From assembly GCF_000739595.1 (NCBI RefSeq), contig NZ_BBJP01000081.1, forward strand, positions 124,001-188,000: a DNA stretch of 64,000 nt, written 5' to 3'. Below are positions 1-64,000 of this stretch, one piece after another. This stretch comes from Halorubrum halophilum (GTDB taxonomy: Archaea; Halobacteriota; Halobacteria; Halobacteriales; Haloferacaceae). Position 1 is the first letter of the stretch. Each line of letters opens with the position of its first letter. The translations under genes were made by a program, and so were the position numbers. The notes beneath the pieces were generated by a model, which was given only the letters and a program-made list of their open reading frames with translations, ran no database searches and had not been told where the DNA came from.

Positions 1-799
1 GGACCACGTCGATGTCGTTCGCCTCGGCGTATTCGACGCCGTCGTAGATGACGGCGGCGGGGTCGCCGCCCTGGTCGTGGGAGATGAGCTCTCGGTCAAG
101 CCGGTCGGCGTGCTCCTGAATCTGCTCGTTGGCGCCCGCCCGGTAGGTGTCGCCGTTCGCCATCACCGACGAGTAGCCGCGGTCGGCGAGCCACTCGGAG
201 AGCTTCGCGATGCTCGTCGTCTTCCCGACCCCGTTGACGCCGGTGAAGACGATGGTGACGGGTTTGTCCGCCTCCGCGATCCGCTCTTCGAAGTCAAACT
301 GCCCGACGGCGATCACGTCGAGGAGGGCGTCGTGAAGCGCCGACTCGACCAGTTCGCCGGTCGTCTCGACCTGCTTGCGGGACTCGCCGAGCATCTTCTC
401 GCGGACGGTCTCGAGGATGCGCTCGGCGACGCTCATCTCCACGTCGCTCTCGAGCAGGGCCATCTCGAGGTCCCACAGTGGCTGCTCGAGGTCCTCCTCC
501 TCGATGATGATCCGGCCGGTCGCGAACGCCTTCGCGCGCTGGAAGGTGCTGGGCTCGTTGTCGTCGTCTGCGTCGTCCGAGCCGCCGGAAGCGGCCGTCT
601 CGGCAGCGTCAGCGTCGCTTTCTGCGACGTGATCGGCCTCGGGGGACTCCGCGGCGGCGCTCTCGTCAGCCACGGGCTCGTCTCCCTCCGGCTCGTCCGA
701 CTCCGCGGGCTCCTCGACCTCGGCGTTCTCCTCGACCTCGGCGTTCTCCTCGACGTCCTCCCGGAACCCGGAGAGCTTGTCTTTCAGTCCGTCGAACAC
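1..799 (-). CDS. ftsY: Signal recognition particle receptor FtsY (3' part cut off)
   Basis: SRP receptor GTPase that docks the SRP-ribosome complex at the membrane. The gene runs leftward and leaves the window before its stop. I chose the GTG at 799 because it gives MFDGLKDKLSGFRED, a typical FtsY start. The first ~110 residues are an acidic A domain rich in Glu/Asp/Ala with a VEENAE repeat. The N (four-helix) domain follows, then the G1 P-loop GVNGVGKTTS and the NGDTYRAGA motif, so both core domains are recognisable. It lies 9 bp downstream of pfdA at the end of a translation/targeting cluster. The 7S RNA of the same pathway lies at about 56 kb. Only the missing C-terminal G domain is uncertain. 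Confidence 0.95.
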   Translation of the reverse strand, partial: MFDGLKDKLSGFREDVEENAEVEENAEVEEPAESDEPEGDEPVADESAAAESPEADHVAESDADAAETAASGGSDDADDDNEPSTFQRAKAFATGRIIIEEEDLEQPLWDLEMALLESDVEMSVAERILETVREKMLGESRKQVETTGELVESALHDALLDVIAVGQFDFEERIAEADKPVTIVFTGVNGVGKTTSIAKLSEWLADRGYSSVMANGDTYRAGANEQIQEHADRLDRELISHDQGGDPAAVIYDGVEYAEANDIDVV

Positions 800-808
800 G
801 GTCGGACC

Positions 809-1267
809 TTACTCCTCGCCGCCTTCGCCCTGCTGCATCTGCTGCATCTGCTGCTGCTGCATCTGCTGTTGCATCTGCTGGGCCTGCTGTTCGAGCTCGT
901 CACTCTCGGTCTCAAGCTCGTCGACCTCCTCCTGCGTCTCCTCGATGCGCTCGTCGAGCGCGTCGCGCTTGCGACCGAGCACGTCGATGGCGTCTTCTTC
1001 GCTCTGCTCCGCGGAGTAGTTGCCGCCGAGCGAGACGATGATCTCGTCGATGTCCTGAACCTCGGCGCGCACGTAGGCGCCGCCGCCGAGCGGGACCTGC
1101 ACCGTCGAGCCCGAATCGAGGGTCTCGATCGCCTCGATCGCGTCGTCGATATCGGACTGCTCCTCCTGATAGTCGGCGATCTCGGCTTCGAGCGCCTCGA
1201 TCTCCTCGTCGAGCGCCTGCAGCTCCTGCGAGAGCTGCTGGAGCTGCTGTTGTCCGCCGCCCATCAT
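809..1267 (-). CDS. pfdA: Prefoldin subunit alpha
   Basis: Cytosolic co-chaperone subunit: two alpha and four beta subunits form a jellyfish-like hexamer that holds unfolded proteins. The 152-residue length fits the family. An N-terminal coiled coil (about residues 5-45, QQLQQLSQELQALDEE), a central beta-hairpin core (VQVPLGGGAYVRAEV ... IIVSLGGNY) and a second coiled coil ending in a Gln/Met-rich tail (QQMQQQMQQQQ) are all visible. Its ATG overlaps the end of rpl18a by 4 bp, so the two are probably translationally coupled. The low-complexity tail is common in haloarchaeal PfdA. Confidence 0.95.
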   Translation of the reverse strand: MMGGGQQQLQQLSQELQALDEEIEALEAEIADYQEEQSDIDDAIEAIETLDSGSTVQVPLGGGAYVRAEVQDIDEIIVSLGGNYSAEQSEEDAIDVLGRKRDALDERIEETQEEVDELETESDELEQQAQQMQQQMQQQQMQQMQQGEGGEE

Positions 1268-1440
1268 GCCGCGGACACCTCCTCGATGTCAATCTGGGTG
1301 CGCTTCCGGTTGTGCTGGCTCCCGACCGTGGTGTAGATTCGCTCGCGGGCGAGGTCCTCGTTCTCCGCCTCGACGTCCTTGGTGAACGGCTGGAAGCCGT
1401 CTCGGCTCTGGAACCGTCCACTCACCGTGTAGGTACTCAT
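1264..1440 (-). CDS. rpl18a: 50S ribosomal protein L18Ae (LX)
   Basis: Small archaeal large-subunit ribosomal protein, 58 residues starting MSTYTVSGRFQSRDGFQPF. An in-frame ATG two codons upstream (1446) would add MN; I prefer 1440 because the MSTYTV start resembles homologues. It overlaps pfdA by 4 bp. The LX-pfdA-ftsY order following rpl39e-rpl31e-eif6 is a conserved haloarchaeal arrangement. An AT-rich stretch just upstream (about 1465-1480) is the likely promoter, which suggests a new transcript starts here, after the decayed ABC gene. Confidence 0.93.
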   Translation of the reverse strand: MSTYTVSGRFQSRDGFQPFTKDVEAENEDLARERIYTTVGSQHNRKRTQIDIEEVSAA

Positions 1441-1568
1441 GTTCACCGATCCGGCAGGGACAGGGAAGTATCTTCCTAAAAATCGAGACGCGGCCGAACA
1501 TCAGAAAAAGCAACGAAGAAGCGTTGAAACGCCCTTCGAGACGTAATTTGTTGTCGTCAGACGCGCGA

Positions 1569-1791
1569 TCACCCGGCGAGGTCGGTCGCGTCGTGACCGA
1601 GTCGGATGGCCCCGCCGCCTGTCGGCGACAGGAATCCGAGAAGGGTACGGGTCGCGGTCGTCTTCCCGGCGCCGTTCGGCCGGAGAAAGCCGAACACTTC
1701 GCCGTCCTCGACGGTGAACGACGCGTCCTCGCTACCGCGAACGTCGCCGTAGTACTTCGTCAGAGACCGACGTTCGATTGCGGGCGTACCG
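1569..1791 (-). pseudogene. Remnant of an ABC-2 type transporter ATPase (N-terminal fragment)
   Basis: Reading the minus strand from about 1791 to the TGA at 1569-1571 gives ~74 codons that match the start of an ABC-transporter ATPase: PAIERRSLTKYYGDVRGSED, then a Walker A in the context GFLRPNGAGKTT, then TLLGFLSPTGGGAIRLGHD and a stop. The usual Q-loop, signature and Walker B regions are absent. The expected start Met is an ACG codon, and no ATG or GTG lies nearby in frame. A Gly-to-Arg change precedes the P-loop (FLRPNG for FLGPNG). I read it as a truncated, start-less relic lodged between eif6 and rpl18a. The 300+ bp around it hold no other gene. Confidence 0.8.
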
Positions 1792-1903
1792 TCGGCAACT
1801 CGGCGTCGAGTTTTAAAAAGGGGGAGCAGGATCGCCGGACCGGGCGCGGTCCCGTCAGGCGAGAGTCGAGCGAGGACCGGGGGGCGAAACGCGCGCGTCG
1901 GCC

Positions 1904-2569
1904 TCAGTCGATGAAGCCGAGCGTCTCCTCGATCCGACCCAGCTCCGGGCCGGTAGTGTCCTCGCCGACGACGTACCCCTCGTCGGTGGCGACGAGCCCG
2001 GAGCCGACGAGCGGCGCGCCGTAGTTGATCGTTCCGAGGTCGGCTCGCACGTCGAGCGCCTCCTCGACGGCCTGGAGCTCCGACTCGGTCGACTGGGGGT
2101 GGCAGAGGACGCCCGTGTCGTTGGCGACCGCGGCGGTGCCGACCGTTCGCACGTCGCCGAGGTCGCCGCGGACCACGGGGACGTCCAGCGTGTCTTTGAT
2201 CGTCACGATCGACTCGCGCGGGAGGTCCGGGTGGACGTAGGCGCCGTAGTCGTTCGCGAGGACGACGTTCCCGGCCGCGTTGATCTCGCCGGGGAGCTCG
2301 CTGACCTCGCGGTCGGCGGCCTCGGCGATCCGCGACTGCTCCCGCTCGGTGGCCCGCGCGGAGACGAGAACCCCGTTCTCGTTCCCTGTCGCGAGTGAGC
2401 CGACGGTGTTGGCGCCGCCGACCGTCGTGAGGAGGGGCTCGGCGCCCAGTTCCTCGCCGAGCGCGTCGGCGAGCTCCTCGTCGACGTCCGGCCGGACCAA
2501 CAGGAGGTCGTCGATCGCGCGGGCGAACACGCCCACGTACGACGAGCCGGTGAAGGTCGCCCGTAACAC
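1904..2569 (-). CDS. eif6: Translation initiation factor 6 (aIF6)
   Basis: Ribosome anti-association factor that binds the 50S subunit and keeps it from joining 30S prematurely. The 221 residues match the archaeal family, with five pentein-type repeats visible as recurrent patterns ([65 protein letters not shown]). The start is the GTG at 2569 ([15 protein letters not shown]), one base after the rpl31e stop, so the genes are co-transcribed. SBDS, the factor that promotes eIF6 release in eukaryotes, is encoded in this window at 22592. Confidence 0.96.
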
Positions 2570-2570
2570 G

Positions 2571-2849
2571 TTACTCGGCGTGCTCGGCTTCGACGACCGG
2601 CTCGTCGTCTTCGACGAACCGGGCCGCGCGGACGCGGACCTTGCTCGGCGGGTTCTGTCGCCCGTTCGCCCAGACAGCCTCGTTGACCGAGGTGTCGATG
2701 ACGACTTCCTCCTCGTCGACGGAGAAGTGCTGCGCGAGGTGTTCGCGGACGATCTTCATCGCGAAGTCGGCGCGTTCCTGGACCGGCTTGTCGTTGGCGT
2801 CGCGGAGCGGGACGGTGACGACGCGCTCCTCGAAATCACTCGTCGACAT
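2571..2849 (-). CDS. rpl31e: 50S ribosomal protein L31e
   Basis: Large-subunit ribosomal protein near the exit tunnel. The 92 residues include the typical [11 protein letters not shown] start and the [20 protein letters not shown] core, with a short acidic tail typical of halophiles. It directly abuts the rpl39e stop (2850) and is followed after one base by eif6, a standard archaeal arrangement. Confidence 0.97.
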
Positions 2850-3002
2850 TTACTCGTCCAGGTCGTTCCGGCGCCAGTTGCGCCGCTTGGGGTTTCGCGT
2901 GACGTTCATGTCGGTCTTCATCATGACCCACGCGGGGACGCGGGTGTTCTGGCGTTCCGCCTTCGCCAGACGCTTCTTTTGGGCCTTCGACTTGTCTCCC
3001 AT
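2850..3002 (-). CDS. rpl39e: 50S ribosomal protein L39e
   Basis: Very small basic ribosomal protein lining the exit tunnel, 50 residues from [20 protein letters not shown] to WRRNDLDE, with the family pattern [21 protein letters not shown]. The start at 3002 was chosen because the longer upstream reading (from 3083) adds residues absent from the family. First gene of the rpl39e-rpl31e-eif6 operon; an AT-rich stretch at about 3025-3040 could be its promoter. Confidence 0.96.
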
Positions 3003-3098
3003 AGTGGCGCACACTTCCCCCGGGTCGCATAAAACCCCTTCCATACGGGGTCGCTCGGCAGCGTCGAATTCCGCGAGACGCACCGTGTCTCGGCGGGG

Positions 3099-4217
3099 TC
3101 AGAGCGCCCGTTCGGCGAGGTTTCGGTAGATCCGGCAACATCGATCGAGGACCTCGATCCCGACGCTCTCGGTCTCGGTGTGCGCCTCGCCGGGCTCGGA
3201 GGGCCCGCAGACGAGGGGCTCGGTACCGGCCTCGGCGAGCCAACCGGCGTCGGTCGCGTGGGGCTTGACGACGTGTTCGGGCGCGTCGAGCCCCAGCTCG
3301 TCGTGGACCTCGCGGGCCGCCGCGAGCGCGGCGTCGGCGAATGCGTCATCGCCGCAGGCCATCGGCGGGAGGTCCTGATCCACCTCCCACGCGACGCCGT
3401 CGACCGCCTCCGCGGCGCGACCGATATCGGCGCGGTCGCCCGGGACGGTGCGCTCGTCGATCGTCACCTCGCAGCGCTCCGGGATCACGTTCCACGTCTC
3501 GCCGCCGTGGACCATCGTCACCGCGAGCGACCCGGTCACGGATTCGCTGAAGACGGTCGCCTCCGGGGCGTCGAGCCCCCGAATCACGTCGATGGCGTCG
3601 CTCGCGCGGTAGACCGCGTTCTCGCCGGCCTCGGGCTCAGAGGCGTGCGCCGCGGTCCCGCTCGCGACGAGCGTGGAGGCACGCCGGCCCTTGTGCGCGA
3701 CGACCACGTCGGTGACGCCCGGTTTCGAGTAGGCCGTCGATCCCTCGGCGACGACCGCGCGGCCGGGGGCGAACCCCTCCGCGATCGCGTGGCGCGCTCC
3801 CGTCCCGCCGACCTCCTCGCCGACGAACGAGGCGAACGCGAGTTCGCGGTCGGCCGGCGGCTCCGCGTCCCGGAACGCGAGCATGCAGGCCGCCACCGCG
3901 CCCTTCATGTCGGCCGCGCCGCGGCCGTATATCCGGCCGTCGCGGCGCTCGACGACGTAGTCGCCCGCGTTCCCCTCTCCGGTCGTCTGGCGGTCGGCCG
4001 GGGGAACCACGTCGTGGTGGCCCACGAGCGCGAGCGTGTCGGCGTCGTAGTCGTTCGTCTCGCCTTTATAAGCGATCACGTTTCCCACCGCGTCGCGCTC
4101 GATCCGCGCGTCGGTCTCCGCGCGGAGCCACTCCTCGATCGCGTCGCCGGCGGCGGTCTCGTCCTCGTGCGACGGGATCGCGACCAGCGTTTCGGTCAGG
4201 TCCGCGAGTTCGTTCAT
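3099..4217 (-). CDS. M20 family metallopeptidase, DapE/ArgE type
   Basis: Zinc-dependent amidohydrolase, 372 residues. M20 landmarks: metal-binding HHD at residues 67-69 in GHHDVVPP, the bridging Asp in GRGAADMKG (~103), the catalytic Glu pair in VGEEVGGTG (134-135), and a late His in KPHATDAGWLAEAG. The central dimerisation domain (VTDVVVAHKGR...) is present. DapE (succinyl-diaminopimelate desuccinylase) is the most likely role, but ArgE-like or peptidase activity cannot be separated by motif alone. No lysine or arginine genes are adjacent. Transcribed away from msrA, with repeat copy A between them. Confidence 0.85.
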   Translation of the reverse strand: MNELADLTETLVAIPSHEDETAAGDAIEEWLRAETDARIERDAVGNVIAYKGETNDYDADTLALVGHHDVVPPADRQTTGEGNAGDYVVERRDGRIYGRGAADMKGAVAACMLAFRDAEPPADRELAFASFVGEEVGGTGARHAIAEGFAPGRAVVAEGSTAYSKPGVTDVVVAHKGRRASTLVASGTAAHASEPEAGENAVYRASDAIDVIRGLDAPEATVFSESVTGSLAVTMVHGGETWNVIPERCEVTIDERTVPGDRADIGRAAEAVDGVAWEVDQDLPPMACGDDAFADAALAAAREVHDELGLDAPEHVVKPHATDAGWLAEAGTEPLVCGPSEPGEAHTETESVGIEVLDRCCRIYRNLAERAL

Positions 4218-4267
4218 ACGGTCGGGTCGGTGTTTGGCGGCTTAAAAACTGAGTGTGCAGATGTCAT

Positions 4268-4571
4268 TTATACGCCGGTTGCGATGGCGCGCGCCTCCGA
4301 GCGCCGAGCGGGCGCGAGGAGCGCCGCGCGAGGGAGTCGGTCGCCCGGAGCAGCGCGGAGGGCGACCGACGAGGCTGGGGAGGTATGAGGTGCGGTGCTG
4401 TGCGGGGCAGGGTGGGACTCAAAGGGGCAGCCGATGAGGCGGGCGCAGGCGACGTAAGCACTGGAAGGAGCGAGCGTAGCGAGCGACTGAAGCGCACAGC
4501 GAGCGTGCGCCCGCCTCATCGGCTGGGGCTTTGGAGGTGTTCACCGTCGATCCGTAGTCATCGATTTATAA
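4268..4571. repeat. Dispersed structured repeat, copy A
   Basis: Intergenic element, element sense = plus strand, from a degenerate border TTATAC (4268) to TTATAA (4566-4571). Hairpin II arms are 4336-4346 / 4360-4370 (11 bp). The long hairpin III has arms 4428-4446 / 4507-4525 (19 bp, perfect). Between them are boxes shared with the other copies: CGAGGCTGGGGAGG, GTGGGACTCAAAGGGGCAG, AGGCGACGTAAGCAC and finally CTGGGGCTTTGGAGGTGTTC. Several ORFs cross it in all frames, but none looks like a protein. It fills the divergent gap between the M20 peptidase and msrA. Confidence 0.9.
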
Positions 4572-4601
4572 ACGGGACCCCGCTCAGTGAATCACATCTT
4601 C

Positions 4602-4648
4602 CTCATAAGCGCGCGTGATTAATACGTCTCCGAGCCCTTACCCCAACC
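4602..4648 (+). promoter_or_regulatory. Likely msrA promoter
   Basis: The AT-rich box GATTAATACG (4617-4626) lies about 27 nt upstream of the msrA ATG at 4649, the spacing of an archaeal TATA box on a near-leaderless transcript. It lies just outside repeat copy A. Confidence 0.45.
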
Positions 4649-5185
4649 ATGTCTAATCAGCTCGAAACCGCGACGCTCGGCGGCGGGTGCTTCTGGTGTA
4701 CCGAGGCGGCGCTCGAACTGCTCGACGGCGTCGAGTCGGTCACGTCCGGCTACGCCGGAGGCCACGCCGACGACCCCACGTACAGACAGGTCTGCTCCGG
4801 CAACACCGGCCACGCCGAAGTCGTGCAGGTGGAGTTCGATCCCGACGTGATCGCCTACGACAAGGTGCTGGAGGCGTTCTTCGAGGTCCACGATCCGACC
4901 CAGCTCAACCGACAGGGCCCGGACGTGGGGACCCAGTACCGCTCGATCGTACTCACCCACGACGACGAGCAGCAGGAGGTTGCCGAGGCGTATATCGAGG
5001 CGCTCGACGAGGAGTACGACGACGACGTGGTGACCGAGATCGAGCCGCTGGAGACGTTCTACCGCGCCGAGGAGAAGCATCAGGACTACTTCGCAAAGAA
5101 CCCCGACGACGCCTACTGCACCTTCCACGCCAAACCGAAGATGGAGAAGGTCCGCGAGAAGTTCGAGGCGAAAGTCGCGAAGTAG
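4649..5185 (+). CDS. msrA: Peptide-methionine (S)-S-oxide reductase MsrA
   Basis: Repairs oxidised methionine in proteins, reducing the S-epimer of methionine sulfoxide at the expense of thioredoxin-like donors. 178 residues. The catalytic motif GGGCFWC lies at residues 11-17 (nucleophilic Cys14, with Cys17 nearby), followed by family motifs SGYAGGHADDPTYRQVCSG, GHAEVV and QYRSIV. No fused MsrB domain is present. Flanked on both sides by copies A and B of the dispersed repeat in opposite orientation, so the gene stands alone. Confidence 0.97.
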   Translation: MSNQLETATLGGGCFWCTEAALELLDGVESVTSGYAGGHADDPTYRQVCSGNTGHAEVVQVEFDPDVIAYDKVLEAFFEVHDPTQLNRQGPDVGTQYRSIVLTHDDEQQEVAEAYIEALDEEYDDDVVTEIEPLETFYRAEEKHQDYFAKNPDDAYCTFHAKPKMEKVREKFEAKVAK

Positions 5186-5233
5186 GGCGTTTGCGATATC
5201 GGAAAACGCGTGTTTGAACGCTTGAACGATTGT

Positions 5234-5594
5234 TTATAAGCGATCATCGATAGGAGTACGCCGGTAGAAATCTCCAAAGTCCCAGCCGCTCGGTGATACG
5301 TGATCGACGGCTCTGCGGTGAACACCTCCAAAGCCCCAGCCGTGGGGAGCGCGCACGCTCGCTGCGCTCCTCGTCACTCGCTTCGCTCGTTCCTGCGGTG
5401 CTTACGTCGCCTCCGCGCTCCCCACGGCTGCCCCTTTGAGTCCCACCCGACCGCACCGCCCCGCACCTCACGCCTCCCCAGCCTCGTCGGTCGCCCTCCG
5501 CGCTGCTCCGGGCGACCGACTCCCTCGCGCGGCGCTCCTCGCGCCCTTATCAGGGCGCTCGGAGGCGCGCGCCACCGCGATCGGCCATTTATAA
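5234..5594. repeat. Dispersed structured repeat, copy B (inverted relative to A)
   Basis: Same family as copy A on the opposite strand, from TTATAA at 5234-5239 to TTATAA at 5589-5594. Hairpin III arms are 5337-5353 / 5414-5430 (17 bp, perfect). The stem sequence is unrelated to copy A (GTGGGGAGCGCG against GATGAGGCGGGCGC), yet both arms have changed together. Hairpin I shows GCGCCC (5541-5546) / GGGCGC (5553-5558). At the left end there is an extra, degenerate tail unit (5262-5290; TCTCCAAAGTCCCAGCCGCTCG) next to the main tail. A and B flank msrA as inverted copies. Confidence 0.9.
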
Positions 5595-5692
5595 ACACTC
5601 ATCACCCGATCCCTCTCCACTCCCGATCGCGTTCGCCCGGCAACCTCGCGGTCGAACGGTAGACCTTTGCCGCCCCCGGTGTGAGCGGGCGT

Positions 5693-6097
5693 ATGGTCTC
5701 GCTGGGACTGGTGGTGGCGCGGTTCAACGACTCCGTCACGGAGCCGATGGCCGAGGCCGCCCGCGAGGCGGCCGCCGACCGCGACGCCGTCATCGTCGAC
5801 GAACTGAGCGTGCCGGGTGCCTACGACAGCCCGCTGGCCGCCGACCGGCTCGCGCGCCGCGACGACGTCGACGCCGTCGCGGTGGTCGGCGCCATCGTCA
5901 CCGGCGACACCGACCACGACCACGTGATCGCGAGCGCGACCGCCGACAAGCTCACGCAGGTGAGCCTCGACCGCGACACCCCCGTCACGTTCGGCGTGAG
6001 CGGGCCGGGGATGTCCGGCGCGGAGGCGCGCGAGCGCATCGACAAGGGCGCGGACGCCGCCGAGGCCGCGATCGACCTCGCGGAGGAACTCGAATGA
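5693..6097 (+). CDS. ribH: 6,7-dimethyl-8-ribityllumazine synthase
   Basis: Penultimate step of riboflavin synthesis: condenses 5-amino-6-ribitylamino-uracil with dihydroxybutanone phosphate; normally a cytosolic pentamer or icosahedron. 134 residues, short as in archaeal RibH. Visible motifs: LVVARFNDSVTEPM (substrate loop), VPGAYDSPLAADRLA, VVGAIVTGDTDHDHVIA, and TFGVSGPGMSGAEARERIDKG. The ATG at 5693 was preferred to an upstream GTG (5681). No other riboflavin gene is adjacent; the downstream aminotransferase follows after 31 bp. Confidence 0.95.
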   Translation: MVSLGLVVARFNDSVTEPMAEAAREAAADRDAVIVDELSVPGAYDSPLAADRLARRDDVDAVAVVGAIVTGDTDHDHVIASATADKLTQVSLDRDTPVTFGVSGPGMSGAEARERIDKGADAAEAAIDLAEELE

Positions 6098-6128
6098 CCG
6101 GCGGAGACGACACACGGAGGACACCACA

Positions 6129-7283
6129 ATGAGCGACGCATACGACTTCTCAGAGCGGATCGGACGCGTAGCACCCAGCGCCACGCTGGCGATATCGAAC
6201 CTCGCAGCCGAAAAGGAGGCCGAGGGCGCCGACATCGTCGACCTGTCGGTCGGCGAGCCCGACTTCGACACCCCGGAGAACATCGTCGAGGCCGGCAAGG
6301 ACGCCCTCGACGCGGGTCACACGGGCTACACCTCCTCGAACGGGATTCCCCAACTCAAGGAGGCCATCGCCGAGAAGCTCCGCGGCACCGGTATCGACGC
6401 CGACGCCGACGAGGTGATCGTCACCCCCGGCGGCAAGCAGGCGCTGTACGAGACATTCCAGACGCTGATCGACGACGGCGACGAGGTCGTCCTCCTCGAT
6501 CCGGCGTGGGTCTCCTACGAGGCGATGGCGAAGCTCGCCGGCGCCGACCTCTCGCGGGTCGATCTGGCCCCGCACGGGTTCCAGCTGGAGCCCGCCCTCG
6601 ATCAGCTCGCGGAGACGGTCTCGGACGACACCGAGCTGCTCGTCGTCAACTCCCCGTCGAACCCCACGGGCGCCGTGTTCTCGGAGGCCGCCTTGGAGGG
6701 CGTCCGCGACCTCGCCGTCGAACACGACGTCGCCGTGATCTCCGACGAGATCTACGAGCAGATCACCTACGACGCCGACCATCTCTCGCTCGCGAGCCTC
6801 GACGGGATGGCCGACCGGACGGTCACGATCAACGGCTTCTCGAAGGCGTACTCGATGACCGGCTGGCGGCTCGGCTACCTCCACGCGACCGAGGAGTTCG
6901 TCGGGCAGGCCGGCAAGCTCCACTCGCACTCCGTCTCCTGCGCTGTGAACTTCGTCCAGCGCGCGGGCGTCGAGGCCCTCGAGAACACCGACGAGTCGGT
7001 CACGGAGATGCGCGACGCGTTCCGCGACCGTCGCGACCTCCTCGTCGACCTGTTCGACGAGCACGGCGTCGACGTCGACGTGGGCGACGGCGCGTTCTAC
7101 ATGATGATCCCGGTAGATGAGGACGATCAGGCGTGGTGCGAGGCCGCCATCGAGGAGGCCTCCGTCGCCTGCGTCCCCGGCAGCGCGTTCAACGCGCCGG
7201 GGTACGCCCGTATCTCGTACGCCGCGAGCGAGGAGCGCCTCCGCGAGGCGGTCGACCGACTCGTCTCGAACGACCTGCTGTAG
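6129..7283 (+). CDS. PLP-dependent aminotransferase, aspartate-aminotransferase class I fold
   Basis: 384-residue fold-type I aminotransferase. Family marks: NSPSNPTG at about 174-181, SDEIYE (205-210) and the PLP lysine Lys239 in NGFSKAYSMTGWRLGYL. The N-terminus (PSATLAISNLAAEKEAEG) is typical of archaeal AspB/AspC-like enzymes that use aspartate, but substrate choice (Asp, aromatic, Ala) cannot be read from the sequence. It follows ribH by 31 bp in the same direction, possibly on one transcript, though no functional link is obvious. Confidence 0.9.
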   Translation: MSDAYDFSERIGRVAPSATLAISNLAAEKEAEGADIVDLSVGEPDFDTPENIVEAGKDALDAGHTGYTSSNGIPQLKEAIAEKLRGTGIDADADEVIVTPGGKQALYETFQTLIDDGDEVVLLDPAWVSYEAMAKLAGADLSRVDLAPHGFQLEPALDQLAETVSDDTELLVVNSPSNPTGAVFSEAALEGVRDLAVEHDVAVISDEIYEQITYDADHLSLASLDGMADRTVTINGFSKAYSMTGWRLGYLHATEEFVGQAGKLHSHSVSCAVNFVQRAGVEALENTDESVTEMRDAFRDRRDLLVDLFDEHGVDVDVGDGAFYMMIPVDEDDQAWCEAAIEEASVACVPGSAFNAPGYARISYAASEERLREAVDRLVSNDLL

Positions 7284-7335
7284 CGCTCGAACCGCCACCG
7301 CAGCACATTTTCTCGGCGGCCACGAAGCCAACTCC

Positions 7336-7785
7336 ATGGACGAGTCCGAGCGGGAGGCAATACTCGATCAGGTCACCAGTCAGAGCGCGACGGTCGGCGC
7401 CTCGGTCCCGGACACGGTAACTATTGATGGAACCGAGGTCGACCTCTCCGAGTTCATCGTGGAGACGCGAGCGATCGAGACGGTCCCGGCCGAGATCGAC
7501 CGAAAGGTCTCGTCGGTGAAGACGACGCTCCGCGCGGAGCGCGAGCGACGGATGGCTCGTCTGAGAGGCGAGAACGGTGACACTGAGACCACCGATACCG
7601 ACGCGATCGACCTCCCGCTCGATCGCGAGACCGCCGAGACGCTCGCCGACGAGATCGTCGGGATCGACCGGGCGCTGAACGCCTTAGAGACGATCCGTCA
7701 TCCCGACTTCGCCGACGAACACGATTCAGCGACGCTCGACGGCCACGAGCGCTGGCTCTCCTTCGTCGACGCCGTGCGGGACTGA
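7336..7785 (+). CDS. Conserved haloarchaeal protein, probably DUF5788 family
   Basis: 149 residues, acidic, no signal peptide or membrane segment. Begins MDESEREAILDQVTSQSATVGASVPDTV, then EVDLSEFIVETRAIETVPAEI and a basic helix (KTTLRAERERRMARLRG), with an amphipathic C-terminal half. The pattern resembles haloarchaeal DUF5788 proteins as I remember them; function unknown. Start ATG 7336, 52 bp after the aminotransferase. Confidence 0.75.
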   Translation: MDESEREAILDQVTSQSATVGASVPDTVTIDGTEVDLSEFIVETRAIETVPAEIDRKVSSVKTTLRAERERRMARLRGENGDTETTDTDAIDLPLDRETAETLADEIVGIDRALNALETIRHPDFADEHDSATLDGHERWLSFVDAVRD

Positions 7786-7867
7786 CCCAAACCGACACGG
7801 CCGACCGTCACGGCCGAGCGATGCGACGTTCCGAAACCCTTACTCCCGGAGCGGAACACCTCAGCGT

Positions 7868-8203
7868 ATGAGCGATACGTCCGACTCGACGGATGACGCG
7901 GGGGAGGCGCCCGACGGGGGCGACGACGCCGCGGCCGCCGTCGACGCCGAGGAAGTCCGGCACGTCGCGGATCTGGCTCGCGTCCGGCTTGACGACGACG
8001 AGGTCGCGGCGTTCGCCGACCAGTTCGGCGACATCCTCGACTACTTCGAGGCGCTCGACGAGGTGCCCGAGACCGAGCGAGAAGAGGAGCTCGTCAACGT
8101 GATGCGCCCCGACGAGGTCGAGGCGGGGCTTTCACAGGAGGAGGCGCTGTCGAACGCCGAGGAGACGGAAGACGGCTTCTTCGTGGGGCCGAAGGTGTCG
8201 TAG
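7868..8203 (+). CDS. gatC: Asp-tRNA(Asn)/Glu-tRNA(Gln) amidotransferase subunit C
   Basis: Small stabilising subunit of the transamidosome that converts misacylated Glu-tRNA(Gln)/Asp-tRNA(Asn) to Gln/Asn-tRNA. 111 residues: an acidic N-terminal extension of ~28 residues, then the GatC core (VRHVADLARVRLDDDEVAAFADQFGDILDYFEALDEV, then the C-terminal GFFVGPKVS tail). It abuts gatA with no gap. GatB is not in this window, so the GatB or GatDE partner lies elsewhere. Confidence 0.95.
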   Translation: MSDTSDSTDDAGEAPDGGDDAAAAVDAEEVRHVADLARVRLDDDEVAAFADQFGDILDYFEALDEVPETEREEELVNVMRPDEVEAGLSQEEALSNAEETEDGFFVGPKVS

Positions 8204-9508
8204 ATGGCGGCCGACCACAACGCCTTCATCACGGAGGAAACGATCGAGGGCGATGCGGACGCTGAGGGACCCCTCGCGGACGCGACCGTCGCGGTCAAGG
8301 ACAACATCTCCACGGAGGGGATCCGGACCACCTGCGGCTCGGAGATGCTCGCCGACTACGTCCCGCCGTACTCCGCGACGGTGGTCGACCGCCTCACGGA
8401 GGCGGGCGCGACGATCGTCGGGAAGACGAACATGGACGAGTTCGGGATGGGGACGACCACGGAGACCTCCGCGTTCGGCCCGACCAAGAACCCGGTCGAC
8501 CCGGAGCGCGTCCCGGGCGGCTCCTCGGGCGGGTCAGCGGCCGCGGTCGCCGCGGGCGAGGCCGACGTGGCGCTCGGCTCGGACACGGGCGGGTCGGTGC
8601 GCTGTCCGGCCGCGTTCTGCGGCGTCGTCGGCATCAAGCCAACCTACGGGCTCGTCTCGCGCTACGGCCTCGTCGCCTACGCGAACTCGCTCGAACAGAT
8701 CGGGCCGATCGCGGGCACCGTCGAGGAGGCCGCGGCCGCGCTCGACGCCATCGCGGGCCCGGACCCGCACGACGGAACCACTCGGGACCTGAGCGAGGTC
8801 GAGGGCGCGGACCCCGACGCGAGCTACGCGGCGGCCGCAGACGGCGACGTGGACGGACTCACCGTCGGCGTCCCCACGGAGCTGTTCGAGGGCGCCGACG
8901 AGCGCGTCGTCGAGACGGTCGAGGCCGCGATCGCGGATCTGGAGGCGCAAGGAGCCGAGACCACCGAAATATCGCTCCCATCCGTCGAGCACGCGGTGCA
9001 GGCGTACTACGTCATCGCGATGGCCGAAGCCTCCTCGAACCTCGCGCGCTTCGACGGCGTGCGGTACGGGAGCCGCGCCGAGTCGGACGGCAACTGGAAC
9101 GAGTCGTTCGCGGAGACGCGCGAGGAGGGGTTCGGCGCGGAGGTCAAACGCCGGATCCTGCTGGGCACGTACGCGCTCTCGGCGGGCTACCATGACAAGT
9201 ACTACAAGAAGGCGCAGGACGCCCGGGCGTGGGTCCGGCGGGACTTCGAGGACGCGTTCGCGGACGTGGACGTGATCGCGTCGCCGACGATGCCGGTGCT
9301 CCCCTTCGAGCTCGGCGAGAGCCTCGACGACCCGCTCCGGATGTACCTCGCGGACGCGAACACGACGCCGGTGAACCTCGCGAACCTCCCCGCGATCTCG
9401 GTTCCCGCGGGCGAGGCCGACGGGCTCCCCGTCGGCCTCCAGCTCGTCGGGCCGAAGTTCGACGAGGAGACGGTGATCCGCGCCGCGAGCGCGGTCGAGG
9501 ACAGATGA
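8204..9508 (+). CDS. gatA: Asp-tRNA(Asn)/Glu-tRNA(Gln) amidotransferase subunit A
   Basis: Amidase-signature glutaminase that supplies ammonia for tRNA-bound Glu/Asp amidation. 434 residues, shorter than most bacterial GatA. The Ser-cisSer-Lys triad is visible: Lys32 in TVAVKDNIS, the Ser in VPGGSSGGSAAA (~107), and nucleophile Ser131 in GSDTGGSVRCPAAFCG. The C-terminus holds the usual ISVPAGEADGLPVGLQLVGPKFDE. The start directly follows the gatC stop; the last bases overlap the next ORF (ATGA). Confidence 0.97.
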   Translation: MAADHNAFITEETIEGDADAEGPLADATVAVKDNISTEGIRTTCGSEMLADYVPPYSATVVDRLTEAGATIVGKTNMDEFGMGTTTETSAFGPTKNPVDPERVPGGSSGGSAAAVAAGEADVALGSDTGGSVRCPAAFCGVVGIKPTYGLVSRYGLVAYANSLEQIGPIAGTVEEAAAALDAIAGPDPHDGTTRDLSEVEGADPDASYAAAADGDVDGLTVGVPTELFEGADERVVETVEAAIADLEAQGAETTEISLPSVEHAVQAYYVIAMAEASSNLARFDGVRYGSRAESDGNWNESFAETREEGFGAEVKRRILLGTYALSAGYHDKYYKKAQDARAWVRRDFEDAFADVDVIASPTMPVLPFELGESLDDPLRMYLADANTTPVNLANLPAISVPAGEADGLPVGLQLVGPKFDEETVIRAASAVEDR

Positions 9509-10011
9509 GCCTGACCGACGAGGAGCGGAGCCGGCTCGCCGACATCGTCCGGCTCCAGCCGACGAAGAACGGCGAGCTGCAGGACGCGTGGGGGCTCGAC
9601 GGCGGCAGCGAGGTCCACCAGTACCTCGAGAACCACCTGAAGGAGTACTACTACCGCGACGACGATAGCCTGATCCGGTCGACCGCCGAGGCGAACGACC
9701 TCGTCGACGTCGAGCCCGGGATCGAGGCCGACGCCGTCGCCAAGGGCGGCGCGCCGGAGACGATCCGCGTCCCCGAGCTGGAGGCGCGGGTGTTCGAGGT
9801 CGTGGCGGCCCCCGACGAGCGCTCGCAGTCGGTCGTGGCCGTGCTCAACGCGGTCCGCGAGGCGTTCGACCTCGACCCCGACGTGGACGAGGTGCGGCGC
9901 GCGCTCCGGAGCCTGGAACGCAAGAACGTCGTCGAGGTCGTCTACCGGACCGTGCCGACGTTCAAGCTGGCCGTCGAGCGCGACGAGATCACCGTCGAGA
10001 TCGCGGAGTAG
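9505..10011 (+). CDS. Conserved haloarchaeal protein, probably DUF5797 family
   Basis: 168 residues. MSLTDEERSRLADIVRLQPTKNGELQDAWGLDGGSEVHQYLE suggests a winged-helix-like N-terminal region, and a second helical module near the C-terminus (RSQSVVAVLNAVREAFDLD...RRALRSLERKNVVEVVYRTVP) also looks like a winged helix, so DNA or RNA binding is plausible but unproven. The start overlaps the gatA stop by 4 bp (ATGA), implying translational coupling with gatCA; the functional reason is unknown. Confidence 0.75.
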   Translation: MSLTDEERSRLADIVRLQPTKNGELQDAWGLDGGSEVHQYLENHLKEYYYRDDDSLIRSTAEANDLVDVEPGIEADAVAKGGAPETIRVPELEARVFEVVAAPDERSQSVVAVLNAVREAFDLDPDVDEVRRALRSLERKNVVEVVYRTVPTFKLAVERDEITVEIAE

Positions 10012-10082
10012 CTCGCCGCCGAAGCCGCCGGCCCTCCCGCCGGCGCGGCGACCGCGGAGGAACGCCGTTCCGCAACGACACC

Positions 10083-10089
10083 TTATAAG
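10083..10089 (+). promoter_or_regulatory. TATA box of coaBC
   Basis: TTATAAG centred ~30 nt before the coaBC ATG (10116), giving a predicted start of transcription only a few bases before the start codon. Resembles the TTATAA box found at the repeat borders, but no repeat sequence is present here. Confidence 0.55.
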
Positions 10090-10115
10090 CCGTCGGGGCC
10101 GGAACCCTCTCGGTA

Positions 10116-11285
10116 ATGCTACAGGGGGTCAACGTCGCGCTCGGCGTCTCGGGGAGCATCGCGGCGGTGAAGGTCGTCGAACTCGCCCACGAGTTGCGCC
10201 GCCGCGGCGCGAGCGTGCGCGCCGTCATGTCCCCGGCGGCGACGAACATCGTCCACCCGTGGGCGGTCGACTTCGCGACCGACGAGCCCGTCGTCACCGA
10301 GATCACCGGGAGCGTCGAACACGTCGAGCTGTGCGGCCGGGACGGGTGGGCCGACGTGCTCCTGCTCGCGCCCGCGACTGCGAACACCGCCGGGAAGGTC
10401 GCGGCCGCGATCGACGACACCCCGGTCACGACCTGTGCGACGACCGCGCTCGGCGCGGACGTGCCGGTGGTGATGGCGCCGGCGATGCACGAGCCGATGT
10501 ACGACCACCCGGGCGTGCTGGAGGCGCTCGACCGCCTGGAGTCGTGGGGCGTCCGCTTCGCCGACCCGCGGATCGAGGAGGGGAAAGCGAAGATCGCTAC
10601 TGAGGACGACATCGTCACGGAGGTCGCCCGCGCGACGACGTCCCAGACGCTCTCCGGAGCGCACGTCGTCGTCACCGCGGGCGCGACGAAAGAGCGGATC
10701 GACCCGATCCGGATCCTGACGAACCGGGCGTCGGGGAAGACCGGGCGGGCGGTCGCCCGGGCGCTGTACGTCCGGGGCGCGACCGTGACGCTGGTGCAGG
10801 ACGGCCCCGAGGTCCCCTACGCCGACGTGGTCGCGGTCGAGACTGCGGAAGAGATGATGGAGGCGTGTCGCCGGACCGCGGCCACCGCGGACGCGCTGGT
10901 CTCCGCGGCGGCGATCTCCGATTTCACCGCCGACGCGGTCAACGAGAAGATCCGCTCCGGATCGCCGCTGTCGGTCGATCTGGAGCCGACGCCGAAGCTG
11001 ATCGACTCGGTGCGAGAGGCGTACCCGGACCTCCCGATCGTCGGGTTCAAGGCCGAGACCTCCGGCGACGACGACGCGATGGTCGCAGAGGCCGAGCGGA
11101 TCCGCGACCGAGTCGGGCTCGCGTTCGTCGTCGCCAACGACGCGAGCGTGATGGGCGACGACGAGACCCGCGTCCTCCTCGTCGGCGAGGAGGGGACCGA
11201 GCCGGAGGAGGCGGCCGGCTCGAAGGACGCCGTCGCGGGCCGGATCGCCGACCGGCTGGCCGCGGATCTCGGGCGATCGGCGTAA
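10116..11285 (+). CDS. coaBC: Bifunctional phosphopantothenoylcysteine decarboxylase/phosphopantothenate-cysteine ligase
   Basis: Two consecutive CoA-biosynthesis steps: CTP- or ATP-dependent ligation of cysteine to 4'-phosphopantothenate, then FMN-dependent decarboxylation. 389 residues. The N-terminal flavoprotein domain has GVSGSIAAVKVVELAHELRRRG, the catalytic His in NIVHPWAV, LLLAPATANTAGK and PAMHEPMY (the PAMNxxMW-type clamp). The C-terminal ligase domain (from ~190) has VVVTAGATKERIDPIRILTNRASGK and VGFKAETS. Near-leaderless from its own promoter. Confidence 0.96.
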   Translation: MLQGVNVALGVSGSIAAVKVVELAHELRRRGASVRAVMSPAATNIVHPWAVDFATDEPVVTEITGSVEHVELCGRDGWADVLLLAPATANTAGKVAAAIDDTPVTTCATTALGADVPVVMAPAMHEPMYDHPGVLEALDRLESWGVRFADPRIEEGKAKIATEDDIVTEVARATTSQTLSGAHVVVTAGATKERIDPIRILTNRASGKTGRAVARALYVRGATVTLVQDGPEVPYADVVAVETAEEMMEACRRTAATADALVSAAAISDFTADAVNEKIRSGSPLSVDLEPTPKLIDSVREAYPDLPIVGFKAETSGDDDAMVAEAERIRDRVGLAFVVANDASVMGDDETRVLLVGEEGTEPEEAAGSKDAVAGRIADRLAADLGRSA

Positions 11286-11438
11286 GGACGAACCGATCGG
11301 GCCGACCGCGCGTTCGCCCCTCGCTACCCCGAAACCGTCGCGGATACAAACTGTTTTGAGGCGGTAGAAGAAGGATCGGGACAGAGATACACATGTGCAT
11401 AGAGACGGCGAAACTCGGCTCCGTCGGAGGTGTGGTGG

Positions 11439-12680
11439 GTGGCTGACACCGACGGCGACACCGACGCCGGTAGCGAGGCCGCGGGCGGCGGCGTGGGTGA
11501 CGGGGACGCAGGTTCCGGCAGCGACCCGGAGTACGGGTCTCCGTCCGCCCCGACGGGAGGGCTCGTCGTGCCCGTCGAACCGACTCAGACCCTCCGCGCG
11601 ACGATCTCGCACGCGGTCGAGGCGGCGGTCGAGGACGGCTTCTCGGCGATCCACCTCGTGGAGATCGCGTCGTGGCGCGACGGCGATCCGGGCGCCGAGG
11701 ACCGTGCCGCGTCGGCCGAACGCGTGCTCGAACGCGCCGAGGCGTGGGCGAACTCCGACCTCGACGACCTCGACGGGGAACGGCCCCCGGTGACGGTCGC
11801 GACTGAGCTCATCGGCGGCGACGAGTACCTGTTCGGGCCGGACGACTACGTCCGGGTGCTCGCCGCCTACGCGGAGGAGCACGGCGCCGACGCGGTGCTG
11901 CTCGACCCGGAGTACAGCCCCGTCGGCAACACCACCCTGCTCCAGCCGCTGGAGTTCGCGCTGTCGAACACCTCGCTGACCGTCGAGACGGCGCCGGTGA
12001 CCCGGCCGACCCGCCGCGAGCGGCTCCGGAGCGAGGCGACCGGAAAGCGGTCCCTCGCGATGTTCGGCTTCTCGCTGGCCTTCTACCTCTTGCTCGGCGA
12101 CCCGTTCTACTGGTTCGACTGGGTGACCGGCGTCGCGACGGCGGCGATCGTCTCGATCACCCTCTCGAGCGTCAGCATCGACGTCGAGCCCGCGATCCCG
12201 CGGACGCCGATGCGGGTGCTCCGCGGCGTGATCTACGTCCCCGTCCTCCTCTTCGAGATCGTCAAGGCGAACGTGGAGGTCGCGCGGGTGATACTGGACC
12301 CGCGACTCCCGATCGAGCCGACGATGAACCGGATGCGCGTGATCGTCGGCAGCGGGCTCCCGCTGATGACGCTCGCGAACTCGATCACGCTGACGCCGGG
12401 AACGCTGACGGTCCGCGCCCGCGACAGCGACCTGTACGTCCACTCGCTCATCCCGTCGGCCCGCGACGGGCTCTTCGACGGCTCCTTAGAGCGCTGGACG
12501 CGGTTCGTCTACTACGGACGGGCGTCTGCGCGGCTCCCCACTCCCCGCGAGCGCGACGACTGCGCAATTTTGCAGGGGCCGGACGCGACCGAGGAGCTGC
12601 CGATCGTCGCCGCCGACGGCGGAGCGTCGCCCGTTGACGAGGACGACGAGGCGGAAACGGAGGAGGTGACCGGCGAATGA
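11439..12680 (+). CDS. mrpE: Mrp-type cation/proton antiporter subunit E with N-terminal Usp-like domain
   Basis: First gene of the Mrp cluster. The C-terminal ~200 residues are the MrpE membrane domain (FGFSLAFYLLLGDPFYWFDWVTGVATAAIVSITLSS..., then VLRGVIYVPVLLFEIVKANVEVARVIL and SGLPLMTLANSITLTPGTLTV). About 160 residues precede it: a low-complexity acidic stretch, then LVVPVEPTQTLRATISHAVEA..IHLVEIA..EEHGADAVLLDPEY, a Rossmann-like pattern resembling universal-stress (Usp) domains. I chose the GTG at 11439 because GGAGG (11426-11430) sits 8 nt upstream; a GTG at 11430 is in frame too. The product is membrane-bound, with the Usp-like part presumably cytoplasmic. Confidence 0.88.
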   Translation: MADTDGDTDAGSEAAGGGVGDGDAGSGSDPEYGSPSAPTGGLVVPVEPTQTLRATISHAVEAAVEDGFSAIHLVEIASWRDGDPGAEDRAASAERVLERAEAWANSDLDDLDGERPPVTVATELIGGDEYLFGPDDYVRVLAAYAEEHGADAVLLDPEYSPVGNTTLLQPLEFALSNTSLTVETAPVTRPTRRERLRSEATGKRSLAMFGFSLAFYLLLGDPFYWFDWVTGVATAAIVSITLSSVSIDVEPAIPRTPMRVLRGVIYVPVLLFEIVKANVEVARVILDPRLPIEPTMNRMRVIVGSGLPLMTLANSITLTPGTLTVRARDSDLYVHSLIPSARDGLFDGSLERWTRFVYYGRASARLPTPRERDDCAILQGPDATEELPIVAADGGASPVDEDDEAETEEVTGE

Positions 12681-12982
12681 GCGTCGTCGACGCCGCGCTC
12701 GTCGCCGGCTACACGGTCGGCGACTTCCTGCTCCTCGCGGCCGCGGGGTTCACCGTGCTCGCGATCGGGATGCTCTATCGGGCCGTGAAGGGCCCGACGA
12801 TGCAGGACCGGGTGCTCGCGGTGAACGTCCTCGGGACGAACACCGTCGTCATCCTCGCAATCCTGAGCGCCGCGCTCTCGGAGCCGACGTTCCTCGACAT
12901 CGCTCTGGTGTACGCGCTGTTGAACTTCCTGATGGCGATCGCCATCTCGAAGTTCACCGTCGAGCGGGGTGGTGTGCTGTGA
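12677..12982 (+). CDS. mrpF: Mrp-type antiporter subunit F
   Basis: 101-residue membrane protein with three hydrophobic helices (FLLLAAAGFTVLAIGMLYRAV, VVILAILSAAL, DIALVYALLNFLMAIAI). The GPTMQDRVLAVNVLGTN loop is diagnostic of MrpF. It overlaps mrpE by 4 bp (ATGA) and mrpG by one base. One of the small subunits assembling around the proton-conducting subunits. Confidence 0.93.
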   Translation: MSVVDAALVAGYTVGDFLLLAAAGFTVLAIGMLYRAVKGPTMQDRVLAVNVLGTNTVVILAILSAALSEPTFLDIALVYALLNFLMAIAISKFTVERGGVL

Positions 12983-13308
12983 TGGACGCGCTCGGGACCG
13001 CCCGCGTGGCGCTCGTCGTCGCCTTCACGCTGCTCGGGCTGTTCTTCTCGTTCGTCTCGATGACGGGCGTCCTCCGGCTGCCGGACGTGTACTCGCGGGC
13101 GCACACCGCCTCGCAGGCGGACACGCTCGGCGCCGGCTTCGGGCTGGCCGCGGTCGCGCTGACGATCGGCTGGGAGGCCGCCGGCGTCAAGAGCGTGCTC
13201 CTGCTGTTCTTCATCTTCGTAACGAACCCGACGGCGGCCCACGGGATCGCCCGGGCCGCCTTCGAGGAGGGGATCGTGCCGTGGACCGAGGGGGACGAGC
13301 GCCGATGA
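12982..13308 (+). CDS. mrpG: Mrp-type antiporter subunit G
   Basis: 108-residue membrane protein with FSFVSMTGVLRLPDVYSRAHTASQADTLGAG, the MrpG signature, and three hydrophobic segments. Start ATG 12982 overlaps the mrpF TGA by one base; a GTG at 12979 is the alternative. The C-terminal tail is acidic. Overlaps the next gene by 4 bp. Confidence 0.93.
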   Translation: MDALGTARVALVVAFTLLGLFFSFVSMTGVLRLPDVYSRAHTASQADTLGAGFGLAAVALTIGWEAAGVKSVLLLFFIFVTNPTAAHGIARAAFEEGIVPWTEGDERR

Positions 13309-13880
13309 CGGTTTCCGGCTTCGCCTCCCCGGTCGCGGCGCAGGTCACCGCGATCGAGGCGAGCCTGCTCGCGTTCGTCGTGCTCACGGCGCTCGCGACC
13401 GCGCTCGCCCGAGACGTGCTCGCGGCGGTCATCGTCTTCGGGGCGTACAGCCTTGGGATGGCCGCGCTGTACACGTTCTACCGCGCGCCCGACGTGGCGC
13501 TGACGGAGGCCGCGATCTCGGCCGGCGTGACGACCGTCCTGCTGCTGTTGACGCTCGCGAAGACGACCCGGATCGACCACGACGCGGTCTTCGAGGAGGT
13601 GAACCTCCCCGCCGCGGGCGCCGCCGGGTTCCTGTTCGCCGGGCTGCTGCTCACCATGGGCGACATCCCGGCGATCGGCTCGCCGGACGCGCCGGTCTGG
13701 TCGAACCCGGACGTGACGCAGTGGTACCTCACGGAGACGTACGCGCAGACGCACGTCGAGAACACGGTGATGGCGGTGCTGGCGGCGTTCCGTGGGTTCG
13801 ACACCTTCGGCGAGGCGGTCGTCGTCTTCGCCGGCGGGATCGCGGCGCTGATCGTACTCCATCGAGAGGTGTTCGCATGA
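13305..13880 (+). CDS. Mrp-type antiporter subunit, DUF4040/MbhD-like
   Basis: 191-residue membrane protein. AAVIVFGAYSLGMAALYTFYRAPDVALTEAAISAG is the DUF4040 (MbhD) signature, a module that is part of MrpA in bacteria. The C-terminal half (TETYAQTHVENTVMAVLAAFRGFDTFGEAVVVFAGGIAAL) resembles MbhE-type sequence. Thus the C-terminal part of a bacterial MrpA appears here as a free-standing gene, usual for archaea. Starts by 4-bp overlap with mrpG. Confidence 0.88.
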   Translation: MTVSGFASPVAAQVTAIEASLLAFVVLTALATALARDVLAAVIVFGAYSLGMAALYTFYRAPDVALTEAAISAGVTTVLLLLTLAKTTRIDHDAVFEEVNLPAAGAAGFLFAGLLLTMGDIPAIGSPDAPVWSNPDVTQWYLTETYAQTHVENTVMAVLAAFRGFDTFGEAVVVFAGGIAALIVLHREVFA

Positions 13881-14560
13881 GCGACGACGTCGACGACACC
13901 GATATGACCGACACAACCACCGACGCGGCCGCGGACAGCGAGGCAGGGGCATCCGCTGACGCCGACTCCGACCTCCCGCCGCACCGCGCCGCCCCCCGGT
14001 CGGGACGGCTCGACTCCGAGGAGCGGCAGGGGACGCCATACACCGAGAGCCAGGTGATCATGCCGACCGTGAAGATCGTCGCGCCGTTCGCGTTCACCTT
14101 CGGCCTCTTCATCACCTTCCACGGGAGCGGCTCGCCTGGCGGCGGGTTCCAGGGTGGCGCGATCATGGCCGCGGTGGTGTTCATGATCGCGTTCGCGTTC
14201 GGCATCGAGTCGACGCGGGACTGGCTCGCGAACACCGTCGTCGTCGCGCTCGCGGTCGGCGGCGCGCTCGCGTTCGCCGGCATCGGGCTCGTCCCGGTCG
14301 CGCTCGGCGGGGCGTTCCTCCAGTACGACCTCCTCCCGATCCCGATCCTCGATCCCGTCAAGTACGGGATGGAGGGCGTGGAGGTCGTCGGTATCGCCCC
14401 CATCGTGAGCGGCGTGCTCATGGGGCTGTTCTTCCTGCTCGCGAGGGGGTTCAACTCCGAGGGCAGCGGGTTCGGAAACGGCTCTCTCGGCGAGGACGGG
14501 TCGATCGACGAGACCGGTTCCCTCGAAGAGGACGCGGCCGACGCCGGAGGTGACCGATGA
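13877..14560 (+). CDS. mrpB: Mrp-type antiporter subunit B
   Basis: 227 residues. A ~55-residue acidic N-terminal extension precedes the MrpB domain: IVAPFAFTFGLFITFHGSGSPGGGFQGGAIMAAVVFMIAFAFGI is the family hallmark. Four hydrophobic helices, then a Gly/Ser/Glu-rich acidic C-terminal tail of ~45 residues. The acidic termini look like halophilic additions exposed to the cytoplasm. Overlaps both neighbours by 4 bp. Confidence 0.92.
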   Translation: MSDDVDDTDMTDTTTDAAADSEAGASADADSDLPPHRAAPRSGRLDSEERQGTPYTESQVIMPTVKIVAPFAFTFGLFITFHGSGSPGGGFQGGAIMAAVVFMIAFAFGIESTRDWLANTVVVALAVGGALAFAGIGLVPVALGGAFLQYDLLPIPILDPVKYGMEGVEVVGIAPIVSGVLMGLFFLLARGFNSEGSGFGNGSLGEDGSIDETGSLEEDAADAGGDR

Positions 14561-15054
14561 CGGACGCCATCCTCGACGCCGTGTCGGGGGTCGCTCCCGT
14601 CCTCGCGTCCGGGACCGCGACGGCCTCGGCGGTCGACGTGTTGACGACGAGACACGCGTACGTCGCGTTCGCGCTGCTACTGTGTATCGGGCTCTACATG
14701 ATGATCGCCAATCCCAACCTCGTGAAGAAGATTATCGGCCTCAACCTGTTCCAGACGGCGATATTCCTGCTGTTCATCACCTCGGCGTACGTCGAGGGCG
14801 GCGCGATGCCGATCGTTCCCGAGGGCGCGGCCGAGACGGAGACGTTCGTCAGCCCGCTCCCGCACGTGATCGTGCTCACCGCCATCGTCGTCGGCGTGAG
14901 CCTCACCGCGGTGGGGCTCGCGCTCTGTATCCGGATCTACGACGAGTACGGGACGCTCCGAACCGACGTGCTCCGAGAGCTGCTGCGCGACGAGGGATCG
15001 CTCCCGGAACGACCGTCCGTCGGCGGGGCCGGCGGAGGTGAGACCGATGAGTGA
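14557..15054 (+). CDS. mrpC: Mrp-type antiporter subunit C (NuoK-like)
   Basis: 165 residues; homologous to complex I NuoK. Three membrane helices, with HAYVAFALLLCIGLYMMIANPNLVKKIIGLNLFQTAIFLLFI and PHVIVLTAIVVGVSLTAVGLALCIRIYDEYGTL as recognisable blocks. The N-terminal ~25 residues (ILDAVSGVAPVLASG...) are an extension; C-terminal cytoplasmic tail. Overlaps mrpB by 4 bp and mrpD by 8 bp. Confidence 0.93.
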   Translation: MTDAILDAVSGVAPVLASGTATASAVDVLTTRHAYVAFALLLCIGLYMMIANPNLVKKIIGLNLFQTAIFLLFITSAYVEGGAMPIVPEGAAETETFVSPLPHVIVLTAIVVGVSLTAVGLALCIRIYDEYGTLRTDVLRELLRDEGSLPERPSVGGAGGGETDE

Positions 15055-16702
15055 CGTGCTCCTCCCTGTTGCCATCGCCCTCCCGCTCGTCGCGGCGACG
15101 CTCCCGATCGCGCTCGGGCTGAAGTACGAACGCGCGGGCTGGCCGGTCGCGGCGGTCGCGACGACCGCCCTGGCAGGGCTCGCGACCGCGATCGGCGTCG
15201 AGGTGGCCCGCGACGGGACGCTCTCGCACGCGCTCGGCACGTACGAGCCGCCGATCGGGATCGAGCTGGTGGCCGACGAGCTGTCGGTCGCGGTGCTCGC
15301 GCTGGTCGCCGTCGTCTCGCTGGCGACGCTCGCGTTCGCACGGGTGGCCGGCCCGCGGGGCAACGCGTTTTACAGCGGGTACCTGCTCTTAGTCGGCGGG
15401 CTCACCGGACTCGTGCTCACGGGCGACCTGTTCAACATGTTCGTCTTCCTGGAGATCGTCGGGATCTCGACGTACGCGCTTATCGCGGCCGACCGGTCCG
15501 GCGCGAGCGCGTACGCCTCGCTGAAGTACCTCGTGGTCGGGACGGTCGGCGCCTCGCTGTACCTGCTGGGCGTCGGCTACGCCTTCCTCGCGACGGGGAC
15601 GCTGAACATGCTCGACATGCAGGTCCAGATCGTCGAGCAGGCGAGCTACGCCGACCCGCTGATCCGCGCGAGCTACGCGCTGATCGTCGCCGGGCTCGGG
15701 CTGAAGATCGCCGTGTTCCCGATCCACGCGTGGCAGCCGGACGCGTACCAGCGCGCGCCGGACGCGGTGACGACCATCGTCGCGGCGCTCGTGTCGACCG
15801 CGAGCGCGTACGCGCTGATCCGGGTGTCATACACCGTTTTCACGGTCGACTTCCTCGCGGCCAACGACGCGATCACGACGGTGATGCTGATCGTCGCCGG
15901 CGCATCGATCCTCGCGGGCTCCGCGCTCGCCGCGATGCAGTCCGACCTCAAGCGGATGTTCGCGTACTCCTCGGTCGCCCAGTTCGGGATGATCGTCGCG
16001 GCGGTCGCGCTCGCGAACGAGACCGCGCTGCTCGGCGGAATCGTTCACCTGGTCGGCCACGGCCTGCTGAAGTTCGGGCTGTTCCTCGGGGTCGGCCTGC
16101 TGGCGCTCGGCTACGGCGCCCGCGAGCTCGACGACCTCGCGAGCGCAGCTCGGTCCGCCCCCTACACGGCTGGGGCGGTCGCCCTGCTCGGGCTCGGGCT
16201 CGTCGGGATCCCGCCGTCGATCGGCTTCCTCGGGAAGTGGTACATCGGCGTCGGCGCGGTCGAGGCGAGCATGGGCGGAGGCGACCCCGCCGGAATCGGG
16301 ATCGCGGTCGTGATCTTCGTCAGCACGCTGTTCACGCTGTCGTACGTCGCGCGAGTGATAGAGCGGTTCTACTTCGCGGGCGTCGGGCTCTCTGACGGGC
16401 ACGGCGACGGTAGTCACGGTGACGAACACGGCGACGGCTCCGACCACGGCGTCGCGGCCGACGGCGGCAGCGAGTCGCCGTCCGCGCAGACCACCGACGC
16501 CCTGATCGGCGGCGACGAGGGGAACGACAGCCCCCTCACGCCCGTCGCTGGCGCGCCGCGGTCGCGGTTCGTTCCGGACCGCGTCCCGCCGGCGCCGCTC
16601 GTGATCCTGATCCTCGCGGCGCTGACGACGGTCGCGCTCGGCTTCGGCGGCTACGCGCTGTTCGAGTGGTTCGATCCGTTCCTCACGGAGGTGTTCGCAT
16701 GA
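15047..16702 (+). CDS. mrpD: Mrp-type antiporter proton-conducting subunit D (first of three)
   Basis: 551-residue polytopic protein of the NuoL/M/N-MrpA/D family. Proton-channel landmarks: LVLTGDLFNMFVFLEIVGISTYALIA (helix-5 Glu), GLKIAVFPIHAWQPDAYQRAPDAVTTIVAALVSTASAYAL (Lys and His of the channel, helices 7-8), and the Lys/His-bearing LKRMFAYSSVAQFGMI and VHLVGHGLLKFGLFLGVGLL. A His/Asp/Gly-rich linker (about 450-490, GHGDGSHGDEHGDGSDHG) separates the last helix. Start ATG 15047 was preferred to GTG 15038. Confidence 0.93.
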   Translation: MSDVLLPVAIALPLVAATLPIALGLKYERAGWPVAAVATTALAGLATAIGVEVARDGTLSHALGTYEPPIGIELVADELSVAVLALVAVVSLATLAFARVAGPRGNAFYSGYLLLVGGLTGLVLTGDLFNMFVFLEIVGISTYALIAADRSGASAYASLKYLVVGTVGASLYLLGVGYAFLATGTLNMLDMQVQIVEQASYADPLIRASYALIVAGLGLKIAVFPIHAWQPDAYQRAPDAVTTIVAALVSTASAYALIRVSYTVFTVDFLAANDAITTVMLIVAGASILAGSALAAMQSDLKRMFAYSSVAQFGMIVAAVALANETALLGGIVHLVGHGLLKFGLFLGVGLLALGYGARELDDLASAARSAPYTAGAVALLGLGLVGIPPSIGFLGKWYIGVGAVEASMGGGDPAGIGIAVVIFVSTLFTLSYVARVIERFYFAGVGLSDGHGDGSHGDEHGDGSDHGVAADGGSESPSAQTTDALIGGDEGNDSPLTPVAGAPRSRFVPDRVPPAPLVILILAALTTVALGFGGYALFEWFDPFLTEVFA

Positions 16703-18858
16703 TAGAAGCTACACCCGATATACGTCCCCTACTGGCGGTCCTCGTCTCGTTCGTCGCGGCGTTCTTCATCGTCGCGTCGCACCGTTCCCCGAACGTCCGC
16801 GAGGGGTGGACGATCGCGGCGGCGGTCGCGAAGTTCGCGATCGTCGCCTCGATGCTGCCGGCGGTCCTCGACGGCGCAGTGTTCGAGTGGTCGCTCGGCG
16901 CGTTCCTGCCCGGGATCGAGTTCGTGTTGCGCGCGGACGCGCTGGGAATGCTGTTCGCGTTCCTCGCGAGCGGGCTGTGGATCGTCACCTCCTTCTACAG
17001 CATCGGCTACATGCGCGGCAACGACGAGACCAACCAGACCCGGTACTTCGCCGCGTTCGCGGTGTCGCTGTCGGCGACGATGGGGATCGCGTTCGCGGGC
17101 AATCTCGTGACGATCTTCGTCTTCTACGAGATCCTCTCGATCGCGACGTACCCGCTCGTCGCCCACGACGAGACCGACGAGGCCCGCGCGGCGGGCCGGA
17201 AGTACCTCGCGTACACGATGTTCGGCGGCGGCGTGCTCGTCCTCGCGGGGACCGCCCTCGTCTACCTCATCGCCGGCAATGTGTCGTTCACGGCCGGCGG
17301 CATCGAGGAGCTGGCGAACGCCGACCCCGGCCTCGCGATGCTCGCCTTCTTCCTGCTGGCGATCGGATTCGGCGTGAAGGCCGGGATCATGCCGCTCCAC
17401 CAGTGGCTCCCCGAGGCGATGGTGGCGCCGACGCCCGTCTCTGGACTGTTACACGCGGTCGCGGTCGTCAAGTCCGGCGCGTTCGGCGTCTCGCGGGTCG
17501 TCCTAGACGTGTTCGGGCCGGAGCTCGTCTTCGACCTCTCGCTCCCGCTCGGCTTCTCGGCCGGACTGGTACTCTCGACTATCGGAGCGATCACGCTGAC
17601 GGCGGCCTCGATCATCGCCATGCGGAAGGACCACCTGAAACAGCGGCTCGCCTACTCGACGGTGAGCCAGCTGAGCTACATCATCCTCGGGCTCGGGCTG
17701 TTCGGCTGGTACGGGCTCGTCGGCGCGCTGCTCCACATCCCGGCGCACGCGTTCATGAAGCTCACCCTGTTCTTCTGTGCCGGAAACCTCCACGTCTCGA
17801 CGCACACCGACTACATCTCCGAGATGGCGGGGATCGGCAAGCGGATGCCCCTGACGATGGGGGCCTTTACCGTCGCCTCGCTCGGGATGGCCGGAATCCC
17901 GCTGTTGGCCGGGTTCGTCAGCAAGTACTACATGCTGATCGGCGGGATCCGGATGGGCGCCGAACTCACCCCGGTCGCCTACTACCTCGTCGGCGCGCTG
18001 CTGCTCTCGGGGGTCCTCAACATCGCGTACTTCTGGCCGGTGATCTACACCGCCTTCTTCGAGTCGGAGGACGCCCACGACGCGAAGCCGCTCGTCGACT
18101 TCCGGCTGGGCGGGGAGTCGCGGTCGACGCTGCCGGCGACCGATGGTGGCCGCGCAGCTGACGACGCGGCGACGGACGGGGGCCGCGCAGCGGACGACGC
18201 GGCCACAGACGGTGGCCGGCCGGAAGATGGTGGCAACGATGACGACGACGAAGGCGCCGACGACCCCGATATCGACGAGGTCGTCGAGAGCGCCGAGGGC
18301 GACTCGGCGGTCAACGCCGGGGACGCGGAGTCCGCCGGTGACGACGCCGAGGTCCCGGACGACTCCGACATCCCAGACGCGGAGATGGACGACCTCCCGA
18401 CCGACGAGGACGGGGTTGTCCGGCCGGACTTCGACACGAGCGACCGAGACTTCTCCGAGCCCGCGGAGCGCGTCGACACCGGCGACTACGCGGTCGACCA
18501 GCGACCCTCCGACGCCGACGTGCCGTTCGGCGTGGGGCGCGGCGACGACTCGGAAACGGACGACACCGATCCGGACGACGCCGGTGCTGACGACCACGAG
18601 GCCCATGACGACCACACAGACCTCGCAGATCACGACGACCACGGCTACGCCGGCGGACCGCCCGCGGGCGGCTGGGAGCACATTGCCGGGCTCGACGCCC
18701 TCCGCGGGCGCGAGTCGACGTGGTTCACGCTCGCGCCGATCCTCACCGCGATGAGCCTCGCGGTGCTGCTCGGCGTGATCCCCTACGAGATGGGCTTCCT
18801 GGAGCTGATCGAGCTCATCGTTGACACGCGGCTCCCCGAGGGGGTGATGCGGCCGTGA
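16699..18858 (+). CDS. Mrp-type antiporter proton-conducting subunit D paralogue with long acidic loop
   Basis: 719-residue paralogue of the preceding subunit with the same landmarks (TIFVFYEILSIATYPLVAHDE, GVKAGIMPLHQWLPEAMVAPTPVSGLLHAVAVVKSG, LKQRLAYSTVSQLSYI, LLHIPAHAFMKLTLFFCAGN). Between the penultimate and last helices lies a ~200-residue, extremely acidic loop rich in Asp/Glu/Ala, with ~2.5 tandem copies of an 11-residue unit like ATDGGRAADDA (DNA 18136-18225) and later a His-rich patch (DDHEAHDDHTDLADHDDH). The loop is presumably cytoplasmic and disordered. Overlaps both neighbours by 4 bp. Confidence 0.9.
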   Translation: MIEATPDIRPLLAVLVSFVAAFFIVASHRSPNVREGWTIAAAVAKFAIVASMLPAVLDGAVFEWSLGAFLPGIEFVLRADALGMLFAFLASGLWIVTSFYSIGYMRGNDETNQTRYFAAFAVSLSATMGIAFAGNLVTIFVFYEILSIATYPLVAHDETDEARAAGRKYLAYTMFGGGVLVLAGTALVYLIAGNVSFTAGGIEELANADPGLAMLAFFLLAIGFGVKAGIMPLHQWLPEAMVAPTPVSGLLHAVAVVKSGAFGVSRVVLDVFGPELVFDLSLPLGFSAGLVLSTIGAITLTAASIIAMRKDHLKQRLAYSTVSQLSYIILGLGLFGWYGLVGALLHIPAHAFMKLTLFFCAGNLHVSTHTDYISEMAGIGKRMPLTMGAFTVASLGMAGIPLLAGFVSKYYMLIGGIRMGAELTPVAYYLVGALLLSGVLNIAYFWPVIYTAFFESEDAHDAKPLVDFRLGGESRSTLPATDGGRAADDAATDGGRAADDAATDGGRPEDGGNDDDDEGADDPDIDEVVESAEGDSAVNAGDAESAGDDAEVPDDSDIPDAEMDDLPTDEDGVVRPDFDTSDRDFSEPAERVDTGDYAVDQRPSDADVPFGVGRGDDSETDDTDPDDAGADDHEAHDDHTDLADHDDHGYAGGPPAGGWEHIAGLDALRGRESTWFTLAPILTAMSLAVLLGVIPYEMGFLELIELIVDTRLPEGVMRP

Positions 18859-20642
18859 ACCCGATTCTTACCTCCGTTCCGCCGTACGTACTGCTCGCGT
18901 TCGCCGCGCTCGCCGTGCTCGCGCTCCCGCGCCGGTCCGGTCACGCAGTGGCCGCGCTGGCGACCGCGTTCACGTTCGCGCAGGCCGTTCTGCTCGGCGA
19001 CGGCGGGACGGGAGCGCACCTCGCGACGCAACTGTTCGGCTTCGACGTGGTCTTCCTCAACGTCGATCAGTTCTCGCTGTTGATGGGGGTCGTCGTCGGC
19101 TTCCTCGCGACGGCGGCGGTGCTGTACGCGTACGGCACCGAGGCCCCGACGTGGGTGACGGCGTTCGCGCTGATCTACGTCGCCACGACGGTCGGAACGA
19201 TCTACGCCGGCGACTGGCTCACCCTGATCTTCTTCTGGGAGCTGATGGCCGTCACCTCGACACTGCTGGTGTGGCAGTACGGCGGGGCGGCGGTCCGGGC
19301 GGGCTACCGCTACGCGCTGTTCCACGGGATCGGCGGGACGGTCTTCCTCGGCGCGGTCGTCGTCCACGGCGCGTCGATGCTCGGGAGCGTGCCGGCGGCC
19401 GAGATATTCCTGTTCTCGTCGACGACCGGGATCCACGCCTCCGCGACGGTGCTCGCGGCGATTGGAATCGGCGTCAACTGCGGGTTCATCTTCTTGCACA
19501 CGTGGCTGCCGGACACCTACCCGCGCCCGCACGTCGCGGCGTCGGTGTTCCTCTCGGTGTTCACGACGAAGACCGCAGTGTACGTGATGTACCGCGCGTT
19601 CCCCGAGGGCGGCATGTGGCTCGCGTACCTCGGCGGGTTCATGGCGGTGTACGGCGCCTTCTTCGCGCTGCTACAGTACGATCCGCGACGCCTGCTGTCG
19701 TACCATATCCAGGCGCAGGTCGGCTACATGCTGGCGGGGCTCGGGCTCGCGACCGCCGTCGGCGACTTCGCGGTCACCGGCGGGTTCGCGCACCTGTTCA
19801 ACAACGTCCTCTACAAGAGCCTGCTGTTCATGGCGGTCGGCGTCGTGATCTACCGGACCGGCGTGGAGGACATCAGGGACATGGGCGGGCTCTGGCGGGT
19901 GATGCCGGTCACCTTCCTCGTGTACCTCGTCGGCGCGGCGTCGATTACTGCCGTTCCGGGGTTCAACGGGTTCATCTCGAAGGGGATGGTGATCGACTCC
20001 GCGCACAAGATCCACAACTTCGAGCTACTCTTCGGCGAGGGGTTACTCTGGTGGCTGCTGATCCTCGGCGGCGTGGGGACGTTCATGTCGTTCATCAAGC
20101 TCGGCTACTACATGTTCTTCCACGGCTCGGCGACGCTGTCGCCCAAGGACGCCACCGCGTTCCAGACCGCCGGGATGGTGCTCGCGGGCGGCGCGTGCGT
20201 CTTCTTCGGCACGCCGCTCACCTACACCTACCTCGTCGATCTGATGCCGTTCACGGCCGAGGTTGCGCCGGAGCTGCACCCCTACAGCGCGAGCCACCTG
20301 ACCGAGTCGGCGTGGCTGCTGGGGGCCGGCTTCGTCGGCTTCTTCGCGCTGAAGCGCCCGCTTGGCTGGCTCGCCCACCACATGCGGGACATCGACGCCG
20401 TGACGTACCCCGCCGCGTTCTACCTCGCTCGCGGGTCGGTCTGGGGAGTCACCGAGCTGTGGGCCGCCGTCGACCGCTGGGTGATGCACGCGATCGCGAC
20501 CGTCGAGTGGATCGGGATGCATCCGCGCGAGACGCTCGGCCGCGCCGGCGCCGACGTCGAGATCCGGACCGGCATCGGTCGGAGCGTGCTCTTCTTAACG
20601 CTCGCCGCCGGCGTCGCGCTGTTCGTGTTCGTGCTCGGCTAG
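18855..20642 (+). CDS. Mrp-type antiporter, third proton-conducting (NuoL/MrpA-D-like) subunit
   Basis: 595 residues, GTG start overlapping the previous stop. A divergent member of the family: LTLIFFWELMAVTSTLLVWQY (helix-5 Glu), IGVNCGFIFLHTWLPDTYPRPHVAASVFLSVFTTKTAVYVMYR, LLSYHIQAQVGYMLAGLGL and HLFNNVLYKSLLFMAVGVVIYRTG. Note the missing Lys in the segment where the others have GxKxxxxPxHxW (here NCGFIFLHTW). The C-terminus has two extra helices around TYPAAFYLARGSVWGVTELWAAVDRW. Last gene of the cluster; the 140 bp that follow hold no gene. Confidence 0.88.
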   Translation: MNPILTSVPPYVLLAFAALAVLALPRRSGHAVAALATAFTFAQAVLLGDGGTGAHLATQLFGFDVVFLNVDQFSLLMGVVVGFLATAAVLYAYGTEAPTWVTAFALIYVATTVGTIYAGDWLTLIFFWELMAVTSTLLVWQYGGAAVRAGYRYALFHGIGGTVFLGAVVVHGASMLGSVPAAEIFLFSSTTGIHASATVLAAIGIGVNCGFIFLHTWLPDTYPRPHVAASVFLSVFTTKTAVYVMYRAFPEGGMWLAYLGGFMAVYGAFFALLQYDPRRLLSYHIQAQVGYMLAGLGLATAVGDFAVTGGFAHLFNNVLYKSLLFMAVGVVIYRTGVEDIRDMGGLWRVMPVTFLVYLVGAASITAVPGFNGFISKGMVIDSAHKIHNFELLFGEGLLWWLLILGGVGTFMSFIKLGYYMFFHGSATLSPKDATAFQTAGMVLAGGACVFFGTPLTYTYLVDLMPFTAEVAPELHPYSASHLTESAWLLGAGFVGFFALKRPLGWLAHHMRDIDAVTYPAAFYLARGSVWGVTELWAAVDRWVMHAIATVEWIGMHPRETLGRAGADVEIRTGIGRSVLFLTLAAGVALFVFVLG

Positions 20643-20782
20643 CACGACGCGCGCCAGTTTATAAGTGACCGATGGTCCTTCGCCCTCGCTCGTCGCCGGC
20701 CGGGCTCCATCGAAAGCGCATTTATAAAGTCTCCTCCGAGCGGACCCGTGAGTTCTTATTCCCCGAGCGGTGACGGACGGCC
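20643..20782. other. Intergenic spacer with two TTTATAA boxes 63 bp apart
   Basis: Boxes at 20658-20664 and 20721-20727 match the borders of the dispersed repeat, and their spacing is close to a solo tail unit (54-57 bp in copy C), but the conserved CTTTGGAGGTGTTC box is absent. A second AT-rich block (GTTCTTATTCC, 20754-20764) lies ~25 nt before the next gene and is its likely TATA box. Confidence 0.4.
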
Positions 20783-22228
20783 ATGTTCACGGAGCGGTCC
20801 GACCTCGTCGCGGACGACGACCCGGTTCGAGGGTACGGCGTCGCGGTGACGCCCGGCCGGGAGGGACCGCTCGTCTTCGTCGCGGGCTACGGAGAGCCCA
20901 ACCGGCTGTACGCCCGCGACGGCGACCGCTTCGTCGACACGGCCTGCGGCATCGTCGCCGACGGGACCAGACACGGAATGGGCGTGTGCGCGGCCGACCT
21001 CGACGCCGACGGCTGCGAGGAGGTGTACGTCCACAACTGCACCAAGGGCGCCGACGGCGGCGGCGACCCGGACCTCCTTTTAAACCGGCTCGAATCGGAG
21101 CGCTACCGCTGGACCGACCTGTTCGCGCTCGACGTGAACGCCGACCGGCTCGCCGTGCGCGCCGGGCGGTCGGTCGCCGCGCTCGACCGCCTCGGGACCG
21201 GTCGCTACGGCGTCGCCGTCTCCGGGTACGCCGGCCCGCTCTCCTTCTACGAGATCGGCGACGACGGCGAGATCACGGACATGGCCGACGCGGTCGGCCT
21301 GGAGGTCGACGGCGGCTGTCGGTCGCTGCTCGCGGTCCCGCACTGCTCGGGCGAGGGCGACCTGTTCGCGGGTGTCGAACGTGGACCGAACCGGCTGTTC
21401 CGGAACGACGGCGGCCACTACGACGCCGCCGACGGCGGCGCAGAACTCTCGGACCCGGCGGGCGACACGCGCGGGGCCGCCCTCGTCGACGAGGGGGGCC
21501 AGTTCGCCTTCGCGGTCGGAAACGAGAGCGGGCCGAACCGCCTCCTCCGGCGAGCGCCCGACGGCGGGTTCGTCGACGCCGCGCCGCCCGCGCTCCGCGA
21601 CACCGGCCGCGTCCGGACCGTCGTCGCCGCCGACTTCGACAACGACGGGCGCGAGGAGCTGTTCTTCAACGCCTCGGGAGAGCCCAACCGACTCTTTGCT
21701 CGCGAGAACGATACCGACAGCGGACGGTGGCACCGGGTCGATCCGGGCCCGGCGGCCGAGCCGGACGGGTTCGGGACCGGCGCGGTCGCGGCAGACGTCG
21801 ACGGCGACGGCGTCCTCGAACTGGTTGTCGTCCACGGCGAGGTCGCGGCCCAACCGATTTCGGTGTATAAGGACCCGAGCGCGGCGACCGCCGGATGGAT
21901 CCGAATCCGCCCGACCACGCGCCACGGGGCGCCCGCTCGGGGGGCCGTAGTCCGGCTCGAAACGGCCGACGGCGTCCAGCGGCACACGATCGACGCCGGG
22001 GGCGGCTGCCTCTGTCAGACGGAGCCGGTGGCGCATTTCGGGCTCGGCGGGTCGACCCCGATTCGGGCCGACGTTCGGTGGCCGGACGGCCGCGAGCGAA
22101 CGCTGGCCGACCCGACGGCGAACGCGGAGCTTACGGTCGAACATCCCTCGCGGACCGCGGGGTCGACCGGACGGCGACGGGGGCGCCGACACGTCGAGGA
22201 GGGCGGTAGTCGCCCCGCCAGTCAGTGA
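20783..22228 (+). CDS. FG-GAP/VCBS repeat protein with C-terminal ASPIC/UnbV domain (CRTAC1-like)
   Basis: 481 residues; no obvious signal peptide, so possibly cytoplasmic. The body is a beta-propeller of repeated GEPNRLYARDGDRFVDTA-type blades, with Ca-binding-like DLDADGCEEVYV, DFDNDGREELFFNASG and DVDGDGVLELVVVHG motifs. The last ~100 residues (IRIRPTTRHGAPARGAVVRLETADGVQRH...FGLGGSTPIRADVRWPDG) form the ASPIC/UnbV domain. The molecular role of such proteins is poorly known; ligand binding or a structural role is likely. Monocistronic. Confidence 0.85.
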   Translation: MFTERSDLVADDDPVRGYGVAVTPGREGPLVFVAGYGEPNRLYARDGDRFVDTACGIVADGTRHGMGVCAADLDADGCEEVYVHNCTKGADGGGDPDLLLNRLESERYRWTDLFALDVNADRLAVRAGRSVAALDRLGTGRYGVAVSGYAGPLSFYEIGDDGEITDMADAVGLEVDGGCRSLLAVPHCSGEGDLFAGVERGPNRLFRNDGGHYDAADGGAELSDPAGDTRGAALVDEGGQFAFAVGNESGPNRLLRRAPDGGFVDAAPPALRDTGRVRTVVAADFDNDGREELFFNASGEPNRLFARENDTDSGRWHRVDPGPAAEPDGFGTGAVAADVDGDGVLELVVVHGEVAAQPISVYKDPSAATAGWIRIRPTTRHGAPARGAVVRLETADGVQRHTIDAGGGCLCQTEPVAHFGLGGSTPIRADVRWPDGRERTLADPTANAELTVEHPSRTAGSTGRRRGRRHVEEGGSRPASQ

Positions 22229-22295
22229 AGTCGGATCGCACGGCCAGAACTGCCGCCCTTCGCGGGTTCAAGTGTCCGGAGGCGTACGGACGGGT

Positions 22296-22496
22296 ATGGT
22301 AGATCCGACTTCCGACCTCGAGGAGGACGTCGACGAGGAGTCCGCGCCGCGCTGTGCGACCTGTGGGGAGCCGGCGCTGGGCACCGGCCGCCGGACGGTG
22401 ACGTGGGTCGACGGCGACGACGCCGTGTACCGACAGTTCTGTTCGCAGGCCTGTCGAGACGAGTGGACGGACGAGCGCCCCTCGACGGGGGGCTGA
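22296..22496 (+). CDS. Small zinc-ribbon protein
   Basis: 66 residues. CATCGEP (two Cys) and FCSQACRDEW (two Cys) form a C-x2-C ... C-x3-C treble-clef-like zinc site similar to other haloarchaeal small zinc-finger proteins; the N-terminus is acidic. I use ATG 22296; a GTG at 22272 would add eight residues. Function unknown; zinc binding is inferred from cysteine spacing alone. Confidence 0.75.
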   Translation: MVDPTSDLEEDVDEESAPRCATCGEPALGTGRRTVTWVDGDDAVYRQFCSQACRDEWTDERPSTGG

Positions 22497-22591
22497 TAAG
22501 GGGTCGGAGCGAGTGAGGGACCGCGACGGGGCGGTCGGACTCGCGACGCGTCGCGGGAGGCTTTTTCACCATAGGGGTGGTAGCGGGAGGT

Positions 22592-23317
22592 ATGATATCG
22601 CTCGACGAGGCCGTGACGGCCCGACTGGAGTCGCACGGCGAACGGTTCGAGGTGCTGATCGACCCCGACGCCGCGCTCGCGATGAAGCGGGGCGAGTTCG
22701 AGGGCGACCTGGAAGACGTGATCGCCGCCGAAGACGTGTTCGAGAACGCGTCGCGGGGCGATCGCCCGGCCGAGGAGGACTTAGAGACCGTGTTCGACAC
22801 GACCGACGCGCTGGAGATCATCCCCCAAGTCGTCGAGCGCGGGGAGATCCAGATCACCGCCGAGCAGCGCGAGGAGATGATGGAACGCAAGCACAACCAG
22901 CTCGTCACCACCATCACGCGCAACGCGGTGAACCCGCAGATGGACGACTCGCCGCATCCGCCCGAGCGCATCGAGCGCGCGCTCGAAGAGGCGGGCTTTC
23001 AGGTCGACCCGATGGAGCCGGTCGAGAACCAGGTCGACGACGCGCTGGAGGCGCTCCGGCCCGTCATCCCGATCCGGTTCGAGGAGGTGACGATGGCGGT
23101 CCAGCTCCCGGCCGACTACGCAGGCTCCGGACAGGCCCAGATCCGCGAATTCGGCGATCTGGAGCGCGAGGAGTGGCAGAACGACGGATCGTGGGTCGGC
23201 GTACTCACCTTCCCCGCCGGGCTCCAGAACGACCTGTACGACCTTGTCAACGAGGTCACGTCGGGCGAGGGCGACGCCCGCGTGATCAAAGACAAAGACG
23301 AGCTTCGAACGCGGTAA
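22592..23317 (+). CDS. Ribosome maturation protein SBDS (Sdo1)
   Basis: 241 residues. Homologue of Shwachman-Bodian-Diamond protein, which with an EF-2-like GTPase evicts eIF6 from pre-60S in eukaryotes; the archaeal role is inferred to be similar. N-terminal FYSH domain (MISLDEAVTARLESHGERFEVLIDPDAALAMKRGE), DVIAAEDVFENASRGDRPAEEDL, then the helical domain with TITRNAVNPQMDDSPHPPERIERALEEAGF, and a C-terminal ferredoxin-like domain. Start ATG 22592, preceded by GGGAGG. Functional partner aIF6 is encoded at 1904. Confidence 0.95.
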   Translation: MISLDEAVTARLESHGERFEVLIDPDAALAMKRGEFEGDLEDVIAAEDVFENASRGDRPAEEDLETVFDTTDALEIIPQVVERGEIQITAEQREEMMERKHNQLVTTITRNAVNPQMDDSPHPPERIERALEEAGFQVDPMEPVENQVDDALEALRPVIPIRFEEVTMAVQLPADYAGSGQAQIREFGDLEREEWQNDGSWVGVLTFPAGLQNDLYDLVNEVTSGEGDARVIKDKDELRTR

Positions 23318-23421
23318 GTCGGCGCGCGGCGAGGGCCCACCCGCGTCCCCGCCCTCCCCCCCGACCGCCATACGTGCCGCGGCCGAGAGCTTCATACGCG
23401 GTCGCGGGCCTCTGTCTCGTC

Positions 23422-23934
23422 ATGCACGAACGCGCGGCGGAGTTCGCGGAACGGGCGCAAGACCGACACGGTATCGACCTCGATGTGCTGGAGTTCGACG
23501 CGGGGACGGAGACCGCGGCCGCGGCCGCCGACGCCGTCGGCTGCGACACCGCAGCGATCGCCTCCACCATCGTGGTGTCGGTCTCGGGCTGGGAGGCCGG
23601 AGTCGACGAAGCGGCCGACGCCGACGAGGACCGACTCGTCGCGGCGATCACGAGCGGCGCGAACCGGCTCGACCTCGACGCGGTCGCGGAGCGGTTCGGC
23701 GCGACCTCGGCCTCGATGGCGGACCCCGAGCGGATCCGCGAGGTCGTCGGCTGGAGCATCGGCGGCGTCCCGCCGATCTGTCACGACGCCGCGCTCCCGA
23801 CCGTTCTCGACCCGACGCTCACCGAGTACGACACGGTTCACGGCGCGGCGGGGACGCCGAGCGCGCTGTTCCAGATCGACCCGGAGACGCTCGCGGACCT
23901 CGCGGACGCGACAGTCGTCGACCTCACCGAGTGA
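23422..23934 (+). CDS. YbaK/EbsC-type aminoacyl-tRNA deacylase
   Basis: 170 residues, a free-standing editing domain likely to hydrolyse mischarged aminoacyl-tRNA (Cys- or Ala-tRNA(Pro)-type; exact substrate unknown). Characteristic segments: TAAAAADAVGCDTAAIASTIVV, AAITSGANRLDLDAVAERFG, and the loop VGWSIGGVPPICHDAALPTVLDPTL, followed by VHGAAGTPSALFQIDPETL. The catalytic Lys common in bacterial YbaK (xxKT) is not evident (STIVV instead), as in several archaeal members. Monocistronic. Confidence 0.85.
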   Translation: MHERAAEFAERAQDRHGIDLDVLEFDAGTETAAAAADAVGCDTAAIASTIVVSVSGWEAGVDEAADADEDRLVAAITSGANRLDLDAVAERFGATSASMADPERIREVVGWSIGGVPPICHDAALPTVLDPTLTEYDTVHGAAGTPSALFQIDPETLADLADATVVDLTE

Positions 23935-23997
23935 GCGGAGCCGTCCGCGTCCGAACACCGGCGTCGAGTTGTTAAGTGAGGGTGCTCTCCCCGGCAC

Positions 23998-24060
23998 GAA
24001 TTATTAATATGAAGTTGTGAAATAACAATCTTTTTCTGTTAATCAGCGGTATCGATCGGT
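23998..24060 (+). promoter_or_regulatory. AT-rich promoter/operator region of the metal ABC transporter
   Basis: About 50 bp of strikingly AT-rich sequence (from GAATTATTAATATGAAG, including GTGAAATAACAATCTTTTTC) precedes the substrate-binding protein gene. It contains a TTATTA / AATAAC imperfect inverted pair about 14 bp apart that could be a metalloregulator site. The ATG is ~50 nt further on, so this mRNA may have a real 5' leader, unlike most genes here. Confidence 0.4.
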
Positions 24061-25089
24061 ATGACTCACTCACGGCGGTCGGTGTTGCGGCGCGGCGCGG
24101 GGCTCGCAGCTGCGGGAACGGCGACATCGCTGGCCGGCTGTTCAGACGCCGCGACCGGTGACTCCGGAGACTCCGGGGAGTTCGACGCGGGTTACGCGGC
24201 CTTCTTCACCCTCAGCGACTGGGCGAATCGGGTCGCCGGCGACCACGCGAGCTTCGAGGACCCGGTCGACGTGGGACAGCTCGGCCACGGGTGGACGCCC
24301 GACGGGAACCTCGCCGCGGACGTGGCTTCGACGGACGCGTTCGTCTACCTCGACAACCCGGAGTTCTCGTGGGCGCAGGACCTGGCCGAGACGCTGGAGA
24401 GCGACTACGACACGGTCGCGGTGATCGACGGGCTCGCCGGGCTCGAAGAGGATCTGCTCGACTGGAACCACTCGCACGAGAGTGACGGCGGAGAAACCGG
24501 TCACGACGACGGGGAGAACCAGAGCCACGAGGACGAGGAACACGACGGCGGGCGGCACGACCCGCACGTCTGGGTCGATCCGGTGTTCGCCGCGGACATC
24601 GTCGACACCATCGCGTCGGGGCTCGGCGAGGCGGACCCGGACAACGCCGACGCCTACGCCGACAACGCGGCCGCGTACGCCGAGGAACTCGAGGCGGTCG
24701 ACGCCGCCTTCGAGTCGATCGCCGACGAGGCCGCGCGTGACGTGGCGGTCATGGCTGGCCACAACTCCTTCCAGTACCTGGAGGCGCGCTACGGCTTCCG
24801 GCTCCACTCCCCGGTCGGCGTCTCGCCGCAGAACGAGCCGACGCAGAGCGAGATCGCCGACACGATCGAGCTCGTGAACGCGGAGGGGATCGACGCGGTG
24901 CTGTACGACCGCTTCGAGTCACCCACCCTCGCCGAGTCGATCGTCGAGAACAGCGACGCCACCGAGGCGCTTCCCGTCACGCCCGCCGGCGGGACGACCC
25001 GCGAGTGGAACGACGACGGGTACGGTTACCTCGAACAGATGACCGAGGTCAACGTCCCCGCCTTCGAGCGGGCGTTCGGGGCGCAGTGA
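24061..25089 (+). CDS. Metal (Zn/Mn) ABC transporter substrate-binding lipoprotein
   Basis: 342 residues, cluster A-I (ZnuA/TroA-type) binding protein. Twin-arginine-like start THSRRSVLRRGAGLAAAG and lipobox SLAGC at 23-27 predict Tat export and lipid anchoring outside the membrane. A His/Asp/Glu-rich loop (about 139-170, containing HSHESDGGETGHDDGE and SHEDEEHDGGRHDPHVWVDP) is typical of zinc binders. Further ligands: His in MAGHNSFQYLEARYGF and Asp in DAVLYDRFESPT. Zn is the best guess; Mn is possible. Operon with the ATPase and permease below. Confidence 0.92.
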   Translation: MTHSRRSVLRRGAGLAAAGTATSLAGCSDAATGDSGDSGEFDAGYAAFFTLSDWANRVAGDHASFEDPVDVGQLGHGWTPDGNLAADVASTDAFVYLDNPEFSWAQDLAETLESDYDTVAVIDGLAGLEEDLLDWNHSHESDGGETGHDDGENQSHEDEEHDGGRHDPHVWVDPVFAADIVDTIASGLGEADPDNADAYADNAAAYAEELEAVDAAFESIADEAARDVAVMAGHNSFQYLEARYGFRLHSPVGVSPQNEPTQSEIADTIELVNAEGIDAVLYDRFESPTLAESIVENSDATEALPVTPAGGTTREWNDDGYGYLEQMTEVNVPAFERAFGAQ

Positions 25090-25196
25090 GCGGTGCGGAC
25101 GCCGGCTCGATCGACCGCTCGGTCAGCGAGCCGGCGACGGCGCGGCGACGGACTAAAAGAGCTAAACGTCCGGACGACCCAGATCGAACACACGCA

Positions 25197-25937
25197 GTGA
25201 CCGAAATCGTCGACCTCGACGGAGTGACGTTCGCCTACGGCGACACCGTCGCCGTGAGAGACGTCTCCCTGACGGTCGAGGAAGGCGACTTCCTCGGGCT
25301 CGTCGGGCCGAACGGCTCCGGCAAGACTACCCTGCTTCACCTCATGCTCGGGCTCCACGAGCCCGACGAGGGGTCCGTCGAGCTGTTCGGCCGGCCGGTC
25401 GAGGAGTTCGACGACGGCGGCCGAATCGGCTACGTCTCGCAGAAGGCGACGAGCCGAGGCGGCGCAATGCCGGTCACCGTCCGCGAGTGCGTCACCATGG
25501 GTCGGTTCGCGCACGCCGGGCGAGGGCGGCTCTCTCAGGCCGACCGCGCCGCCGTCGCCGGCGCGATCGAGACGGTCGGCATCGGCGAGCTCGCCGACCG
25601 GCTCGTCTCAGAGCTGTCGGGCGGACAGAAGCAGCGAGCGTACATCGCGCGAGCCCTCGCGAGCGACGCGGACCTGCTCGCGCTTGACGAGCCGACGGTC
25701 GGCGTCGACGCCGAGTCGCGCGACGCCTTCTACGCCCTCCTCGATGAGCTCAACGACGAGGGAATCACCATCATCCTCATCGAGCACGACATCGGCGTCG
25801 TCACCGACCGCGCGAACCGCATCGCCTGTATCAACACCGAGCTGTACCACCACGGGGACACCGAGTCGTTCATTGAGAGCGACGCCCTCGCGGAGGCGTA
25901 CGGCACCGCCGGACAGGTCGTCCACCACCACCACTGA
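25197..25937 (+). CDS. Metal ABC transporter ATP-binding protein
   Basis: 246 residues. Walker A GPNGSGKTTLLHL, Q-loop YVSQKAT, signature LSGGQKQRAYIARAL, Walker B LLALDEPTVGVD, H-loop IEHD. Ends in GQVVHHHH, a natural His tail that may itself bind metal. Start is the GTG at 25197 (MTEIVDLDGVTFAYGD). The stop shares its last base with the permease start, so the two are coupled. Confidence 0.92.
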   Translation: MTEIVDLDGVTFAYGDTVAVRDVSLTVEEGDFLGLVGPNGSGKTTLLHLMLGLHEPDEGSVELFGRPVEEFDDGGRIGYVSQKATSRGGAMPVTVRECVTMGRFAHAGRGRLSQADRAAVAGAIETVGIGELADRLVSELSGGQKQRAYIARALASDADLLALDEPTVGVDAESRDAFYALLDELNDEGITIILIEHDIGVVTDRANRIACINTELYHHGDTESFIESDALAEAYGTAGQVVHHHH

Positions 25938-26995
25938 TGAGCGGGGAAACGCCTGCGGACGACGGCGACCCGTCTCGGCCCGATCGGGGACTCCGCCGGA
26001 CCGCGGAACTCGCCGGGATCGGGGTCACTGGCGTCGTCGCGGTCGCCATGCTCGGGTTCGTCCTCCTCTACTGGGCGCAGGACCTCCCGGTGGCGAGCGA
26101 CCTGTACGCCGCGTTCCGGTCGTTCGGGCGCGGGATGGACGCCGCGTTCGGGACGAACGTGTTCAGGCACCCGATCATGTGGCAGTCGATGGCGGTCGGG
26201 GTGCTCGTCGGGGTCGTCGCCCCGCTCGTCGGCTCCTTCCTCGTCCACCGCGAGATGGCGCTTATCGGCGAGACGCTCGCACACACCGCGTTCGCCGGGG
26301 TGGCGATCGGTATCCTCGTCACCTCTTCGACCGGCTGGAACGGCTCGCTGCTACTCGTCGCGCTCGCGGTCGGCATCGTCGGCGCGCTCGTGGTCCAGTG
26401 GCTCACCGAGCGCACCGACGCCTACGGCGACGTGCCGATTGCAATCATGCTCAGCGGGAGCTTCGCGGTCGGCACGCTGATCATCAGCTACGGCGACGGG
26501 CTCACCGGCGTCAACATCGAGGGGTACCTGTTCGGGAACCTCGCGGTCGTCACGCCGGAGGGAGCGCGGCTGATGGGGATGCTCTCGCTGATCGTCGTCG
26601 CGGGCGTGGCGCTGACGTACAAACAGCTCCTGTTCATCACCTTCGACGAGCAGGCCGCGCGGGTCGCGCAGCTCAACGTCACCGGCTACAACACCCTGCT
26701 CGTGGTGTTGACCGCGGTCGTCGTCGTCGGCGCGATGCAGGTGCTCGGCGTCATCCTCGTCGCCGCGATGTTGGTCGTCCCCGTCGCGGCCGCCTCCCAG
26801 ATCGCCCGGAGCTTCCGCGAGACGGTGTACCTCTCGGTGATCTTCGGCCAGCTGTCGGTGATCGGCGGCTTCGCCGTCTCGATCGGCCTCGGGCTCCCCT
26901 CCGGGGGATCGATCGTCGTGACGGCCATCGCGGTGTACCTCGCGAGCATCGTCCGCTCCGGCTTCTCGGTGAAGGCAATCTCGGCGCACGGGTGA
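25937..26995 (+). CDS. Metal ABC transporter permease (ZnuB/MntB family)
   Basis: 352 residues with an acidic ~20-residue N-terminus and about eight membrane helices. The ABC-3 family pattern is clear: PLVGSFLVHREMALIGETLAHTAFAGVAIG, YGDVPIAIMLSGSFAVGTLI, EQAARVAQLNVTGYNTLLVVLTAVVVV, and LVAAMLVVPVAAASQIARSF. A single permease implies a homodimer. Last gene of the transporter operon. Confidence 0.92.
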   Translation: MSGETPADDGDPSRPDRGLRRTAELAGIGVTGVVAVAMLGFVLLYWAQDLPVASDLYAAFRSFGRGMDAAFGTNVFRHPIMWQSMAVGVLVGVVAPLVGSFLVHREMALIGETLAHTAFAGVAIGILVTSSTGWNGSLLLVALAVGIVGALVVQWLTERTDAYGDVPIAIMLSGSFAVGTLIISYGDGLTGVNIEGYLFGNLAVVTPEGARLMGMLSLIVVAGVALTYKQLLFITFDEQAARVAQLNVTGYNTLLVVLTAVVVVGAMQVLGVILVAAMLVVPVAAASQIARSFRETVYLSVIFGQLSVIGGFAVSIGLGLPSGGSIVVTAIAVYLASIVRSGFSVKAISAHG

Positions 26996-27081
26996 GAGAA
27001 GATCTCGATCCTCGTGAAGGCACTATAGCTGACCGCGACCGGTTTCCACAGACCCTTATGTACGGCTCCCGTCCGACGGGT

Positions 27082-27366
27082 ATGGGAGACACCGAGACCT
27101 ACACGGTCACCGACCCCGACGGTAACGAGGAGTCCTTCGAACTGCCCGCCGGCCTCGTCGACGTGCTCAGCCAGCAGGGCGAGGAGCCGACCCGCGTCGT
27201 CAGCGACGTCGTGGTGCAGGCGATGGCCCAGCAGGCCCACGTCATCGCCCACCACAGCGAGGGCGAGGTGCCCGACGACATCGCGGAGATGAACGACACC
27301 GCCGCGGAGCTGTTCGAGGAACGCTTCGGGCAGTCGCTCGAAGACGCGCTCGGCCACTCGCACTAA
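27082..27366 (+). CDS. Small conserved haloarchaeal protein (possibly DUF7545)
   Basis: 94 residues, acidic and soluble: MGDTETYTVTDPDGNEESFELPAGLVDVL, then a helical half (VVSDVVVQAMAQQAHVIAHHSEGEVPDDIAEMNDTAAELFEERFGQSL) ending GHSH. No catalytic motif. I recognise it as a haloarchaea-restricted family but am not certain of the DUF number. An in-frame ATG at 27058 is less likely. A short T-run (27399-27402) follows the gene. Confidence 0.7.
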   Translation: MGDTETYTVTDPDGNEESFELPAGLVDVLSQQGEEPTRVVSDVVVQAMAQQAHVIAHHSEGEVPDDIAEMNDTAAELFEERFGQSLEDALGHSH

Positions 27367-27458
27367 CTGTCCGCCGCGACCTGACGACCGACTGATTCCT
27401 TTTACACTGTATCCCCCGCAGCCGACCGCTTAAACCGCCGGAGCGCGTACTCGAAAGC

Positions 27459-27893
27459 ATGGACACCGACCCGGACGCGCCGGTGCTGATCTTCGACGGC
27501 GACTGCCCGTACTGCTCGGTGGCGGCCGTCGCGCTCCGGCGGCTGGAGGGCGTCGTCGCGGTGCCGTGGGAGGCCGACCCCGTCGGCCCGTTCCTCGACG
27601 CGCAGTTCGGCTCGCGCCCGTTCGCGATGGTGCTCGTCGACCCCGGCGAGGGACGGGTGTACGCCGGTCGCTCGGCGGCCGAGGAGCTGGCCGAGCGCGC
27701 CGGTACGCCCGGAATCGTCGGCGGGCTCGTTCGCGACAACTACGACCGGATCGCCGGCGTCGTCGGAACGCTGTCCGGTCGCGGCCGCGACCCCGCCGAC
27801 GTGCACGACATCTACGATCTGACCGACGACGCGGGGGAACTCGTCGGCGACCTCCGCCCCGCTGCGAGCGACCCGCCGGAGGCGCTGTCGTGA
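27459..27893 (+). CDS. DCC-family thiol-disulfide oxidoreductase (DUF393)
   Basis: 144 residues. The defining motif LIFDGDCPYCSVAAVAL near the N-terminus carries a DxxCxxC active site, followed by a region comparing the residue set to a partner (VYAGRSAAEELAERAG). Likely a cytosolic redox protein; substrate unknown. It overlaps the next gene by 4 bp. Confidence 0.85.
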   Translation: MDTDPDAPVLIFDGDCPYCSVAAVALRRLEGVVAVPWEADPVGPFLDAQFGSRPFAMVLVDPGEGRVYAGRSAAEELAERAGTPGIVGGLVRDNYDRIAGVVGTLSGRGRDPADVHDIYDLTDDAGELVGDLRPAASDPPEALS

Positions 27894-28429
27894 GCGGGGG
27901 CAGAGAAGGAGCGGGTTCGGACCGCCCGAACGGAGGCACCTACACCCTTCTCGTCGAACTCGCGGCCCCGGCGACGGTCGAGGTCGGTGCACTCGGCGAG
28001 CACCGGTTCGAAGCGGGGACGTACGCCTACACCGGCAGCGCGCTCGGCACTGGGGGGTTCTCCCGCGTCGACCGCCACCGCCGGACCGCTCGCGGCGAGC
28101 ACGACGTGCGCCACTGGCACGTCGACCACCTGCTCGGGCACCCCGACGCCCGGATCGACCGCGTCGTTCGGAGCGTCGGCGCCGACGCGGAGTGCGAGGT
28201 CGCCGATCGTCTCCCGGCCGGCCCGGTCGACGGCTTCGGGGCGTCCGACTGCGACTGCGGGAGCCACCTCGCCGCGGCCGGCGAGGGCGGATCGCTCGAC
28301 GAGTTCGCCGCGGTGGTCCGCGAGGCGCACGAGGACGCGGTCACAGGGACCGGCGGCTCGGTCGACGTGGTCGCCGGATCGGCGGAGGGGGTCGACGGCG
28401 CGGTCGGCGACGCGAGCGCGACCCGGTGA
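27890..28429 (+). CDS. DUF123 (GIY-YIG-like, Uri) family protein
   Basis: 179 residues. YTLLVELAAPATVEVGALGEHRFEAGTYAYTGSALGTGGFSRVDRH is the archaeal DUF123/COG1833 pattern, a GIY-YIG-like nuclease fold, followed by HWHVDHLLGHPDARIDRVV and FGASDCDCGSHLA. Probably a nuclease acting on DNA, inferred from fold only. GTG start at 27890 overlaps the DCC gene stop. C-terminal 30 residues are low complexity. Confidence 0.8.
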   Translation: MSGGREGAGSDRPNGGTYTLLVELAAPATVEVGALGEHRFEAGTYAYTGSALGTGGFSRVDRHRRTARGEHDVRHWHVDHLLGHPDARIDRVVRSVGADAECEVADRLPAGPVDGFGASDCDCGSHLAAAGEGGSLDEFAAVVREAHEDAVTGTGGSVDVVAGSAEGVDGAVGDASATR

Positions 28430-28462
28430 GCCGTCGGGGTCGCCCGTCGCTCCGCTCGTCGA

Positions 28463-28945
28463 CTAGAGGTCGTACCGGTCGACGATGTCGGTGAGCTGTT
28501 CGCGGCGCCCCTCGATCGCCTCGTCGCGCAGCGCCTCCTCCTCGGGCGTCGGGGCGGTTAGATCCGGAACGCTCGCCGGGTTCCCCTCGTCGTCGAGCGC
28601 GACGAACGTGAAGTAGGAGGTGGTCGTGCGGCGCTCTTCGTCGGTTCGGGGGTTCTCCGCGCGCACGTCGACCTTCACGTCGAGGCTCGTGGTCCCCACG
28701 TTGAACACGTACCCCTCGATGACGGCGACCTCGCCCATCTCGATGGAGGAGATGAAGTCGACGTGGTCCATCGAGGCGGTGACGACCTGTCTGTTCGAGA
28801 AGCGCATCCCGGCGATGGCGCCGCAGATGTCCATCCAGTGGAGGACCGCGCCCCCGAGCGCTCGTCCGAGGTTGTTCGTGTCGTTCGGCAACAGCAGTTC
28901 GGTCATCTCGGTGTACGACTCCGCGACCGTCGCCGTCTCGTCCAT
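28463..28945 (-). CDS. Acyl-CoA thioesterase, hotdog fold
   Basis: 160 residues. MTELLLPNDTNNLGRALGGAVLHWMDICGAIAGMRFS is the YciA/BFIT-type signature with the catalytic Asp, and SMDHVDFISSIEMGEVAVIEGYVFNVGTTSLDVKVDV forms the central strand region. It hydrolyses acyl-CoA; chain length is unknown. Converges with the DUF123 gene. Monocistronic. Confidence 0.9.
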   Translation of the reverse strand: MDETATVAESYTEMTELLLPNDTNNLGRALGGAVLHWMDICGAIAGMRFSNRQVVTASMDHVDFISSIEMGEVAVIEGYVFNVGTTSLDVKVDVRAENPRTDEERRTTTSYFTFVALDDEGNPASVPDLTAPTPEEEALRDEAIEGRREQLTDIVDRYDL

Positions 28946-29039
28946 GTCGTCGGTGGGGTAGCGGGCGACTTGAACTCCCTGACTGGCGACGGGCGACGGG
29001 TGGCAGACAGTGGGCGGCGGACGGCGAACGAGACGAGTC

Positions 29040-29492
29040 TCAGCTCCCCTCTTGCGGGCCGTCGTCGAACTGGACCGAGTCCTGCGAGCGACCCGCCTCG
29101 TCGATCACCTCGTCGGAGACGACGATCGGACAGTCGATCCGGACCGCGAGCGCGAGCGCGTCGGAGGGACGCGCGTCGAAGACGAACCGCTCCGGCTCGC
29201 CGTCCTCGTACCGCTCCGCGTCGACCTTCGCGTAGAAGGTGCCGTCTCGGAGGTCGTCGACCCGGACTCGGTCGATCGCGCCCCCGAATTCGGTGAGGAT
29301 GTCGACGAGGAGGTCGTGCGTCAGCGGACGGTCGAACGGTTCGCCCTCGAGCGCCATTCCGATCGACTGCGCCTGATCGGCGCTGACGAAGATCGGGACG
29401 TACTCGCCGCGCGCGGACAGGATGACCGCCGGCACGTCGCCGCCGGGTGCGGAGCCCGCTCCGACCCCGACGACCTCGGCTTCGTGTTCCAT
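29040..29492 (-). CDS. Bifunctional nuclease family protein (DUF151)
   Basis: 150 residues. Pattern PAVILSARGEYVPIFVSADQAQSIGMALEGEPFDRPLTHDLLVDIL ... FVFDARPSDALALAVRIDCPIVVSDEVIDEAG is the DUF151/BFN domain, with in vitro DNase/RNase activity reported for plant members; the role in archaea is unknown. ATG at 29492 was chosen over an upstream reading. Soluble and acidic. Confidence 0.88.
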   Translation of the reverse strand: MEHEAEVVGVGAGSAPGGDVPAVILSARGEYVPIFVSADQAQSIGMALEGEPFDRPLTHDLLVDILTEFGGAIDRVRVDDLRDGTFYAKVDAERYEDGEPERFVFDARPSDALALAVRIDCPIVVSDEVIDEAGRSQDSVQFDDGPQEGS

Positions 29493-29575
29493 ACCGGATC
29501 GTGGCGGCGGCGGCATGAATAGCTGTCCCACGCGATCGCTACGCGCAGGCGCCGCGCTCGGACGGCCCACCGCCG

Positions 29576-30292
29576 TCAGCGACCGCTCCAGTACCAGTAC
29601 GCCCAGCCGATCGTAAACACGAGCGCGGCGCCGAGGAAGAAGACGATCCCGGGCTCGATAAGCGAGACGGCGTACTCCGCCAATGGGTCGACGACGTACT
29701 CGACGGTGCCGTCGATCTCTCCGCCTCCTCCCCCGCCCGCGCCCCCGTCGGTCTCGGGAGCAGTCTCGATAGAGGGCCCGTCCGCGGCGTCTTCGGTCGC
29801 GGTGTCACCGCCGTCTCCGCCACCCGTGGTCGTCGTCACGCGGGCGGTCGGTCCCGATACCGAGAGGACCCGTTGGGCCGCGACCGCCGCCAGCCCGATG
29901 ATCCCGTAGCCGCCGAGCAGCCGCATCAGGGCAGACTTGATCCCGCGCGACGCCTCCGAGTCGCCGGCGAACAATACGAGCGGCTCGTCCGCGGCCGCGT
30001 ACACGTCCATCTCTCGGCCCTTCTCGGAGTAGGTCGTGTCGACCACGTCGACGAGGTCGGCGCCGTCGAGCTTCGAGAGGTGGTACTGGACGTTCTGGAG
30101 CGAGGTGTCGACGGCGTCGGCGAGCTCCGACTTGGTCGCCGGCTCGTCGTGGAGTCGGGTGAGAATCTCGCGCGCCGTCTCGGAGCCGAGCGCGGCGATG
30201 AGCTCGTCCGCGTCGTCGTCGTCGACGCCGACCACCCGGGGCTCGCGGTCCTCGGGGGTCGCGTCGGGGAGGGAGGGCAGCAGCCGCGACAT
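29576..30292 (-). CDS. Membrane-anchored winged-helix regulator (ArsR-type HTH)
   Basis: 238 residues. HTH: ADELIAALGSETAREILTRLHDEPATKSELADAVDTSLQNVQYHLSKLDGADLVDVV (about 27-85), followed by a wing-like segment (YSEKGREMDVYAAADEPLVLFAGD). A hydrophobic helix (GGYGIIGLAAVAAQRVL), a Thr/Gly/Asp-rich linker with GGAGGGGGGE, and a C-terminal helix (IEPGIVFFLGAALVFTIGWAYWYW) would tether it to the membrane. Haloarchaea have many such HTH-TM proteins; target unknown. Divergently transcribed from traB. Confidence 0.85.
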   Translation of the reverse strand: MSRLLPSLPDATPEDREPRVVGVDDDDADELIAALGSETAREILTRLHDEPATKSELADAVDTSLQNVQYHLSKLDGADLVDVVDTTYSEKGREMDVYAAADEPLVLFAGDSEASRGIKSALMRLLGGYGIIGLAAVAAQRVLSVSGPTARVTTTTGGGDGGDTATEDAADGPSIETAPETDGGAGGGGGGEIDGTVEYVVDPLAEYAVSLIEPGIVFFLGAALVFTIGWAYWYWSGR

Positions 30293-30400
30293 ACCACCCT
30301 CTGTGACCCGTGAGAATACAAATTTGTTGGATCGGCGAGGGAGCGACGCGCGCTCACCGACTCACAAACCCTAAACGCGGCGACGGAGTACGTCGTGGCA

Positions 30401-32155
30401 ATGACAGAGACGCCAGGGGGATCCGACGGCGAGGCCACCCCTGCGAGCGGCGCGGTCGGAGCGCCCTCCGACGGCGGCGACGGAGACGGAGACGGCTCGG
30501 TGACCGTGGTCGGCACCGCGCACGTCTCCGAACAGTCGGTCGACGAGGTCGAGGAGACGATCGAGCGCGAGCGGCCCGACGTGGTCGCCGTCGAACTCGA
30601 CGAGGGGCGGTACCGCCAGATGAACGGCGAGAGCCCCGACGACCTCGACGCGGGCGACCTGCTTCGGGGCAACACCGTCTTCCAGTTCCTCGCGTACTGG
30701 ATGCTGTCGTACGTCCAGACGCAGCTCGGCGACCGCTTCGACATCGAGCCCGGCGCTGACATGCGGGCCGCCATCGACGTCGCCGAGGGGCTCGGCATCG
30801 ACGTGGCGTTAGTCGACCGGGACATCCAGACGACGATCCAGCGCTTCTGGGCTCGGATGACGGTCACGGAGAAGCTTCGGATGGTCGGGGGACTCGCGTT
30901 CGGCGTCACCGACTCCCGCGTGGTCGGGGTGCTGGTCGGGCTGTTCGTCGGGATCCTCGCCGGGCCCGTCATCGGCCTCTTCGGGGGAAGCGTCGGCGTC
31001 ACCGACGCGATACTGACGAGCGTCACCGGCGGTGTACTCGCGGCGGTCGGCGTCGCGATCGTCGTCGATCAGGTCGGAAAAGTCGCGCTCTCGCCCGACG
31101 GGCGCCTCTTCGCCGCGGCGGGGCTGGGTGTCACAGCTGGGATCGCCGCCGCCGCTGTCGGCGCACTCGACGGGGTCGTCGCGACGTACCTCGGCGGGTT
31201 CGCCGTGACGGCGATCGGGAGCCTCGGTCTCGGTATCTCCCTCGGGCTGACCCTCGGCGTGCTCGCGTCGCTCGCGATGGGCGTCGTCGGGAGGGACGGC
31301 GGCGAGCCCGAACACGGCGGGATCGAGGAACTGGGGATGGAGGACCTGACCGACACCGACGTGGTGACAATGATGATGGAGGAGTTCCGGCAGTTCTCCC
31401 CGGGCGGCGCGGAGGCGCTCATCGACGAGCGCGACGCCTTCATCGCCCACCGGCTCGTCGCACTCCGCGACGCCGGCTACGACGTGGTCGCGGTCGTCGG
31501 CGCGGGTCACCGCGCGGGGATCGAGGGGTACCTCACAGACCCCGCGTCGCTCCCGCCGATGGAGGACCTCGTCGGGAAGGAGCGCGGGCGCGGGCTCCCG
31601 TGGAAGAAGGCGATTGGCTACGCGATCACCGTCGGCTTCGTCGGATTCTTCGTCCTGCTCGCGCTTGCCGGCGTGGAGAACGCGTTCCTCTTCCGGCTGT
31701 TCGGCGCGTGGTTCCTGATCAACGGCGCGTTCGCGTTCGCGTTCGCGAAGCTCGCGGGCGCGCGCTGGACCTCCGCCGGCGTCGGCGGCGCGGTCGCGTG
31801 GATGACCTCGATCAACCCCGTGCTCGCGCCCGGCTGGTTCACCGGCTACGTCGAGCTTCGGAGTCTCACGGTGAACGTCGGCGACATCGGGCGGCTCAAC
31901 GACCTGCTCTCCGACGAGACGCTGTCGCCGTCGGATCTGGTCTCGTCGATGCTCGACGTGCCCCTGTTCAAGCTCATCGTCGTGGTCGCGATGACGAACA
32001 TCGGCAGCATCGTCGCGAGCTTCCTGTTCGCGGTGTACGTCATTCCCGCGATGTTCGGCGACGTGGGCGGCGTCGACGAGGTGGGGCGGCTCATGATCGA
32101 GGGCGCACGGACCGGCGCAGAGTTCCTCAGAAATCTGATCACGGGGGGAGCATGA
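30401..32155 (+). CDS. TraB family membrane protein
   Basis: 584 residues. TraB/PrgY/GumN domain: SVTVVGTAHVSEQSVDEVEETIERERPDVVAVELDEGRY near the N-terminus and VVAVVGAGHRAGIEGYL later, both motifs associated with a metalloprotease-like fold. The C-terminal half carries about eight or nine hydrophobic helices. Archaeal function is unknown; bacterial PrgY affects pheromone activity and eukaryotic TRABD/TIKI members are proteases. Start ATG 30401, with a Gly/Asp/Ser-rich ~30-residue lead. Confidence 0.85.
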   Translation: MTETPGGSDGEATPASGAVGAPSDGGDGDGDGSVTVVGTAHVSEQSVDEVEETIERERPDVVAVELDEGRYRQMNGESPDDLDAGDLLRGNTVFQFLAYWMLSYVQTQLGDRFDIEPGADMRAAIDVAEGLGIDVALVDRDIQTTIQRFWARMTVTEKLRMVGGLAFGVTDSRVVGVLVGLFVGILAGPVIGLFGGSVGVTDAILTSVTGGVLAAVGVAIVVDQVGKVALSPDGRLFAAAGLGVTAGIAAAAVGALDGVVATYLGGFAVTAIGSLGLGISLGLTLGVLASLAMGVVGRDGGEPEHGGIEELGMEDLTDTDVVTMMMEEFRQFSPGGAEALIDERDAFIAHRLVALRDAGYDVVAVVGAGHRAGIEGYLTDPASLPPMEDLVGKERGRGLPWKKAIGYAITVGFVGFFVLLALAGVENAFLFRLFGAWFLINGAFAFAFAKLAGARWTSAGVGGAVAWMTSINPVLAPGWFTGYVELRSLTVNVGDIGRLNDLLSDETLSPSDLVSSMLDVPLFKLIVVVAMTNIGSIVASFLFAVYVIPAMFGDVGGVDEVGRLMIEGARTGAEFLRNLITGGA

Positions 32156-32180
32156 ACGGGTCCCTCGCCGGGGTGAACGC

Positions 32181-32849
32181 ATGAGCGGAGCCCCTCAGGG
32201 TCGCCGGATCGCCGGCCTCTACTTCAGCGGGACCGAGATCCGCGACCTGCTGGTCGCGTGGCTCGCGCTCGGCGTCGCGTTCACGCTCTTCTTCGTGAAC
32301 GGCACCGCCGGCTTCGATCGGCTGCTCGCTGCGGGGGTCGTCCCGCCGCTGCTCGTCGGCCTGCTCACCGCGGGCGTCGCGTTCCTCCTCCACGAGATCG
32401 CCCACAAGGTCGTCGCGGTTCACTACGATCAGGTCGCCGAGTTCCGCGCGGACAACGGTATGCTGTTCATTGCCGTGATGAGCTCCCTCTTGGGGTTCAT
32501 CTTCGCCGCGCCCGGGGCGGTCCACCACCGCGGCCGGCTGACGCCGAAGGAACACGGGCACATCGCGCTGGCGGGCCCGGTCGTCAACCTCCTGCTCACG
32601 CTCGCGTTCCTGCCGGCGCTCCTGCTCGGGCCGGTCGTCGGGAGCCCGGTGATCACCCTGATCGGCTCCCGCGGGATCGCGATCAACGTCTTCCTCGCGG
32701 CGTTCAACCTGATCCCGTACGGCCCCCTCGACGGGAAGACCGTCATGGGGTGGAGCAAGGGCGTGTGGGCCGCGTCCTTCGCTCTCTCCGTGGTGCTCAC
32801 GGTCGCGCTCGTGTTCGTCGGCGGGCTTGGCTTCGGCGGACCGTTCTGA
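32181..32849 (+). CDS. Site-2-type membrane metalloprotease (M50)
   Basis: 222 residues, about six helices. Zinc motif HEIAH at 71-75 in AFLLHEIAHKVVAVHY, and the second motif NLIPYGPLDGKTVM (NxxPxxxLDG) supplies the third ligand. A compact M50B peptidase acting within the membrane; substrate unknown. It follows traB after 25 bp, and the pair may be functionally linked, since both are membrane protease-like. The short gap carries a 10-codon ORF that overlaps both genes' ends (see rejected items). Confidence 0.9.
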   Translation: MSGAPQGRRIAGLYFSGTEIRDLLVAWLALGVAFTLFFVNGTAGFDRLLAAGVVPPLLVGLLTAGVAFLLHEIAHKVVAVHYDQVAEFRADNGMLFIAVMSSLLGFIFAAPGAVHHRGRLTPKEHGHIALAGPVVNLLLTLAFLPALLLGPVVGSPVITLIGSRGIAINVFLAAFNLIPYGPLDGKTVMGWSKGVWAASFALSVVLTVALVFVGGLGFGGPF

Positions 32850-32932
32850 GTCGGGCAGGCGATCCGTCGCAGACGGCCCGGTCGCTCGGTGGGAACGGTG
32901 CGCTTTTGCTCCGCGGGCGTCCCTCGACACAC

Positions 32933-33955
32933 ATGACCGAGGGCGACGGCGGCGGAGACGGGAGCAACGACGGCGCGTCCGGAGACGACGAACTCACCTA
33001 CGCCGACGCCGGCGTCGACATCGACGCCAGCGAGGCGGCGACCGCGGCGCTGATCGGCGCGGTCGGCGAGGGTGAGGGCGACTACGCCGGCCTGCTCGAC
33101 ATCGGCGACCGCTACCTCGCGCTGGCGACCGACGGCGTCGGGACGAAGCTCCTCGTCGCCGAGGCGCTCGGCGACTACTCGACCGTCGGGATCGACTGCA
33201 TCGCGATGAACGTCAACGACCTCGTCGCCGCCGGCGTCAGACCGGTCGCGTTCGTCGACTACCTCGCGGTCGACGAGCCGGACGAGCGGTTCGCCGAGCA
33301 GGTCGGCGAAGGACTCGCGCGCGGCGCCGAACTCGCCGACATGGAACTCGTCGGCGGCGAGACCGCAGTGATGCCCGACGTGATCCGCGGGCTCGATCTG
33401 GCCGGCACCTGCGCCGGCCTCGCCGCGAAGGACGCCGTCTTCGACGGCGAGGCGCGGCCGGGCGACGCGCTGGTCGGGTGGGAGTCGTCGGGGATCCACT
33501 CGAACGGGCTCACGCTCGCGCGCGAGGCGGCGACCCGCGAGCACGCGTACACCGACCCGTGCCCGTTCGAGGGGTACGAGACGGTCGGCGAGGCCTTACT
33601 GGAGCCGACCCGGATCTACACCGACCTGCTCGACCCGATGCGCGAGCACGGCGTGCACGGCGCGGCCCACGTCACCGGCGGCGGGTGGACCAACCTGACG
33701 CGGCTCGGCGCGAATCGCTACGTCGTCGAGGACGCCTTCGACCCCCAGCCGGTCTTCGAGTTCGTGCAGTCGGAGGGGGGCGTCTCCGACGAGGAGATGC
33801 ACCGGACGTTCAACATGGGGACCGGCTTCGTCGCGGCGGTCGACTCTGATGACGCCGAATCGCTGGTCGACGAGACGGACGGGCGCGTGATCGGGCGGGT
33901 TGAGGAGGGCGACGACGACGAGGGGAGCGTCGTGATTCGCGGATTAGATTTATAA
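32933..33955 (+). CDS. purM: Phosphoribosylformylglycinamidine cyclo-ligase
   Basis: Fifth step of purine synthesis (FGAM to AIR, ATP-dependent). 340 residues after an acidic 20-residue lead. Motifs: LTYADAGVDIDAS, LALATDGVGTKLLVAEAL, DCIAMNVNDLVAAGVRPVAFVDYLA, ELVGGETAVMPDVI, SSGIHSNGLTLAR, HVTGGGWTNLTRL, NMGTGF. The final codons are GAT TTA TAA: the stop lies inside the TTATAA border of repeat copy C. Confidence 0.97.
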   Translation: MTEGDGGGDGSNDGASGDDELTYADAGVDIDASEAATAALIGAVGEGEGDYAGLLDIGDRYLALATDGVGTKLLVAEALGDYSTVGIDCIAMNVNDLVAAGVRPVAFVDYLAVDEPDERFAEQVGEGLARGAELADMELVGGETAVMPDVIRGLDLAGTCAGLAAKDAVFDGEARPGDALVGWESSGIHSNGLTLAREAATREHAYTDPCPFEGYETVGEALLEPTRIYTDLLDPMREHGVHGAAHVTGGGWTNLTRLGANRYVVEDAFDPQPVFEFVQSEGGVSDEEMHRTFNMGTGFVAAVDSDDAESLVDETDGRVIGRVEEGDDDEGSVVIRGLDL

Positions 33956-34405
33956 GTGGTCACTGTCGATAGCGCTCTCGATCGCTTATAAATATGTAAC
34001 TTCGGCTCGACGGCGAGCACTTCCAAAGCCTTCGCTCATTTATAAATCATCGATGCGGAATCGACGGTGAACACCTCCAAAGCTCCAGCCGCTCGATTAT
34101 AAGTAGCTGCTGACGGATCGACGATAAACACCTCCAAAGCCCCAGCCGCGAGGACGCCGCACGCTCGCTGCGCTCCTCACTCGTCGCTCACTCCGTTCGC
34201 TCCGTCGCTGCGGTGCTTACGTCGCCTGCGGCGTCCTCGCGGCTGCCCGTTTGAATCCCACCCGACCGCACGGCACCGCAGCCTCACGCCTCCCCAGCCT
34301 CGTCGGCCGCCCTCCGCTTCGCTCCGGCCGGCCGACTCCCTCGCACGGGCGACTCGCGGCCGATGGCCGCTCGTCGGCACGCGCCACCGCATCGTTCATT
34401 TATAA
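33950..34405. repeat. Dispersed structured repeat, copy C, with three extra tail modules
   Basis: Element sense = minus strand. TTATAA borders occur at 33950, 33986, 34040, 34097 and 34400, dividing it into a 303-bp core plus three shorter modules. Two of the short modules carry the tail box (CACTTCCAAAGCC and GAACACCTCCAAAGCTCCAG). Core hairpin III arms are 34143-34161 / 34227-34245 (19 bp, perfect), hairpin II GTCGGCCG / CGGCCGAC (34302-34309 / 34329-34336), hairpin I GCGGCC / GGCCGC. The outermost TTATAA copies are the stop codons of purM and of the next gene. No protein gene is present. Confidence 0.9.
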
Positions 34406-34699
34406 AGAGTCGTCGTCGCCGTTCTGTGCGGCTTCGACGCGATCCGCGGTCGACTCCAGCGCCTCGGCCAGCGTTCTTGCCTGCGCGGGCGAGAGGTCGA
34501 TCTCGTCGGCGTGGGCGGTGAGGTCGTCGATCGCGGTGTTGTCGAGTTCGATCTCCAGCGTGACCTGTTCGGGGTCCTCACGGGGCGCGGTGACGTTCAC
34601 CACGCCGGGCGCATCCGCCTCGAACTCGTGGCCGCGGGCGCGGCCGTCGACGAGGTCGAGCGTCGTGTAGGCGTTCACGCGGAGGAGGCGGTCCGACAT
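34400..34699 (-). CDS. Small conserved haloarchaeal protein, probably DUF6360 family
   Basis: 99 residues: RLLRVNAYTTLDLVDGRARGHEFEADAPGVVNVTAPREDPEQVTLEIELDNTAIDDLTAHADEIDLSPAQARTLAEALEST, an alpha/beta soluble protein of unknown function. It starts one base after the nirA stop, so it is co-transcribed with nitrite reductase. Its last two codons (Leu-stop) are supplied by the TTATAA border of repeat copy C, so the insertion may have replaced or trimmed the native end. Confidence 0.75.
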   Translation of the reverse strand: MSDRLLRVNAYTTLDLVDGRARGHEFEADAPGVVNVTAPREDPEQVTLEIELDNTAIDDLTAHADEIDLSPAQARTLAEALESTADRVEAAQNGDDDSL

Positions 34700-34700
34700 C

Positions 34701-36449
34701 TCAGTCGTCCGCCGGCGGCGACGGCGCGTCCTCCATCGAGTCGTTCTCGGCGTACGGGTACCAAGTGCGCTTCGTGTTGTGCATCATCGGGTCCTCGTAA
34801 TCGGTCTCCTCGGGGTCGACGAAGGCGTCGAGTTCGTCCTCGTCGTGGCGGGCGACGAACGCCCGGAACGACTCGCCCTCGTCGCGCTCGTCCGCGAAGC
34901 TCTCGACCAGATTCGCGATCGCACCGGGTACCTCGTCGACGGGCACGCGCTGGGTGACCCACCGGGCGAACTGCGGGTTCTCGCCGAGCCCGCCGCCGAG
35001 CCCCACGTCGAGCGCCTCGACCGGGTCCCCGTCCTTGCGGGTCTTCATCCCGCGCAGGCTCACGTCGGCGATCTGCGGCTGCGCGCACGAGGCTGTACAC
35101 CCGGATAGGTGGATGTGGAACTGGTCAAGGTCCTCGGGGAGTTCGACGTTCTCCTTGAGCCAGCGGGCGTACCGGACCTGCCGGTTCTTCGTCTCGACGA
35201 TCGACAGCGAGCAGTACTCGGTGCCGGTACACGCGACGGAGCCCCGCATGAACGGCGACGGCGACGGCGAGTAGTGCTCCAAGATCGGTTCGTCGAGCAG
35301 GTTATCGAGCTCGTCGTCCGGCACGTCGGTCACGATGACGTTCTGGCGCTGGGAGAGGCGCACCTCTCCGGAGCCGTACTCGTCGGCGACGTCAGCGAGT
35401 TCGAGGACGTCTTCGGCACCCATCCGCCCGACGAGGACGTTCAGGCCGACGAAGTTCGTCCCGTCCTTCTGGTCGTGGATCCCGACGAGGTCGTTCCGCT
35501 CGCCCGCACCGGTGTTGTACGTGTACTCCTCGCGAACGTCGCGGCCGGCGGTGTGTAGCTCGAAGTCGACGTACTCCTCCTGAAGGGTGTCTCGAACCTT
35601 CTCGGCTCCCCACTCGTCGACGAGGAACTTGATCCGGGCGTTGTATCGGTCCTCGCGGTCGCCGTTGTCACGGAACAGCGCCGAGAGCCCGCCGGCCACG
35701 TCGGAGACGCGCTCCGGCGAGACCCAGACGTCGATGTCGCGGGCGAGCCGCGGCTCGTTGCGTGAGAGGCCGCCGCCGACGCGGACGTTGAACCCGACGA
35801 CCTCCTCGCCGTCAACCTCCTTGTACGCGGGCTCGAAGGCGAGGTCGTTGATGTCGCCCTGGCCCGAACCGTCGGCGGAGCCGGTCACGGACACCTTCCA
35901 CTTCCGCGGGAGGTTCGAGTGGTCGTCGTTCCCCTTGAACGTCTCGTTGAGTTCGCGGATGACGGGCCACGCGTCGATGACTTCCTGCGCGTCCTTGCCG
36001 GCCACGGGGTTCCCGACGATGTTCCGCCAGGAGTCCCCGCAGGCCTGCTGGGTCGAGAGACCGTTTTCCTCCAGCTTCTCGAAGATCGCCGGCACGTCCG
36101 ACAGCTCGATCCAGTGGAGCTGGATCGACTGTCGGGTGGTGAAGTCGGCGTACGCGTCGCCGAAGATCGGGTTCGTCCCGGGGCCACGGGCGTACTCGTC
36201 GGCTATCTCGCCGACGGTTCGGAGCTGTCCCGGTTCGAGCACGCCGTTCGGCGTCCCGATCCGCATCATGAAGTACCCCTCCTGTCCGTTCCGCTGGTGG
36301 TACAGGCCCCACCACTTGAAGCGCTCGAACCACGCGTCCCGCTCGTCGTCCGGGATCGAGTCGAACCCCTGCTCGGCGAACTCGAACAGGTGGTCACGGA
36401 TCTCGTTCCCGTAGACCTCCGATTTCCAGTTTTCGACGTCCGTTGGCAT
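34701..36449 (-). CDS. nirA: Ferredoxin-dependent assimilatory nitrite (or sulfite) reductase
   Basis: 582 residues with siroheme and a [4Fe-4S] cluster. The two halves each carry the family repeat (GYFMMRIGTPNGVLEPGQLRTV; RQSIQLHWIELSDV and RLSQRQNVIVTDVP). Cluster ligands: CTGTEYC (first pair) and CTASCAQPQIADV with the HIHLSGC context. Ferredoxin is the likely donor, reducing nitrite to ammonium; a sulfite role cannot be excluded by motif. No nitrate reductase gene is adjacent. A TATA-like CCTATATG (36473-36480) lies ~25 nt upstream, suggesting a leaderless start. Confidence 0.92.
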   Translation of the reverse strand: MPTDVENWKSEVYGNEIRDHLFEFAEQGFDSIPDDERDAWFERFKWWGLYHQRNGQEGYFMMRIGTPNGVLEPGQLRTVGEIADEYARGPGTNPIFGDAYADFTTRQSIQLHWIELSDVPAIFEKLEENGLSTQQACGDSWRNIVGNPVAGKDAQEVIDAWPVIRELNETFKGNDDHSNLPRKWKVSVTGSADGSGQGDINDLAFEPAYKEVDGEEVVGFNVRVGGGLSRNEPRLARDIDVWVSPERVSDVAGGLSALFRDNGDREDRYNARIKFLVDEWGAEKVRDTLQEEYVDFELHTAGRDVREEYTYNTGAGERNDLVGIHDQKDGTNFVGLNVLVGRMGAEDVLELADVADEYGSGEVRLSQRQNVIVTDVPDDELDNLLDEPILEHYSPSPSPFMRGSVACTGTEYCSLSIVETKNRQVRYARWLKENVELPEDLDQFHIHLSGCTASCAQPQIADVSLRGMKTRKDGDPVEALDVGLGGGLGENPQFARWVTQRVPVDEVPGAIANLVESFADERDEGESFRAFVARHDEDELDAFVDPEETDYEDPMMHNTKRTWYPYAENDSMEDAPSPPADD

Positions 36450-36535
36450 CGATCCGGTTTACACCAGACACCCATATAGGCGGCCGCGTCGAGTCAACGT
36501 TCCCCGGTGCCCCATCAATGAGGCATATATTGCCG

Positions 36536-36847
36536 CTACGCTTCGCGCCGCACGCGGCGGACCGCTCCGCGGTCGAGTTCGGTGAACTCGCCCCCGCGTA
36601 CCCGCCCGATCGGGACCCAGTCGGTGATTCCCGTCTCCCCACACGCGATACACTGGCCGTACACTCGCGCCTCCACCGTCGAGCCGTCGACGCCGACCGT
36701 TTGGAAGTTCTCGACGACCAGATCGGTGAGTGTGCACTCGCACAGATCCGGCGCGTCGAGCCGCCACAGTTCGCTGACACGCACTTCTCGGGCGTCGTTG
36801 ACGGAGATCCACGCCCCGTCGTCGAGGACACGCAGACGAGTGGTCAC
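36536..36847 (-). CDS. Small Cys-rich haloarchaeal protein
   Basis: 103 residues from a GTG start: TTRLRVLDDGAWISVNDAREVRVSELWRLDAPDLCECTLTDLVVENF ... ARVYGQCIACGETGITDWVPIGRV. The four cysteines (CEC and CIAC) could form a metal site. I do not recognise the family with certainty. Its stop lies ~86 bp upstream of the nirA start, same strand, so a link to nitrogen assimilation is possible but not shown. Confidence 0.65.
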   Translation of the reverse strand: MTTRLRVLDDGAWISVNDAREVRVSELWRLDAPDLCECTLTDLVVENFQTVGVDGSTVEARVYGQCIACGETGITDWVPIGRVRGGEFTELDRGAVRRVRREA

Positions 36848-37063
36848 ACCCCCAGTTCGCCCGCGACGACCCAATACGTGACGGTGGTCGCAATCGGCGA
36901 CAGTTTCGGTGACGCCGTGAGATCAGAAAACTGACCGACTGCGCCGTGGTACGAGGTGAAATCGGCCTCCGGACTACCGGACAGGAAATCCGGTATCCGA
37001 GAGTGGTGGTTCGATTTACAGGTGTGTCGGTACTTATGCCTCGTCCCCGCGTACGCCTGTGTG

Positions 37064-37192
37064 ATGACCGAGACGGTTCCCGACTCCACCGGCGATCCCC
37101 CCGTCAGACGGGTCCAAGACGGCGAGTACCGACAGCACGCGTCCGCGGACGTGGCGCCCGAACTCTTCGGCGATACCCCGGAGGAACGATGA
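37064..37192 (+). CDS. Very small hypothetical protein
   Basis: 42 residues, ending HASADVAPELFGDTPEER. No recognisable domain. Supported mainly by its 4-bp ATGA overlap with the next small ORF and by a possible TATA-like sequence (ACTTATGC, 37032-37039) ~30 nt upstream. Haloarchaea encode many such mini-proteins. Could be spurious. Confidence 0.5.
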   Translation: MTETVPDSTGDPPVRRVQDGEYRQHASADVAPELFGDTPEER

Positions 37193-37386
37193 CCGAGCAC
37201 GTCGATGTCCAAGCGACCGACGACGAAGGAGACGGGATAGAAGTCGACCGACGGGGGGACGACGCGGACGCGGAAGGAGAGGCGGACACCGAATCCGACG
37301 ACGGCACGGGCCACCTCGACGACATCGAGGACGGCGCCGGCTGCACGGAGATCTGGGAGCGCCTCTCGGAGCGACGGGACGGGTGA
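37189..37386 (+). CDS. Small very acidic hypothetical protein
   Basis: 65 residues, dominated by Asp/Glu in the middle, with an ordered-looking C-terminal segment HLDDIEDGAGCTEIWERLSERRDG that contains one Cys. Starts by ATGA overlap with the preceding mini-gene, so they are probably translated together. Function unknown. The acidic composition is normal for a halophile, so coding status rests on the overlap and the clean C-terminal helix. Confidence 0.6.
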   Translation: MTEHVDVQATDDEGDGIEVDRRGDDADAEGEADTESDDGTGHLDDIEDGAGCTEIWERLSERRDG

Positions 37387-37449
37387 CGAACCGCTTCGTT
37401 TGAGGGGCACCGATCGTCCCGGCGAGTGCCGCACGCGACGCGGACCGTT

Positions 37450-37989
37450 CTACGACAGATGCGCGGCGATGTCCGCCTCGGTGATGATCCCGACCGTCTC
37501 CCCGCCGTCGGTCACCATCACCGCCTTGTAGTGGTCGAGAAGGTTCCGGACCTCGTCGACGGTCGCCCCCGTCGCGACGGTGGGGAACGATTCGCTCATC
37601 ACCTCGCTGACCGGGTGGTCACCGACGTTTTCGCCGGCGTGAACCACGTCGCCCTGACTGATCGAGCCGACGGGCACGCCGTTCTGTAGCACCGGCAGCT
37701 GCGAGTACGCCTCCTCCTCCATCAGGTCGACCGCCTCGCGCACCGCATCGTCGGGCGCGACGCTGATCACCGTCTCGTTCATCAGGTCGCTCGCGCGGAC
37801 GACCTGGCCCTCTGCCTCCTGAAGCGCGTTTACGATCCGCCGGAGCGTCGAGAGCCGCGGGTCGACGTCGCCGCCCTCGATCCGCGCGATGAGCGGCTGC
37901 GAGACGTCCGCGGCATCGGCGAGTTCGCTCTGCGTCAGCTCCAGCGTCGTCCGCCGCTCGCGGAGGTCCTGTGGCGTCGGGAGTTCCAT
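37450..37989 (-). CDS. XRE-type HTH regulator with two CBS domains
   Basis: 179 residues. N-terminal helix-turn-helix (LRERRTTLELTQSELADAADVSQPLIARIEGGDVDPRLSTLRRIVNAL, 10-58), then a CBS pair: ASDLMNETVISVAPDDAVREAVDLMEEEAYSQLPVLQNGVPVGSISQGDVV and VSEVMSESFPTVATGATVDEVRNLLDHYKAVMVTDGGETVGIITEADI. CBS pairs bind adenosyl ligands (AMP, ATP, SAM), so this is likely an energy- or nucleotide-responsive repressor. Such HTH-CBS proteins are common in archaea. Own promoter; target unknown. Confidence 0.9.
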   Translation of the reverse strand: MELPTPQDLRERRTTLELTQSELADAADVSQPLIARIEGGDVDPRLSTLRRIVNALQEAEGQVVRASDLMNETVISVAPDDAVREAVDLMEEEAYSQLPVLQNGVPVGSISQGDVVHAGENVGDHPVSEVMSESFPTVATGATVDEVRNLLDHYKAVMVTDGGETVGIITEADIAAHLS

Positions 37990-38087
37990 ATGCTAGATAA
38001 CTCGAGGTTATTAGAAAAGGTTTCGGCAACGACCGACATCGCGGCGAGAGTCACGTCGGTCGCATCGATCGCGCCGATCGCGGAGCC

Positions 38088-38462
38088 CTACTCGTCGTCG
38101 CGGTCGTCTTCCTCGTCGCCCTCGGTCTCGATGACCTCGATGACCTCGAGGGGAACGTCGCGGAGCGCGCCGCCGACCTCGCTTTTCGCGATCCGCTCGG
38201 CGTGCTCCTCGCTGTCGGCGTTGAAGATGTCGATCTCCAAGAGAAGCCCGACGAGAGCGGTGTTCGCGGCGAGGAACGCGGCGTCGAACGGCTCCCCACA
38301 GGCCGGACAGCCGGTGAGGCCGGGCTCGACCTCGACGTACTGCTTGTCCGTCTCGTTGAGTCGCTTGCCGGCTTCGCTGACCGCGACGCCGATGGCGTCG
38401 TCGGTCTCCTCGACATCACGGACCAACCAGGCTGCTTCCATCGCGACTTCGTAGTTGCTCAT
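38088..38462 (-). CDS. UPF0212 (DUF555) family protein
   Basis: 124 residues: MSNYEVAMEAAWLVRDVEETDDAIGVAVSEAGKRLN ... YVEVEPGLTGCPACGEPFDAAFLAANTALVGLLLEIDIFNADSEEHAERIAKSEVGGALRDVPLEVIEV. The CPAC pair suggests a zinc site, although only one CxxC is present. Archaea-specific, unknown function. Downstream of leuB by 116 bp on the same strand. Confidence 0.9.
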   Translation of the reverse strand: MSNYEVAMEAAWLVRDVEETDDAIGVAVSEAGKRLNETDKQYVEVEPGLTGCPACGEPFDAAFLAANTALVGLLLEIDIFNADSEEHAERIAKSEVGGALRDVPLEVIEVIETEGDEEDDRDDE

Positions 38463-38578
38463 AGCCGAACCGAGGGGCCGCAGGGTTTCCTTTCTTGTGG
38501 TTTGCCCGCGGTCACGGCTCTCGCTCGCACGGCGAAGGACCGCGGGGTCCGACGCGCATCGGAGGCGGCGCTCGCCGC

Positions 38579-39577
38579 CTACAGCCGGTCGAGAACTGCG
38601 GCGGTGACCTCGTCGGTCGTCGCGCCGCCGCCGAGGTCGCCGGTGCGCGGGCCGTCGGAGAGCACGCCCTCCACCGCGTCGCGCACCTGCTGTCCCTCCT
38701 CGACGTGGCCGAGGTACTCCAGCAGCATGGCGGCCGAGAGGATCGCCGCGGTCGGGTTCGCGATCCCCTCGCCCGCGATGTCGGGCGCGGTGCCGTGGAC
38801 CGGCTCGAACAGCGCGTTGTCGTGGCCAACGTTCGCCGAGGGCAACAGGCCGAGCCCGCCGACGAGCCCGGCGGCGAGGTCGGAGAGCACGTCGCCGGCG
38901 AGGTTCGGACAGACGATCACGCCGTACTGGCTCGGGTCGAGCGGGAGCTTCGTCGCGAACGCGTCCATCAGCTCCTCGTCGGCGTCGACGCCGCGCTCCT
39001 CGGCGACCGCGAGTACCTCCTCGCGGAAGCGTCCGTCCGTCTCGCGCATCACGTTCGCCTTGTGCGCGACCGTGAACCCCTCGTCGGAGTCTCCGGCCGG
39101 CCCGCGACCGTCCTCGACGAACTCGCAGGCGTACTCGGCCAGCTCGCGAGAGGCCGAGGAGGTGACGACCCGCGTCAGCGTCGAGAGGTCGTCGGAGAGC
39201 CGGTCCTCGTGACCGGCGTAGACGCCCTCGGTGTTCTCGCGCAGGAAGACCACGTCGGTCTCCGGTCGGACCGCGTCGACGCCGGGATAGGCCTTGGCGG
39301 GCCGGACGTTGACGAACGAGTCGACCGCCTCGCGCAGCGGAAGGATGACATCGGCGGCCGTCTCGCCGGCCGCGCCGAACAGCGTCGCGTCCGCGTCGGC
39401 CGCAAGATCGTACGTCTCCGCGGGGAGCGCCTCGCCTGTCGCCTCCTGCACCGCGTCGCCGGCCTCGGCCTTGACGAACTCGAAGTCGACGGGGAGCGCT
39501 TCCAGCACCTCGACCGCGGCCGGGACGACCTCGCGGCCGATCCCGTCGCCCTCGATGACGACGACCTCGTGGCTCAC
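38579..39577 (-). CDS. leuB: 3-isopropylmalate dehydrogenase
   Basis: Oxidative decarboxylation in leucine synthesis. 332 residues of the isocitrate/isopropylmalate dehydrogenase fold: [21 protein letters not shown], the substrate/NAD loop [13 protein letters not shown], the Lys/Asp motif [17 protein letters not shown], and [36 protein letters not shown] near the end. Operon partner of leuC and leuD (4-bp overlap with leuD). Isopropylmalate rather than isocitrate is inferred from context. Confidence 0.95.
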
Positions 39578-40230
39578 GCCTCGTCCTCCGGGATGTGGTC
39601 ATCCGGAACGTACGGCAGCGACCGGGCCGTCTCACGGACCGCGCCCTCGTTCGCGCCCATCAGCGCCGTGGTGTCCCAGACGCCCTCGACGAGCGCCTTC
39701 CGCTGGGCGTCGTGGACCGTTGCGTCGATCACGGTGTCGCCGTAAGTGATCGTCTCGGCGGCCACGTCGATGTCGACCTCGGCGTCGGGGTTGGTCTCGA
39801 CGTAGTCCTGGAGCGCCTCGATCTCCTCCTGATCGGCCGTGACCGTGGGAACGCCGAGCGCGAGGCAGTTGCCCGCGAAGATCTCCGCGAACGACTCGCC
39901 GACGACGGCGTCGATCCCCCAGCGCATCAGCGCCTGCGGGGCGTGCTCGCGCGACGAGCCGCAGCCGAAGTTGGCGTTGACGACCAGCACGTTCGCGCCG
40001 CGGTATTTCTCCTCGTTGAACGGGTGGTCCTTCTCGTTGTCGTCGTCGTCGAACCGCTGGTCGAAGAACGAGAACTGGCCCAGCCCGTCGAAGGTGACGA
40101 CCTTCATGAACCGCGCCGGGATGATCTGGTCGGTGTCGATGTCGTTGCCCCGAACCGGAATCCCGGTGCCGGAGACCTCGGTGACCTTCTCGGCCGGCGC
40201 CTCGCCGTCGCTGAACTCGGGCGAGCTCAT
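39574..40230 (-). CDS. leuD: 3-isopropylmalate dehydratase small subunit
   Basis: 218 residues: swivel domain of isopropylmalate isomerase. Diagnostic [43 protein letters not shown], and [18 protein letters not shown] near the N-terminus. Acidic ~20-residue lead. Overlaps leuC by 4 bp at its start and leuB by 4 bp at its end, indicating tight translational coupling. Confidence 0.96.
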
Positions 40231-41648
40231 ACGGTCGCCACCTCCTCCATCTCGCGGACGTCGGTGACCTCGCCGGTCACCGCCGCGGCCGCGACCATGA
40301 TCGGACTCATCAGCACGGTGCGCCCGTCCTTCGAGCCCTGTCGGCCGACGAAGTTCCGGTTCGAAGAGGAGGCGCTCGCCTCGTCGCCCACCAGCTGGTC
40401 GTCGTTCATGCCGAGACACATCGAACAGCCGGGCTCGCGCCAGTCGAAGCCGGCGTCCTTGAACACCTCGTCGATCCCCTCGGCCTCGGCGGCGTCGCGG
40501 ACGCGCTGGCTGCCGGGGACGACCATCGCGCGCACGTCGTCGTCGACCTCGCGGCCCTCGACGAACGCCGCGGCCTCGCGGAGGTCCTTCAGCCGCGCGT
40601 TGGTACACGAGCCGAGGAACGCCACGTCGATGTCGTACCCCTCCATCGTGTCGCCGGGCTCGACGCGCATGTGCTTCTGCGCGCGCCGCGCCGTGTCGCG
40701 GTCCTCCTCGGGCAGATCGTCTGGGTCCGGGATCGGCTCGGTGATACCCGCGGTCTGGCCGGGCGTGGTCCCCCACGTCACGGTCGGCTCGATCGCCGAG
40801 CCGTCGATGGTGACCACGTCGTCGTACTCGGCGTCCTCGTCGGTCCGGATCGACTCCCAGTAGGGTTTCAGCCGCTCGAACTCCTCGGGGTCGTCGGCGA
40901 AGGCGTCCGTCTGCTTGAGCCACTCGTAGGTGGTCTCGTCGGGGTTGACGTATCCCGCGCGGGCGCCGCCCTCGATCGACATGTTACAGATGGACATCCG
41001 TCCCTCCATCCCGAGGCTCTCGATGGCCTCGCCGGCGTACTCGTACACGTGGCCGACGCCGCCGTCGGTCCCGAGCTTCCCGATGATCGTGAGGATGACG
41101 TCCTTCGCGGTGACGCCCTCGCCGAGCTCGCCCGTGACCTCGATCTTGCGGACCTTCTGTTTCTCCATCGCGACGCAGCCGGTCGCCAGCACGTCGCGGA
41201 TCTGCGAGGTGCCGATCCCGAACGCCAGCGCGCCGAACGCGCCGTGCGTCGACGTGTGCGAGTCGCCGCAGACGATCGTCATGCCCGGCTGGGTGAGCCC
41301 CTGCTCCGGCCCGATGACGTGGACGATCCCCTGGTTCCCGGAGTCCGGGTCGGAGAACTCGATGCCGGAGCCACGGACGTTCTCCTCTAACTCCGCCATC
41401 ATGCTCTCGGCGGCCTCGTCGCGGTAGGGCCGGTCGCGGTTGCCGGTCGGCACGATGTGATCGACCGTCGCGTGCGTGCGCTTCGGGAACGCGACCTCCT
41501 GTCCGCGTTCCTTCAACATGCCGAACGCCTGTGGGCTGGTGACCTCGTGGACGAGGTGGAGCCCGACGAACAGCTGGTCCTGTCCGGTGGGCAGTCGCGT
41601 CACCGTGTGCCGGTCCCACACCTTGTCGTACAGCGTCCCCTCGCTCAT
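40227..41648 (-). CDS. leuC: 3-isopropylmalate dehydratase large subunit
   Basis: 473 residues; [4Fe-4S] aconitase-family isomerase. [70 protein letters not shown], and cluster ligands [13 protein letters not shown] and [10 protein letters not shown]. Forms a heterodimer with LeuD. Its ATG overlaps the stop of a 27-codon ORF that fills the gap to ilvC. Confidence 0.96.
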
Positions 41649-41728
41649 CGGGACTCACCCGCGTGGCGCGTGGATCGCGTCGACTGCGTGGTCTCACAGG
41701 GTCGGTTCGCGTCGCCGCATACTCCCAT
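41645..41728 (-). CDS. Candidate mini-gene bridging ilvC and leuC
   Basis: A 27-residue ORF starting [15 protein letters not shown], with two Cys and a Ser/Thr/Arg-rich tail. Its ATG overlaps the ilvC TGA by one base (TGATG), and its TGA overlaps the leuC ATG (ATGA), so a ribosome could pass from ilvC to leuC without leaving. Composition is not strikingly protein-like. It may be a coupling device rather than a functional peptide. Confidence 0.5.
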
Positions 41729-42783
41729 CAGGCGGTCACCTCGGCGCTCTCTTCCTCGTCTTCTTCCTCGTCCTGCCACGCGAACAGCCCGCGCAGTTCC
41801 TCACCGACGGCCTCGATCTCGTGGTTCTTCTCGGCGGTCCGGAGCTGCGTGTAGGAGGGTCGCCCCGCCTGGTTCTCGGCGATCCACTCGCGGGCGAACT
41901 CGCCGTTCTGGACCTTCTCAAGCACTTCCTCCATGTTCTCGCGGGCGTGCTCGTCGACGATCACGTCGCCCTGCGTGAGCCCGCCGTACTCGGCGGTGTC
42001 GGAGACGGAGTCCCACATGCCGCCGAGCCCGTCCTCGTACATCAGATCGACGATGAGCTTCAGCTCGTTGAGACACTCGAAGTACGCCATCTCCGGGGAG
42101 TAGCCGGCGTCGACGAGCGTCTCGTACCCCTGTTTCACGAGCGACGTGACGCCGCCGCAGAGGACGGCCTGCTCGCCGAACAGGTCGGTCTCGGTCTCCT
42201 CGCGGAACGACGTCTCGACGACGCCGGCGCGGGTGCAGCCGATCGCGGCCGCGTACGCGAGCCCCTGGTCGTGGGCGTCGCCGGTCGCGTCCTGGTACAC
42301 CGCCAGCAGACCGGGCGTTCCCTCGTCATTCTCGTAGTTGCGGCGCACGAGGTGGCCCGGCGACTTCGGCGCGACCATCGTCACGTCGACGTCCTCGGGC
42401 GGCTGGATCTGGTTGTAGTGGATATTGAACCCGTGCGCGAACTGGAGCGTGTCGCCCGCGTCCAGGTTCGGCTCAACGGCGTTCTCGTACACGTCCGGCT
42501 GGACCGTGTCGGGCACGAGCACGCTCACGATGTCGGCCTCGGCGGCCGCGTCCGCGGGGGTCTCCACGCGGAGCCCGTCGCTCTCGGCGGCGCTGCGGGA
42601 GGAGCTGTCCTCGCGGAGGCCGACGATCACGTCGACTCCGCTCTCGGAGAGGTTCTGCGCGTGCGCGTGGCCCTGCGAGCCGTAGCCGAGCACGGCCACG
42701 GTCTCGTGGGCGATCGCCTCCTCGTCGGCGTCTTCGTCGTAGTATACTGTCGAGTTGAACGTCTGCGTGTCGTCTTCGGTCAT
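41728..42783 (-). CDS. ilvC: Ketol-acid reductoisomerase
   Basis: Second common step of Ile/Val synthesis, NAD(P)H- and Mg-dependent. 351 residues, class [35 protein letters not shown] is the cofactor loop; [16 protein letters not shown] and [17 protein letters not shown] follow. The knotted domain has [44 protein letters not shown]. Acidic N- and C-terminal tails. 34 bp downstream of ilvN. Confidence 0.97.
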
Positions 42784-42817
42784 GTGTATCGTGTGAGTTC
42801 GCGTGTAGGTTCGCGTG

Positions 42818-43558
42818 TCAGTCGTCGTGCGTGGTCGGTTCGCCGGCCGTTCCGGGTTTCTCTCCGGGCGCCGTCGGCGTGTCGCCGCGGGCGAGGGCGG
42901 TCGGCCCGGTCCGCGCGATCTCGACGATGCCGAACCGCTCGAAGGCGCCTATCGCGTTGTCGATGCTGGCGTTGTCGCCGGTGAGCTCGACGGTGATCGT
43001 CTCCGGGCCGGCGTCGACCGTCCGGCCGTCGTACATCTCGGAGACCGCGTGGACCGCGGCGGGGTCGTCCGCCTGCACCTTCAACAGGACGAGCTCCGAG
43101 GTGACGGCGTCGCCGGCGACCTCGCCGACGGAGATGACCGGCTTCAGCTTCGCCATCTGCTTTTCGATCTGGTCGATGCCGGGGTCCGTCTCCTCGACGA
43201 CCATGGTGATCCGCGAGTGGCCGTCGACGGTCGTCGGACCGACGGTGAGGCTCTCGATGTTGAACTGCCGGCGGGAGACGAGCCCGGAGACGCGCGCGAG
43301 CACTCCGGGTTCGTCCTCGACGAGCGCGGAGATGACGGCGCGTCGCGACTCGTGTTCGGCCTCGACGACGGGGTCGATGCGGATCCCTTCGAGGTTCCGT
43401 CGCCCCTCGGGGTGGTCGCGCTCCTCGGGACCGGGCTGGTCGGCGGCGGGGGTAGCGTCGGAGCCGGAGCCGGCGTCCGAGGCGGAGCCGCCGTCGGTCG
43501 CGGGTCGGGTGTCGATCGGGTCTTCACCCGGCTGGGAGTCGGACGACTCGCCGCTCAT
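42818..43558 (-). CDS. ilvN: Acetolactate synthase small (regulatory) subunit
   Basis: 246 residues. A ~60-residue acidic Ser/Asp/Gly-rich N-terminus precedes the ACT domain: [38 protein letters not shown], followed by the second domain ([72 protein letters not shown]). ACT domains of this subunit bind valine in the bacterial enzyme, giving feedback inhibition. Overlaps ilvB by 4 bp. Confidence 0.95.
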
Positions 43559-45381
43559 AGCTGGTCCTCCACGGCCGCGAACTTGCCGTTCGCACCGCCG
43601 CTCGGCACCATCGGGAGGACGTTCTCCTCGGGATCGACGTGGAAGTCGATCACGGCCGGCCCGTCGTAGTCGAGGGCCTCCTCGACCGCGGGCGCGACCT
43701 CGTCGTAGTCGTCGACGCGGAGGCCTAAGGCGCCGAACGCCTCGGCGAGCTTGTCGAACTCGGGCATCCACGTGTAGTCGGAGGCCATGTGGCGGCCCTC
43801 GTAGAAGGCGTCCTGCCACTGGCGCACCATCCCGATGTACTCGTTGTTGAGCACGGCGATGGTGACGTCGAGGTCTTCGCGGACGGCCACCGACAGCTCC
43901 TGCATCGTCATCAGGAAGGAGCCGTCGCCGTCGAAGCACACCACGTCGCGGTCCTCCTCGCCCATCGTGTCGGCCGCGACGCGCGCGCCGACCGCGGCTG
44001 GCACGCCGTACCCCATCGTCCCCAGCCCGTGCGAGGAGACCCACGTCCGGGGCTCCGTGTACGTCCAGAACTGGGAGGCCCACATCTGGTGTTGGCCGAC
44101 GCCCGTGGTGACGATGGTGTCGTCGTCGGTCGCCTCGTCGAACGCCTCGACGACGAACTGCGGCTTCAGCGGCTCGTCCTCGGGCGTCGCGTACGTGAGC
44201 GGGTACGTTTCTTTCCACTCGTCGCAGCGCTCGCGCCACGCCTCGGCGTCGGGCGCCTCGCGGACCGCGGCGGTCAGCTGGTCGAGGACGCGCCCCGCGT
44301 CACCGATCAGCGGGTAGTCGGCGTACACGTTCTTCGAGATCTCGGCCGGGTCGATGTCGACGTGGACGACCTCGGCCTCCGGCGCGAACGTGTCTATCCC
44401 GCCCGTCAGCCGGTCGTCGAACCGGGTGCCGACCGCGATCAGGCAGTCGGTGTGGGTGATCGCCATGTTGGCGTAGCCGGTGCCGTGCATCCCCGCCCAC
44501 GAGAGGCAGAGGTCGTCGTCCTCGGGGAACGAGCCGATCCCCGGCATCGTCGTCGTCACCGGGATGCCGTACGTCCGCGCGAAGGTGCGCGCGGCGTCGC
44601 TCGCGTCCGCCTTGATGACGCCGCCGCCGAACAGGCACACGGGTCGCTCGGCCTCCTCGATGGCGCGGGCGGCCTCCTCGACCGCGTCCGAGTCGGCGTT
44701 CGGGTCGGGATCGGTGCCGGCCGGCGGCGTCGCCGGCTCGGGCGTCTCGTCCGTCTCGGCCTGCGTCACGTCCTTCGGCAGGTCGACGAGCGTCGGCCCG
44801 GGACGCCCCGCGCGCGACAGCTCGAACGCCTCGCCGACGGTGTCGCCGACGGTGTCGGCGCCGTGCGCGAAGTAGTTGTGCTTCGTGATCGGGCGGGTGA
44901 CGCCGACCGTGTCAGTCTCCTGGAACGCGTCGTTGCCGACGAACTCGGTGGGAACCTGCCCGGTCAGCGCCAACATCGCGTCGGAGTCCATGTCGGCGTC
45001 GGCGATGCCGGTGACGAGGTTCGTCGCGCCCGGACCCGAGGTCGCCAGGCAGAGTCCCGGCTCGCCGGCGACGACGCCGTAGGCGTCGGCGGCGTGGGAT
45101 GCCCCCTGCTCGTGGGCCATCGTCACGTGGCGGATCGAGGAGTCGTACAGCGCGTCGTAGACGGGCATGATCGCGCCGCCCTGCACGCCGAAGGCGGTCT
45201 CCGCGCCGGCGGCCTCCAGCGCGGCGACGACCGACTCGGCGCCGGTCGACACCGGTCCCGCGACGGGACCGTCGTCGGCGCCCGGATCGTCGGTCTCGGC
45301 CGCGACCGACTCGTCCGCGTCCGGCGGATCCTCCGGCTCCTCTGCGTCCTCGTCTCGTGGCTGTGCTGCTGTGTCGCTCAT
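43555..45381 (-). CDS. ilvB: Acetolactate synthase large subunit
   Basis: First common step of branched-chain amino-acid synthesis, TPP/FAD/Mg-dependent. 608 residues with a ~40-residue acidic lead. TPP Glu in MAHEQGASHAADAYG; FAD domain; TPP/Mg motif GDGSFLMTMQELSVAVREDLDVTIAVLNNEYIG. Last ~20 residues ([24 protein letters not shown]) are typical. First structural gene of ilvBNC-leuCDB. Preceded by a 139-bp leader region with a leader peptide and two hairpins. Confidence 0.97.
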   Translation of the reverse strand: MSDTAAQPRDEDAEEPEDPPDADESVAAETDDPGADDGPVAGPVSTGAESVVAALEAAGAETAFGVQGGAIMPVYDALYDSSIRHVTMAHEQGASHAADAYGVVAGEPGLCLATSGPGATNLVTGIADADMDSDAMLALTGQVPTEFVGNDAFQETDTVGVTRPITKHNYFAHGADTVGDTVGEAFELSRAGRPGPTLVDLPKDVTQAETDETPEPATPPAGTDPDPNADSDAVEEAARAIEEAERPVCLFGGGVIKADASDAARTFARTYGIPVTTTMPGIGSFPEDDDLCLSWAGMHGTGYANMAITHTDCLIAVGTRFDDRLTGGIDTFAPEAEVVHVDIDPAEISKNVYADYPLIGDAGRVLDQLTAAVREAPDAEAWRERCDEWKETYPLTYATPEDEPLKPQFVVEAFDEATDDDTIVTTGVGQHQMWASQFWTYTEPRTWVSSHGLGTMGYGVPAAVGARVAADTMGEEDRDVVCFDGDGSFLMTMQELSVAVREDLDVTIAVLNNEYIGMVRQWQDAFYEGRHMASDYTWMPEFDKLAEAFGALGLRVDDYDEVAPAVEEALDYDGPAVIDFHVDPEENVLPMVPSGGANGKFAAVEDQL

Positions 45382-45433
45382 TGTCGTGGTGGTGTTCGGT
45401 GGTGCATCTCGCGGGTGTGAGAGTCAGTCGGTC

Positions 45434-45480
45434 CGAACGCCGGATCATCGGACGAGAACGGACTCGCCCGTCGGCGTTCG
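45434..45480 (-). promoter_or_regulatory. Second leader hairpin upstream of ilvB
   Basis: In the RNA (minus strand), outer arms CGAACGCCG (45480-45472) and CGGCGTTCG (45442-45434) pair 9/9. Inner arms GGGCGAG (45469-45463) and CTCGTCC (45456-45450) pair 7/7 with one G-U, around a six-base loop TCCGTT. No U-run follows, so a classic archaeal terminator is not evident; it may instead control ilvB translation or transcript stability. It lies between the leader-peptide stop and the ilvB ATG. Confidence 0.6.
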
Positions 45481-45512
45481 TCGATGCGTGGCGTCGGTGA
45501 GGAAGGGGTGGT

Positions 45513-45532
45513 GTAGGGGGTTAGACCCCTAC
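45513..45532 (-). promoter_or_regulatory. First leader hairpin overlapping leader-peptide stop
   Basis: In the RNA (minus strand), GTAGGGG (45532-45526) pairs perfectly with CCCCTAC (45519-45513) across a loop TCTAAC that contains the UAA stop of the leader peptide. A ribosome stalled on the preceding ATT-ATC-GTA codons would cover the 5' arm and prevent folding. Confidence 0.65.
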
Positions 45533-45595
45533 GATAATCGGCGCGACGGCTCCGGCGACGTCGGCGGTCGTCGGGATTGCGGCGTGCCGTCGCAT
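45521..45595 (-). CDS. Candidate leader peptide of the ilvBNC-leuCDB operon
   Basis: 24-residue ORF beginning MRRHAAIP and ending VAGAVAPIIVGV-stop. Seven of its residues are Ile or Val, with ATT ATC GTA GGG GTC just before the stop. It lies at the very 5' end of the predicted transcript (TATA box at 45621-45626, ATG at 45595). Classic arrangement of a branched-chain amino-acid attenuator: leader peptide rich in the end-product amino acids, with a hairpin at its stop. No Leu codon is present, so it would sense Ile/Val. Experimental and comparative evidence is not available to me. Confidence 0.65.
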   Translation of the reverse strand: MRRHAAIPTTADVAGAVAPIIVGV

Positions 45596-45620
45596 CTCGC
45601 TTCCACCAACGCGACCGGGG

Positions 45621-45626
45621 TATAAA
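45621..45626 (-). promoter_or_regulatory. TATA box of the ilvB operon
   Basis: TTTATA on the minus strand, about 26-30 nt upstream of the leader-peptide ATG, so transcription is predicted to begin at or a few bases before that ATG (leaderless). The rest of 45627-45766 shows no gene. Confidence 0.6.
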
Positions 45627-45766
45627 TCCCTGTCGGGGAGCGAAACCGGAGGACCGGTCCCGGAGAGCTGACCGTTTTCGAGCGGCGGATCGCGTCGGGC
45701 GATCGCTCTCGTCCGCGCGACCGCACGGCGGTCGCTCGGCGGGCTCCCCGCGCAGGGAGGCGGCCA

Positions 45767-46988
45767 TCAGACCCGGACCTCCTCCTCGCGGTCGACGTCC
45801 GCCTCCTCGGCGAACCGCTCGACGTCGCCGGCGGTCACCTGGCGCTTGCCGGAGCCGTACTCCTTGACGCGCTTGGTGATGCGCCGGACCTCGCCGTCGC
45901 TCGGGTCGAAACCGGCCTCCACCAGGTGCTTGCGCACGCTGTGGGTGCCGGTGTGTTTCCCGAGCACGAACTCGCGTTCGGCGCCGACCATCTCCGGGGT
46001 CATCACGCCGGTCTCGAACGTGTCGGCGTTCTCGATGACGCCCGCGGCGTGGATGCCCGACTCGTGGGCGAACGCGTTCCGCCCGGTGACGGGCTTGTTC
46101 GCCGGCACCGGGATGTCCGAGGCCTCCTCGACGATCCGGGCCAGCTTGGTGATCTGGGTCGTGTCGATGCCGGTGTCGACGCCGTACACCGATTCGACCG
46201 CCATCACGACTTCCTCGTAGGCGGCGTTGCCGGCGCGCTCGCCGATCCCGTTGACCGACACCTGCGCCTGCTCCGCGCCGTTCTCGAACCCGGTGACCGC
46301 GTTCGCCGCGGCCATCCCGAAGTCGTCGTGGGTGTGCACGTCGACGCGGGCGTCGGTCGCCTCGACGACCGCCTTCACCGTCTTCCCGAAGCTGGTCGGC
46401 ATCGCCACGCCGCACGTGTCCGGGATGTTGATCCAGTCGGTGCCCGCGTCGCTGACCGCCTCGACGATCTCCCGCAGGTAGTCGGGGTCGGTCCGCGTCG
46501 CGTCCATCGGCGAGAACATGCACTCGACGCCGGCGTCTTTCACCTGCTCGACGGCGGCGACGGCGCGCTGTTTCGCCTCTTGTCGGGTCGCGTGCATCGA
46601 ATCCTCCAGCTGTACGTCGCTGGTGGAGACGAACACGTGGACCATCTCGACGCCGGAGTCGATGGCGGCGTCGATGTCGCCCTCGACGACCCGCGCCAGC
46701 CCGCAGACGGTGGTGTCCGTCGCGGCGGCGATGTCGCTCACTGCCTCGAACTCCGCGTCCGAGTTGACCGGGAACCCCGCCTCGATGACGTGGGTGTTCA
46801 TGTCGTCCAGCGTCGCCGCTATGCGGCGTTTCTCGTCGTAACTGAACGACGTACGTGGTGACTGTTCACCGTCTCGTAACGTCGTGTCGAAGATCCGTAC
46901 AGGACCGATATCGATGTTAGAAGCTATCGTGCCCTGGAAGAACTCGATCCGCCGGGGTGTCCGACGAAGCCTCCGTGATGTCTGTCAT
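45767..46988 (-). CDS. leuA: 2-isopropylmalate synthase (or citramalate synthase) with apparent frame break near the start
   Basis: Claisen condensation committing to leucine. The open frame from the ATG at 46801 gives only 344 residues and lacks the catalytic N-terminus, but the same frame continues upstream and encodes IEFFQGT ... RIFDTTLRDGEQSPRTSFSYDEKRR. Upstream of about 46955 this frame has no ATG, GTG or TTG, then a stop at 46985-46987. The best start, ATG 46988 (MTDITEASSDTPAD), is in another frame and needs a +1 shift around 46945-46962. The metal site HTHDDFG and NGIGERAGNAAYEEV are present. About 400 residues in total, without the C-terminal LeuA regulatory domain. Context favours LeuA. 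Confidence 0.8.
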
Positions 46989-47105
46989 CGACTGACGAAA
47001 ACACGGTCGAGAACTTAACACTTGTGCCGGTTGCAAAAACAGCCCGCCCGACAAGGCCTCGGTGTTCGACCGACGATCCGTAAAATCGCACGACACCAAC
47101 GCCAT
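46917..47105 (-). other. Leader-like ORF overlapping the 5' end of leuA
   Basis: 62-codon ORF beginning MALVSCDFTDRRSNTEALSG, with GLFLQPAQVLSSR and then MTDITEASSDTPAD, ending at TAA 46917-46919 inside the leuA coding region in the +1 frame. Its ATG is ~20-24 nt after a TATA-like sequence (TATAAT, 47123-47128 on the minus strand), so it is probably the first start on a near-leaderless mRNA. The first 40 codons include five Leu codons. It could be a leader peptide or the true N-terminus of LeuA joined by frameshifting. DNA here is clearly less GC-rich than in the neighbouring genes. Confidence 0.5.
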
Positions 47106-47254
47106 CAATTGTCCTTATACACATTATACACACACCGAGACGATCGGGGTGATGTCGTTTCGGAACCGGGTTCATAAGGGAGATAGACGTTCGTTTCGTT
47201 CCGTGCGGGGCCGGCGCGCGGTCGGTGGCACCCGAAACGGCGACGGGCCGCGCC

Positions 47255-48814
47255 TCAGTCGCCGTTCATCCACGCGGAGAAGCCGCCCTCGATCAGCGTC
47301 TCGGCCTGTCGGTCGATGTACTCGCGCTGCGTGTCGTGGACGGCGGTCTCGAAGTCGTCGCCGGCGTCGAGGCGCCCGCGGACCCGATCCCGCTTCCAGC
47401 TGGCCGGGGTCGTCCGGTTCGCCACCCGCCACCGGAGCGGGGCGAGCCACGCGGCGGCCTCCTCCTCGGGGCAGCCCGCGGTCCGGAGGCCCGCCTCAGC
47501 GTGGTCGAGGAGGTCCGCGTACACCGCGTCGGTGTCGGTCGTGGTCTCACCGTCGAGGCCTATCCACTCGATCTCCGCGCCGAGGCCGTCGGCGACCGCG
47601 GCGTAGAAGTTGTCGCGGGCGGTCTCCCAGTCGAGCCCGATGACGGGGTGTTCGCGCTGGGGGAGCGCCTGCATCAGGCCGGCGAACGCCGCCTGGAAGG
47701 CGATCGAGTCGCGGACGGTCGGTTGGCCCGGGATCGGCCGGAACTCGATCCGAGCGTTGGCGCTCGACCGGCTCGCGCCCTCGAAGACGGGACGGACCCA
47801 CCGCCAGTAGCTTCCGTGCTTCGTTCGGAACGTCGCGAACTCGTCGTCGAACCGGTCGGTCCCCTCGGGCTCCGGCATCGGAATCAGGGTCTCGTCGCCC
47901 GCGATCCGGTCGACCGCGGTCTCGACGTCGTGGAACTCCCGCGGGAATCGGACCTTCCCCTCGTCGGTGCGGGAGTTGAGCACCGACTCGAACACGTGGA
48001 TCCGGTTCTCCGTCGCGCCCTCCGCGAGGACGCGCTCGCCGTCCCAGTCGTCGTCGTACAGGTCCGGCGGGAAGAAGGGGGAGTTGACCCCGAGCGCGAG
48101 CAGGGGACCGGCGATCCGGAGCGCGTACCGGAAGTGCCGCGGCAGGGTCTCGGCCTGCGCGACCTGATAGTGCGGCTGGACCGAGGTGATGAGGCTCTCG
48201 GGCATCACCGTGTCCGCCTCGAGCGACACCCCCGGCGCCTCAACGACCGTCCCGCGCTTCGCGTCGTCGCCCGCGTTCGCCATCGCGTGGTACCGCACCG
48301 CGTCGCTCATGTTGACGGCGACGGTGACTCCGTCAACGTCGACGCTGTCCGTGAGATATCCACGGGCCGTCTCGCCCGCCGGCGGGATGGTCCAGAGGGC
48401 GTCGGAGACGAGCCGCATCCCCTCGACGCCCGCGGTGTTCTCCGCGGCCTCCAGCCGCGCCCGGACCTCCGCGAGCTGCGCCCGGAGCCCGTGGTCCGAG
48501 AGCGGCTGCGGGCTCGTCGACATCTCGGCGTTGTGGAGCCCGAGCTCCTTCTCGAACCCCATCAGCTCCAGCAGTCGGCGGGGGACTCTCATTAGGGCGT
48601 ACTCGCCCGCCCGCGACTCCTCGCTCCACCGCCCGTCCGCGACCGCGTAGAACTCGTACTCGAAGCCGACGATCGACTGCTGGTTGTCGAAGGCGCCGTC
48701 GCGGAGCGCCTGCTTGACGACCTCCGCCTCCTCCTCGGCGCGGGCGTCGAACTCGTCGGGGTCGACCGCGAGCGCCTCGCGAACTCCGTCGGCGAGGGCG
48801 GACTCGGTGCTCAT
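47255..48814 (-). CDS. Glutamate-cysteine ligase (GCS2)-like protein
   Basis: 519 residues. SIVGFEYEFYAVADGRW and LGLHNAEMSTSPQPLSDHGLRAQLAEVRARLEAAEN are reminiscent of the carboxylate-amine ligase/GCS family (FExE metal motif, N/E-rich loop), followed by SVQPHYQVAQAETLPRHFRYALRIAGPLLALGVNSPFFPPDLYDDDW (NSPFF is the GCS pattern) and ARIEFRPIPGQPT. The rest is unlike classic GshA. Haloarchaea make gamma-glutamylcysteine, but substrate identity here is inference. Monocistronic; starts ~170 bp from the DNA ligase gene. Confidence 0.7.
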   Translation of the reverse strand: MSTESALADGVREALAVDPDEFDARAEEEAEVVKQALRDGAFDNQQSIVGFEYEFYAVADGRWSEESRAGEYALMRVPRRLLELMGFEKELGLHNAEMSTSPQPLSDHGLRAQLAEVRARLEAAENTAGVEGMRLVSDALWTIPPAGETARGYLTDSVDVDGVTVAVNMSDAVRYHAMANAGDDAKRGTVVEAPGVSLEADTVMPESLITSVQPHYQVAQAETLPRHFRYALRIAGPLLALGVNSPFFPPDLYDDDWDGERVLAEGATENRIHVFESVLNSRTDEGKVRFPREFHDVETAVDRIAGDETLIPMPEPEGTDRFDDEFATFRTKHGSYWRWVRPVFEGASRSSANARIEFRPIPGQPTVRDSIAFQAAFAGLMQALPQREHPVIGLDWETARDNFYAAVADGLGAEIEWIGLDGETTTDTDAVYADLLDHAEAGLRTAGCPEEEAAAWLAPLRWRVANRTTPASWKRDRVRGRLDAGDDFETAVHDTQREYIDRQAETLIEGGFSAWMNGD

Positions 48815-48984
48815 GGGACGGTCGACGACCCCGGCCAGTAAAAAGGCCTACGCCCGATCGGCGGCGTGTGAGCGGTCGGCACGCGGTTCGTCGGTCCCGG
48901 GACCGACCCGTATCGGGGCGCCGGCCCATCTCGAGGCGCCGACCGTACCGAGGCGCTTTTGCCGAGCGATCGCCGACTCCGCGC

Positions 48985-50805
48985 ATGGAGTTCGCAGCGT
49001 TCGCCGACCGGGCGGAGGCGCTGGCGGCCGAGCCCGCCGACATCGAGACGACCCGGCTCGTCGCCGACCTGCTCGCGGCGGCCCGGGATCGCGGCGGGAG
49101 CGCCGGCGGCGAGAACGGCGACGGCGCCCGCTCCGAGGGCGACGACCTCCCGACAGTCACCCGGTTTCTGCTCGGCCGTGTCTTCCCGGCGCACGACACT
49201 CGGACGCTCGACGTGGGGCCGGCGCTCTGTCGCGAGGCGATCGCCCGCGCCGCCGGTCCGAACGTGACCGCGGCCGACGTGGAGGAGCGGCTGGCCGAGG
49301 CGGGCGAGATCGGCGCGGTCGCGGCCGGCTTCGAGTTCGGCGGCCAGCGCGGCCTCGCCGCCTTCGGCGAGGGACGCGACCGGCTCACCGTCGCCGCGGT
49401 GGACGCGGCGCTGCGCGAGCTGGCGGCCGCCGCCGGCGACGGCAGCGAGTCACGCAAGCGCGACGCGCTGTTCGGGCTGTTCAATCGGTGCGAGCCCGCC
49501 GAGGCGAAGGTGCTCGCCCGGCTGGTGCTCGGCGAGATGCGGCTCGGCGTCGGCGAGGGAGCCGTCCGCGACGCGATCGCCGAGGCGTTCCTCGCGGACG
49601 GGAGCGACGGCAAGGAAGGGGGAGACGACGGCGACCGCGACGGCGACGAACCGACCCTCCGCGCCGGCGACGAGACGGTCGCGGCGGTCGAGCGCGCGCT
49701 GCAGGTGACCAACGACTACGGCCGCGTCGCGGTCCTCGCCCGCGATGAGGGGTTCGAAGGTCTGCGCGCCGAGGGGCTGGAGGTCGGCCGGCCGGTGCAA
49801 GCGATGCTCGCGCAGGCCGGGACGGCGACCGACGCGGTGGAGGCGTTCGGCGAGGTCGCCGTCGAGACCAAGTTCGACGGGGCCCGGGTGCAGGTCCACT
49901 ATGTGCCGGAGTCGGACGCCGAGGGCGAAGGGGACGATCTCGGCCCGCGGATCTACTCGCGGAACATGGACGACGTGACCGGCGCGCTCCCGGAGATCGT
50001 CGAGTACGTCGCGGGGCGCGTCTCGGTCCCGGTGATCCTCGACGGAGAGGTCGTCGCGGTCGACGACGACGGCGATCCCCTACCGTTCCAAGAGGTGCTG
50101 CGTCGCTTCCGGCGGAAACACGGCGTGGACCGGATGCGCGAGGAGGTCGGGCTTCGGCTCCACGCGTTCGACTGCCTCCACGCGGACGGCGAGGACCTGC
50201 TGGACGAGCCGCTCCGCGCGCGCCACGACCGACTCGTGGAGGTCCTGCCGGACGCGGCCGCGAGCGTCGAGTTCGCGGACGACCCGGCGGCGATCGAGGA
50301 CGCGGAGGCGGCCGCGCTCGACGCGGGCCACGAGGGCGTGATGCTGAAGAACCCCGAGGCGGCGTACACGCCCGGCGACCGCGGCCGCGACTGGCTCAAG
50401 CGCAAGCCCGACGTGGAGACGCTCGACGCGGCGGTGGTCGGCGCGGAGTGGGGCGAGGGGCGCCGCGCGGAGCTGTTCGGGACGTTCCTGCTCGGCGTGC
50501 GGACAGGAGACGACGAGTTCGCGACCATCGGCAAGGTCGCGACCGGGCTCACCGACGAGGCGCTCGCCGACCTGACCGAGCGGCTGGAGCCCCACGTGGT
50601 GAGCGAGGACGGGACCGAGATCGAAATCCGGCCCGAGGTCGTCCTCGAAGTGGGCTACGAGGAGATCCAGACCTCGCCGACCTACTCGTCGGGCTACGCC
50701 CTGCGGTTCCCGCGGTTCGTCGGCGTGCGCGAGGACAAGTCGGTCGACGGCGCCGACTCGCTGGAGCGTGTCTCGCGGCTCGCCGGCGGTGAAGGTGAAG
50801 GCTGA
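48985..50805 (+). CDS. lig: ATP-dependent DNA ligase
   Basis: 606 residues. N-terminal DNA-binding domain (about 1-240, with a low-complexity Gly/Glu/Asp insert at 48-60 and another near 205-220), then the adenylation domain: nucleophile Lys296 in VETKFDGARVQ, IYSRNMDDVTGALPEI, ILDGEVVA, LHAFDCLH, HEGVMLKN and WLKRKPDVETLDAAVVGAEWGEG; the C-terminal OB fold has TIGKVATGLTDEALADL and EVGYEEIQTSPTYSSGYALRFPRFVGVREDKSVDGAD. The main replicative/repair ligase in archaea. ATG 48985. Confidence 0.97.
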   Translation: MEFAAFADRAEALAAEPADIETTRLVADLLAAARDRGGSAGGENGDGARSEGDDLPTVTRFLLGRVFPAHDTRTLDVGPALCREAIARAAGPNVTAADVEERLAEAGEIGAVAAGFEFGGQRGLAAFGEGRDRLTVAAVDAALRELAAAAGDGSESRKRDALFGLFNRCEPAEAKVLARLVLGEMRLGVGEGAVRDAIAEAFLADGSDGKEGGDDGDRDGDEPTLRAGDETVAAVERALQVTNDYGRVAVLARDEGFEGLRAEGLEVGRPVQAMLAQAGTATDAVEAFGEVAVETKFDGARVQVHYVPESDAEGEGDDLGPRIYSRNMDDVTGALPEIVEYVAGRVSVPVILDGEVVAVDDDGDPLPFQEVLRRFRRKHGVDRMREEVGLRLHAFDCLHADGEDLLDEPLRARHDRLVEVLPDAAASVEFADDPAAIEDAEAAALDAGHEGVMLKNPEAAYTPGDRGRDWLKRKPDVETLDAAVVGAEWGEGRRAELFGTFLLGVRTGDDEFATIGKVATGLTDEALADLTERLEPHVVSEDGTEIEIRPEVVLEVGYEEIQTSPTYSSGYALRFPRFVGVREDKSVDGADSLERVSRLAGGEGEG

Positions 50806-50843
50806 TAGCCACCCTCAAGGCGTCCGCGGCCGGAACCCGGCGT

Positions 50844-51578
50844 ATGACGGTACGATACGACGACTTCACGGTGGAGTGGCTCGGCTACGCGACGGCGCGA
50901 CTGGAGCCCGAGGACGGTCCGGTCGCCTACACGGATCCGGGGCGATACGGCGTCCTCGACGATTACTGGGCCCGCGACGGTGACCTCGTCGTGGTCACCC
51001 ACGACCACCACTACGACCCCGACGGGATCCGGTCGGTCGCGCGCGAGGACGCGACGCTCGTGATCTACGAGGCGGTCGACCCCGCGGGGATCGACCGCGA
51101 CGTGGAGTCGATCGAGTCGCTCGCTGACGACTACGACGTGATTCGGGTCGACGACGAGGCGCGCGTCGACGTGGCGACCCCGGCCGGCGAGGTCGCCGTC
51201 TGGTCGGTCGCCGCGCACAACGATCCCGATGGTCCCAACGCCGGACCGGACGGCTCGGTGACCCACCCGCCGGGGTTCGGCTGCGGGTTCCTGCTCGGTC
51301 TCGGCGACCGCACAGTCTTCTGGCCCGGCGACTCCGACGCGCTCGACGGGTTCGCGGAGCTCGACGTCTCGATATTCCTCGCGAACATCGCCGGCGGCGG
51401 GCTCGCTTCCGACCGCCACGCCGCCGCGGACCTGGCCGAGGCGATGGACCCCGACCTCGTCGTCCCGATCCACTACGACACCTTCGAACAGTTGGCGGCG
51501 GACGGCGAGGCGTTCGCGGGCGACGTGGCCTCACGATCGATCCCAGTCGCACTCGACGCGCGGTCGGCGAACCAGTAG
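50844..51578 (+). CDS. MBL-fold metallohydrolase-like protein
   Basis: 244 residues resembling UlaG-type hydrolases. Metal motif VVVTHDHHYDPDG near residue 52 (HxHxD-like), a second histidine in VWSVAAHNDPDG, Asp in VFWPGDSDAL and His in VVPIHYDTFEQL. The His/Asp set is compatible with a dinuclear site. Substrate unknown. Follows the ligase by 38 bp in the same direction; a link to DNA metabolism is not implied. Confidence 0.85.
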   Translation: MTVRYDDFTVEWLGYATARLEPEDGPVAYTDPGRYGVLDDYWARDGDLVVVTHDHHYDPDGIRSVAREDATLVIYEAVDPAGIDRDVESIESLADDYDVIRVDDEARVDVATPAGEVAVWSVAAHNDPDGPNAGPDGSVTHPPGFGCGFLLGLGDRTVFWPGDSDALDGFAELDVSIFLANIAGGGLASDRHAAADLAEAMDPDLVVPIHYDTFEQLAADGEAFAGDVASRSIPVALDARSANQ

Positions 51579-51633
51579 CGAGAGAGAGGGGGATCCGCCG
51601 CGACTGCAACCCCGCCGTCTCGTCCCAGTTCTC

Positions 51634-52734
51634 CTACGATCGCCGTGCGATCAGCGTCGCGGCGAGCGCCGCGATCAAGGCGGCGACGACGCCGAATCCG
51701 GGGGCTTGGCTCTGCGAGTCGCCGTCGCCGTCCGTCGCCCCTTCACCTTCCGTCTGCAGCTCCTCGACCGCGGTCGCGAGCGTCTCCGTCGACTCGATCA
51801 CGCTCCGCGGGGCCGGCTGGTTAAGATAGTTCACCTCCATGACGACGTAGTTCCCCTCGACCCCGGCGGTCGTGCTGGCGTACGGCTCCTCGTCGAGGAT
51901 CGGCGCCTCGGGGTCGGTGACGAGGATCAGTTCGGGGTCGGTTTGGAGGATGACCTCGTTCGAGAGTTGCGGATAGCCGTCGCCCTCCGCGGCGGCGACG
52001 TTGTTCACGCCGCCGATCTCCATGATCTCGTTGATGAACGTGTTGTTCGCGGCGACGAAGCCGTCGCCGAGCGGGTACAGCGCGTTCGGGCGGTCGAGGT
52101 CGGCGGTCCGGCTCTCGGCGTCCGCGACCGCCTCGTTCATCTCCGCGTTCGTCTCGGCGGCGGCCTCGCAGTTACCGACGAGACGACCGGTGGTCTCCGT
52201 CTTCTCCGCGATGTCGTCGACCGAGGTCGCAGCGGGGAAGTGGTACACCGTGAGGCCCTGCTCGCGGAGGTCCGCGACCTGATCGGCCGACGCGTTCGGC
52301 GCGAGCACGAGGTCGGGATCGGTGTTCACGACGCGCTCGACGCTGACGCCCACTCCCTCCGCGGAGACGTCCGTCTTCTCGTCCGCGCCGTCGAGGTACG
52401 CGGCGTACTGCGTCACGCCGACGACGCGATCCTGCGCGCCGATCTCCCAGAGGGTCTGCGCGGCCGAGGGGTTGATCGTCGTGATCCGCTCGGGGCGCTC
52501 GTCGAGCGTGACCGCCGTTCCCGTGGCGTCCGTCAGTTCGACGGGGAATCCGCAGGTGTCGGCGTCTCCGTCGTCCGTCTGTTGAACGCCCGGCTCGTCG
52601 ACCGCGTGGGCGGTCGGCGTCGGCTCCGGTGTCGTCTCCGTCGTCGGCTGTGCGCCCGCGACCGGACCCGCGACGCCGCCCACGAGAGCGGTCGTCACGA
52701 GCAGGGCTACCGCGATGACATGCCTGTCTCGCAT
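51634..52734 (-). CDS. btuF: Corrinoid/iron-type ABC substrate-binding protein with PGF-CTERM anchor
   Basis: 366 residues. Sec signal peptide (MRDRHVIAVALLVTTALVGGVAGPVAGA), a Thr/Pro-rich linker, then a periplasmic-binding-protein class III domain (ERPERITTINPSAAQTLWEIGAQDRVVGVTQYAAYLDGADEKTDV, LVLAPNASADQVADLREQGLTVYHF, VEGNYVVMEVNYLNQPAPRSVIE). The C-terminal tripartite tag (QAPGF + hydrophobic helix + ARRS) is an archaeosortase (PGF-CTERM) signal, so the protein is anchored outside the membrane. Divergent from btuCD; B12/corrinoid is the likely ligand, iron-siderophore the alternative. Confidence 0.9.
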   Translation of the reverse strand: MRDRHVIAVALLVTTALVGGVAGPVAGAQPTTETTPEPTPTAHAVDEPGVQQTDDGDADTCGFPVELTDATGTAVTLDERPERITTINPSAAQTLWEIGAQDRVVGVTQYAAYLDGADEKTDVSAEGVGVSVERVVNTDPDLVLAPNASADQVADLREQGLTVYHFPAATSVDDIAEKTETTGRLVGNCEAAAETNAEMNEAVADAESRTADLDRPNALYPLGDGFVAANNTFINEIMEIGGVNNVAAAEGDGYPQLSNEVILQTDPELILVTDPEAPILDEEPYASTTAGVEGNYVVMEVNYLNQPAPRSVIESTETLATAVEELQTEGEGATDGDGDSQSQAPGFGVVAALIAALAATLIARRS

Positions 52735-52796
52735 CCCATCGACGACGGCGCTCGTTCAATAAGTACTTACCTACTACAAGTTTTGTTGGAATACGA
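52735..52796. promoter_or_regulatory. Divergent promoter region of btuF and btuCD
   Basis: 62-bp spacer between divergent starts. It contains AATAAGTACTTACC with the palindrome AAGTACTT at its centre, flanked by AT-rich blocks that could be TATA boxes for both directions. No cobalamin-riboswitch-like structure is evident in so short a gap; a shared operator is the simplest reading. Confidence 0.45.
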
Positions 52797-53939
52797 ATGA
52801 GTGCCTGGGGCCGGTCAGTGGGGTGGTCTGCGGCGCTAGCGGCCGTTCTAGCTCTCGTAGTGGTCGCGAGCGCCGCGATCGGGCCCATCCGTATTCCGCC
52901 CGCGGAGGTGGTGAAAGCGGTGCTGAACGCGCTCGTCGTCCCGGCCGGGATCGAGACGACATCGCACGGGATCGGGCCGCTCACGCTCCCGAGCGTCGAC
53001 CTCGCGTATCGGTCACCGTTCGCGTTCCCCGTCGACCGCGTTCACCAGCAGATCGTCGTCGGCGTCCGGCTCCCGCGGATCCTCATGGCCGCGCTCGTTG
53101 GATTCGCGCTCGCCGCCGCCGGCACGGTGATGCAGGGATTCTTCCGCAACCCGATGGCGGACCCGTCGATCATCGGCGTCTCCTCGGGCGCGGCGGCCGG
53201 CGCGGTCGCGTTCATCGTCTTCCCCGTCGCGCTGTCGACGAAGCTGGCGCTCCCGGTCGTGGGTGCGGTCGACGTGGGGGTCTCGCACGGCGCCGGGGTG
53301 AGCCTCTTCGCGTTCGTCGGAGCGCTCGCCGCCGCCTTCGGCGTGTACGCCATCGCGACGCGACACGGGCGGACCCCGGTGGCGACCCTGCTCCTCGCCG
53401 GCGTCGCTATCCAGACGTTCCTCGGCGCGGTCATCTCGTACCTCCAGCTGCAGGCCGGCGAGTCGCTCCGTCGGATCGTCGCGTGGCTGATGGGTCACCT
53501 CTCGGGCGCCGCGTGGAGCGACGTCGCCGTCACCGCGGTCGTCGTCCCGCCGCTGTTCGCGGTCCTGCTGGTGTACGCCCGCGATCTCAACGTCATGCTC
53601 CTCGGCGAGGAGGAAGCGCAGGGGCTCGGGATCGCGGTCGAGCGCACGAAGCGGATCCTGCTCGCCGCCTCGGCGCTGATCACGGCCGCGGGCGTCGCCT
53701 TCGCGGGGGTCATCGGCTTCGTCGGGCTGATCGTCCCGCACATGCTCCGGCTGGTCGTCGGGCCCGACCACCGCGTCCTGCTCCCGAGCGCCGCGCTCGC
53801 GGGCGGGTCGTTCCTCGTCGCCGCCGACACGGTCGCGCGGGCCGGGAGCACGGAGCTCCCTGTCGGGATCGTCACCGCCGCCGTGGGCGCGCCCTTCTTC
53901 GTCTACCTGCTCGTGACGCGGGAGGTGCACGAGCTGTGA
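52797..53939 (+). CDS. btuC: Corrinoid/iron-type ABC transporter permease
   Basis: 380 residues, about ten membrane helices of the FecCD family. Hallmarks: GVRLPRILMAALVGFALAAAGTVMQGFFRNPMADPSIIGVSSGAAAGAV and AGVAFAGVIGFVGLIVPHMLRLVVGPDHRVLLPSAALAGGSFLVAADTVAR, with AVGAPFFVYLLVTRE at the end. Works as a dimer with BtuD. Overlaps btuD by 4 bp. Confidence 0.93.
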   Translation: MSAWGRSVGWSAALAAVLALVVVASAAIGPIRIPPAEVVKAVLNALVVPAGIETTSHGIGPLTLPSVDLAYRSPFAFPVDRVHQQIVVGVRLPRILMAALVGFALAAAGTVMQGFFRNPMADPSIIGVSSGAAAGAVAFIVFPVALSTKLALPVVGAVDVGVSHGAGVSLFAFVGALAAAFGVYAIATRHGRTPVATLLLAGVAIQTFLGAVISYLQLQAGESLRRIVAWLMGHLSGAAWSDVAVTAVVVPPLFAVLLVYARDLNVMLLGEEEAQGLGIAVERTKRILLAASALITAAGVAFAGVIGFVGLIVPHMLRLVVGPDHRVLLPSAALAGGSFLVAADTVARAGSTELPVGIVTAAVGAPFFVYLLVTREVHEL

Positions 53940-55207
53940 CCGCCGAATCGTCCGTCGTCGACGACTCGGAGCCCTCCACCGTCGACGAGCCAGAATCGCG
54001 CTCGGCCGTCGACGACGAGACCCCGCCGATCGAGGTCAGCGACCTCTCGGTCTCGTTCGGCGACGTGCCGGTCGTCTCGGGGGTCGACTTCCGCGTCGAG
54101 CGCGGGTCGCTCACGGGGCTCGTCGGGCCGAACGGCGCGGGGAAGACGACGGTCCTCCGAGCGATCAAGGGGACGCTCTCGCCCGACGCCGGCGAGGTTC
54201 AGCTCGACGGCGACCCCACCGACTCGCTGTCCGCGCGCGAGGCCGGACGGCGGGTCGCCAGCGTCCCGCAGGAGACGAGCCTCGCGTTCGACTTCCGAGT
54301 CCGGCAGATCGTCGAGATGGGACGGACGCCGCACCTCGGCCGGTTCGACGGCCACGGGCCCGACGACGAGCGCGCGGTCCGCGAGGCCATTGAGGCCGCG
54401 GGCGTCGCGCGCTTCGCCGACCGGGCGATCACGGAGGTCTCCGGCGGCGAACGTCAGCGAGTCCTGCTGGCGCGGGCGCTGGCACAGGAGACCCCGTCGC
54501 TGCTGCTCGACGAGCCGACGGCGAGCCTCGACGTGAACCACGCGGTCCGGACCCTCGAACTCGTCAGGGACCTCGTCGACGACGGGCGCGCCGCGCTCGC
54601 GGCGATCCACGACCTCGACATGGCCGCGCGGTACTGCGACCGGATCGTCCTCCTCGCGAACGGCGGCGTCCGGGCGGTCGGCCCGCCCGCAGAGGTGTTG
54701 ACGGCGGACGCGCTCCGGGATGCGTTCGACGCCGAGGCGTTCGTCGGCGAGAGCCCGGCGACGGGGACACCGACTGTCACCGCGTTCGACGGGACCGCTG
54801 GGAAGGATCCGCCAAACCCGCGCCGCGTTCACGTCGTCGGAAGTGGTCGACCGGCGGGGCGAGCCGTCGCCCGACTGGCCGCCGCGGGCCACGCCGTCTC
54901 CGTCGGCGTCGTCCCCGAGGGGGACGCGGCCGCGGGCGTCGCCGCCGACGCTGACGCGAGGGCGGTGACGGCGCCGCCGTTCGCGGCGGTCCCCCCCGAG
55001 CGACGGGACGAGGCGGTCGCGCTCGCCCGGGAGGCCGACGTGACGGTCGCAGTCGGGAAGGCGGGACGAGCCGGCGACGAGCTCGGATCGAACAAGGCCG
55101 TTCTAGACGCGAGCGACCGGATTGTGCGCGTCGACGACACAGTCCGCGATGACGACCTGCTCGACGCTGTACGCGAGAGCGACGAAGCTGACGCCTCGGG
55201 CCGGTGA
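53936..55207 (+). CDS. btuD: Corrinoid/iron-type ABC transporter ATP-binding protein with C-terminal Rossmann-like extension
   Basis: 423 residues, GTG start. A ~35-residue acidic Ser/Asp/Glu lead precedes the ATPase domain: Walker A GPNGAGKTTVLRAIKG, Q-loop SVPQETS, signature EVSGGERQRVLLARAL, Walker B LLLDEPTASLD, H-loop AIHD. The last ~145 residues are not part of the ATPase: RRVHVVGSGRPAGRAVARLAAAGHAVSVGVV... (Gly-rich Rossmann start), then AREADVTVAVGKAGRAGDELGSNKAVLDASDRIVRVDD. Similar tails occur in other haloarchaeal BtuD; role unknown. Confidence 0.9.
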   Translation: MTAESSVVDDSEPSTVDEPESRSAVDDETPPIEVSDLSVSFGDVPVVSGVDFRVERGSLTGLVGPNGAGKTTVLRAIKGTLSPDAGEVQLDGDPTDSLSAREAGRRVASVPQETSLAFDFRVRQIVEMGRTPHLGRFDGHGPDDERAVREAIEAAGVARFADRAITEVSGGERQRVLLARALAQETPSLLLDEPTASLDVNHAVRTLELVRDLVDDGRAALAAIHDLDMAARYCDRIVLLANGGVRAVGPPAEVLTADALRDAFDAEAFVGESPATGTPTVTAFDGTAGKDPPNPRRVHVVGSGRPAGRAVARLAAAGHAVSVGVVPEGDAAAGVAADADARAVTAPPFAAVPPERRDEAVALAREADVTVAVGKAGRAGDELGSNKAVLDASDRIVRVDDTVRDDDLLDAVRESDEADASGR

Positions 55208-55393
55208 TATCGGCCAGAACGGTCCGGTCGCTATCGGCTTCGGAACAACTCTGTCACAACCTGCTTGTCCAGCGATCTCTCAGTCCGAAACACCGGTCGA
55301 TAAACTTGCTTCGTGATCGACAGCGAGAGTATGTGTGTCAGATCGATCGTGGCGATCCGGCATTTAAAAGAAATGAGCGACCGCGACGATTGC

Positions 55394-55927
55394 TTATAAA
55401 TAAACGAGTCGGTGGCGCGCGCCGGTGAGCGCCCGGAGGGCGCGAACCGCGAGGGACCTTCGGTCCCTCTGGCAGCCGGCGGCTTCGCCGCCGGCGACGC
55501 CCGCGCGAGGGAGTCGGCGCGGCGCTTTTAAGCGCCGCGCCGACGAGGCTGGGGAGGCGTGAGGCTGCGGTCCCGCGAGCGACTGAAGGGAGCGAGCGGG
55601 AGCACAGAAGTTGCACCCCGCGCAGCGAACGGAGTGAGCGAGCAGGACCGTCTTCCAGCGGTGCTGTGCGGTCGGGTGGGACTCAAAGGGGCAGTCGTCG
55701 AGGCGGGGGCAGGCGACGTAAGCACCGCAGCGAAGGAGCGCTAGCGACTGAGTGAGGAGCGCAGCGAGCGTGCCCCCGCCTCGACAACTGGGGCTTTGGC
55801 GGTGTTCGCCGACGATCCGTCGGCAACGATTTATAAGTAAGCGGCTGGAGCTTTGGAGGAGTTCGCCGTCGATCCACCAGCAACTACGTACAAACAGCCG
55901 ACAGCAACACCACTCGATCACTTATAA
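55394..55927. repeat. Dispersed structured repeat, copy D (longest)
   Basis: Element sense = plus, TTATAA at 55394-55399 to TTATAA at 55922-55927. Hairpin II (55513-55527 / 55530-55544) is a near-perfect inverted repeat around TTTTAA, with a stem sequence unlike A-C. Hairpin III arms 55692-55711 / 55771-55790 (19 of 20 paired). Extra hairpins are inserted near the 5' end: GAGGGACC-TTC-GGTCCCTC and GCCGGCGGC-TTC-GCCGCCGGC (about 55450-55500). A ~45-bp insertion carries GAGCGGGAGCACAGAAG near 55590. A second tail unit starts after the internal TTATAA at 55831. Lies between btuD and the 3' end of the 7S RNA; no protein gene is seen in 55208-55940. Confidence 0.88.
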
Positions 55928-55940
55928 ACGACGTATGAAT

Positions 55941-56248
55941 GGCGGACAGGCGGGGTGGCCCGGCGTTCCGGCGCGGGGTATCCCGGTTGCCTTCTCCACC
56001 CCGCGACCCGACGAGCGACGGGCGTCCGGCGGTGGGCTGCTCGCTTCCGCGCCTGACCCAGTGTCGCCGACGAACCGCGACGGACCGCTCCTGCGAGCGG
56101 GCGTCGCGGACCGCTGTCCCCGGCGGACGAGGCTTCCACGTTGGCTCTCGGGGCCCGCACCGGTCTGACCGGACGCGCCCGCTGTTCGGTCCCCGCTAAA
56201 GACTACCTCACGGGTGACGAGCGGGGCCTAACCGCCCGACCTAGTCCA
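55941..56248 (-). ncRNA. SRP 7S RNA
   Basis: RNA scaffold of the signal recognition particle. On the minus strand the ~308-nt gene starts near ACTAGGTCGGGCGGTTAGGC, a classic haloarchaeal 7S start. Helix 8, the SRP54-binding domain, is unmistakable at 56060-56034: GGGTCAGG, then GCGGAAGCGAGCAGCCC (the GGAA tetraloop region). The 3' end CCGCCTGTCC pairs with the 5' GGTCGGGCGG to close the molecule. Ends are approximate to a few bases. Partner receptor FtsY is at 1-799; SRP19 and SRP54 are not in this window. Confidence 0.93.
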
Positions 56249-56270
56249 CTTCGCGGTACACGACACCACC

Positions 56271-56276
56271 TTAAGG
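56271..56276 (-). promoter_or_regulatory. TATA-like element of the 7S RNA gene
   Basis: CCTTAA on the minus strand, ~25-28 nt before the predicted 7S RNA 5' end (56248). Spacing fits; the box itself is weaker than those of the protein genes. Confidence 0.4.
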
Positions 56277-56333
56277 GCCTTTCGTTCGGCGGAGAGCCGG
56301 TCGAGATCGCGACCGGCGGGATCGGGACCAAGG

Positions 56334-56747
56334 CTACGCCAGGAGGTTCCGGGCGTACGCCGCGGCGGATGCCGGAACGAGGACGGAGAGCGCGACGACG
56401 ACTCGCGGGTGCCACACTAGCCAGAGGTTGTCGCGGAACATCGGGCTCGGTTCGATCGCCAGCGCCCACGCCGCCGCGCTCAGGGTCGTCGCGAGGCCGA
56501 GGACAACCGCGGCGCCCGCAAGGGATCCGGGATCGAGGTTGCCGCGTTCGACGGAGGCGATGACGACCGCGCTGAGCAGCGCGAACAGCGCGATTCCGGC
56601 GGCGCCGACGACGCCCGAAGCGTAGTAGTCGGCGAGCTGTGACGCGTACGCTCCCCCCGACAGGATCACGTACGGCGCGGCGAGCGCGAGCGCGGTGACG
56701 ACGCCGGCGGCGATCCCGATCCGGCGCGTGACGGCGCGGAGGTTCAT
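56334..56747 (-). CDS. Small hypothetical membrane protein
   Basis: 137 residues, four hydrophobic segments (IAAGVVTALALAAPYVILSGGAY, GVVGAAGIALFALLSAVVIASV, AGAAVVLGLATTLSAAAWAL, VVVALSVLVPASAAAYARNL) with a basic N-terminus MNLRAVTRRIG. Likely a haloarchaea-restricted membrane protein; no catalytic motif. Its stop lies ~58 bp from the 7S RNA promoter. Confidence 0.75.
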   Translation of the reverse strand: MNLRAVTRRIGIAAGVVTALALAAPYVILSGGAYASQLADYYASGVVGAAGIALFALLSAVVIASVERGNLDPGSLAGAAVVLGLATTLSAAAWALAIEPSPMFRDNLWLVWHPRVVVALSVLVPASAAAYARNLLA

Positions 56748-56877
56748 GCGAACTCGTCGGGCCGGCAGCGCGGTAAAAGGCCCGGATCGATGTCGAGCGG
56801 CGGATCGATGTCGAGCGGCGCGCCGATCGCCGGCGCGCTCCCGTAGCGTTTTGGGTCGCCGGCGCGGAGGGTGGCGT

Positions 56878-57336
56878 ATGACCCTCGACGTCGACCCGCC
56901 GGAGCCGCCCGAACTCGCCGCCGTCGATCCCAACGAATACGAGGACGCGGAGGTCGCCGGCGGCGAGTACCGCCGCGACGACCTGGAGGCGTTCCTGCGC
57001 GAGGGCGCGTGGGAGGAGGCGTTCGCGGAGTGGGCCGCCGGCAGCGACATGGACGAGGAAGACTGGAGGATCGCCGTCGACCTCGGTCTCGTCTCTCGGT
57101 TCGACTTCTTCTGGGACGACTTCGCCGACCGCGTCGGCTACCACGCGCCCGGGCTCCCCGAGGACTGGAAGGAGCGAGACCTCCACCCCGACCTCGACTC
57201 GTGGGGCACCGTCTCCGCGATCAACGCGGGGCTCACGGAGCTGGGTCAGATCGTCTGTGAGACGCTGAAAGAGGAGTATATCGACTGGGAGGCCGAGTTC
57301 GAGGCGCCCGACGACCTTCCCGACTTCGAGGCGTAG
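56878..57336 (+). CDS. Conserved acidic haloarchaeal protein of unknown function
   Basis: 152 residues, soluble: PPEPPELAAVDPNEYEDAEVAGGEYRRDDLEAFLREGAWEEAFAEWAAGSDMDEEDWRIAVDLGLVSRFDFFWDDFADRVGYHAPGLPEDW ... INAGLTELGQIVCETLKEEYIDWEAEF. Rich in Trp and acidic residues with strongly helical character. I do not recognise a domain. Followed by a T5 run (57354-57358) that could end transcription. Confidence 0.75.
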   Translation: MTLDVDPPEPPELAAVDPNEYEDAEVAGGEYRRDDLEAFLREGAWEEAFAEWAAGSDMDEEDWRIAVDLGLVSRFDFFWDDFADRVGYHAPGLPEDWKERDLHPDLDSWGTVSAINAGLTELGQIVCETLKEEYIDWEAEFEAPDDLPDFEA

Positions 57337-57349
57337 CGGGGAGAGTTCG

Positions 57350-57358
57350 TCGTATTTT
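57350..57358 (+). terminator. Possible U-tract terminator of the upstream gene
   Basis: GTATTTTT on the plus strand 14-20 bp after the stop of the gene ending at 57336 matches the short U-run usual for archaeal termination. The converging aldo/keto reductase gene ends at 57365, so the run sits between convergent genes. Confidence 0.4.
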
Positions 57359-57364
57359 TGGCCC

Positions 57365-58390
57365 TCAGTGGCCCCAGAGGTTCCCGTCCGAGTCGTACCG
57401 CGCGTCCATGATCCGGTCCCACTGCGCGTCGGAAAGCGCGAGGTCGGCCGCGGCGACGTTCTCGTCGAGCTGGTCGGTCGTGCGCGCGCCGACGATGGGG
57501 ACGCAGGTGAACTCGTCCCACTCGGTGAGCCACGCGAGCGCGACCTGCGCGGGCGTCGCGTCGAGCTCGTCGGCGACCTCGCGGACCGCGTCGAGCACCT
57601 TCCAGCCGCGCTCGGAGAGGTAGAAGCGCTCGAACCGGTCGTCGAAGCTCGCCCGCGACCCGTCCGGCGCGATCACCTGCTCGGGGTCGTCCGGGTCGGC
57701 GCGCTCGTACTTCCCGGTGAGGAACCCGCCCGCAAGCGGGGAGTACGGGCAGACGGCCAAGTCCTGATCGGCGCACACGTCGAGGTACCCCTTCACGTCC
57801 TCGTAGTAGCCCGCGTGGTGGAGCGGCTGGACCACGTCGAAGCCGGCGTAGTCGTTCGCGTCGGCGGTCCACAGCGCCTTCGTCAGCTGCCACGCCGCCA
57901 TCGTCGACGCGCCGAGGTGGTGGACCTTCCCCTCCGAGACCAACTCGTCGAGGACGCGCATCGTCTCCTCGATCGGAGTCTCCTCGTCCCAGCGGTGGAT
58001 GTAGTAGATATCGAGGTAGTCGGTGTCGAGTCGGTCGAGCGTCCCCTCGACCTGCGCGCGGATGTGCTTACGCCCCAGTCCCGAGTCGTTGGGGCCGGGC
58101 TCGCCGCGCCCGTCGAACGGGAAGTACACTTTCGAGGCGATCACGTAGTCCTCGCGCTCGCGCTCCGCGAGCCACTCGCCGATGTACTCCTCGCTCGTCC
58201 CGTGCGGCGACCCGTACACGTTGGCGGTGTCGATGAAGTTGATCCCGTGGTCCGCCGCCGCGTCGAGGAGTTCGTGGGCTTCCTCGCGACCCGTCTCGAC
58301 GACGCCGTTCGTCTCCCGCCCGAAGCGCCACGTCCCGAAGCAGAGCTCGGAGACGCTGAGTCCCGTGTTGCCGAGCCGTCGGTAGTCCAT
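57365..58390 (-). CDS. Aldo/keto reductase
   Basis: 341 residues, (beta/alpha)8 NADPH-dependent oxidoreductase. MDYRRLGNTGLSVSELCFGTWRFGRE is the family start. The tetrad is Asp in FIDTANVYGSPHGTSEEYIGEW, Tyr in the same segment (NVYG), Lys in YVIASKVYFP and His in YYIHRWDEETPIEETMRVLDELVSEGKVHHLGAST; the C-terminus holds CPYSPLAGGFLTGKYER and CVPIVGARTTDQLDENV. Likely acts on small aldehydes/ketones; substrate unknown. Confidence 0.93.
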   Translation of the reverse strand: MDYRRLGNTGLSVSELCFGTWRFGRETNGVVETGREEAHELLDAAADHGINFIDTANVYGSPHGTSEEYIGEWLAEREREDYVIASKVYFPFDGRGEPGPNDSGLGRKHIRAQVEGTLDRLDTDYLDIYYIHRWDEETPIEETMRVLDELVSEGKVHHLGASTMAAWQLTKALWTADANDYAGFDVVQPLHHAGYYEDVKGYLDVCADQDLAVCPYSPLAGGFLTGKYERADPDDPEQVIAPDGSRASFDDRFERFYLSERGWKVLDAVREVADELDATPAQVALAWLTEWDEFTCVPIVGARTTDQLDENVAAADLALSDAQWDRIMDARYDSDGNLWGH

Positions 58391-58479
58391 GTTCGCACGT
58401 CTCGGCCGCGATTTCTAAAGCGTGGCGGCAGCGGCGGTCCGCGAACCGATTCGGGAGGGCGGTCGCGCCGATCGCTCAT

Positions 58480-58600
58480 AAGCGAGCGAGGCGCAAAGTG
58501 CCTCTGGCAGCCGGCGGAGACGAGGGCGAGGTTTTGGAGGGGGTCGCTGCGCCGTTGCGAGCAGGGGTTCAGACCGCCGGCTGGAGCTGTAAGGATATTC
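58480..58600. repeat. Diverged trace of the structured repeat, copy E
   Basis: CAGCCGGCGG (58508-58517) pairs perfectly with CCGCCGGCTG (58574-58583), and the 3' arm is followed by CTGGAGCTGTAAGGATATTC, clearly related to the tail box CTGGGGCTTTGGAGGTGTTC. The internal boxes (GGGACTCAAAG, GACGTAAGCAC) are absent. CCTCTGGCAGCCGGCGG is identical to a segment inside copy D (~55469), so E resembles a reduced element built from the extra hairpin of D. No TTATAA border; CTCATAAGC at ~58476 may be a degenerate one. No gene lies in 58391-58648. Confidence 0.6.
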
Positions 58601-58648
58601 ACAGCGCTCGGAAACGCTGTGTTCCGTCCCGATCTCGACCCGACACTT

Positions 58649-58978
58649 ATGACGGCCGAGGAGAACTCGTACCCGATGCCCTCCCGACTCGCTGCGGGCC
58701 TGTTCAGTGAACCGTCCGGTCGCCGCCACGCGACCGTGATGTTCGTCGCGGCGCTCGCGTTCGCGTGCCTCTACCTCTACGCCGTGCGCCACGCCGGTTC
58801 GACGGGGGCCGAATGGCTCCTGTTCATGATCGCCGGAACCGCGCTGTCCGGCCTCGCCGAGTCGCTCCCGGGCGATCGCCGAGTCGCCGCCGGCGTCCTC
58901 CGCGTCCTCGCGATCCTCGTGTTGACGTGTCTGCTCGTGGTGCTCAGCGTCGCACCCGGGCTCATCGACCTCCGGTAA
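58649..58978 (+). CDS. Small hypothetical membrane protein
   Basis: 109 residues with three hydrophobic helices (VMFVAALAFACLYLYAVRH, WLLFMIAGTALSGLAE, VLRVLAILVLTCLLVVLSVAPGLIDL). Begins MTAEENSYPMPSRLAAGLFSEPSGRR. Chosen start ATG 58649; an in-frame ATG at 58676 is also possible. Haloarchaeal; unknown function. Its 3' end lies ~85 bp upstream of ileS in the same direction. Confidence 0.7.
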   Translation: MTAEENSYPMPSRLAAGLFSEPSGRRHATVMFVAALAFACLYLYAVRHAGSTGAEWLLFMIAGTALSGLAESLPGDRRVAAGVLRVLAILVLTCLLVVLSVAPGLIDLR

Positions 58979-59063
58979 CTCCGCCTCCCGTCGCTCCGAG
59001 TCCGTTGCCGTCCCGTAGCTCCGACTCCGCCGTATTCAAATACGCGCGCGGAGACCAACGGAT

Positions 59064-62000
59064 ATGGACGAGATCGACGACCAGTACACGCCCGCGGACG
59101 TCGAGTCCGGGGTCGACGAATACTGGGACGACCACGACGCCTACGAGGCGGCGAAGGAGGCGCACGCCGACGACCCGCCCTTCTTCTTCGTGGATGGCCC
59201 GCCGTACACCTCCGGACAGATGCACCTCGGTACGGCGTGGAACAAGACGCTGAAGGACGCGATCATCCGCCACAAGCGGATGACCGGCCACCGCGTCACC
59301 GACCGGCCGGGCTACGACATGCACGGGCTCCCGATCGAGGTGAAAGTCGAGGAGGAGCTCGGCTTCGAGAACAAGCGCGACATCGAGGAGTACGGGATGG
59401 AGTCGTTCATCGAGAAGTGCAAGGAGTTCGCCCTGCGCAACCGGGCGGCGATGGACGAGGACTTCCAGTCGATCGGCGTGTGGATGGACTGGGAGAACCC
59501 CTACGAGACGATCGATCCCGAGTACATGGAGGCCGCGTGGTGGGCCTTCTCGAACGTCGCCGATAACGGGCTCGTCGAGCAGGGGAAACGGTCCATCTCG
59601 CAGTGCCCGCGCTGCGAGACCGGGCTCGCCAACAACGAGGTCGAGTACGAGGACGTCGAGGACCCCTCCATCTACGTGAAGTTCCCGCTCGCCGACCGCG
59701 AGGGGAGCCTCGTCATCTGGACGACGACGCCGTGGACCATCCCCGCGAACACCTTCGTCGCCGTCGACGAGGAGCTCACCTACAACGCGGTCCGCGCCGA
59801 GAGAGACGGCGAGGAGGAGGTGCTCTACGTCGCCGCGGAGTGTGTCGAGGACGTGCTGCAGGAAGGCCGCTACGAGGAGTACGAGGTCGAGGCCGAACTC
59901 ACCGGCGAAGAGCTCGTCGGCTGGGCGTACGACCACCCGCTCGCCGGCCGCGTCGCCGAGTACCCCGACTTCGAGGGCGCCGGACAGGTGTACGCCGCCG
60001 ACTACGTGGAGGCCGACCGCACCGGGCTGGTCCACTCCGCGCCGGGTCACGGTGAGGAGGACTTCCACCGCGGCACCGAACTCGGACTCGACATCTACTG
60101 CCCGGTCGGCCCCAACGGCGAGTTCTCCGAGGCCGCCGGGGAGTACGCCGGCCAGTTCGTGCGCGACGCCAACGACGACATTATCGACGACCTGGTCGCC
60201 GACGGCCACATGCTCGCGCACGGCACCGTCGAGCACAGCTACGGTCACTGTTGGCGGTGTGACACCGGGATCATCCAGTTGGTCACCGACCAGTGGTTCA
60301 TCTCGATCACGGACGTGAAAGAGGACCTCCTCGAGAACATGGCGGAGTCCGAGTGGCACCCGCAGTGGGCCCGAGACAACCGCTTCCGCGACTTCATCGA
60401 GGACGCGCCCGACTGGAACGTCTCCCGCCAGCGCTACTGGGGGATCCCGATCCCGATCTGGGTGCCGGAGGACGCGGACGGAAGCAGCCTCGACGAGGAC
60501 ATGATCGTGATCGGCACCCGAGAGGAACTCGCCGAGCGCGTCGAGGAGGACGTCGATCCCGAGACGATCGACCTCCACCGCCCTTCCGTCGACGACCTGA
60601 CGGTCGTCGAGGACGGAACCACGTACCGCCGCGTCGAGGACGTGTTCGACGTGTGGCTCGACTCGTCGGTCGCCTCGTGGGGCACGCTCGGGTACCCGAG
60701 CGACGAGGCGGCCCACGACGAGCTGTGGCCCGCCGACTTCATCGTCGAGGCGCACGACCAGACTCGAGGCTGGTTCTGGTCGCAGCTCGGGATGGGAACC
60801 GCCGCGGTGGACCAAGTCCCCTACGAGGAGGTCCTCATGCACGGGTTCGCCAACGACGAGGACGGCCGCAAGATGTCCAAGTCCGTCGGCAACATCGTCA
60901 CGCCGGAGGAGGCGATCGAGCGCGCCGGCCGCGACCCGCTCCGCACCTACCTGCTCAGCCACGACCAGCAGGGCGTCGACCTCGCGTTCGAGTGGGACGG
61001 GCTCGGCGAGCTGCAGGGGAAGCTCAACATCCTCTGGAACGTGTTCCGCTTCCCGCTGGAGTACATGGACCTCGACGGCTACGACCCCGCCGACGCCGAC
61101 CTCTCGGACGGCGAGCTCGAGCTCGTCGACGAGTGGGTGCTCTCGCGGCTCCAGTCCGTCGAGACCGAGGTCGAGGAGGCGTGGGCCGACTACCGCGTCA
61201 GCGACGCCGTCAACGCAGTGATCGAGTTCGTCACGCAGGACGTGTCCCGCTTCTACGTGAAGGCGGTCCGCGACCGCATGTGGGAGGAGGCCGACTCCGC
61301 CTCGAAGCGCGGCGCCTACGCGACGCTCGCGACCGTCCTCGACGAGACGACCCGGCTGCTCGCGCCGATCGCGCCGTACATGACCGAGCGCATGTACCAG
61401 ACGCTCGACGGCGAGGCCACGACCGTCCACCAGCTCGACTACCCCGAGCCCGACGACGACCTCCGGGACGCCCAGCTCGAACGCGACGTGGCCGTCCTCC
61501 GCGACGTAGAGGAGGCCGCCGCGAACGCGCGCCAGCAGGCCGGCCGCAAGCTCCGCTGGCCCGTGCCGCGCGTGATCGTCGAGAGCGACGACGAGGACGT
61601 GACCGCCGCGGTCGAACGGCTCTCGGAGCTGATCGCCGAGCGCGTCAACGCCCGAGCGGTGACCGTCACCGGCGCGTTCGACGAGCTGGTCGAGACCGCC
61701 GAGCCGCAGATGGGCGCGATCGGCCCCGCCTTCGGCGCCGACGCCCAGAAGGTGATGGAGGCGGTACAGGGCGCGACCCGCGCCGCGGTCGAGGGCGGCG
61801 AGGTGACCGTCGACGGCGAGCCCGTCGACCTCGACGACGAGATGGTCGAGTACGTCGCCGAGCCGCCGGAACACGTCTCCGGCGCCGACTTCGACGGCGG
61901 CGCCGTCTACGTCGACACCTCGCTGACTCCCGAGATCGAGTCCGAGGGGTACGCCCGCGACGTGATCCGCCGGATCCAGGAGATGCGCAAGGAACTCGAC

Positions 62001-62216
62001 CTGGACGTGGAGGCCCGGATCCGCGTCGGCGTCGCGGTCGACGACGACCGGATCGCCGCGTTCGTCGACGACCACGCCGACCTGATCGCCGGCGAGGTGC
62101 GCGCCGACGCGTGGCTCGACGGCCCGAGCGACGCCGCGGACGCCGAGGGCGGCCTCGTCGAGGAGTGGGAGGTTGAGGGCGTCGCGGTCACGATCGGGAT
62201 CGAACCGGTCGCGTGA
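59064..62216 (+). CDS. ileS: Isoleucine-tRNA ligase
   Basis: Charges tRNA(Ile), class I synthetase. 1050 residues, close to other archaeal IleRS. Class I signature PPYTSGQMHLGT (QMHLG at 52-56), editing (CP1) domain with WTTTPWTIPANTFVAV, CPRCE and CWRCDTG zinc motifs, KMSKS at 603-607 in DGRKMSKSVGN, and a C-terminal helical/tRNA-binding region. It is relevant to the nearby branched-chain control theme only by substrate. The opposite strand carries a 1138-codon open frame, an artefact of GC-rich codon use. Confidence 0.97.
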   Translation: MDEIDDQYTPADVESGVDEYWDDHDAYEAAKEAHADDPPFFFVDGPPYTSGQMHLGTAWNKTLKDAIIRHKRMTGHRVTDRPGYDMHGLPIEVKVEEELGFENKRDIEEYGMESFIEKCKEFALRNRAAMDEDFQSIGVWMDWENPYETIDPEYMEAAWWAFSNVADNGLVEQGKRSISQCPRCETGLANNEVEYEDVEDPSIYVKFPLADREGSLVIWTTTPWTIPANTFVAVDEELTYNAVRAERDGEEEVLYVAAECVEDVLQEGRYEEYEVEAELTGEELVGWAYDHPLAGRVAEYPDFEGAGQVYAADYVEADRTGLVHSAPGHGEEDFHRGTELGLDIYCPVGPNGEFSEAAGEYAGQFVRDANDDIIDDLVADGHMLAHGTVEHSYGHCWRCDTGIIQLVTDQWFISITDVKEDLLENMAESEWHPQWARDNRFRDFIEDAPDWNVSRQRYWGIPIPIWVPEDADGSSLDEDMIVIGTREELAERVEEDVDPETIDLHRPSVDDLTVVEDGTTYRRVEDVFDVWLDSSVASWGTLGYPSDEAAHDELWPADFIVEAHDQTRGWFWSQLGMGTAAVDQVPYEEVLMHGFANDEDGRKMSKSVGNIVTPEEAIERAGRDPLRTYLLSHDQQGVDLAFEWDGLGELQGKLNILWNVFRFPLEYMDLDGYDPADADLSDGELELVDEWVLSRLQSVETEVEEAWADYRVSDAVNAVIEFVTQDVSRFYVKAVRDRMWEEADSASKRGAYATLATVLDETTRLLAPIAPYMTERMYQTLDGEATTVHQLDYPEPDDDLRDAQLERDVAVLRDVEEAAANARQQAGRKLRWPVPRVIVESDDEDVTAAVERLSELIAERVNARAVTVTGAFDELVETAEPQMGAIGPAFGADAQKVMEAVQGATRAAVEGGEVTVDGEPVDLDDEMVEYVAEPPEHVSGADFDGGAVYVDTSLTPEIESEGYARDVIRRIQEMRKELDLDVEARIRVGVAVDDDRIAAFVDDHADLIAGEVRADAWLDGPSDAADAEGGLVEEWEVEGVAVTIGIEPVA

Positions 62217-62386
62217 CGACCTGATCGGGACCGTCGCGAGAGAACGTTCGGCGATCCGTGTACTCAGGAGATCGTCATACGCCGAACCGTCGCGTAACTG
62301 ATCGTTCTTACTATTCCCGATCTCGATACCCTGCGAAACGTTGTCGTCCCGAAACCTATAGGTGACTTCTTCACGCACGGTCGTAT
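62217..62386. other. Intergenic spacer between ileS and the GNAT gene
   Basis: Less GC-rich than its surroundings. A possible stem TTCGGCG (62247-62253) / CGCCGAA (62280-62286) lies 30 bp after ileS, but no U-run follows. CCTATAGGTG at about 62356-62365 lies ~25 nt upstream of the next ATG (62387) and is a plausible TATA region. No gene or RNA seen. Confidence 0.4.
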
Positions 62387-62887
62387 ATGCATGTCCGGGC
62401 GGCTCGGCCCGACGACGCGGAGGCGCTACGAACGGCCGTCTCGCGAGCCCGCGAGGCGACCGTCTTCGACGACATCGGAGCCCCTCTTCTCGACGTGTCC
62501 GCTGCCGGCGTCCGCGAGGCCGCCGCAGAGGCAGAGTGGTCGTTCCTGATGGAGGACGAGGACGGACCGGTGGGGGTCGCCATCGCTCATCCCGACGCGG
62601 AGACGTCGACCGACGAGCACGGAGACGACGGCGACCACGAGGCCGAACTGCTCGCGCTGTGGGTCCACCCGAACCACGCGGGCGAGGGCGTCGCGGGCGA
62701 GCTGCTCGCCCGCGTCGCGTCTTCGGTGACCGACTGCGGCGTGGAGACTCTTCGCGCGAGCGTCCCCGCCGACAGCCCCGGCGCCACGGAGTTTTTCAGT
62801 GCACACGGGTTCGTCCACCGCGGCACCCGTCGCGGTCCGGCCGGCGACGAGTCTATCGTCGTCGCCGACGTGGACGCGCTCCAGTGA
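62387..62887 (+). CDS. GNAT family N-acetyltransferase
   Basis: 166 residues. MHVRAARPDDAEALRTAVSRA is the typical start; the acetyl-CoA binding motif A is ELLALWVHPNHAGEGVAGELLARVASSVTD (Q/R-x-x-G-x-G/A-like: HAGEGVAGEL), followed by VPADSPGATEFFSAHGFVHRGTRRG. Target amine unknown. A short acidic His-containing loop is inserted (PDAETSTDEHGDDGDHE). Confidence 0.9.
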   Translation: MHVRAARPDDAEALRTAVSRAREATVFDDIGAPLLDVSAAGVREAAAEAEWSFLMEDEDGPVGVAIAHPDAETSTDEHGDDGDHEAELLALWVHPNHAGEGVAGELLARVASSVTDCGVETLRASVPADSPGATEFFSAHGFVHRGTRRGPAGDESIVVADVDALQ

Positions 62888-62935
62888 CCGCGCCGCGATC
62901 GGACCGAGCCTAGGAGATCGCCAGACGAATCGCCG

Positions 62936-63364
62936 TTACTTCAGCCGTTCCTGGAGGAACGAGGGATGTGCCGCGGTGACGCCGTCCACGCCGAGGAGCT
63001 TCTCGGAGATGACGTCGCCGAGTTCGTCGCCGTCGCCGGCGCGGACTTCGGCCATCAGCATGTGGTCACCGGAGGAGGTGTACAGCGCCTGCACCTCGTC
63101 AAGGTCCTTCAGCTTCCGGGTCGCGCCCACGTACTGTCCCGAGTCGACGTCCATCCCGACCATCGCGATCGACTGCGACGAGAGCTTCTTCGGGTCGATC
63201 TCCGCGGAGTAGCCGACGATCACGCCCTTCTCTTCGAGGCGGTCGATGTACTTCCGCACCGTCGGCTTCGAGACGTCAGCCCGGTCGGCGATCTCCGCGC
63301 AGGAGGCCTGCGCGTCCTCCTCTAACACCGACAGGATCCGTTCCTCCGTCGATACCGTACTCAT
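62936..63364 (-). CDS. Lrp/AsnC family transcriptional regulator
   Basis: 142 residues. HTH: ERILSVLEEDAQASCAEIADRADVSKPTVRKYIDRLEEKGVIVGYSAEIDPKKL (7-60), then the RAM (ligand-binding) domain AMVGMDVDSGQYVGATRKLKDLDEVQALYTSSGDHMLMAEVRAGDGDELGDVISEKLLGVDGVTAAHPSFLQERLK. Lies ~107 bp downstream of the 2-oxoacid oxidoreductase on the same strand; archaeal Lrp proteins often control amino-acid and ferredoxin metabolism, so control of that neighbour is plausible. Confidence 0.93.
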   Translation of the reverse strand: MSTVSTEERILSVLEEDAQASCAEIADRADVSKPTVRKYIDRLEEKGVIVGYSAEIDPKKLSSQSIAMVGMDVDSGQYVGATRKLKDLDEVQALYTSSGDHMLMAEVRAGDGDELGDVISEKLLGVDGVTAAHPSFLQERLK

Positions 63365-63471
63365 GACTACTGCTTTGTCACCACCGAAAAAATACCTTGC
63401 GAACCGAAAAACGAGACGAACGGACGACGAATCGCGGCGGGATCGTCGGCCGATCCCGGTCTACGGTCGCT

Positions 63472-64000
63472 TCAGGCGTGCTTGTCGAGGAACATGTCGT
63501 GGGAGCGCTCCCACTCGTAGTCGTCGTCCCAGTAGCGCTCGGCCAGCGGCTCGTCGGGCATTTCGCCGATCGCCTGCTTCTCCGCGCCGTAGGACGGGCG
63601 GTCGTCGTCGACGTAGAAGCGGCCGGTGAGGACCTCGCCCTCGTAGAGCGACTCCTCGGTCTCGCGCATCATCTCGGCGGCCTCGACGCGGTCCGTCTTG
63701 TCGAAGTCGTAGTCGTCGGACTCGTTGACGTCGATGTACGGGACGTACTGGCGCGCGTCCTTGTTCCAGGTCGGACACTGAGTGAGGAAGTCGACGTGCG
63801 CGAAGCCGTCGTGGTTGATCGCCTCGACCAGAATCTCTTTGGCCTGGTTCGGGTTGACTGCGGCCGTGCGGGCGACGTAGGAGGCGCCGGCGTTGAGCGA
63901 CATCGAAAGCGGCTTGATCGGCTCCTTGGCGCTGCCGGACGGCTGTGTCTTCGACTTGTGGCCCTTCGGGCTGGTCGGGGAGGTCTGTCCCTTCGTGAGC
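63472..64000 (-). CDS. 2-oxoacid:ferredoxin oxidoreductase subunit beta (5' part outside window)
   Basis: C-terminal ~175 codons, running in from beyond the right edge. GQTSPTSPKGHKSKTQPSGSAKEP precedes IKPLSMSLNAGASYVARTAAVNPNQAKEILVEAINHDGFAHVDFLTQCPTWNK (TPP-domain end, CPTWN is a Por-beta hallmark), then a C-terminal tail ERYWDDDYEWERSHDMFLDKHA. Pyruvate or 2-oxoglutarate (Por/Kor) cannot be told from this part. The alpha subunit would lie just outside. Confidence 0.88.
   Translation of the reverse strand, partial: LTKGQTSPTSPKGHKSKTQPSGSAKEPIKPLSMSLNAGASYVARTAAVNPNQAKEILVEAINHDGFAHVDFLTQCPTWNKDARQYVPYIDVNESDDYDFDKTDRVEAAEMMRETEESLYEGEVLTGRFYVDDDRPSYGAEKQAIGEMPDEPLAERYWDDDYEWERSHDMFLDKHA

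Follow-up and report, generated by a model that had tools for sequence, protein, structure and literature searches.

Does the region between leuA and ilvB on the minus strand of this 64-kb stretch of DNA (the whole of which was analyzed and is referred to below as the window) hold a leader-peptide attenuator, a textbook bacterial mechanism, in an archaeon? We consider it likely, with a probability of ~0.7, that the element found there is a ribosome-mediated attenuator that controls the ilvBNC-leuCDB operon by sensing how far Ile- and Val-tRNA are charged, with stalling, termination and the direction of control all being inferred. The ORF, its frame, the identity of its codons, the hairpin, the T-rich tract and a copy of the element before valS are shown by comparison of genomes.

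The initial annotation of the window had proposed a TATA box at 45621–45626, a 24-codon ORF and a 7-bp hairpin with the stop of that ORF in its loop, and all of these held, all on the minus strand, as do the coordinates that follow. The box, TTTATA (45626–45621), starts 31 nt before the ATG (45595–45593) of the leader ORF (45595–45521; 24 codons, MRRHAAIPTTADVAGAVAPIIVGV-stop), and from this spacing the ORF is judged to be leaderless. The ORF ends in ATT ATC GTA GGG GTC TAA (45538–45521), giving a peptide that closes with IIVGV directly before the stop, and its putative regulatory codons are ATT ATC GTA (Ile Ile Val; 45538–45530). The hairpin GTAGGGG-TCTAAC-CCCCTAC (45532–45513) is perfect, with arms GTAGGGG at 45532–45526 and CCCCTAC at 45519–45513, and its loop, TCTAAC, contains the leader stop (45523–45521). 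A G-free, pyrimidine-rich tract lies 3' of the hairpin (45520–45496) and is the putative termination region; it is T-rich in most relatives, and in the window the post-hairpin sequence is CCCCTTCCTC, where the T signal is weak and limited to TTCC. The genes after the leader are, in order, ilvB, ilvN, ilvC, leuC, leuD and leuB. The first controlled gene, ilvB (acetolactate synthase large subunit; 45381–43555, with its ATG at 45381), had matches in 59 of 59 genomes searched, and the remainder of the operon (43558–38579) was identified from ORFs and their translations, including ilvC (42783–41728), leuC (41648–40227) and leuB (39577–38579).

Of 1671 stop triplets in the window, 21 have a 7-bp hairpin of this type, and so the hairpin alone is unremarkable and it is the combination of features that is remarkable. 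When the window was scanned with a combined rule (a TATA-like box with an ATG, a short ORF, and a stop falling within the loop of a hairpin that is GC-rich and at least 5 bp long), the ilvB leader site was the single match. A second hairpin at 45434–45480 had also been claimed as part of the element, and this claim failed: the inverted repeat exists but is lineage-specific, with a matching repeat in 11 of 36 Halorubrum-type loci and in none of 59 others, and it was rejected as a component of the switch. As a separate observation, many Halorubrum leaders have an extra stem (GCGACGGC/GCCGTCGC; 45541–45594 in the window) flanking the variable middle of the ORF, which is not evident in other genera.

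Conservation in relatives had been set beforehand as a test that could refute the proposal, and it was passed across the haloarchaea; orthologues of the leader were found in 96 loci, representing 94 distinct ORFs. Among 80 named haloarchaeal loci the leader was present in every contig that contained the leader region, the two loci without the element (L044 and L108) being contigs cut inside ilvB. The genera that have it include Halorubrum, Halobellus, Haloquadratum, Halogeometricum, Haloprofundus, Halobaculum, Haloarcula, Halomicrobium, Halosimplex and Halorussus. It was also identified in 17 of the 20 loci taken from other families. Of the three without the motif, only that of genome G051 (L139) has a recognizable leader, a diverged one read as MKAVVRTKNGLFVSCAAVQVSVGA-stop with a hairpin, GGUGC/GCGCC, that includes one G.U pair; in the deep-branching G042 and G044 the ilvB leader is absent. 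No GTAGGG leader was found in nine ilvB regions (L222–L230) from other classes of the phylum, and a BLAST search of the leader against plasmids gave no match. Comparison thus shows the ilvB leader to be a real, haloarchaea-wide element. In one genome of another class (G074, L228) a short ORF, MLKVHANPIVVGLVE-stop, precedes ilvB without a GGGG hairpin and with T-rich sequence after it; this single case is possibly an independent leader.

Is the leader ORF translated? TATA-like boxes also precede the leader ATGs of relatives, with the start of the box 28–36 nt, mostly 31–33 nt, from the ATG. ATGs were then picked by the TATA box only; of the 83 TATA-linked ATGs obtained, 81 are open and share the frame of the GTA codon, and 13 leaders gave no ATG that passed the TATA rule. 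The length of the ORF ranges from 16 to 56 codons and takes 22 different values. Among the 34 distinct leaders of 24 codons the body varies freely and only the C-terminal end is kept, the conserved codons (Val17, Ala18, Ile21 and Val24) vary almost solely at third positions (GTC/GTT/GTG, GCG/GCC/GCT, ATC/ATT and GTA/GTC/GTT), and the stop switches between TAA and TGA. Comparison therefore supports translation of the leader, based on the frame being kept at 22 lengths and on the third-position changes, with translation itself remaining an inference.

The codons adjoining the hairpin have a branched-chain signature. Residues of this type (Ile, Val and Leu) constitute 46% of the ten C-terminal leader positions versus 13% of the remainder. 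Across the 94 leaders, the codon before the GTA of the hairpin arm specifies Ile in 91, Val in two and Leu in one (ATT 54, ATC 37, GTA 1, GTC 1, CTC 1), and in all 94 the codon following this Ile, Val or Leu is the Val codon GTA. These are unusual choices: GTA accounts for 40% of leader Val codons versus 0.7% of the Val codons in ilvB genes, and ATT for 48% in leaders versus 6% of the Ile codons in ilvB genes. It should be noted that GTA belonged to the motif by which leaders were found, and its invariance in 94 of 94 is therefore partly by construction. For the named loci, every intact ilvB leader region was picked up by that motif, and the diverged leader of G051 also has GTA. Since GTA is retained even in leaders whose 3' arm has lost its pairing to this codon, base pairing alone is insufficient to explain its presence. 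In most lineages the invariant codons are one Ile and one Val only, fewer than in E. coli leaders. The view that an Ile/Val-rich leader, a hairpin at its end and a biosynthetic operon for the same amino acids form an attenuation architecture is supported by the comparison, and the leader likely resembles a sensor of branched-chain amino acids; a response to starvation is inferred, there being no expression data.

For each of the 94 leaders the hairpin has a predicted P > 0.8; stems are 5–11 bp long and loops 3–7 nt. Covariation is present and modest, there being a few changes on both sides of the innermost pairs (e.g., G-C to C-G in L107). Loop and stop overlap in all leaders except one (90 of 91 segments). 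The exception, L134 (G046), is a variant that reads GTA GGG GCG CTG CCC CGC TAG, in which the 5-bp hairpin GGGGC-GCT-GCCCC lies wholly within the ORF and is directly followed by the stop. No mutually exclusive antiterminator of the E. coli subtype was found in the 94 leaders, and upstream complements of the 5' arm were below chance (13 observed versus 33.5 expected); the ribosome itself would therefore have to act as the switch, and the design of the leader seemingly leaves a ribosome as the only means of blocking the hairpin, an inference from sequence.

The absence of a U-run had initially been taken to indicate translational or stability control. That argument is weakened, as relatives have a T-rich tract 16–20 nt after the stop. 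The 20 nt after the hairpin are nearly free of G (0.03–0.04), the T fraction reaches 0.48 at +16 to +20 after the stop versus about 0.11 further downstream, and runs of at least three Ts occur in 36 of the 94 leaders versus 7.8 ± 2.5 in shuffles. The tract is detached from the hairpin in many relatives and weak in Halorubrum. It resembles the termination motif of Haloferax volcanii, in which intergenic termination sites have a T stretch with TC, 503 sites have a hairpin ≤10 nt on their upstream side, and one tested hairpin ended 59% of transcripts in vivo (PMC7237163).

A second copy of the element provides what we consider the strongest sign that the leader codons track the amino acid with which the gene under control is concerned. 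Among 243 genomes of the order, 131 contain the pattern GTAGGGGC-N(0-6)-TAGCCCC, many of them at two sites, and the reversed control pattern was rare; because the pattern specifies TAG it misses leaders with TAA or TGA stops, such as those of the window's own genus. In twenty 5-kb pieces around pattern sites, eight sites lay before ilvB, 10 before valS and two were chance-like. The identity of valS was confirmed in all 10 (L231, L232, L235, L237, L238, L240, L242, L245, L246 and L250) by the ValS sequence DTPPPTVSGxLHMGH. The valS leaders, examples of which are MSDSVAPTAFSGPRATVFVGAP-stop, ...LVVVGAA-stop and ...PPVVGAV-stop, retain GTA-GGGGC and the stop within the hairpin, and often have two or three of the rare GTA codons (GTA TTC GTA, GTA CGT GTA, GTA GTA GTA). 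They have no Ile codon beside the hairpin, the residue before the final GTA being Phe, Arg or Val.

The element is not a general device, given that no such leader was found upstream of trpC (no Trp leader peptide in L143–L171), ilvD, the ileS of the window or, likewise, a leuS-like gene of genome G212. A scan for stops in loops across 2.23 Mb of G212 (about 85% of the genome) gave six matches versus 0–3 in controls with displaced stops. The ilvB leader was the sole recognizable attenuator among them, the valS locus being outside the scanned part, and the idea of a general class of such leaders was rejected. Searches against Rfam leader and riboswitch families (T-box, amino-acid operon leaders and ilvB-linked riboswitches) had no relevant match in the window at E ≤ 1, and at gathering thresholds there was nothing relevant in five relatives. 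The trpC promoters (L143–L171) have a feature of their own, a conserved palindrome, GTACA...TGTAC (TTATGTACA...TGTACA-like), directly after the TATA region, which is likely a repressor site.

How might such a leader work? In the model that we favor, transcription would start at or next to the leader ATG, and the first ribosome would load on the leaderless mRNA behind RNA polymerase; co-purification results support the coupling of transcription and translation in haloarchaea (PMC8576121). With ample charged Ile- and Val-tRNA, the ribosome would read AUY GUA GGG..., reach the stop in the loop and depart, upon which the GC-rich hairpin would close with the polymerase over the pyrimidine/T-rich tract 16–20 nt past the stop, and the transcript would be ended there, intrinsically at the T-tract and/or with aCPSF1/FttA. 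If Ile or Val were short, the ribosome would stall on AUY or GUA. The leading edge of a ribosome is about 15 nt from the first base of the P site, and when the A site is occupied by an Ile or Val codon it would lie over GGGGC, and hence a stalled ribosome would keep the hairpin open and the termination factor off the RNA, and ilvB would be transcribed. It has been suggested, as speculation, that the ribosome and aCPSF1/FttA exclude each other at RNA polymerase (PMC8116511). There would be no competing antiterminator, the switch being the ribosome. Premature termination is the likeliest output, as an inference made without expression, Ribo-seq or 3'-end data.

The main rival keeps the same Ile/Val-tRNA sensor and replaces the output with RNA cleavage or decay, the hairpin or the release of the ribosome exposing the leader RNA, or with altered translation of ilvB. 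In its favor, the tract after the hairpin is merely weakly T-rich in Halorubrum, and archaeal aCPSF1 is itself a ribonuclease (PMC7515710), which makes cleavage and termination hard to tell apart by sequence. Against it, T runs are enriched exactly where haloarchaeal termination sites would fall, and the distance from the leader stop to the aligned IlvB start spans 74–476 nt, making pairing with the ilvB start region unlikely. On balance we regard this alternative as unlikely.

Two further alternatives are very unlikely. The first is a nascent-chain arrest peptide, whose C-terminus IVG(A/V) would stall the ribosome at the stop with a free branched-chain amino acid as the trigger, as for TnaC with tryptophan. 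The restriction of conservation to the C-terminal residues beside the stop would suit such a peptide. However, the residue before GTA varies (Ile, Val or Leu in ilvB leaders; Phe, Arg or Val in valS leaders), Gly-Ala is dictated by the RNA arm GGGGC, and the choice of the GTA codon is invariant, which a peptide-level signal does not need. The second alternative is that the palindrome is a DNA operator for a factor common to ilvB and valS and that the ORF is incidental. The element is indeed palindromic in Halorubrum and common to two functionally linked genes, and the trpC promoters bear a palindrome in place of a leader. Conversely, the spacing of the half-sites changes with the length of the loop (3–7 nt), GTA is invariant in the 5' half-site but in many cases lacks its complement in the 3' one, and the ORF is in frame at 22 lengths with synonymous changes. 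A functional microprotein, suggested by an ORF that is conserved and probably translated, is all but excluded by its length of 16–56 residues and an unconserved body of which only the last residues are kept.

The attenuator reading of ilvB gains a possible companion in the adjacent leuA gene. The LeuA reading frame (2-isopropylmalate synthase; 46939–45767) has no start codon of its own: from the stop upstream to the conserved N-terminus of LeuA, no in-frame ATG, GTG or TTG was found, and an in-frame leuA start is likewise absent in nearly all of the haloarchaeal loci read (L033–L112 and L122–L141). Over the leuA start lies instead a leaderless frame-0 ORF (46988–46917; MTDITEASSDTPADRVLPGHDSF-stop), relative to which the LeuA frame is +1, and the predicted site of the shift is GTT CTT C (46943–46937; Leu codon CTT, +1 triplet TTC), conserved as (G/C)TTCTTC. 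All 79 loci with a TATA-linked ATG have an open short ORF with LeuA +1 to it. The frames join at (G/C)TT CTT C in 95 of 97 leuA starts, and in the remaining two, which are deep-branching, at TTTTTTGG (CGT TTT TTG), a Leu codon being on offer in both types of site. In cimA-type genes, a paralogue resembling the Ile-pathway enzyme, all 14 loci have a preceding frame-0 ORF relative to which the enzyme frame is +1; the two frames join at ATT C in 13 loci and at ATT G in the other, with junctions GAA ATT C or TTT ATT C (L173, G000:C81:142409; L174–L199). Disruption of cimA/leuA1 in H. volcanii results in Ile auxotrophy, and ilvB/ilvC mutants of this species have also been made (PMC4300041). One cimA-type locus, L186, additionally has a stop-in-loop hairpin (MTTDRFIAGAV-stop; GGGTGC/GCACCC).

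It appears that leuA needs a +1 shift at a Leu codon and cimA one at an Ile codon, which is a prediction, frameshifting not having been shown. The common design NUU-C, where the base N sets the codon for the amino acid made by the pathway and the +1 triplet is UUC, suggests hungry-codon frameshifting. It is likely, as inferred from sequence, that these shifts and the ilvB leader belong to one ribosome-based branched-chain amino-acid system. A bolder reading joins stop-in-hairpin attenuators at ilvB (Ile and Val) and valS (Val) with starvation-induced +1 frameshifting, in which LeuA would be made only with a hungry Leu CUU-C and citramalate synthase only with a hungry Ile AUU-C; this joint claim could as readily prove wrong as right. 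If true, it would bring tRNA-charging attenuation to the Archaea together with programmed hungry-codon frameshifting as metabolic feedback. The leuA shift could also explain a difficulty of annotation that is already in print. For HVO_1510, Pfeiffer and co-authors drew attention to a problematic start codon and to out-of-frame ATGs, reported peptides upstream of Met-93, and speculated on slippage in the absence of leucine, with translation only under that condition (PMC8305020). Their Haloferax leuA2 anomaly concerns the same leuA gene; here the CTT-C site is located and conserved, and an Ile version is identified in cimA.

Attenuation had been thought not to be established in haloarchaea, and this is consistent with the literature searched: no report of an archaeal leader-peptide attenuator was found in the open literature, subscription papers being mostly outside the search. 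A haloarchaea-wide example would show that archaeal transcription–translation coupling is used for gene regulation, and the leader would give a natural reporter of whether ribosomes shield nascent RNA from aCPSF1/FttA, as has been speculated (PMC8116511).

By comparison, the leader has two features of an attenuator, a short 5' ORF that comparison indicates to be translated and codons for pathway amino acids adjoining a hairpin; as for the terminator, the hairpin is present in all, and the T-rich tract is present in many relatives, is not adjacent and is weak in the window. The leaders of the E. coli ilv, leu and trp operons have exclusive antiterminator and terminator folds and a U-run directly after the terminator. 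The haloarchaeal leader shares with them a translated leader, pathway codons just before a hairpin and a biosynthetic operon downstream, but has one hairpin and a separated T-tract. Aminoacyl-tRNA synthetase genes are under tRNA-charging control in bacteria, examples being the E. coli pheST attenuator and the T-box of Bacillus valS, and the second copy suggests a like control of haloarchaeal valS by charging of its own tRNA; unlike a T-box, its leader has no Rfam match and the sensing would be via the codons of the leader ORF. The nearest described system is the bacterial ilvB-II uORF of Corynebacterium, which is rich in branched-chain codons, precedes ilvBNC and is proposed to act by transcription attenuation via its translation (PMC10272879). 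In contrast to that system, the haloarchaeal mRNA is leaderless, the stop is in the loop of a single hairpin with no antiterminator found, and the RNA polymerase and termination factors concerned are archaeal. The anatomy fits attenuation by Ile/Val-tRNA charging, and the haloarchaeal leader is thus likely a new archaeal variant of a bacterial form of control.
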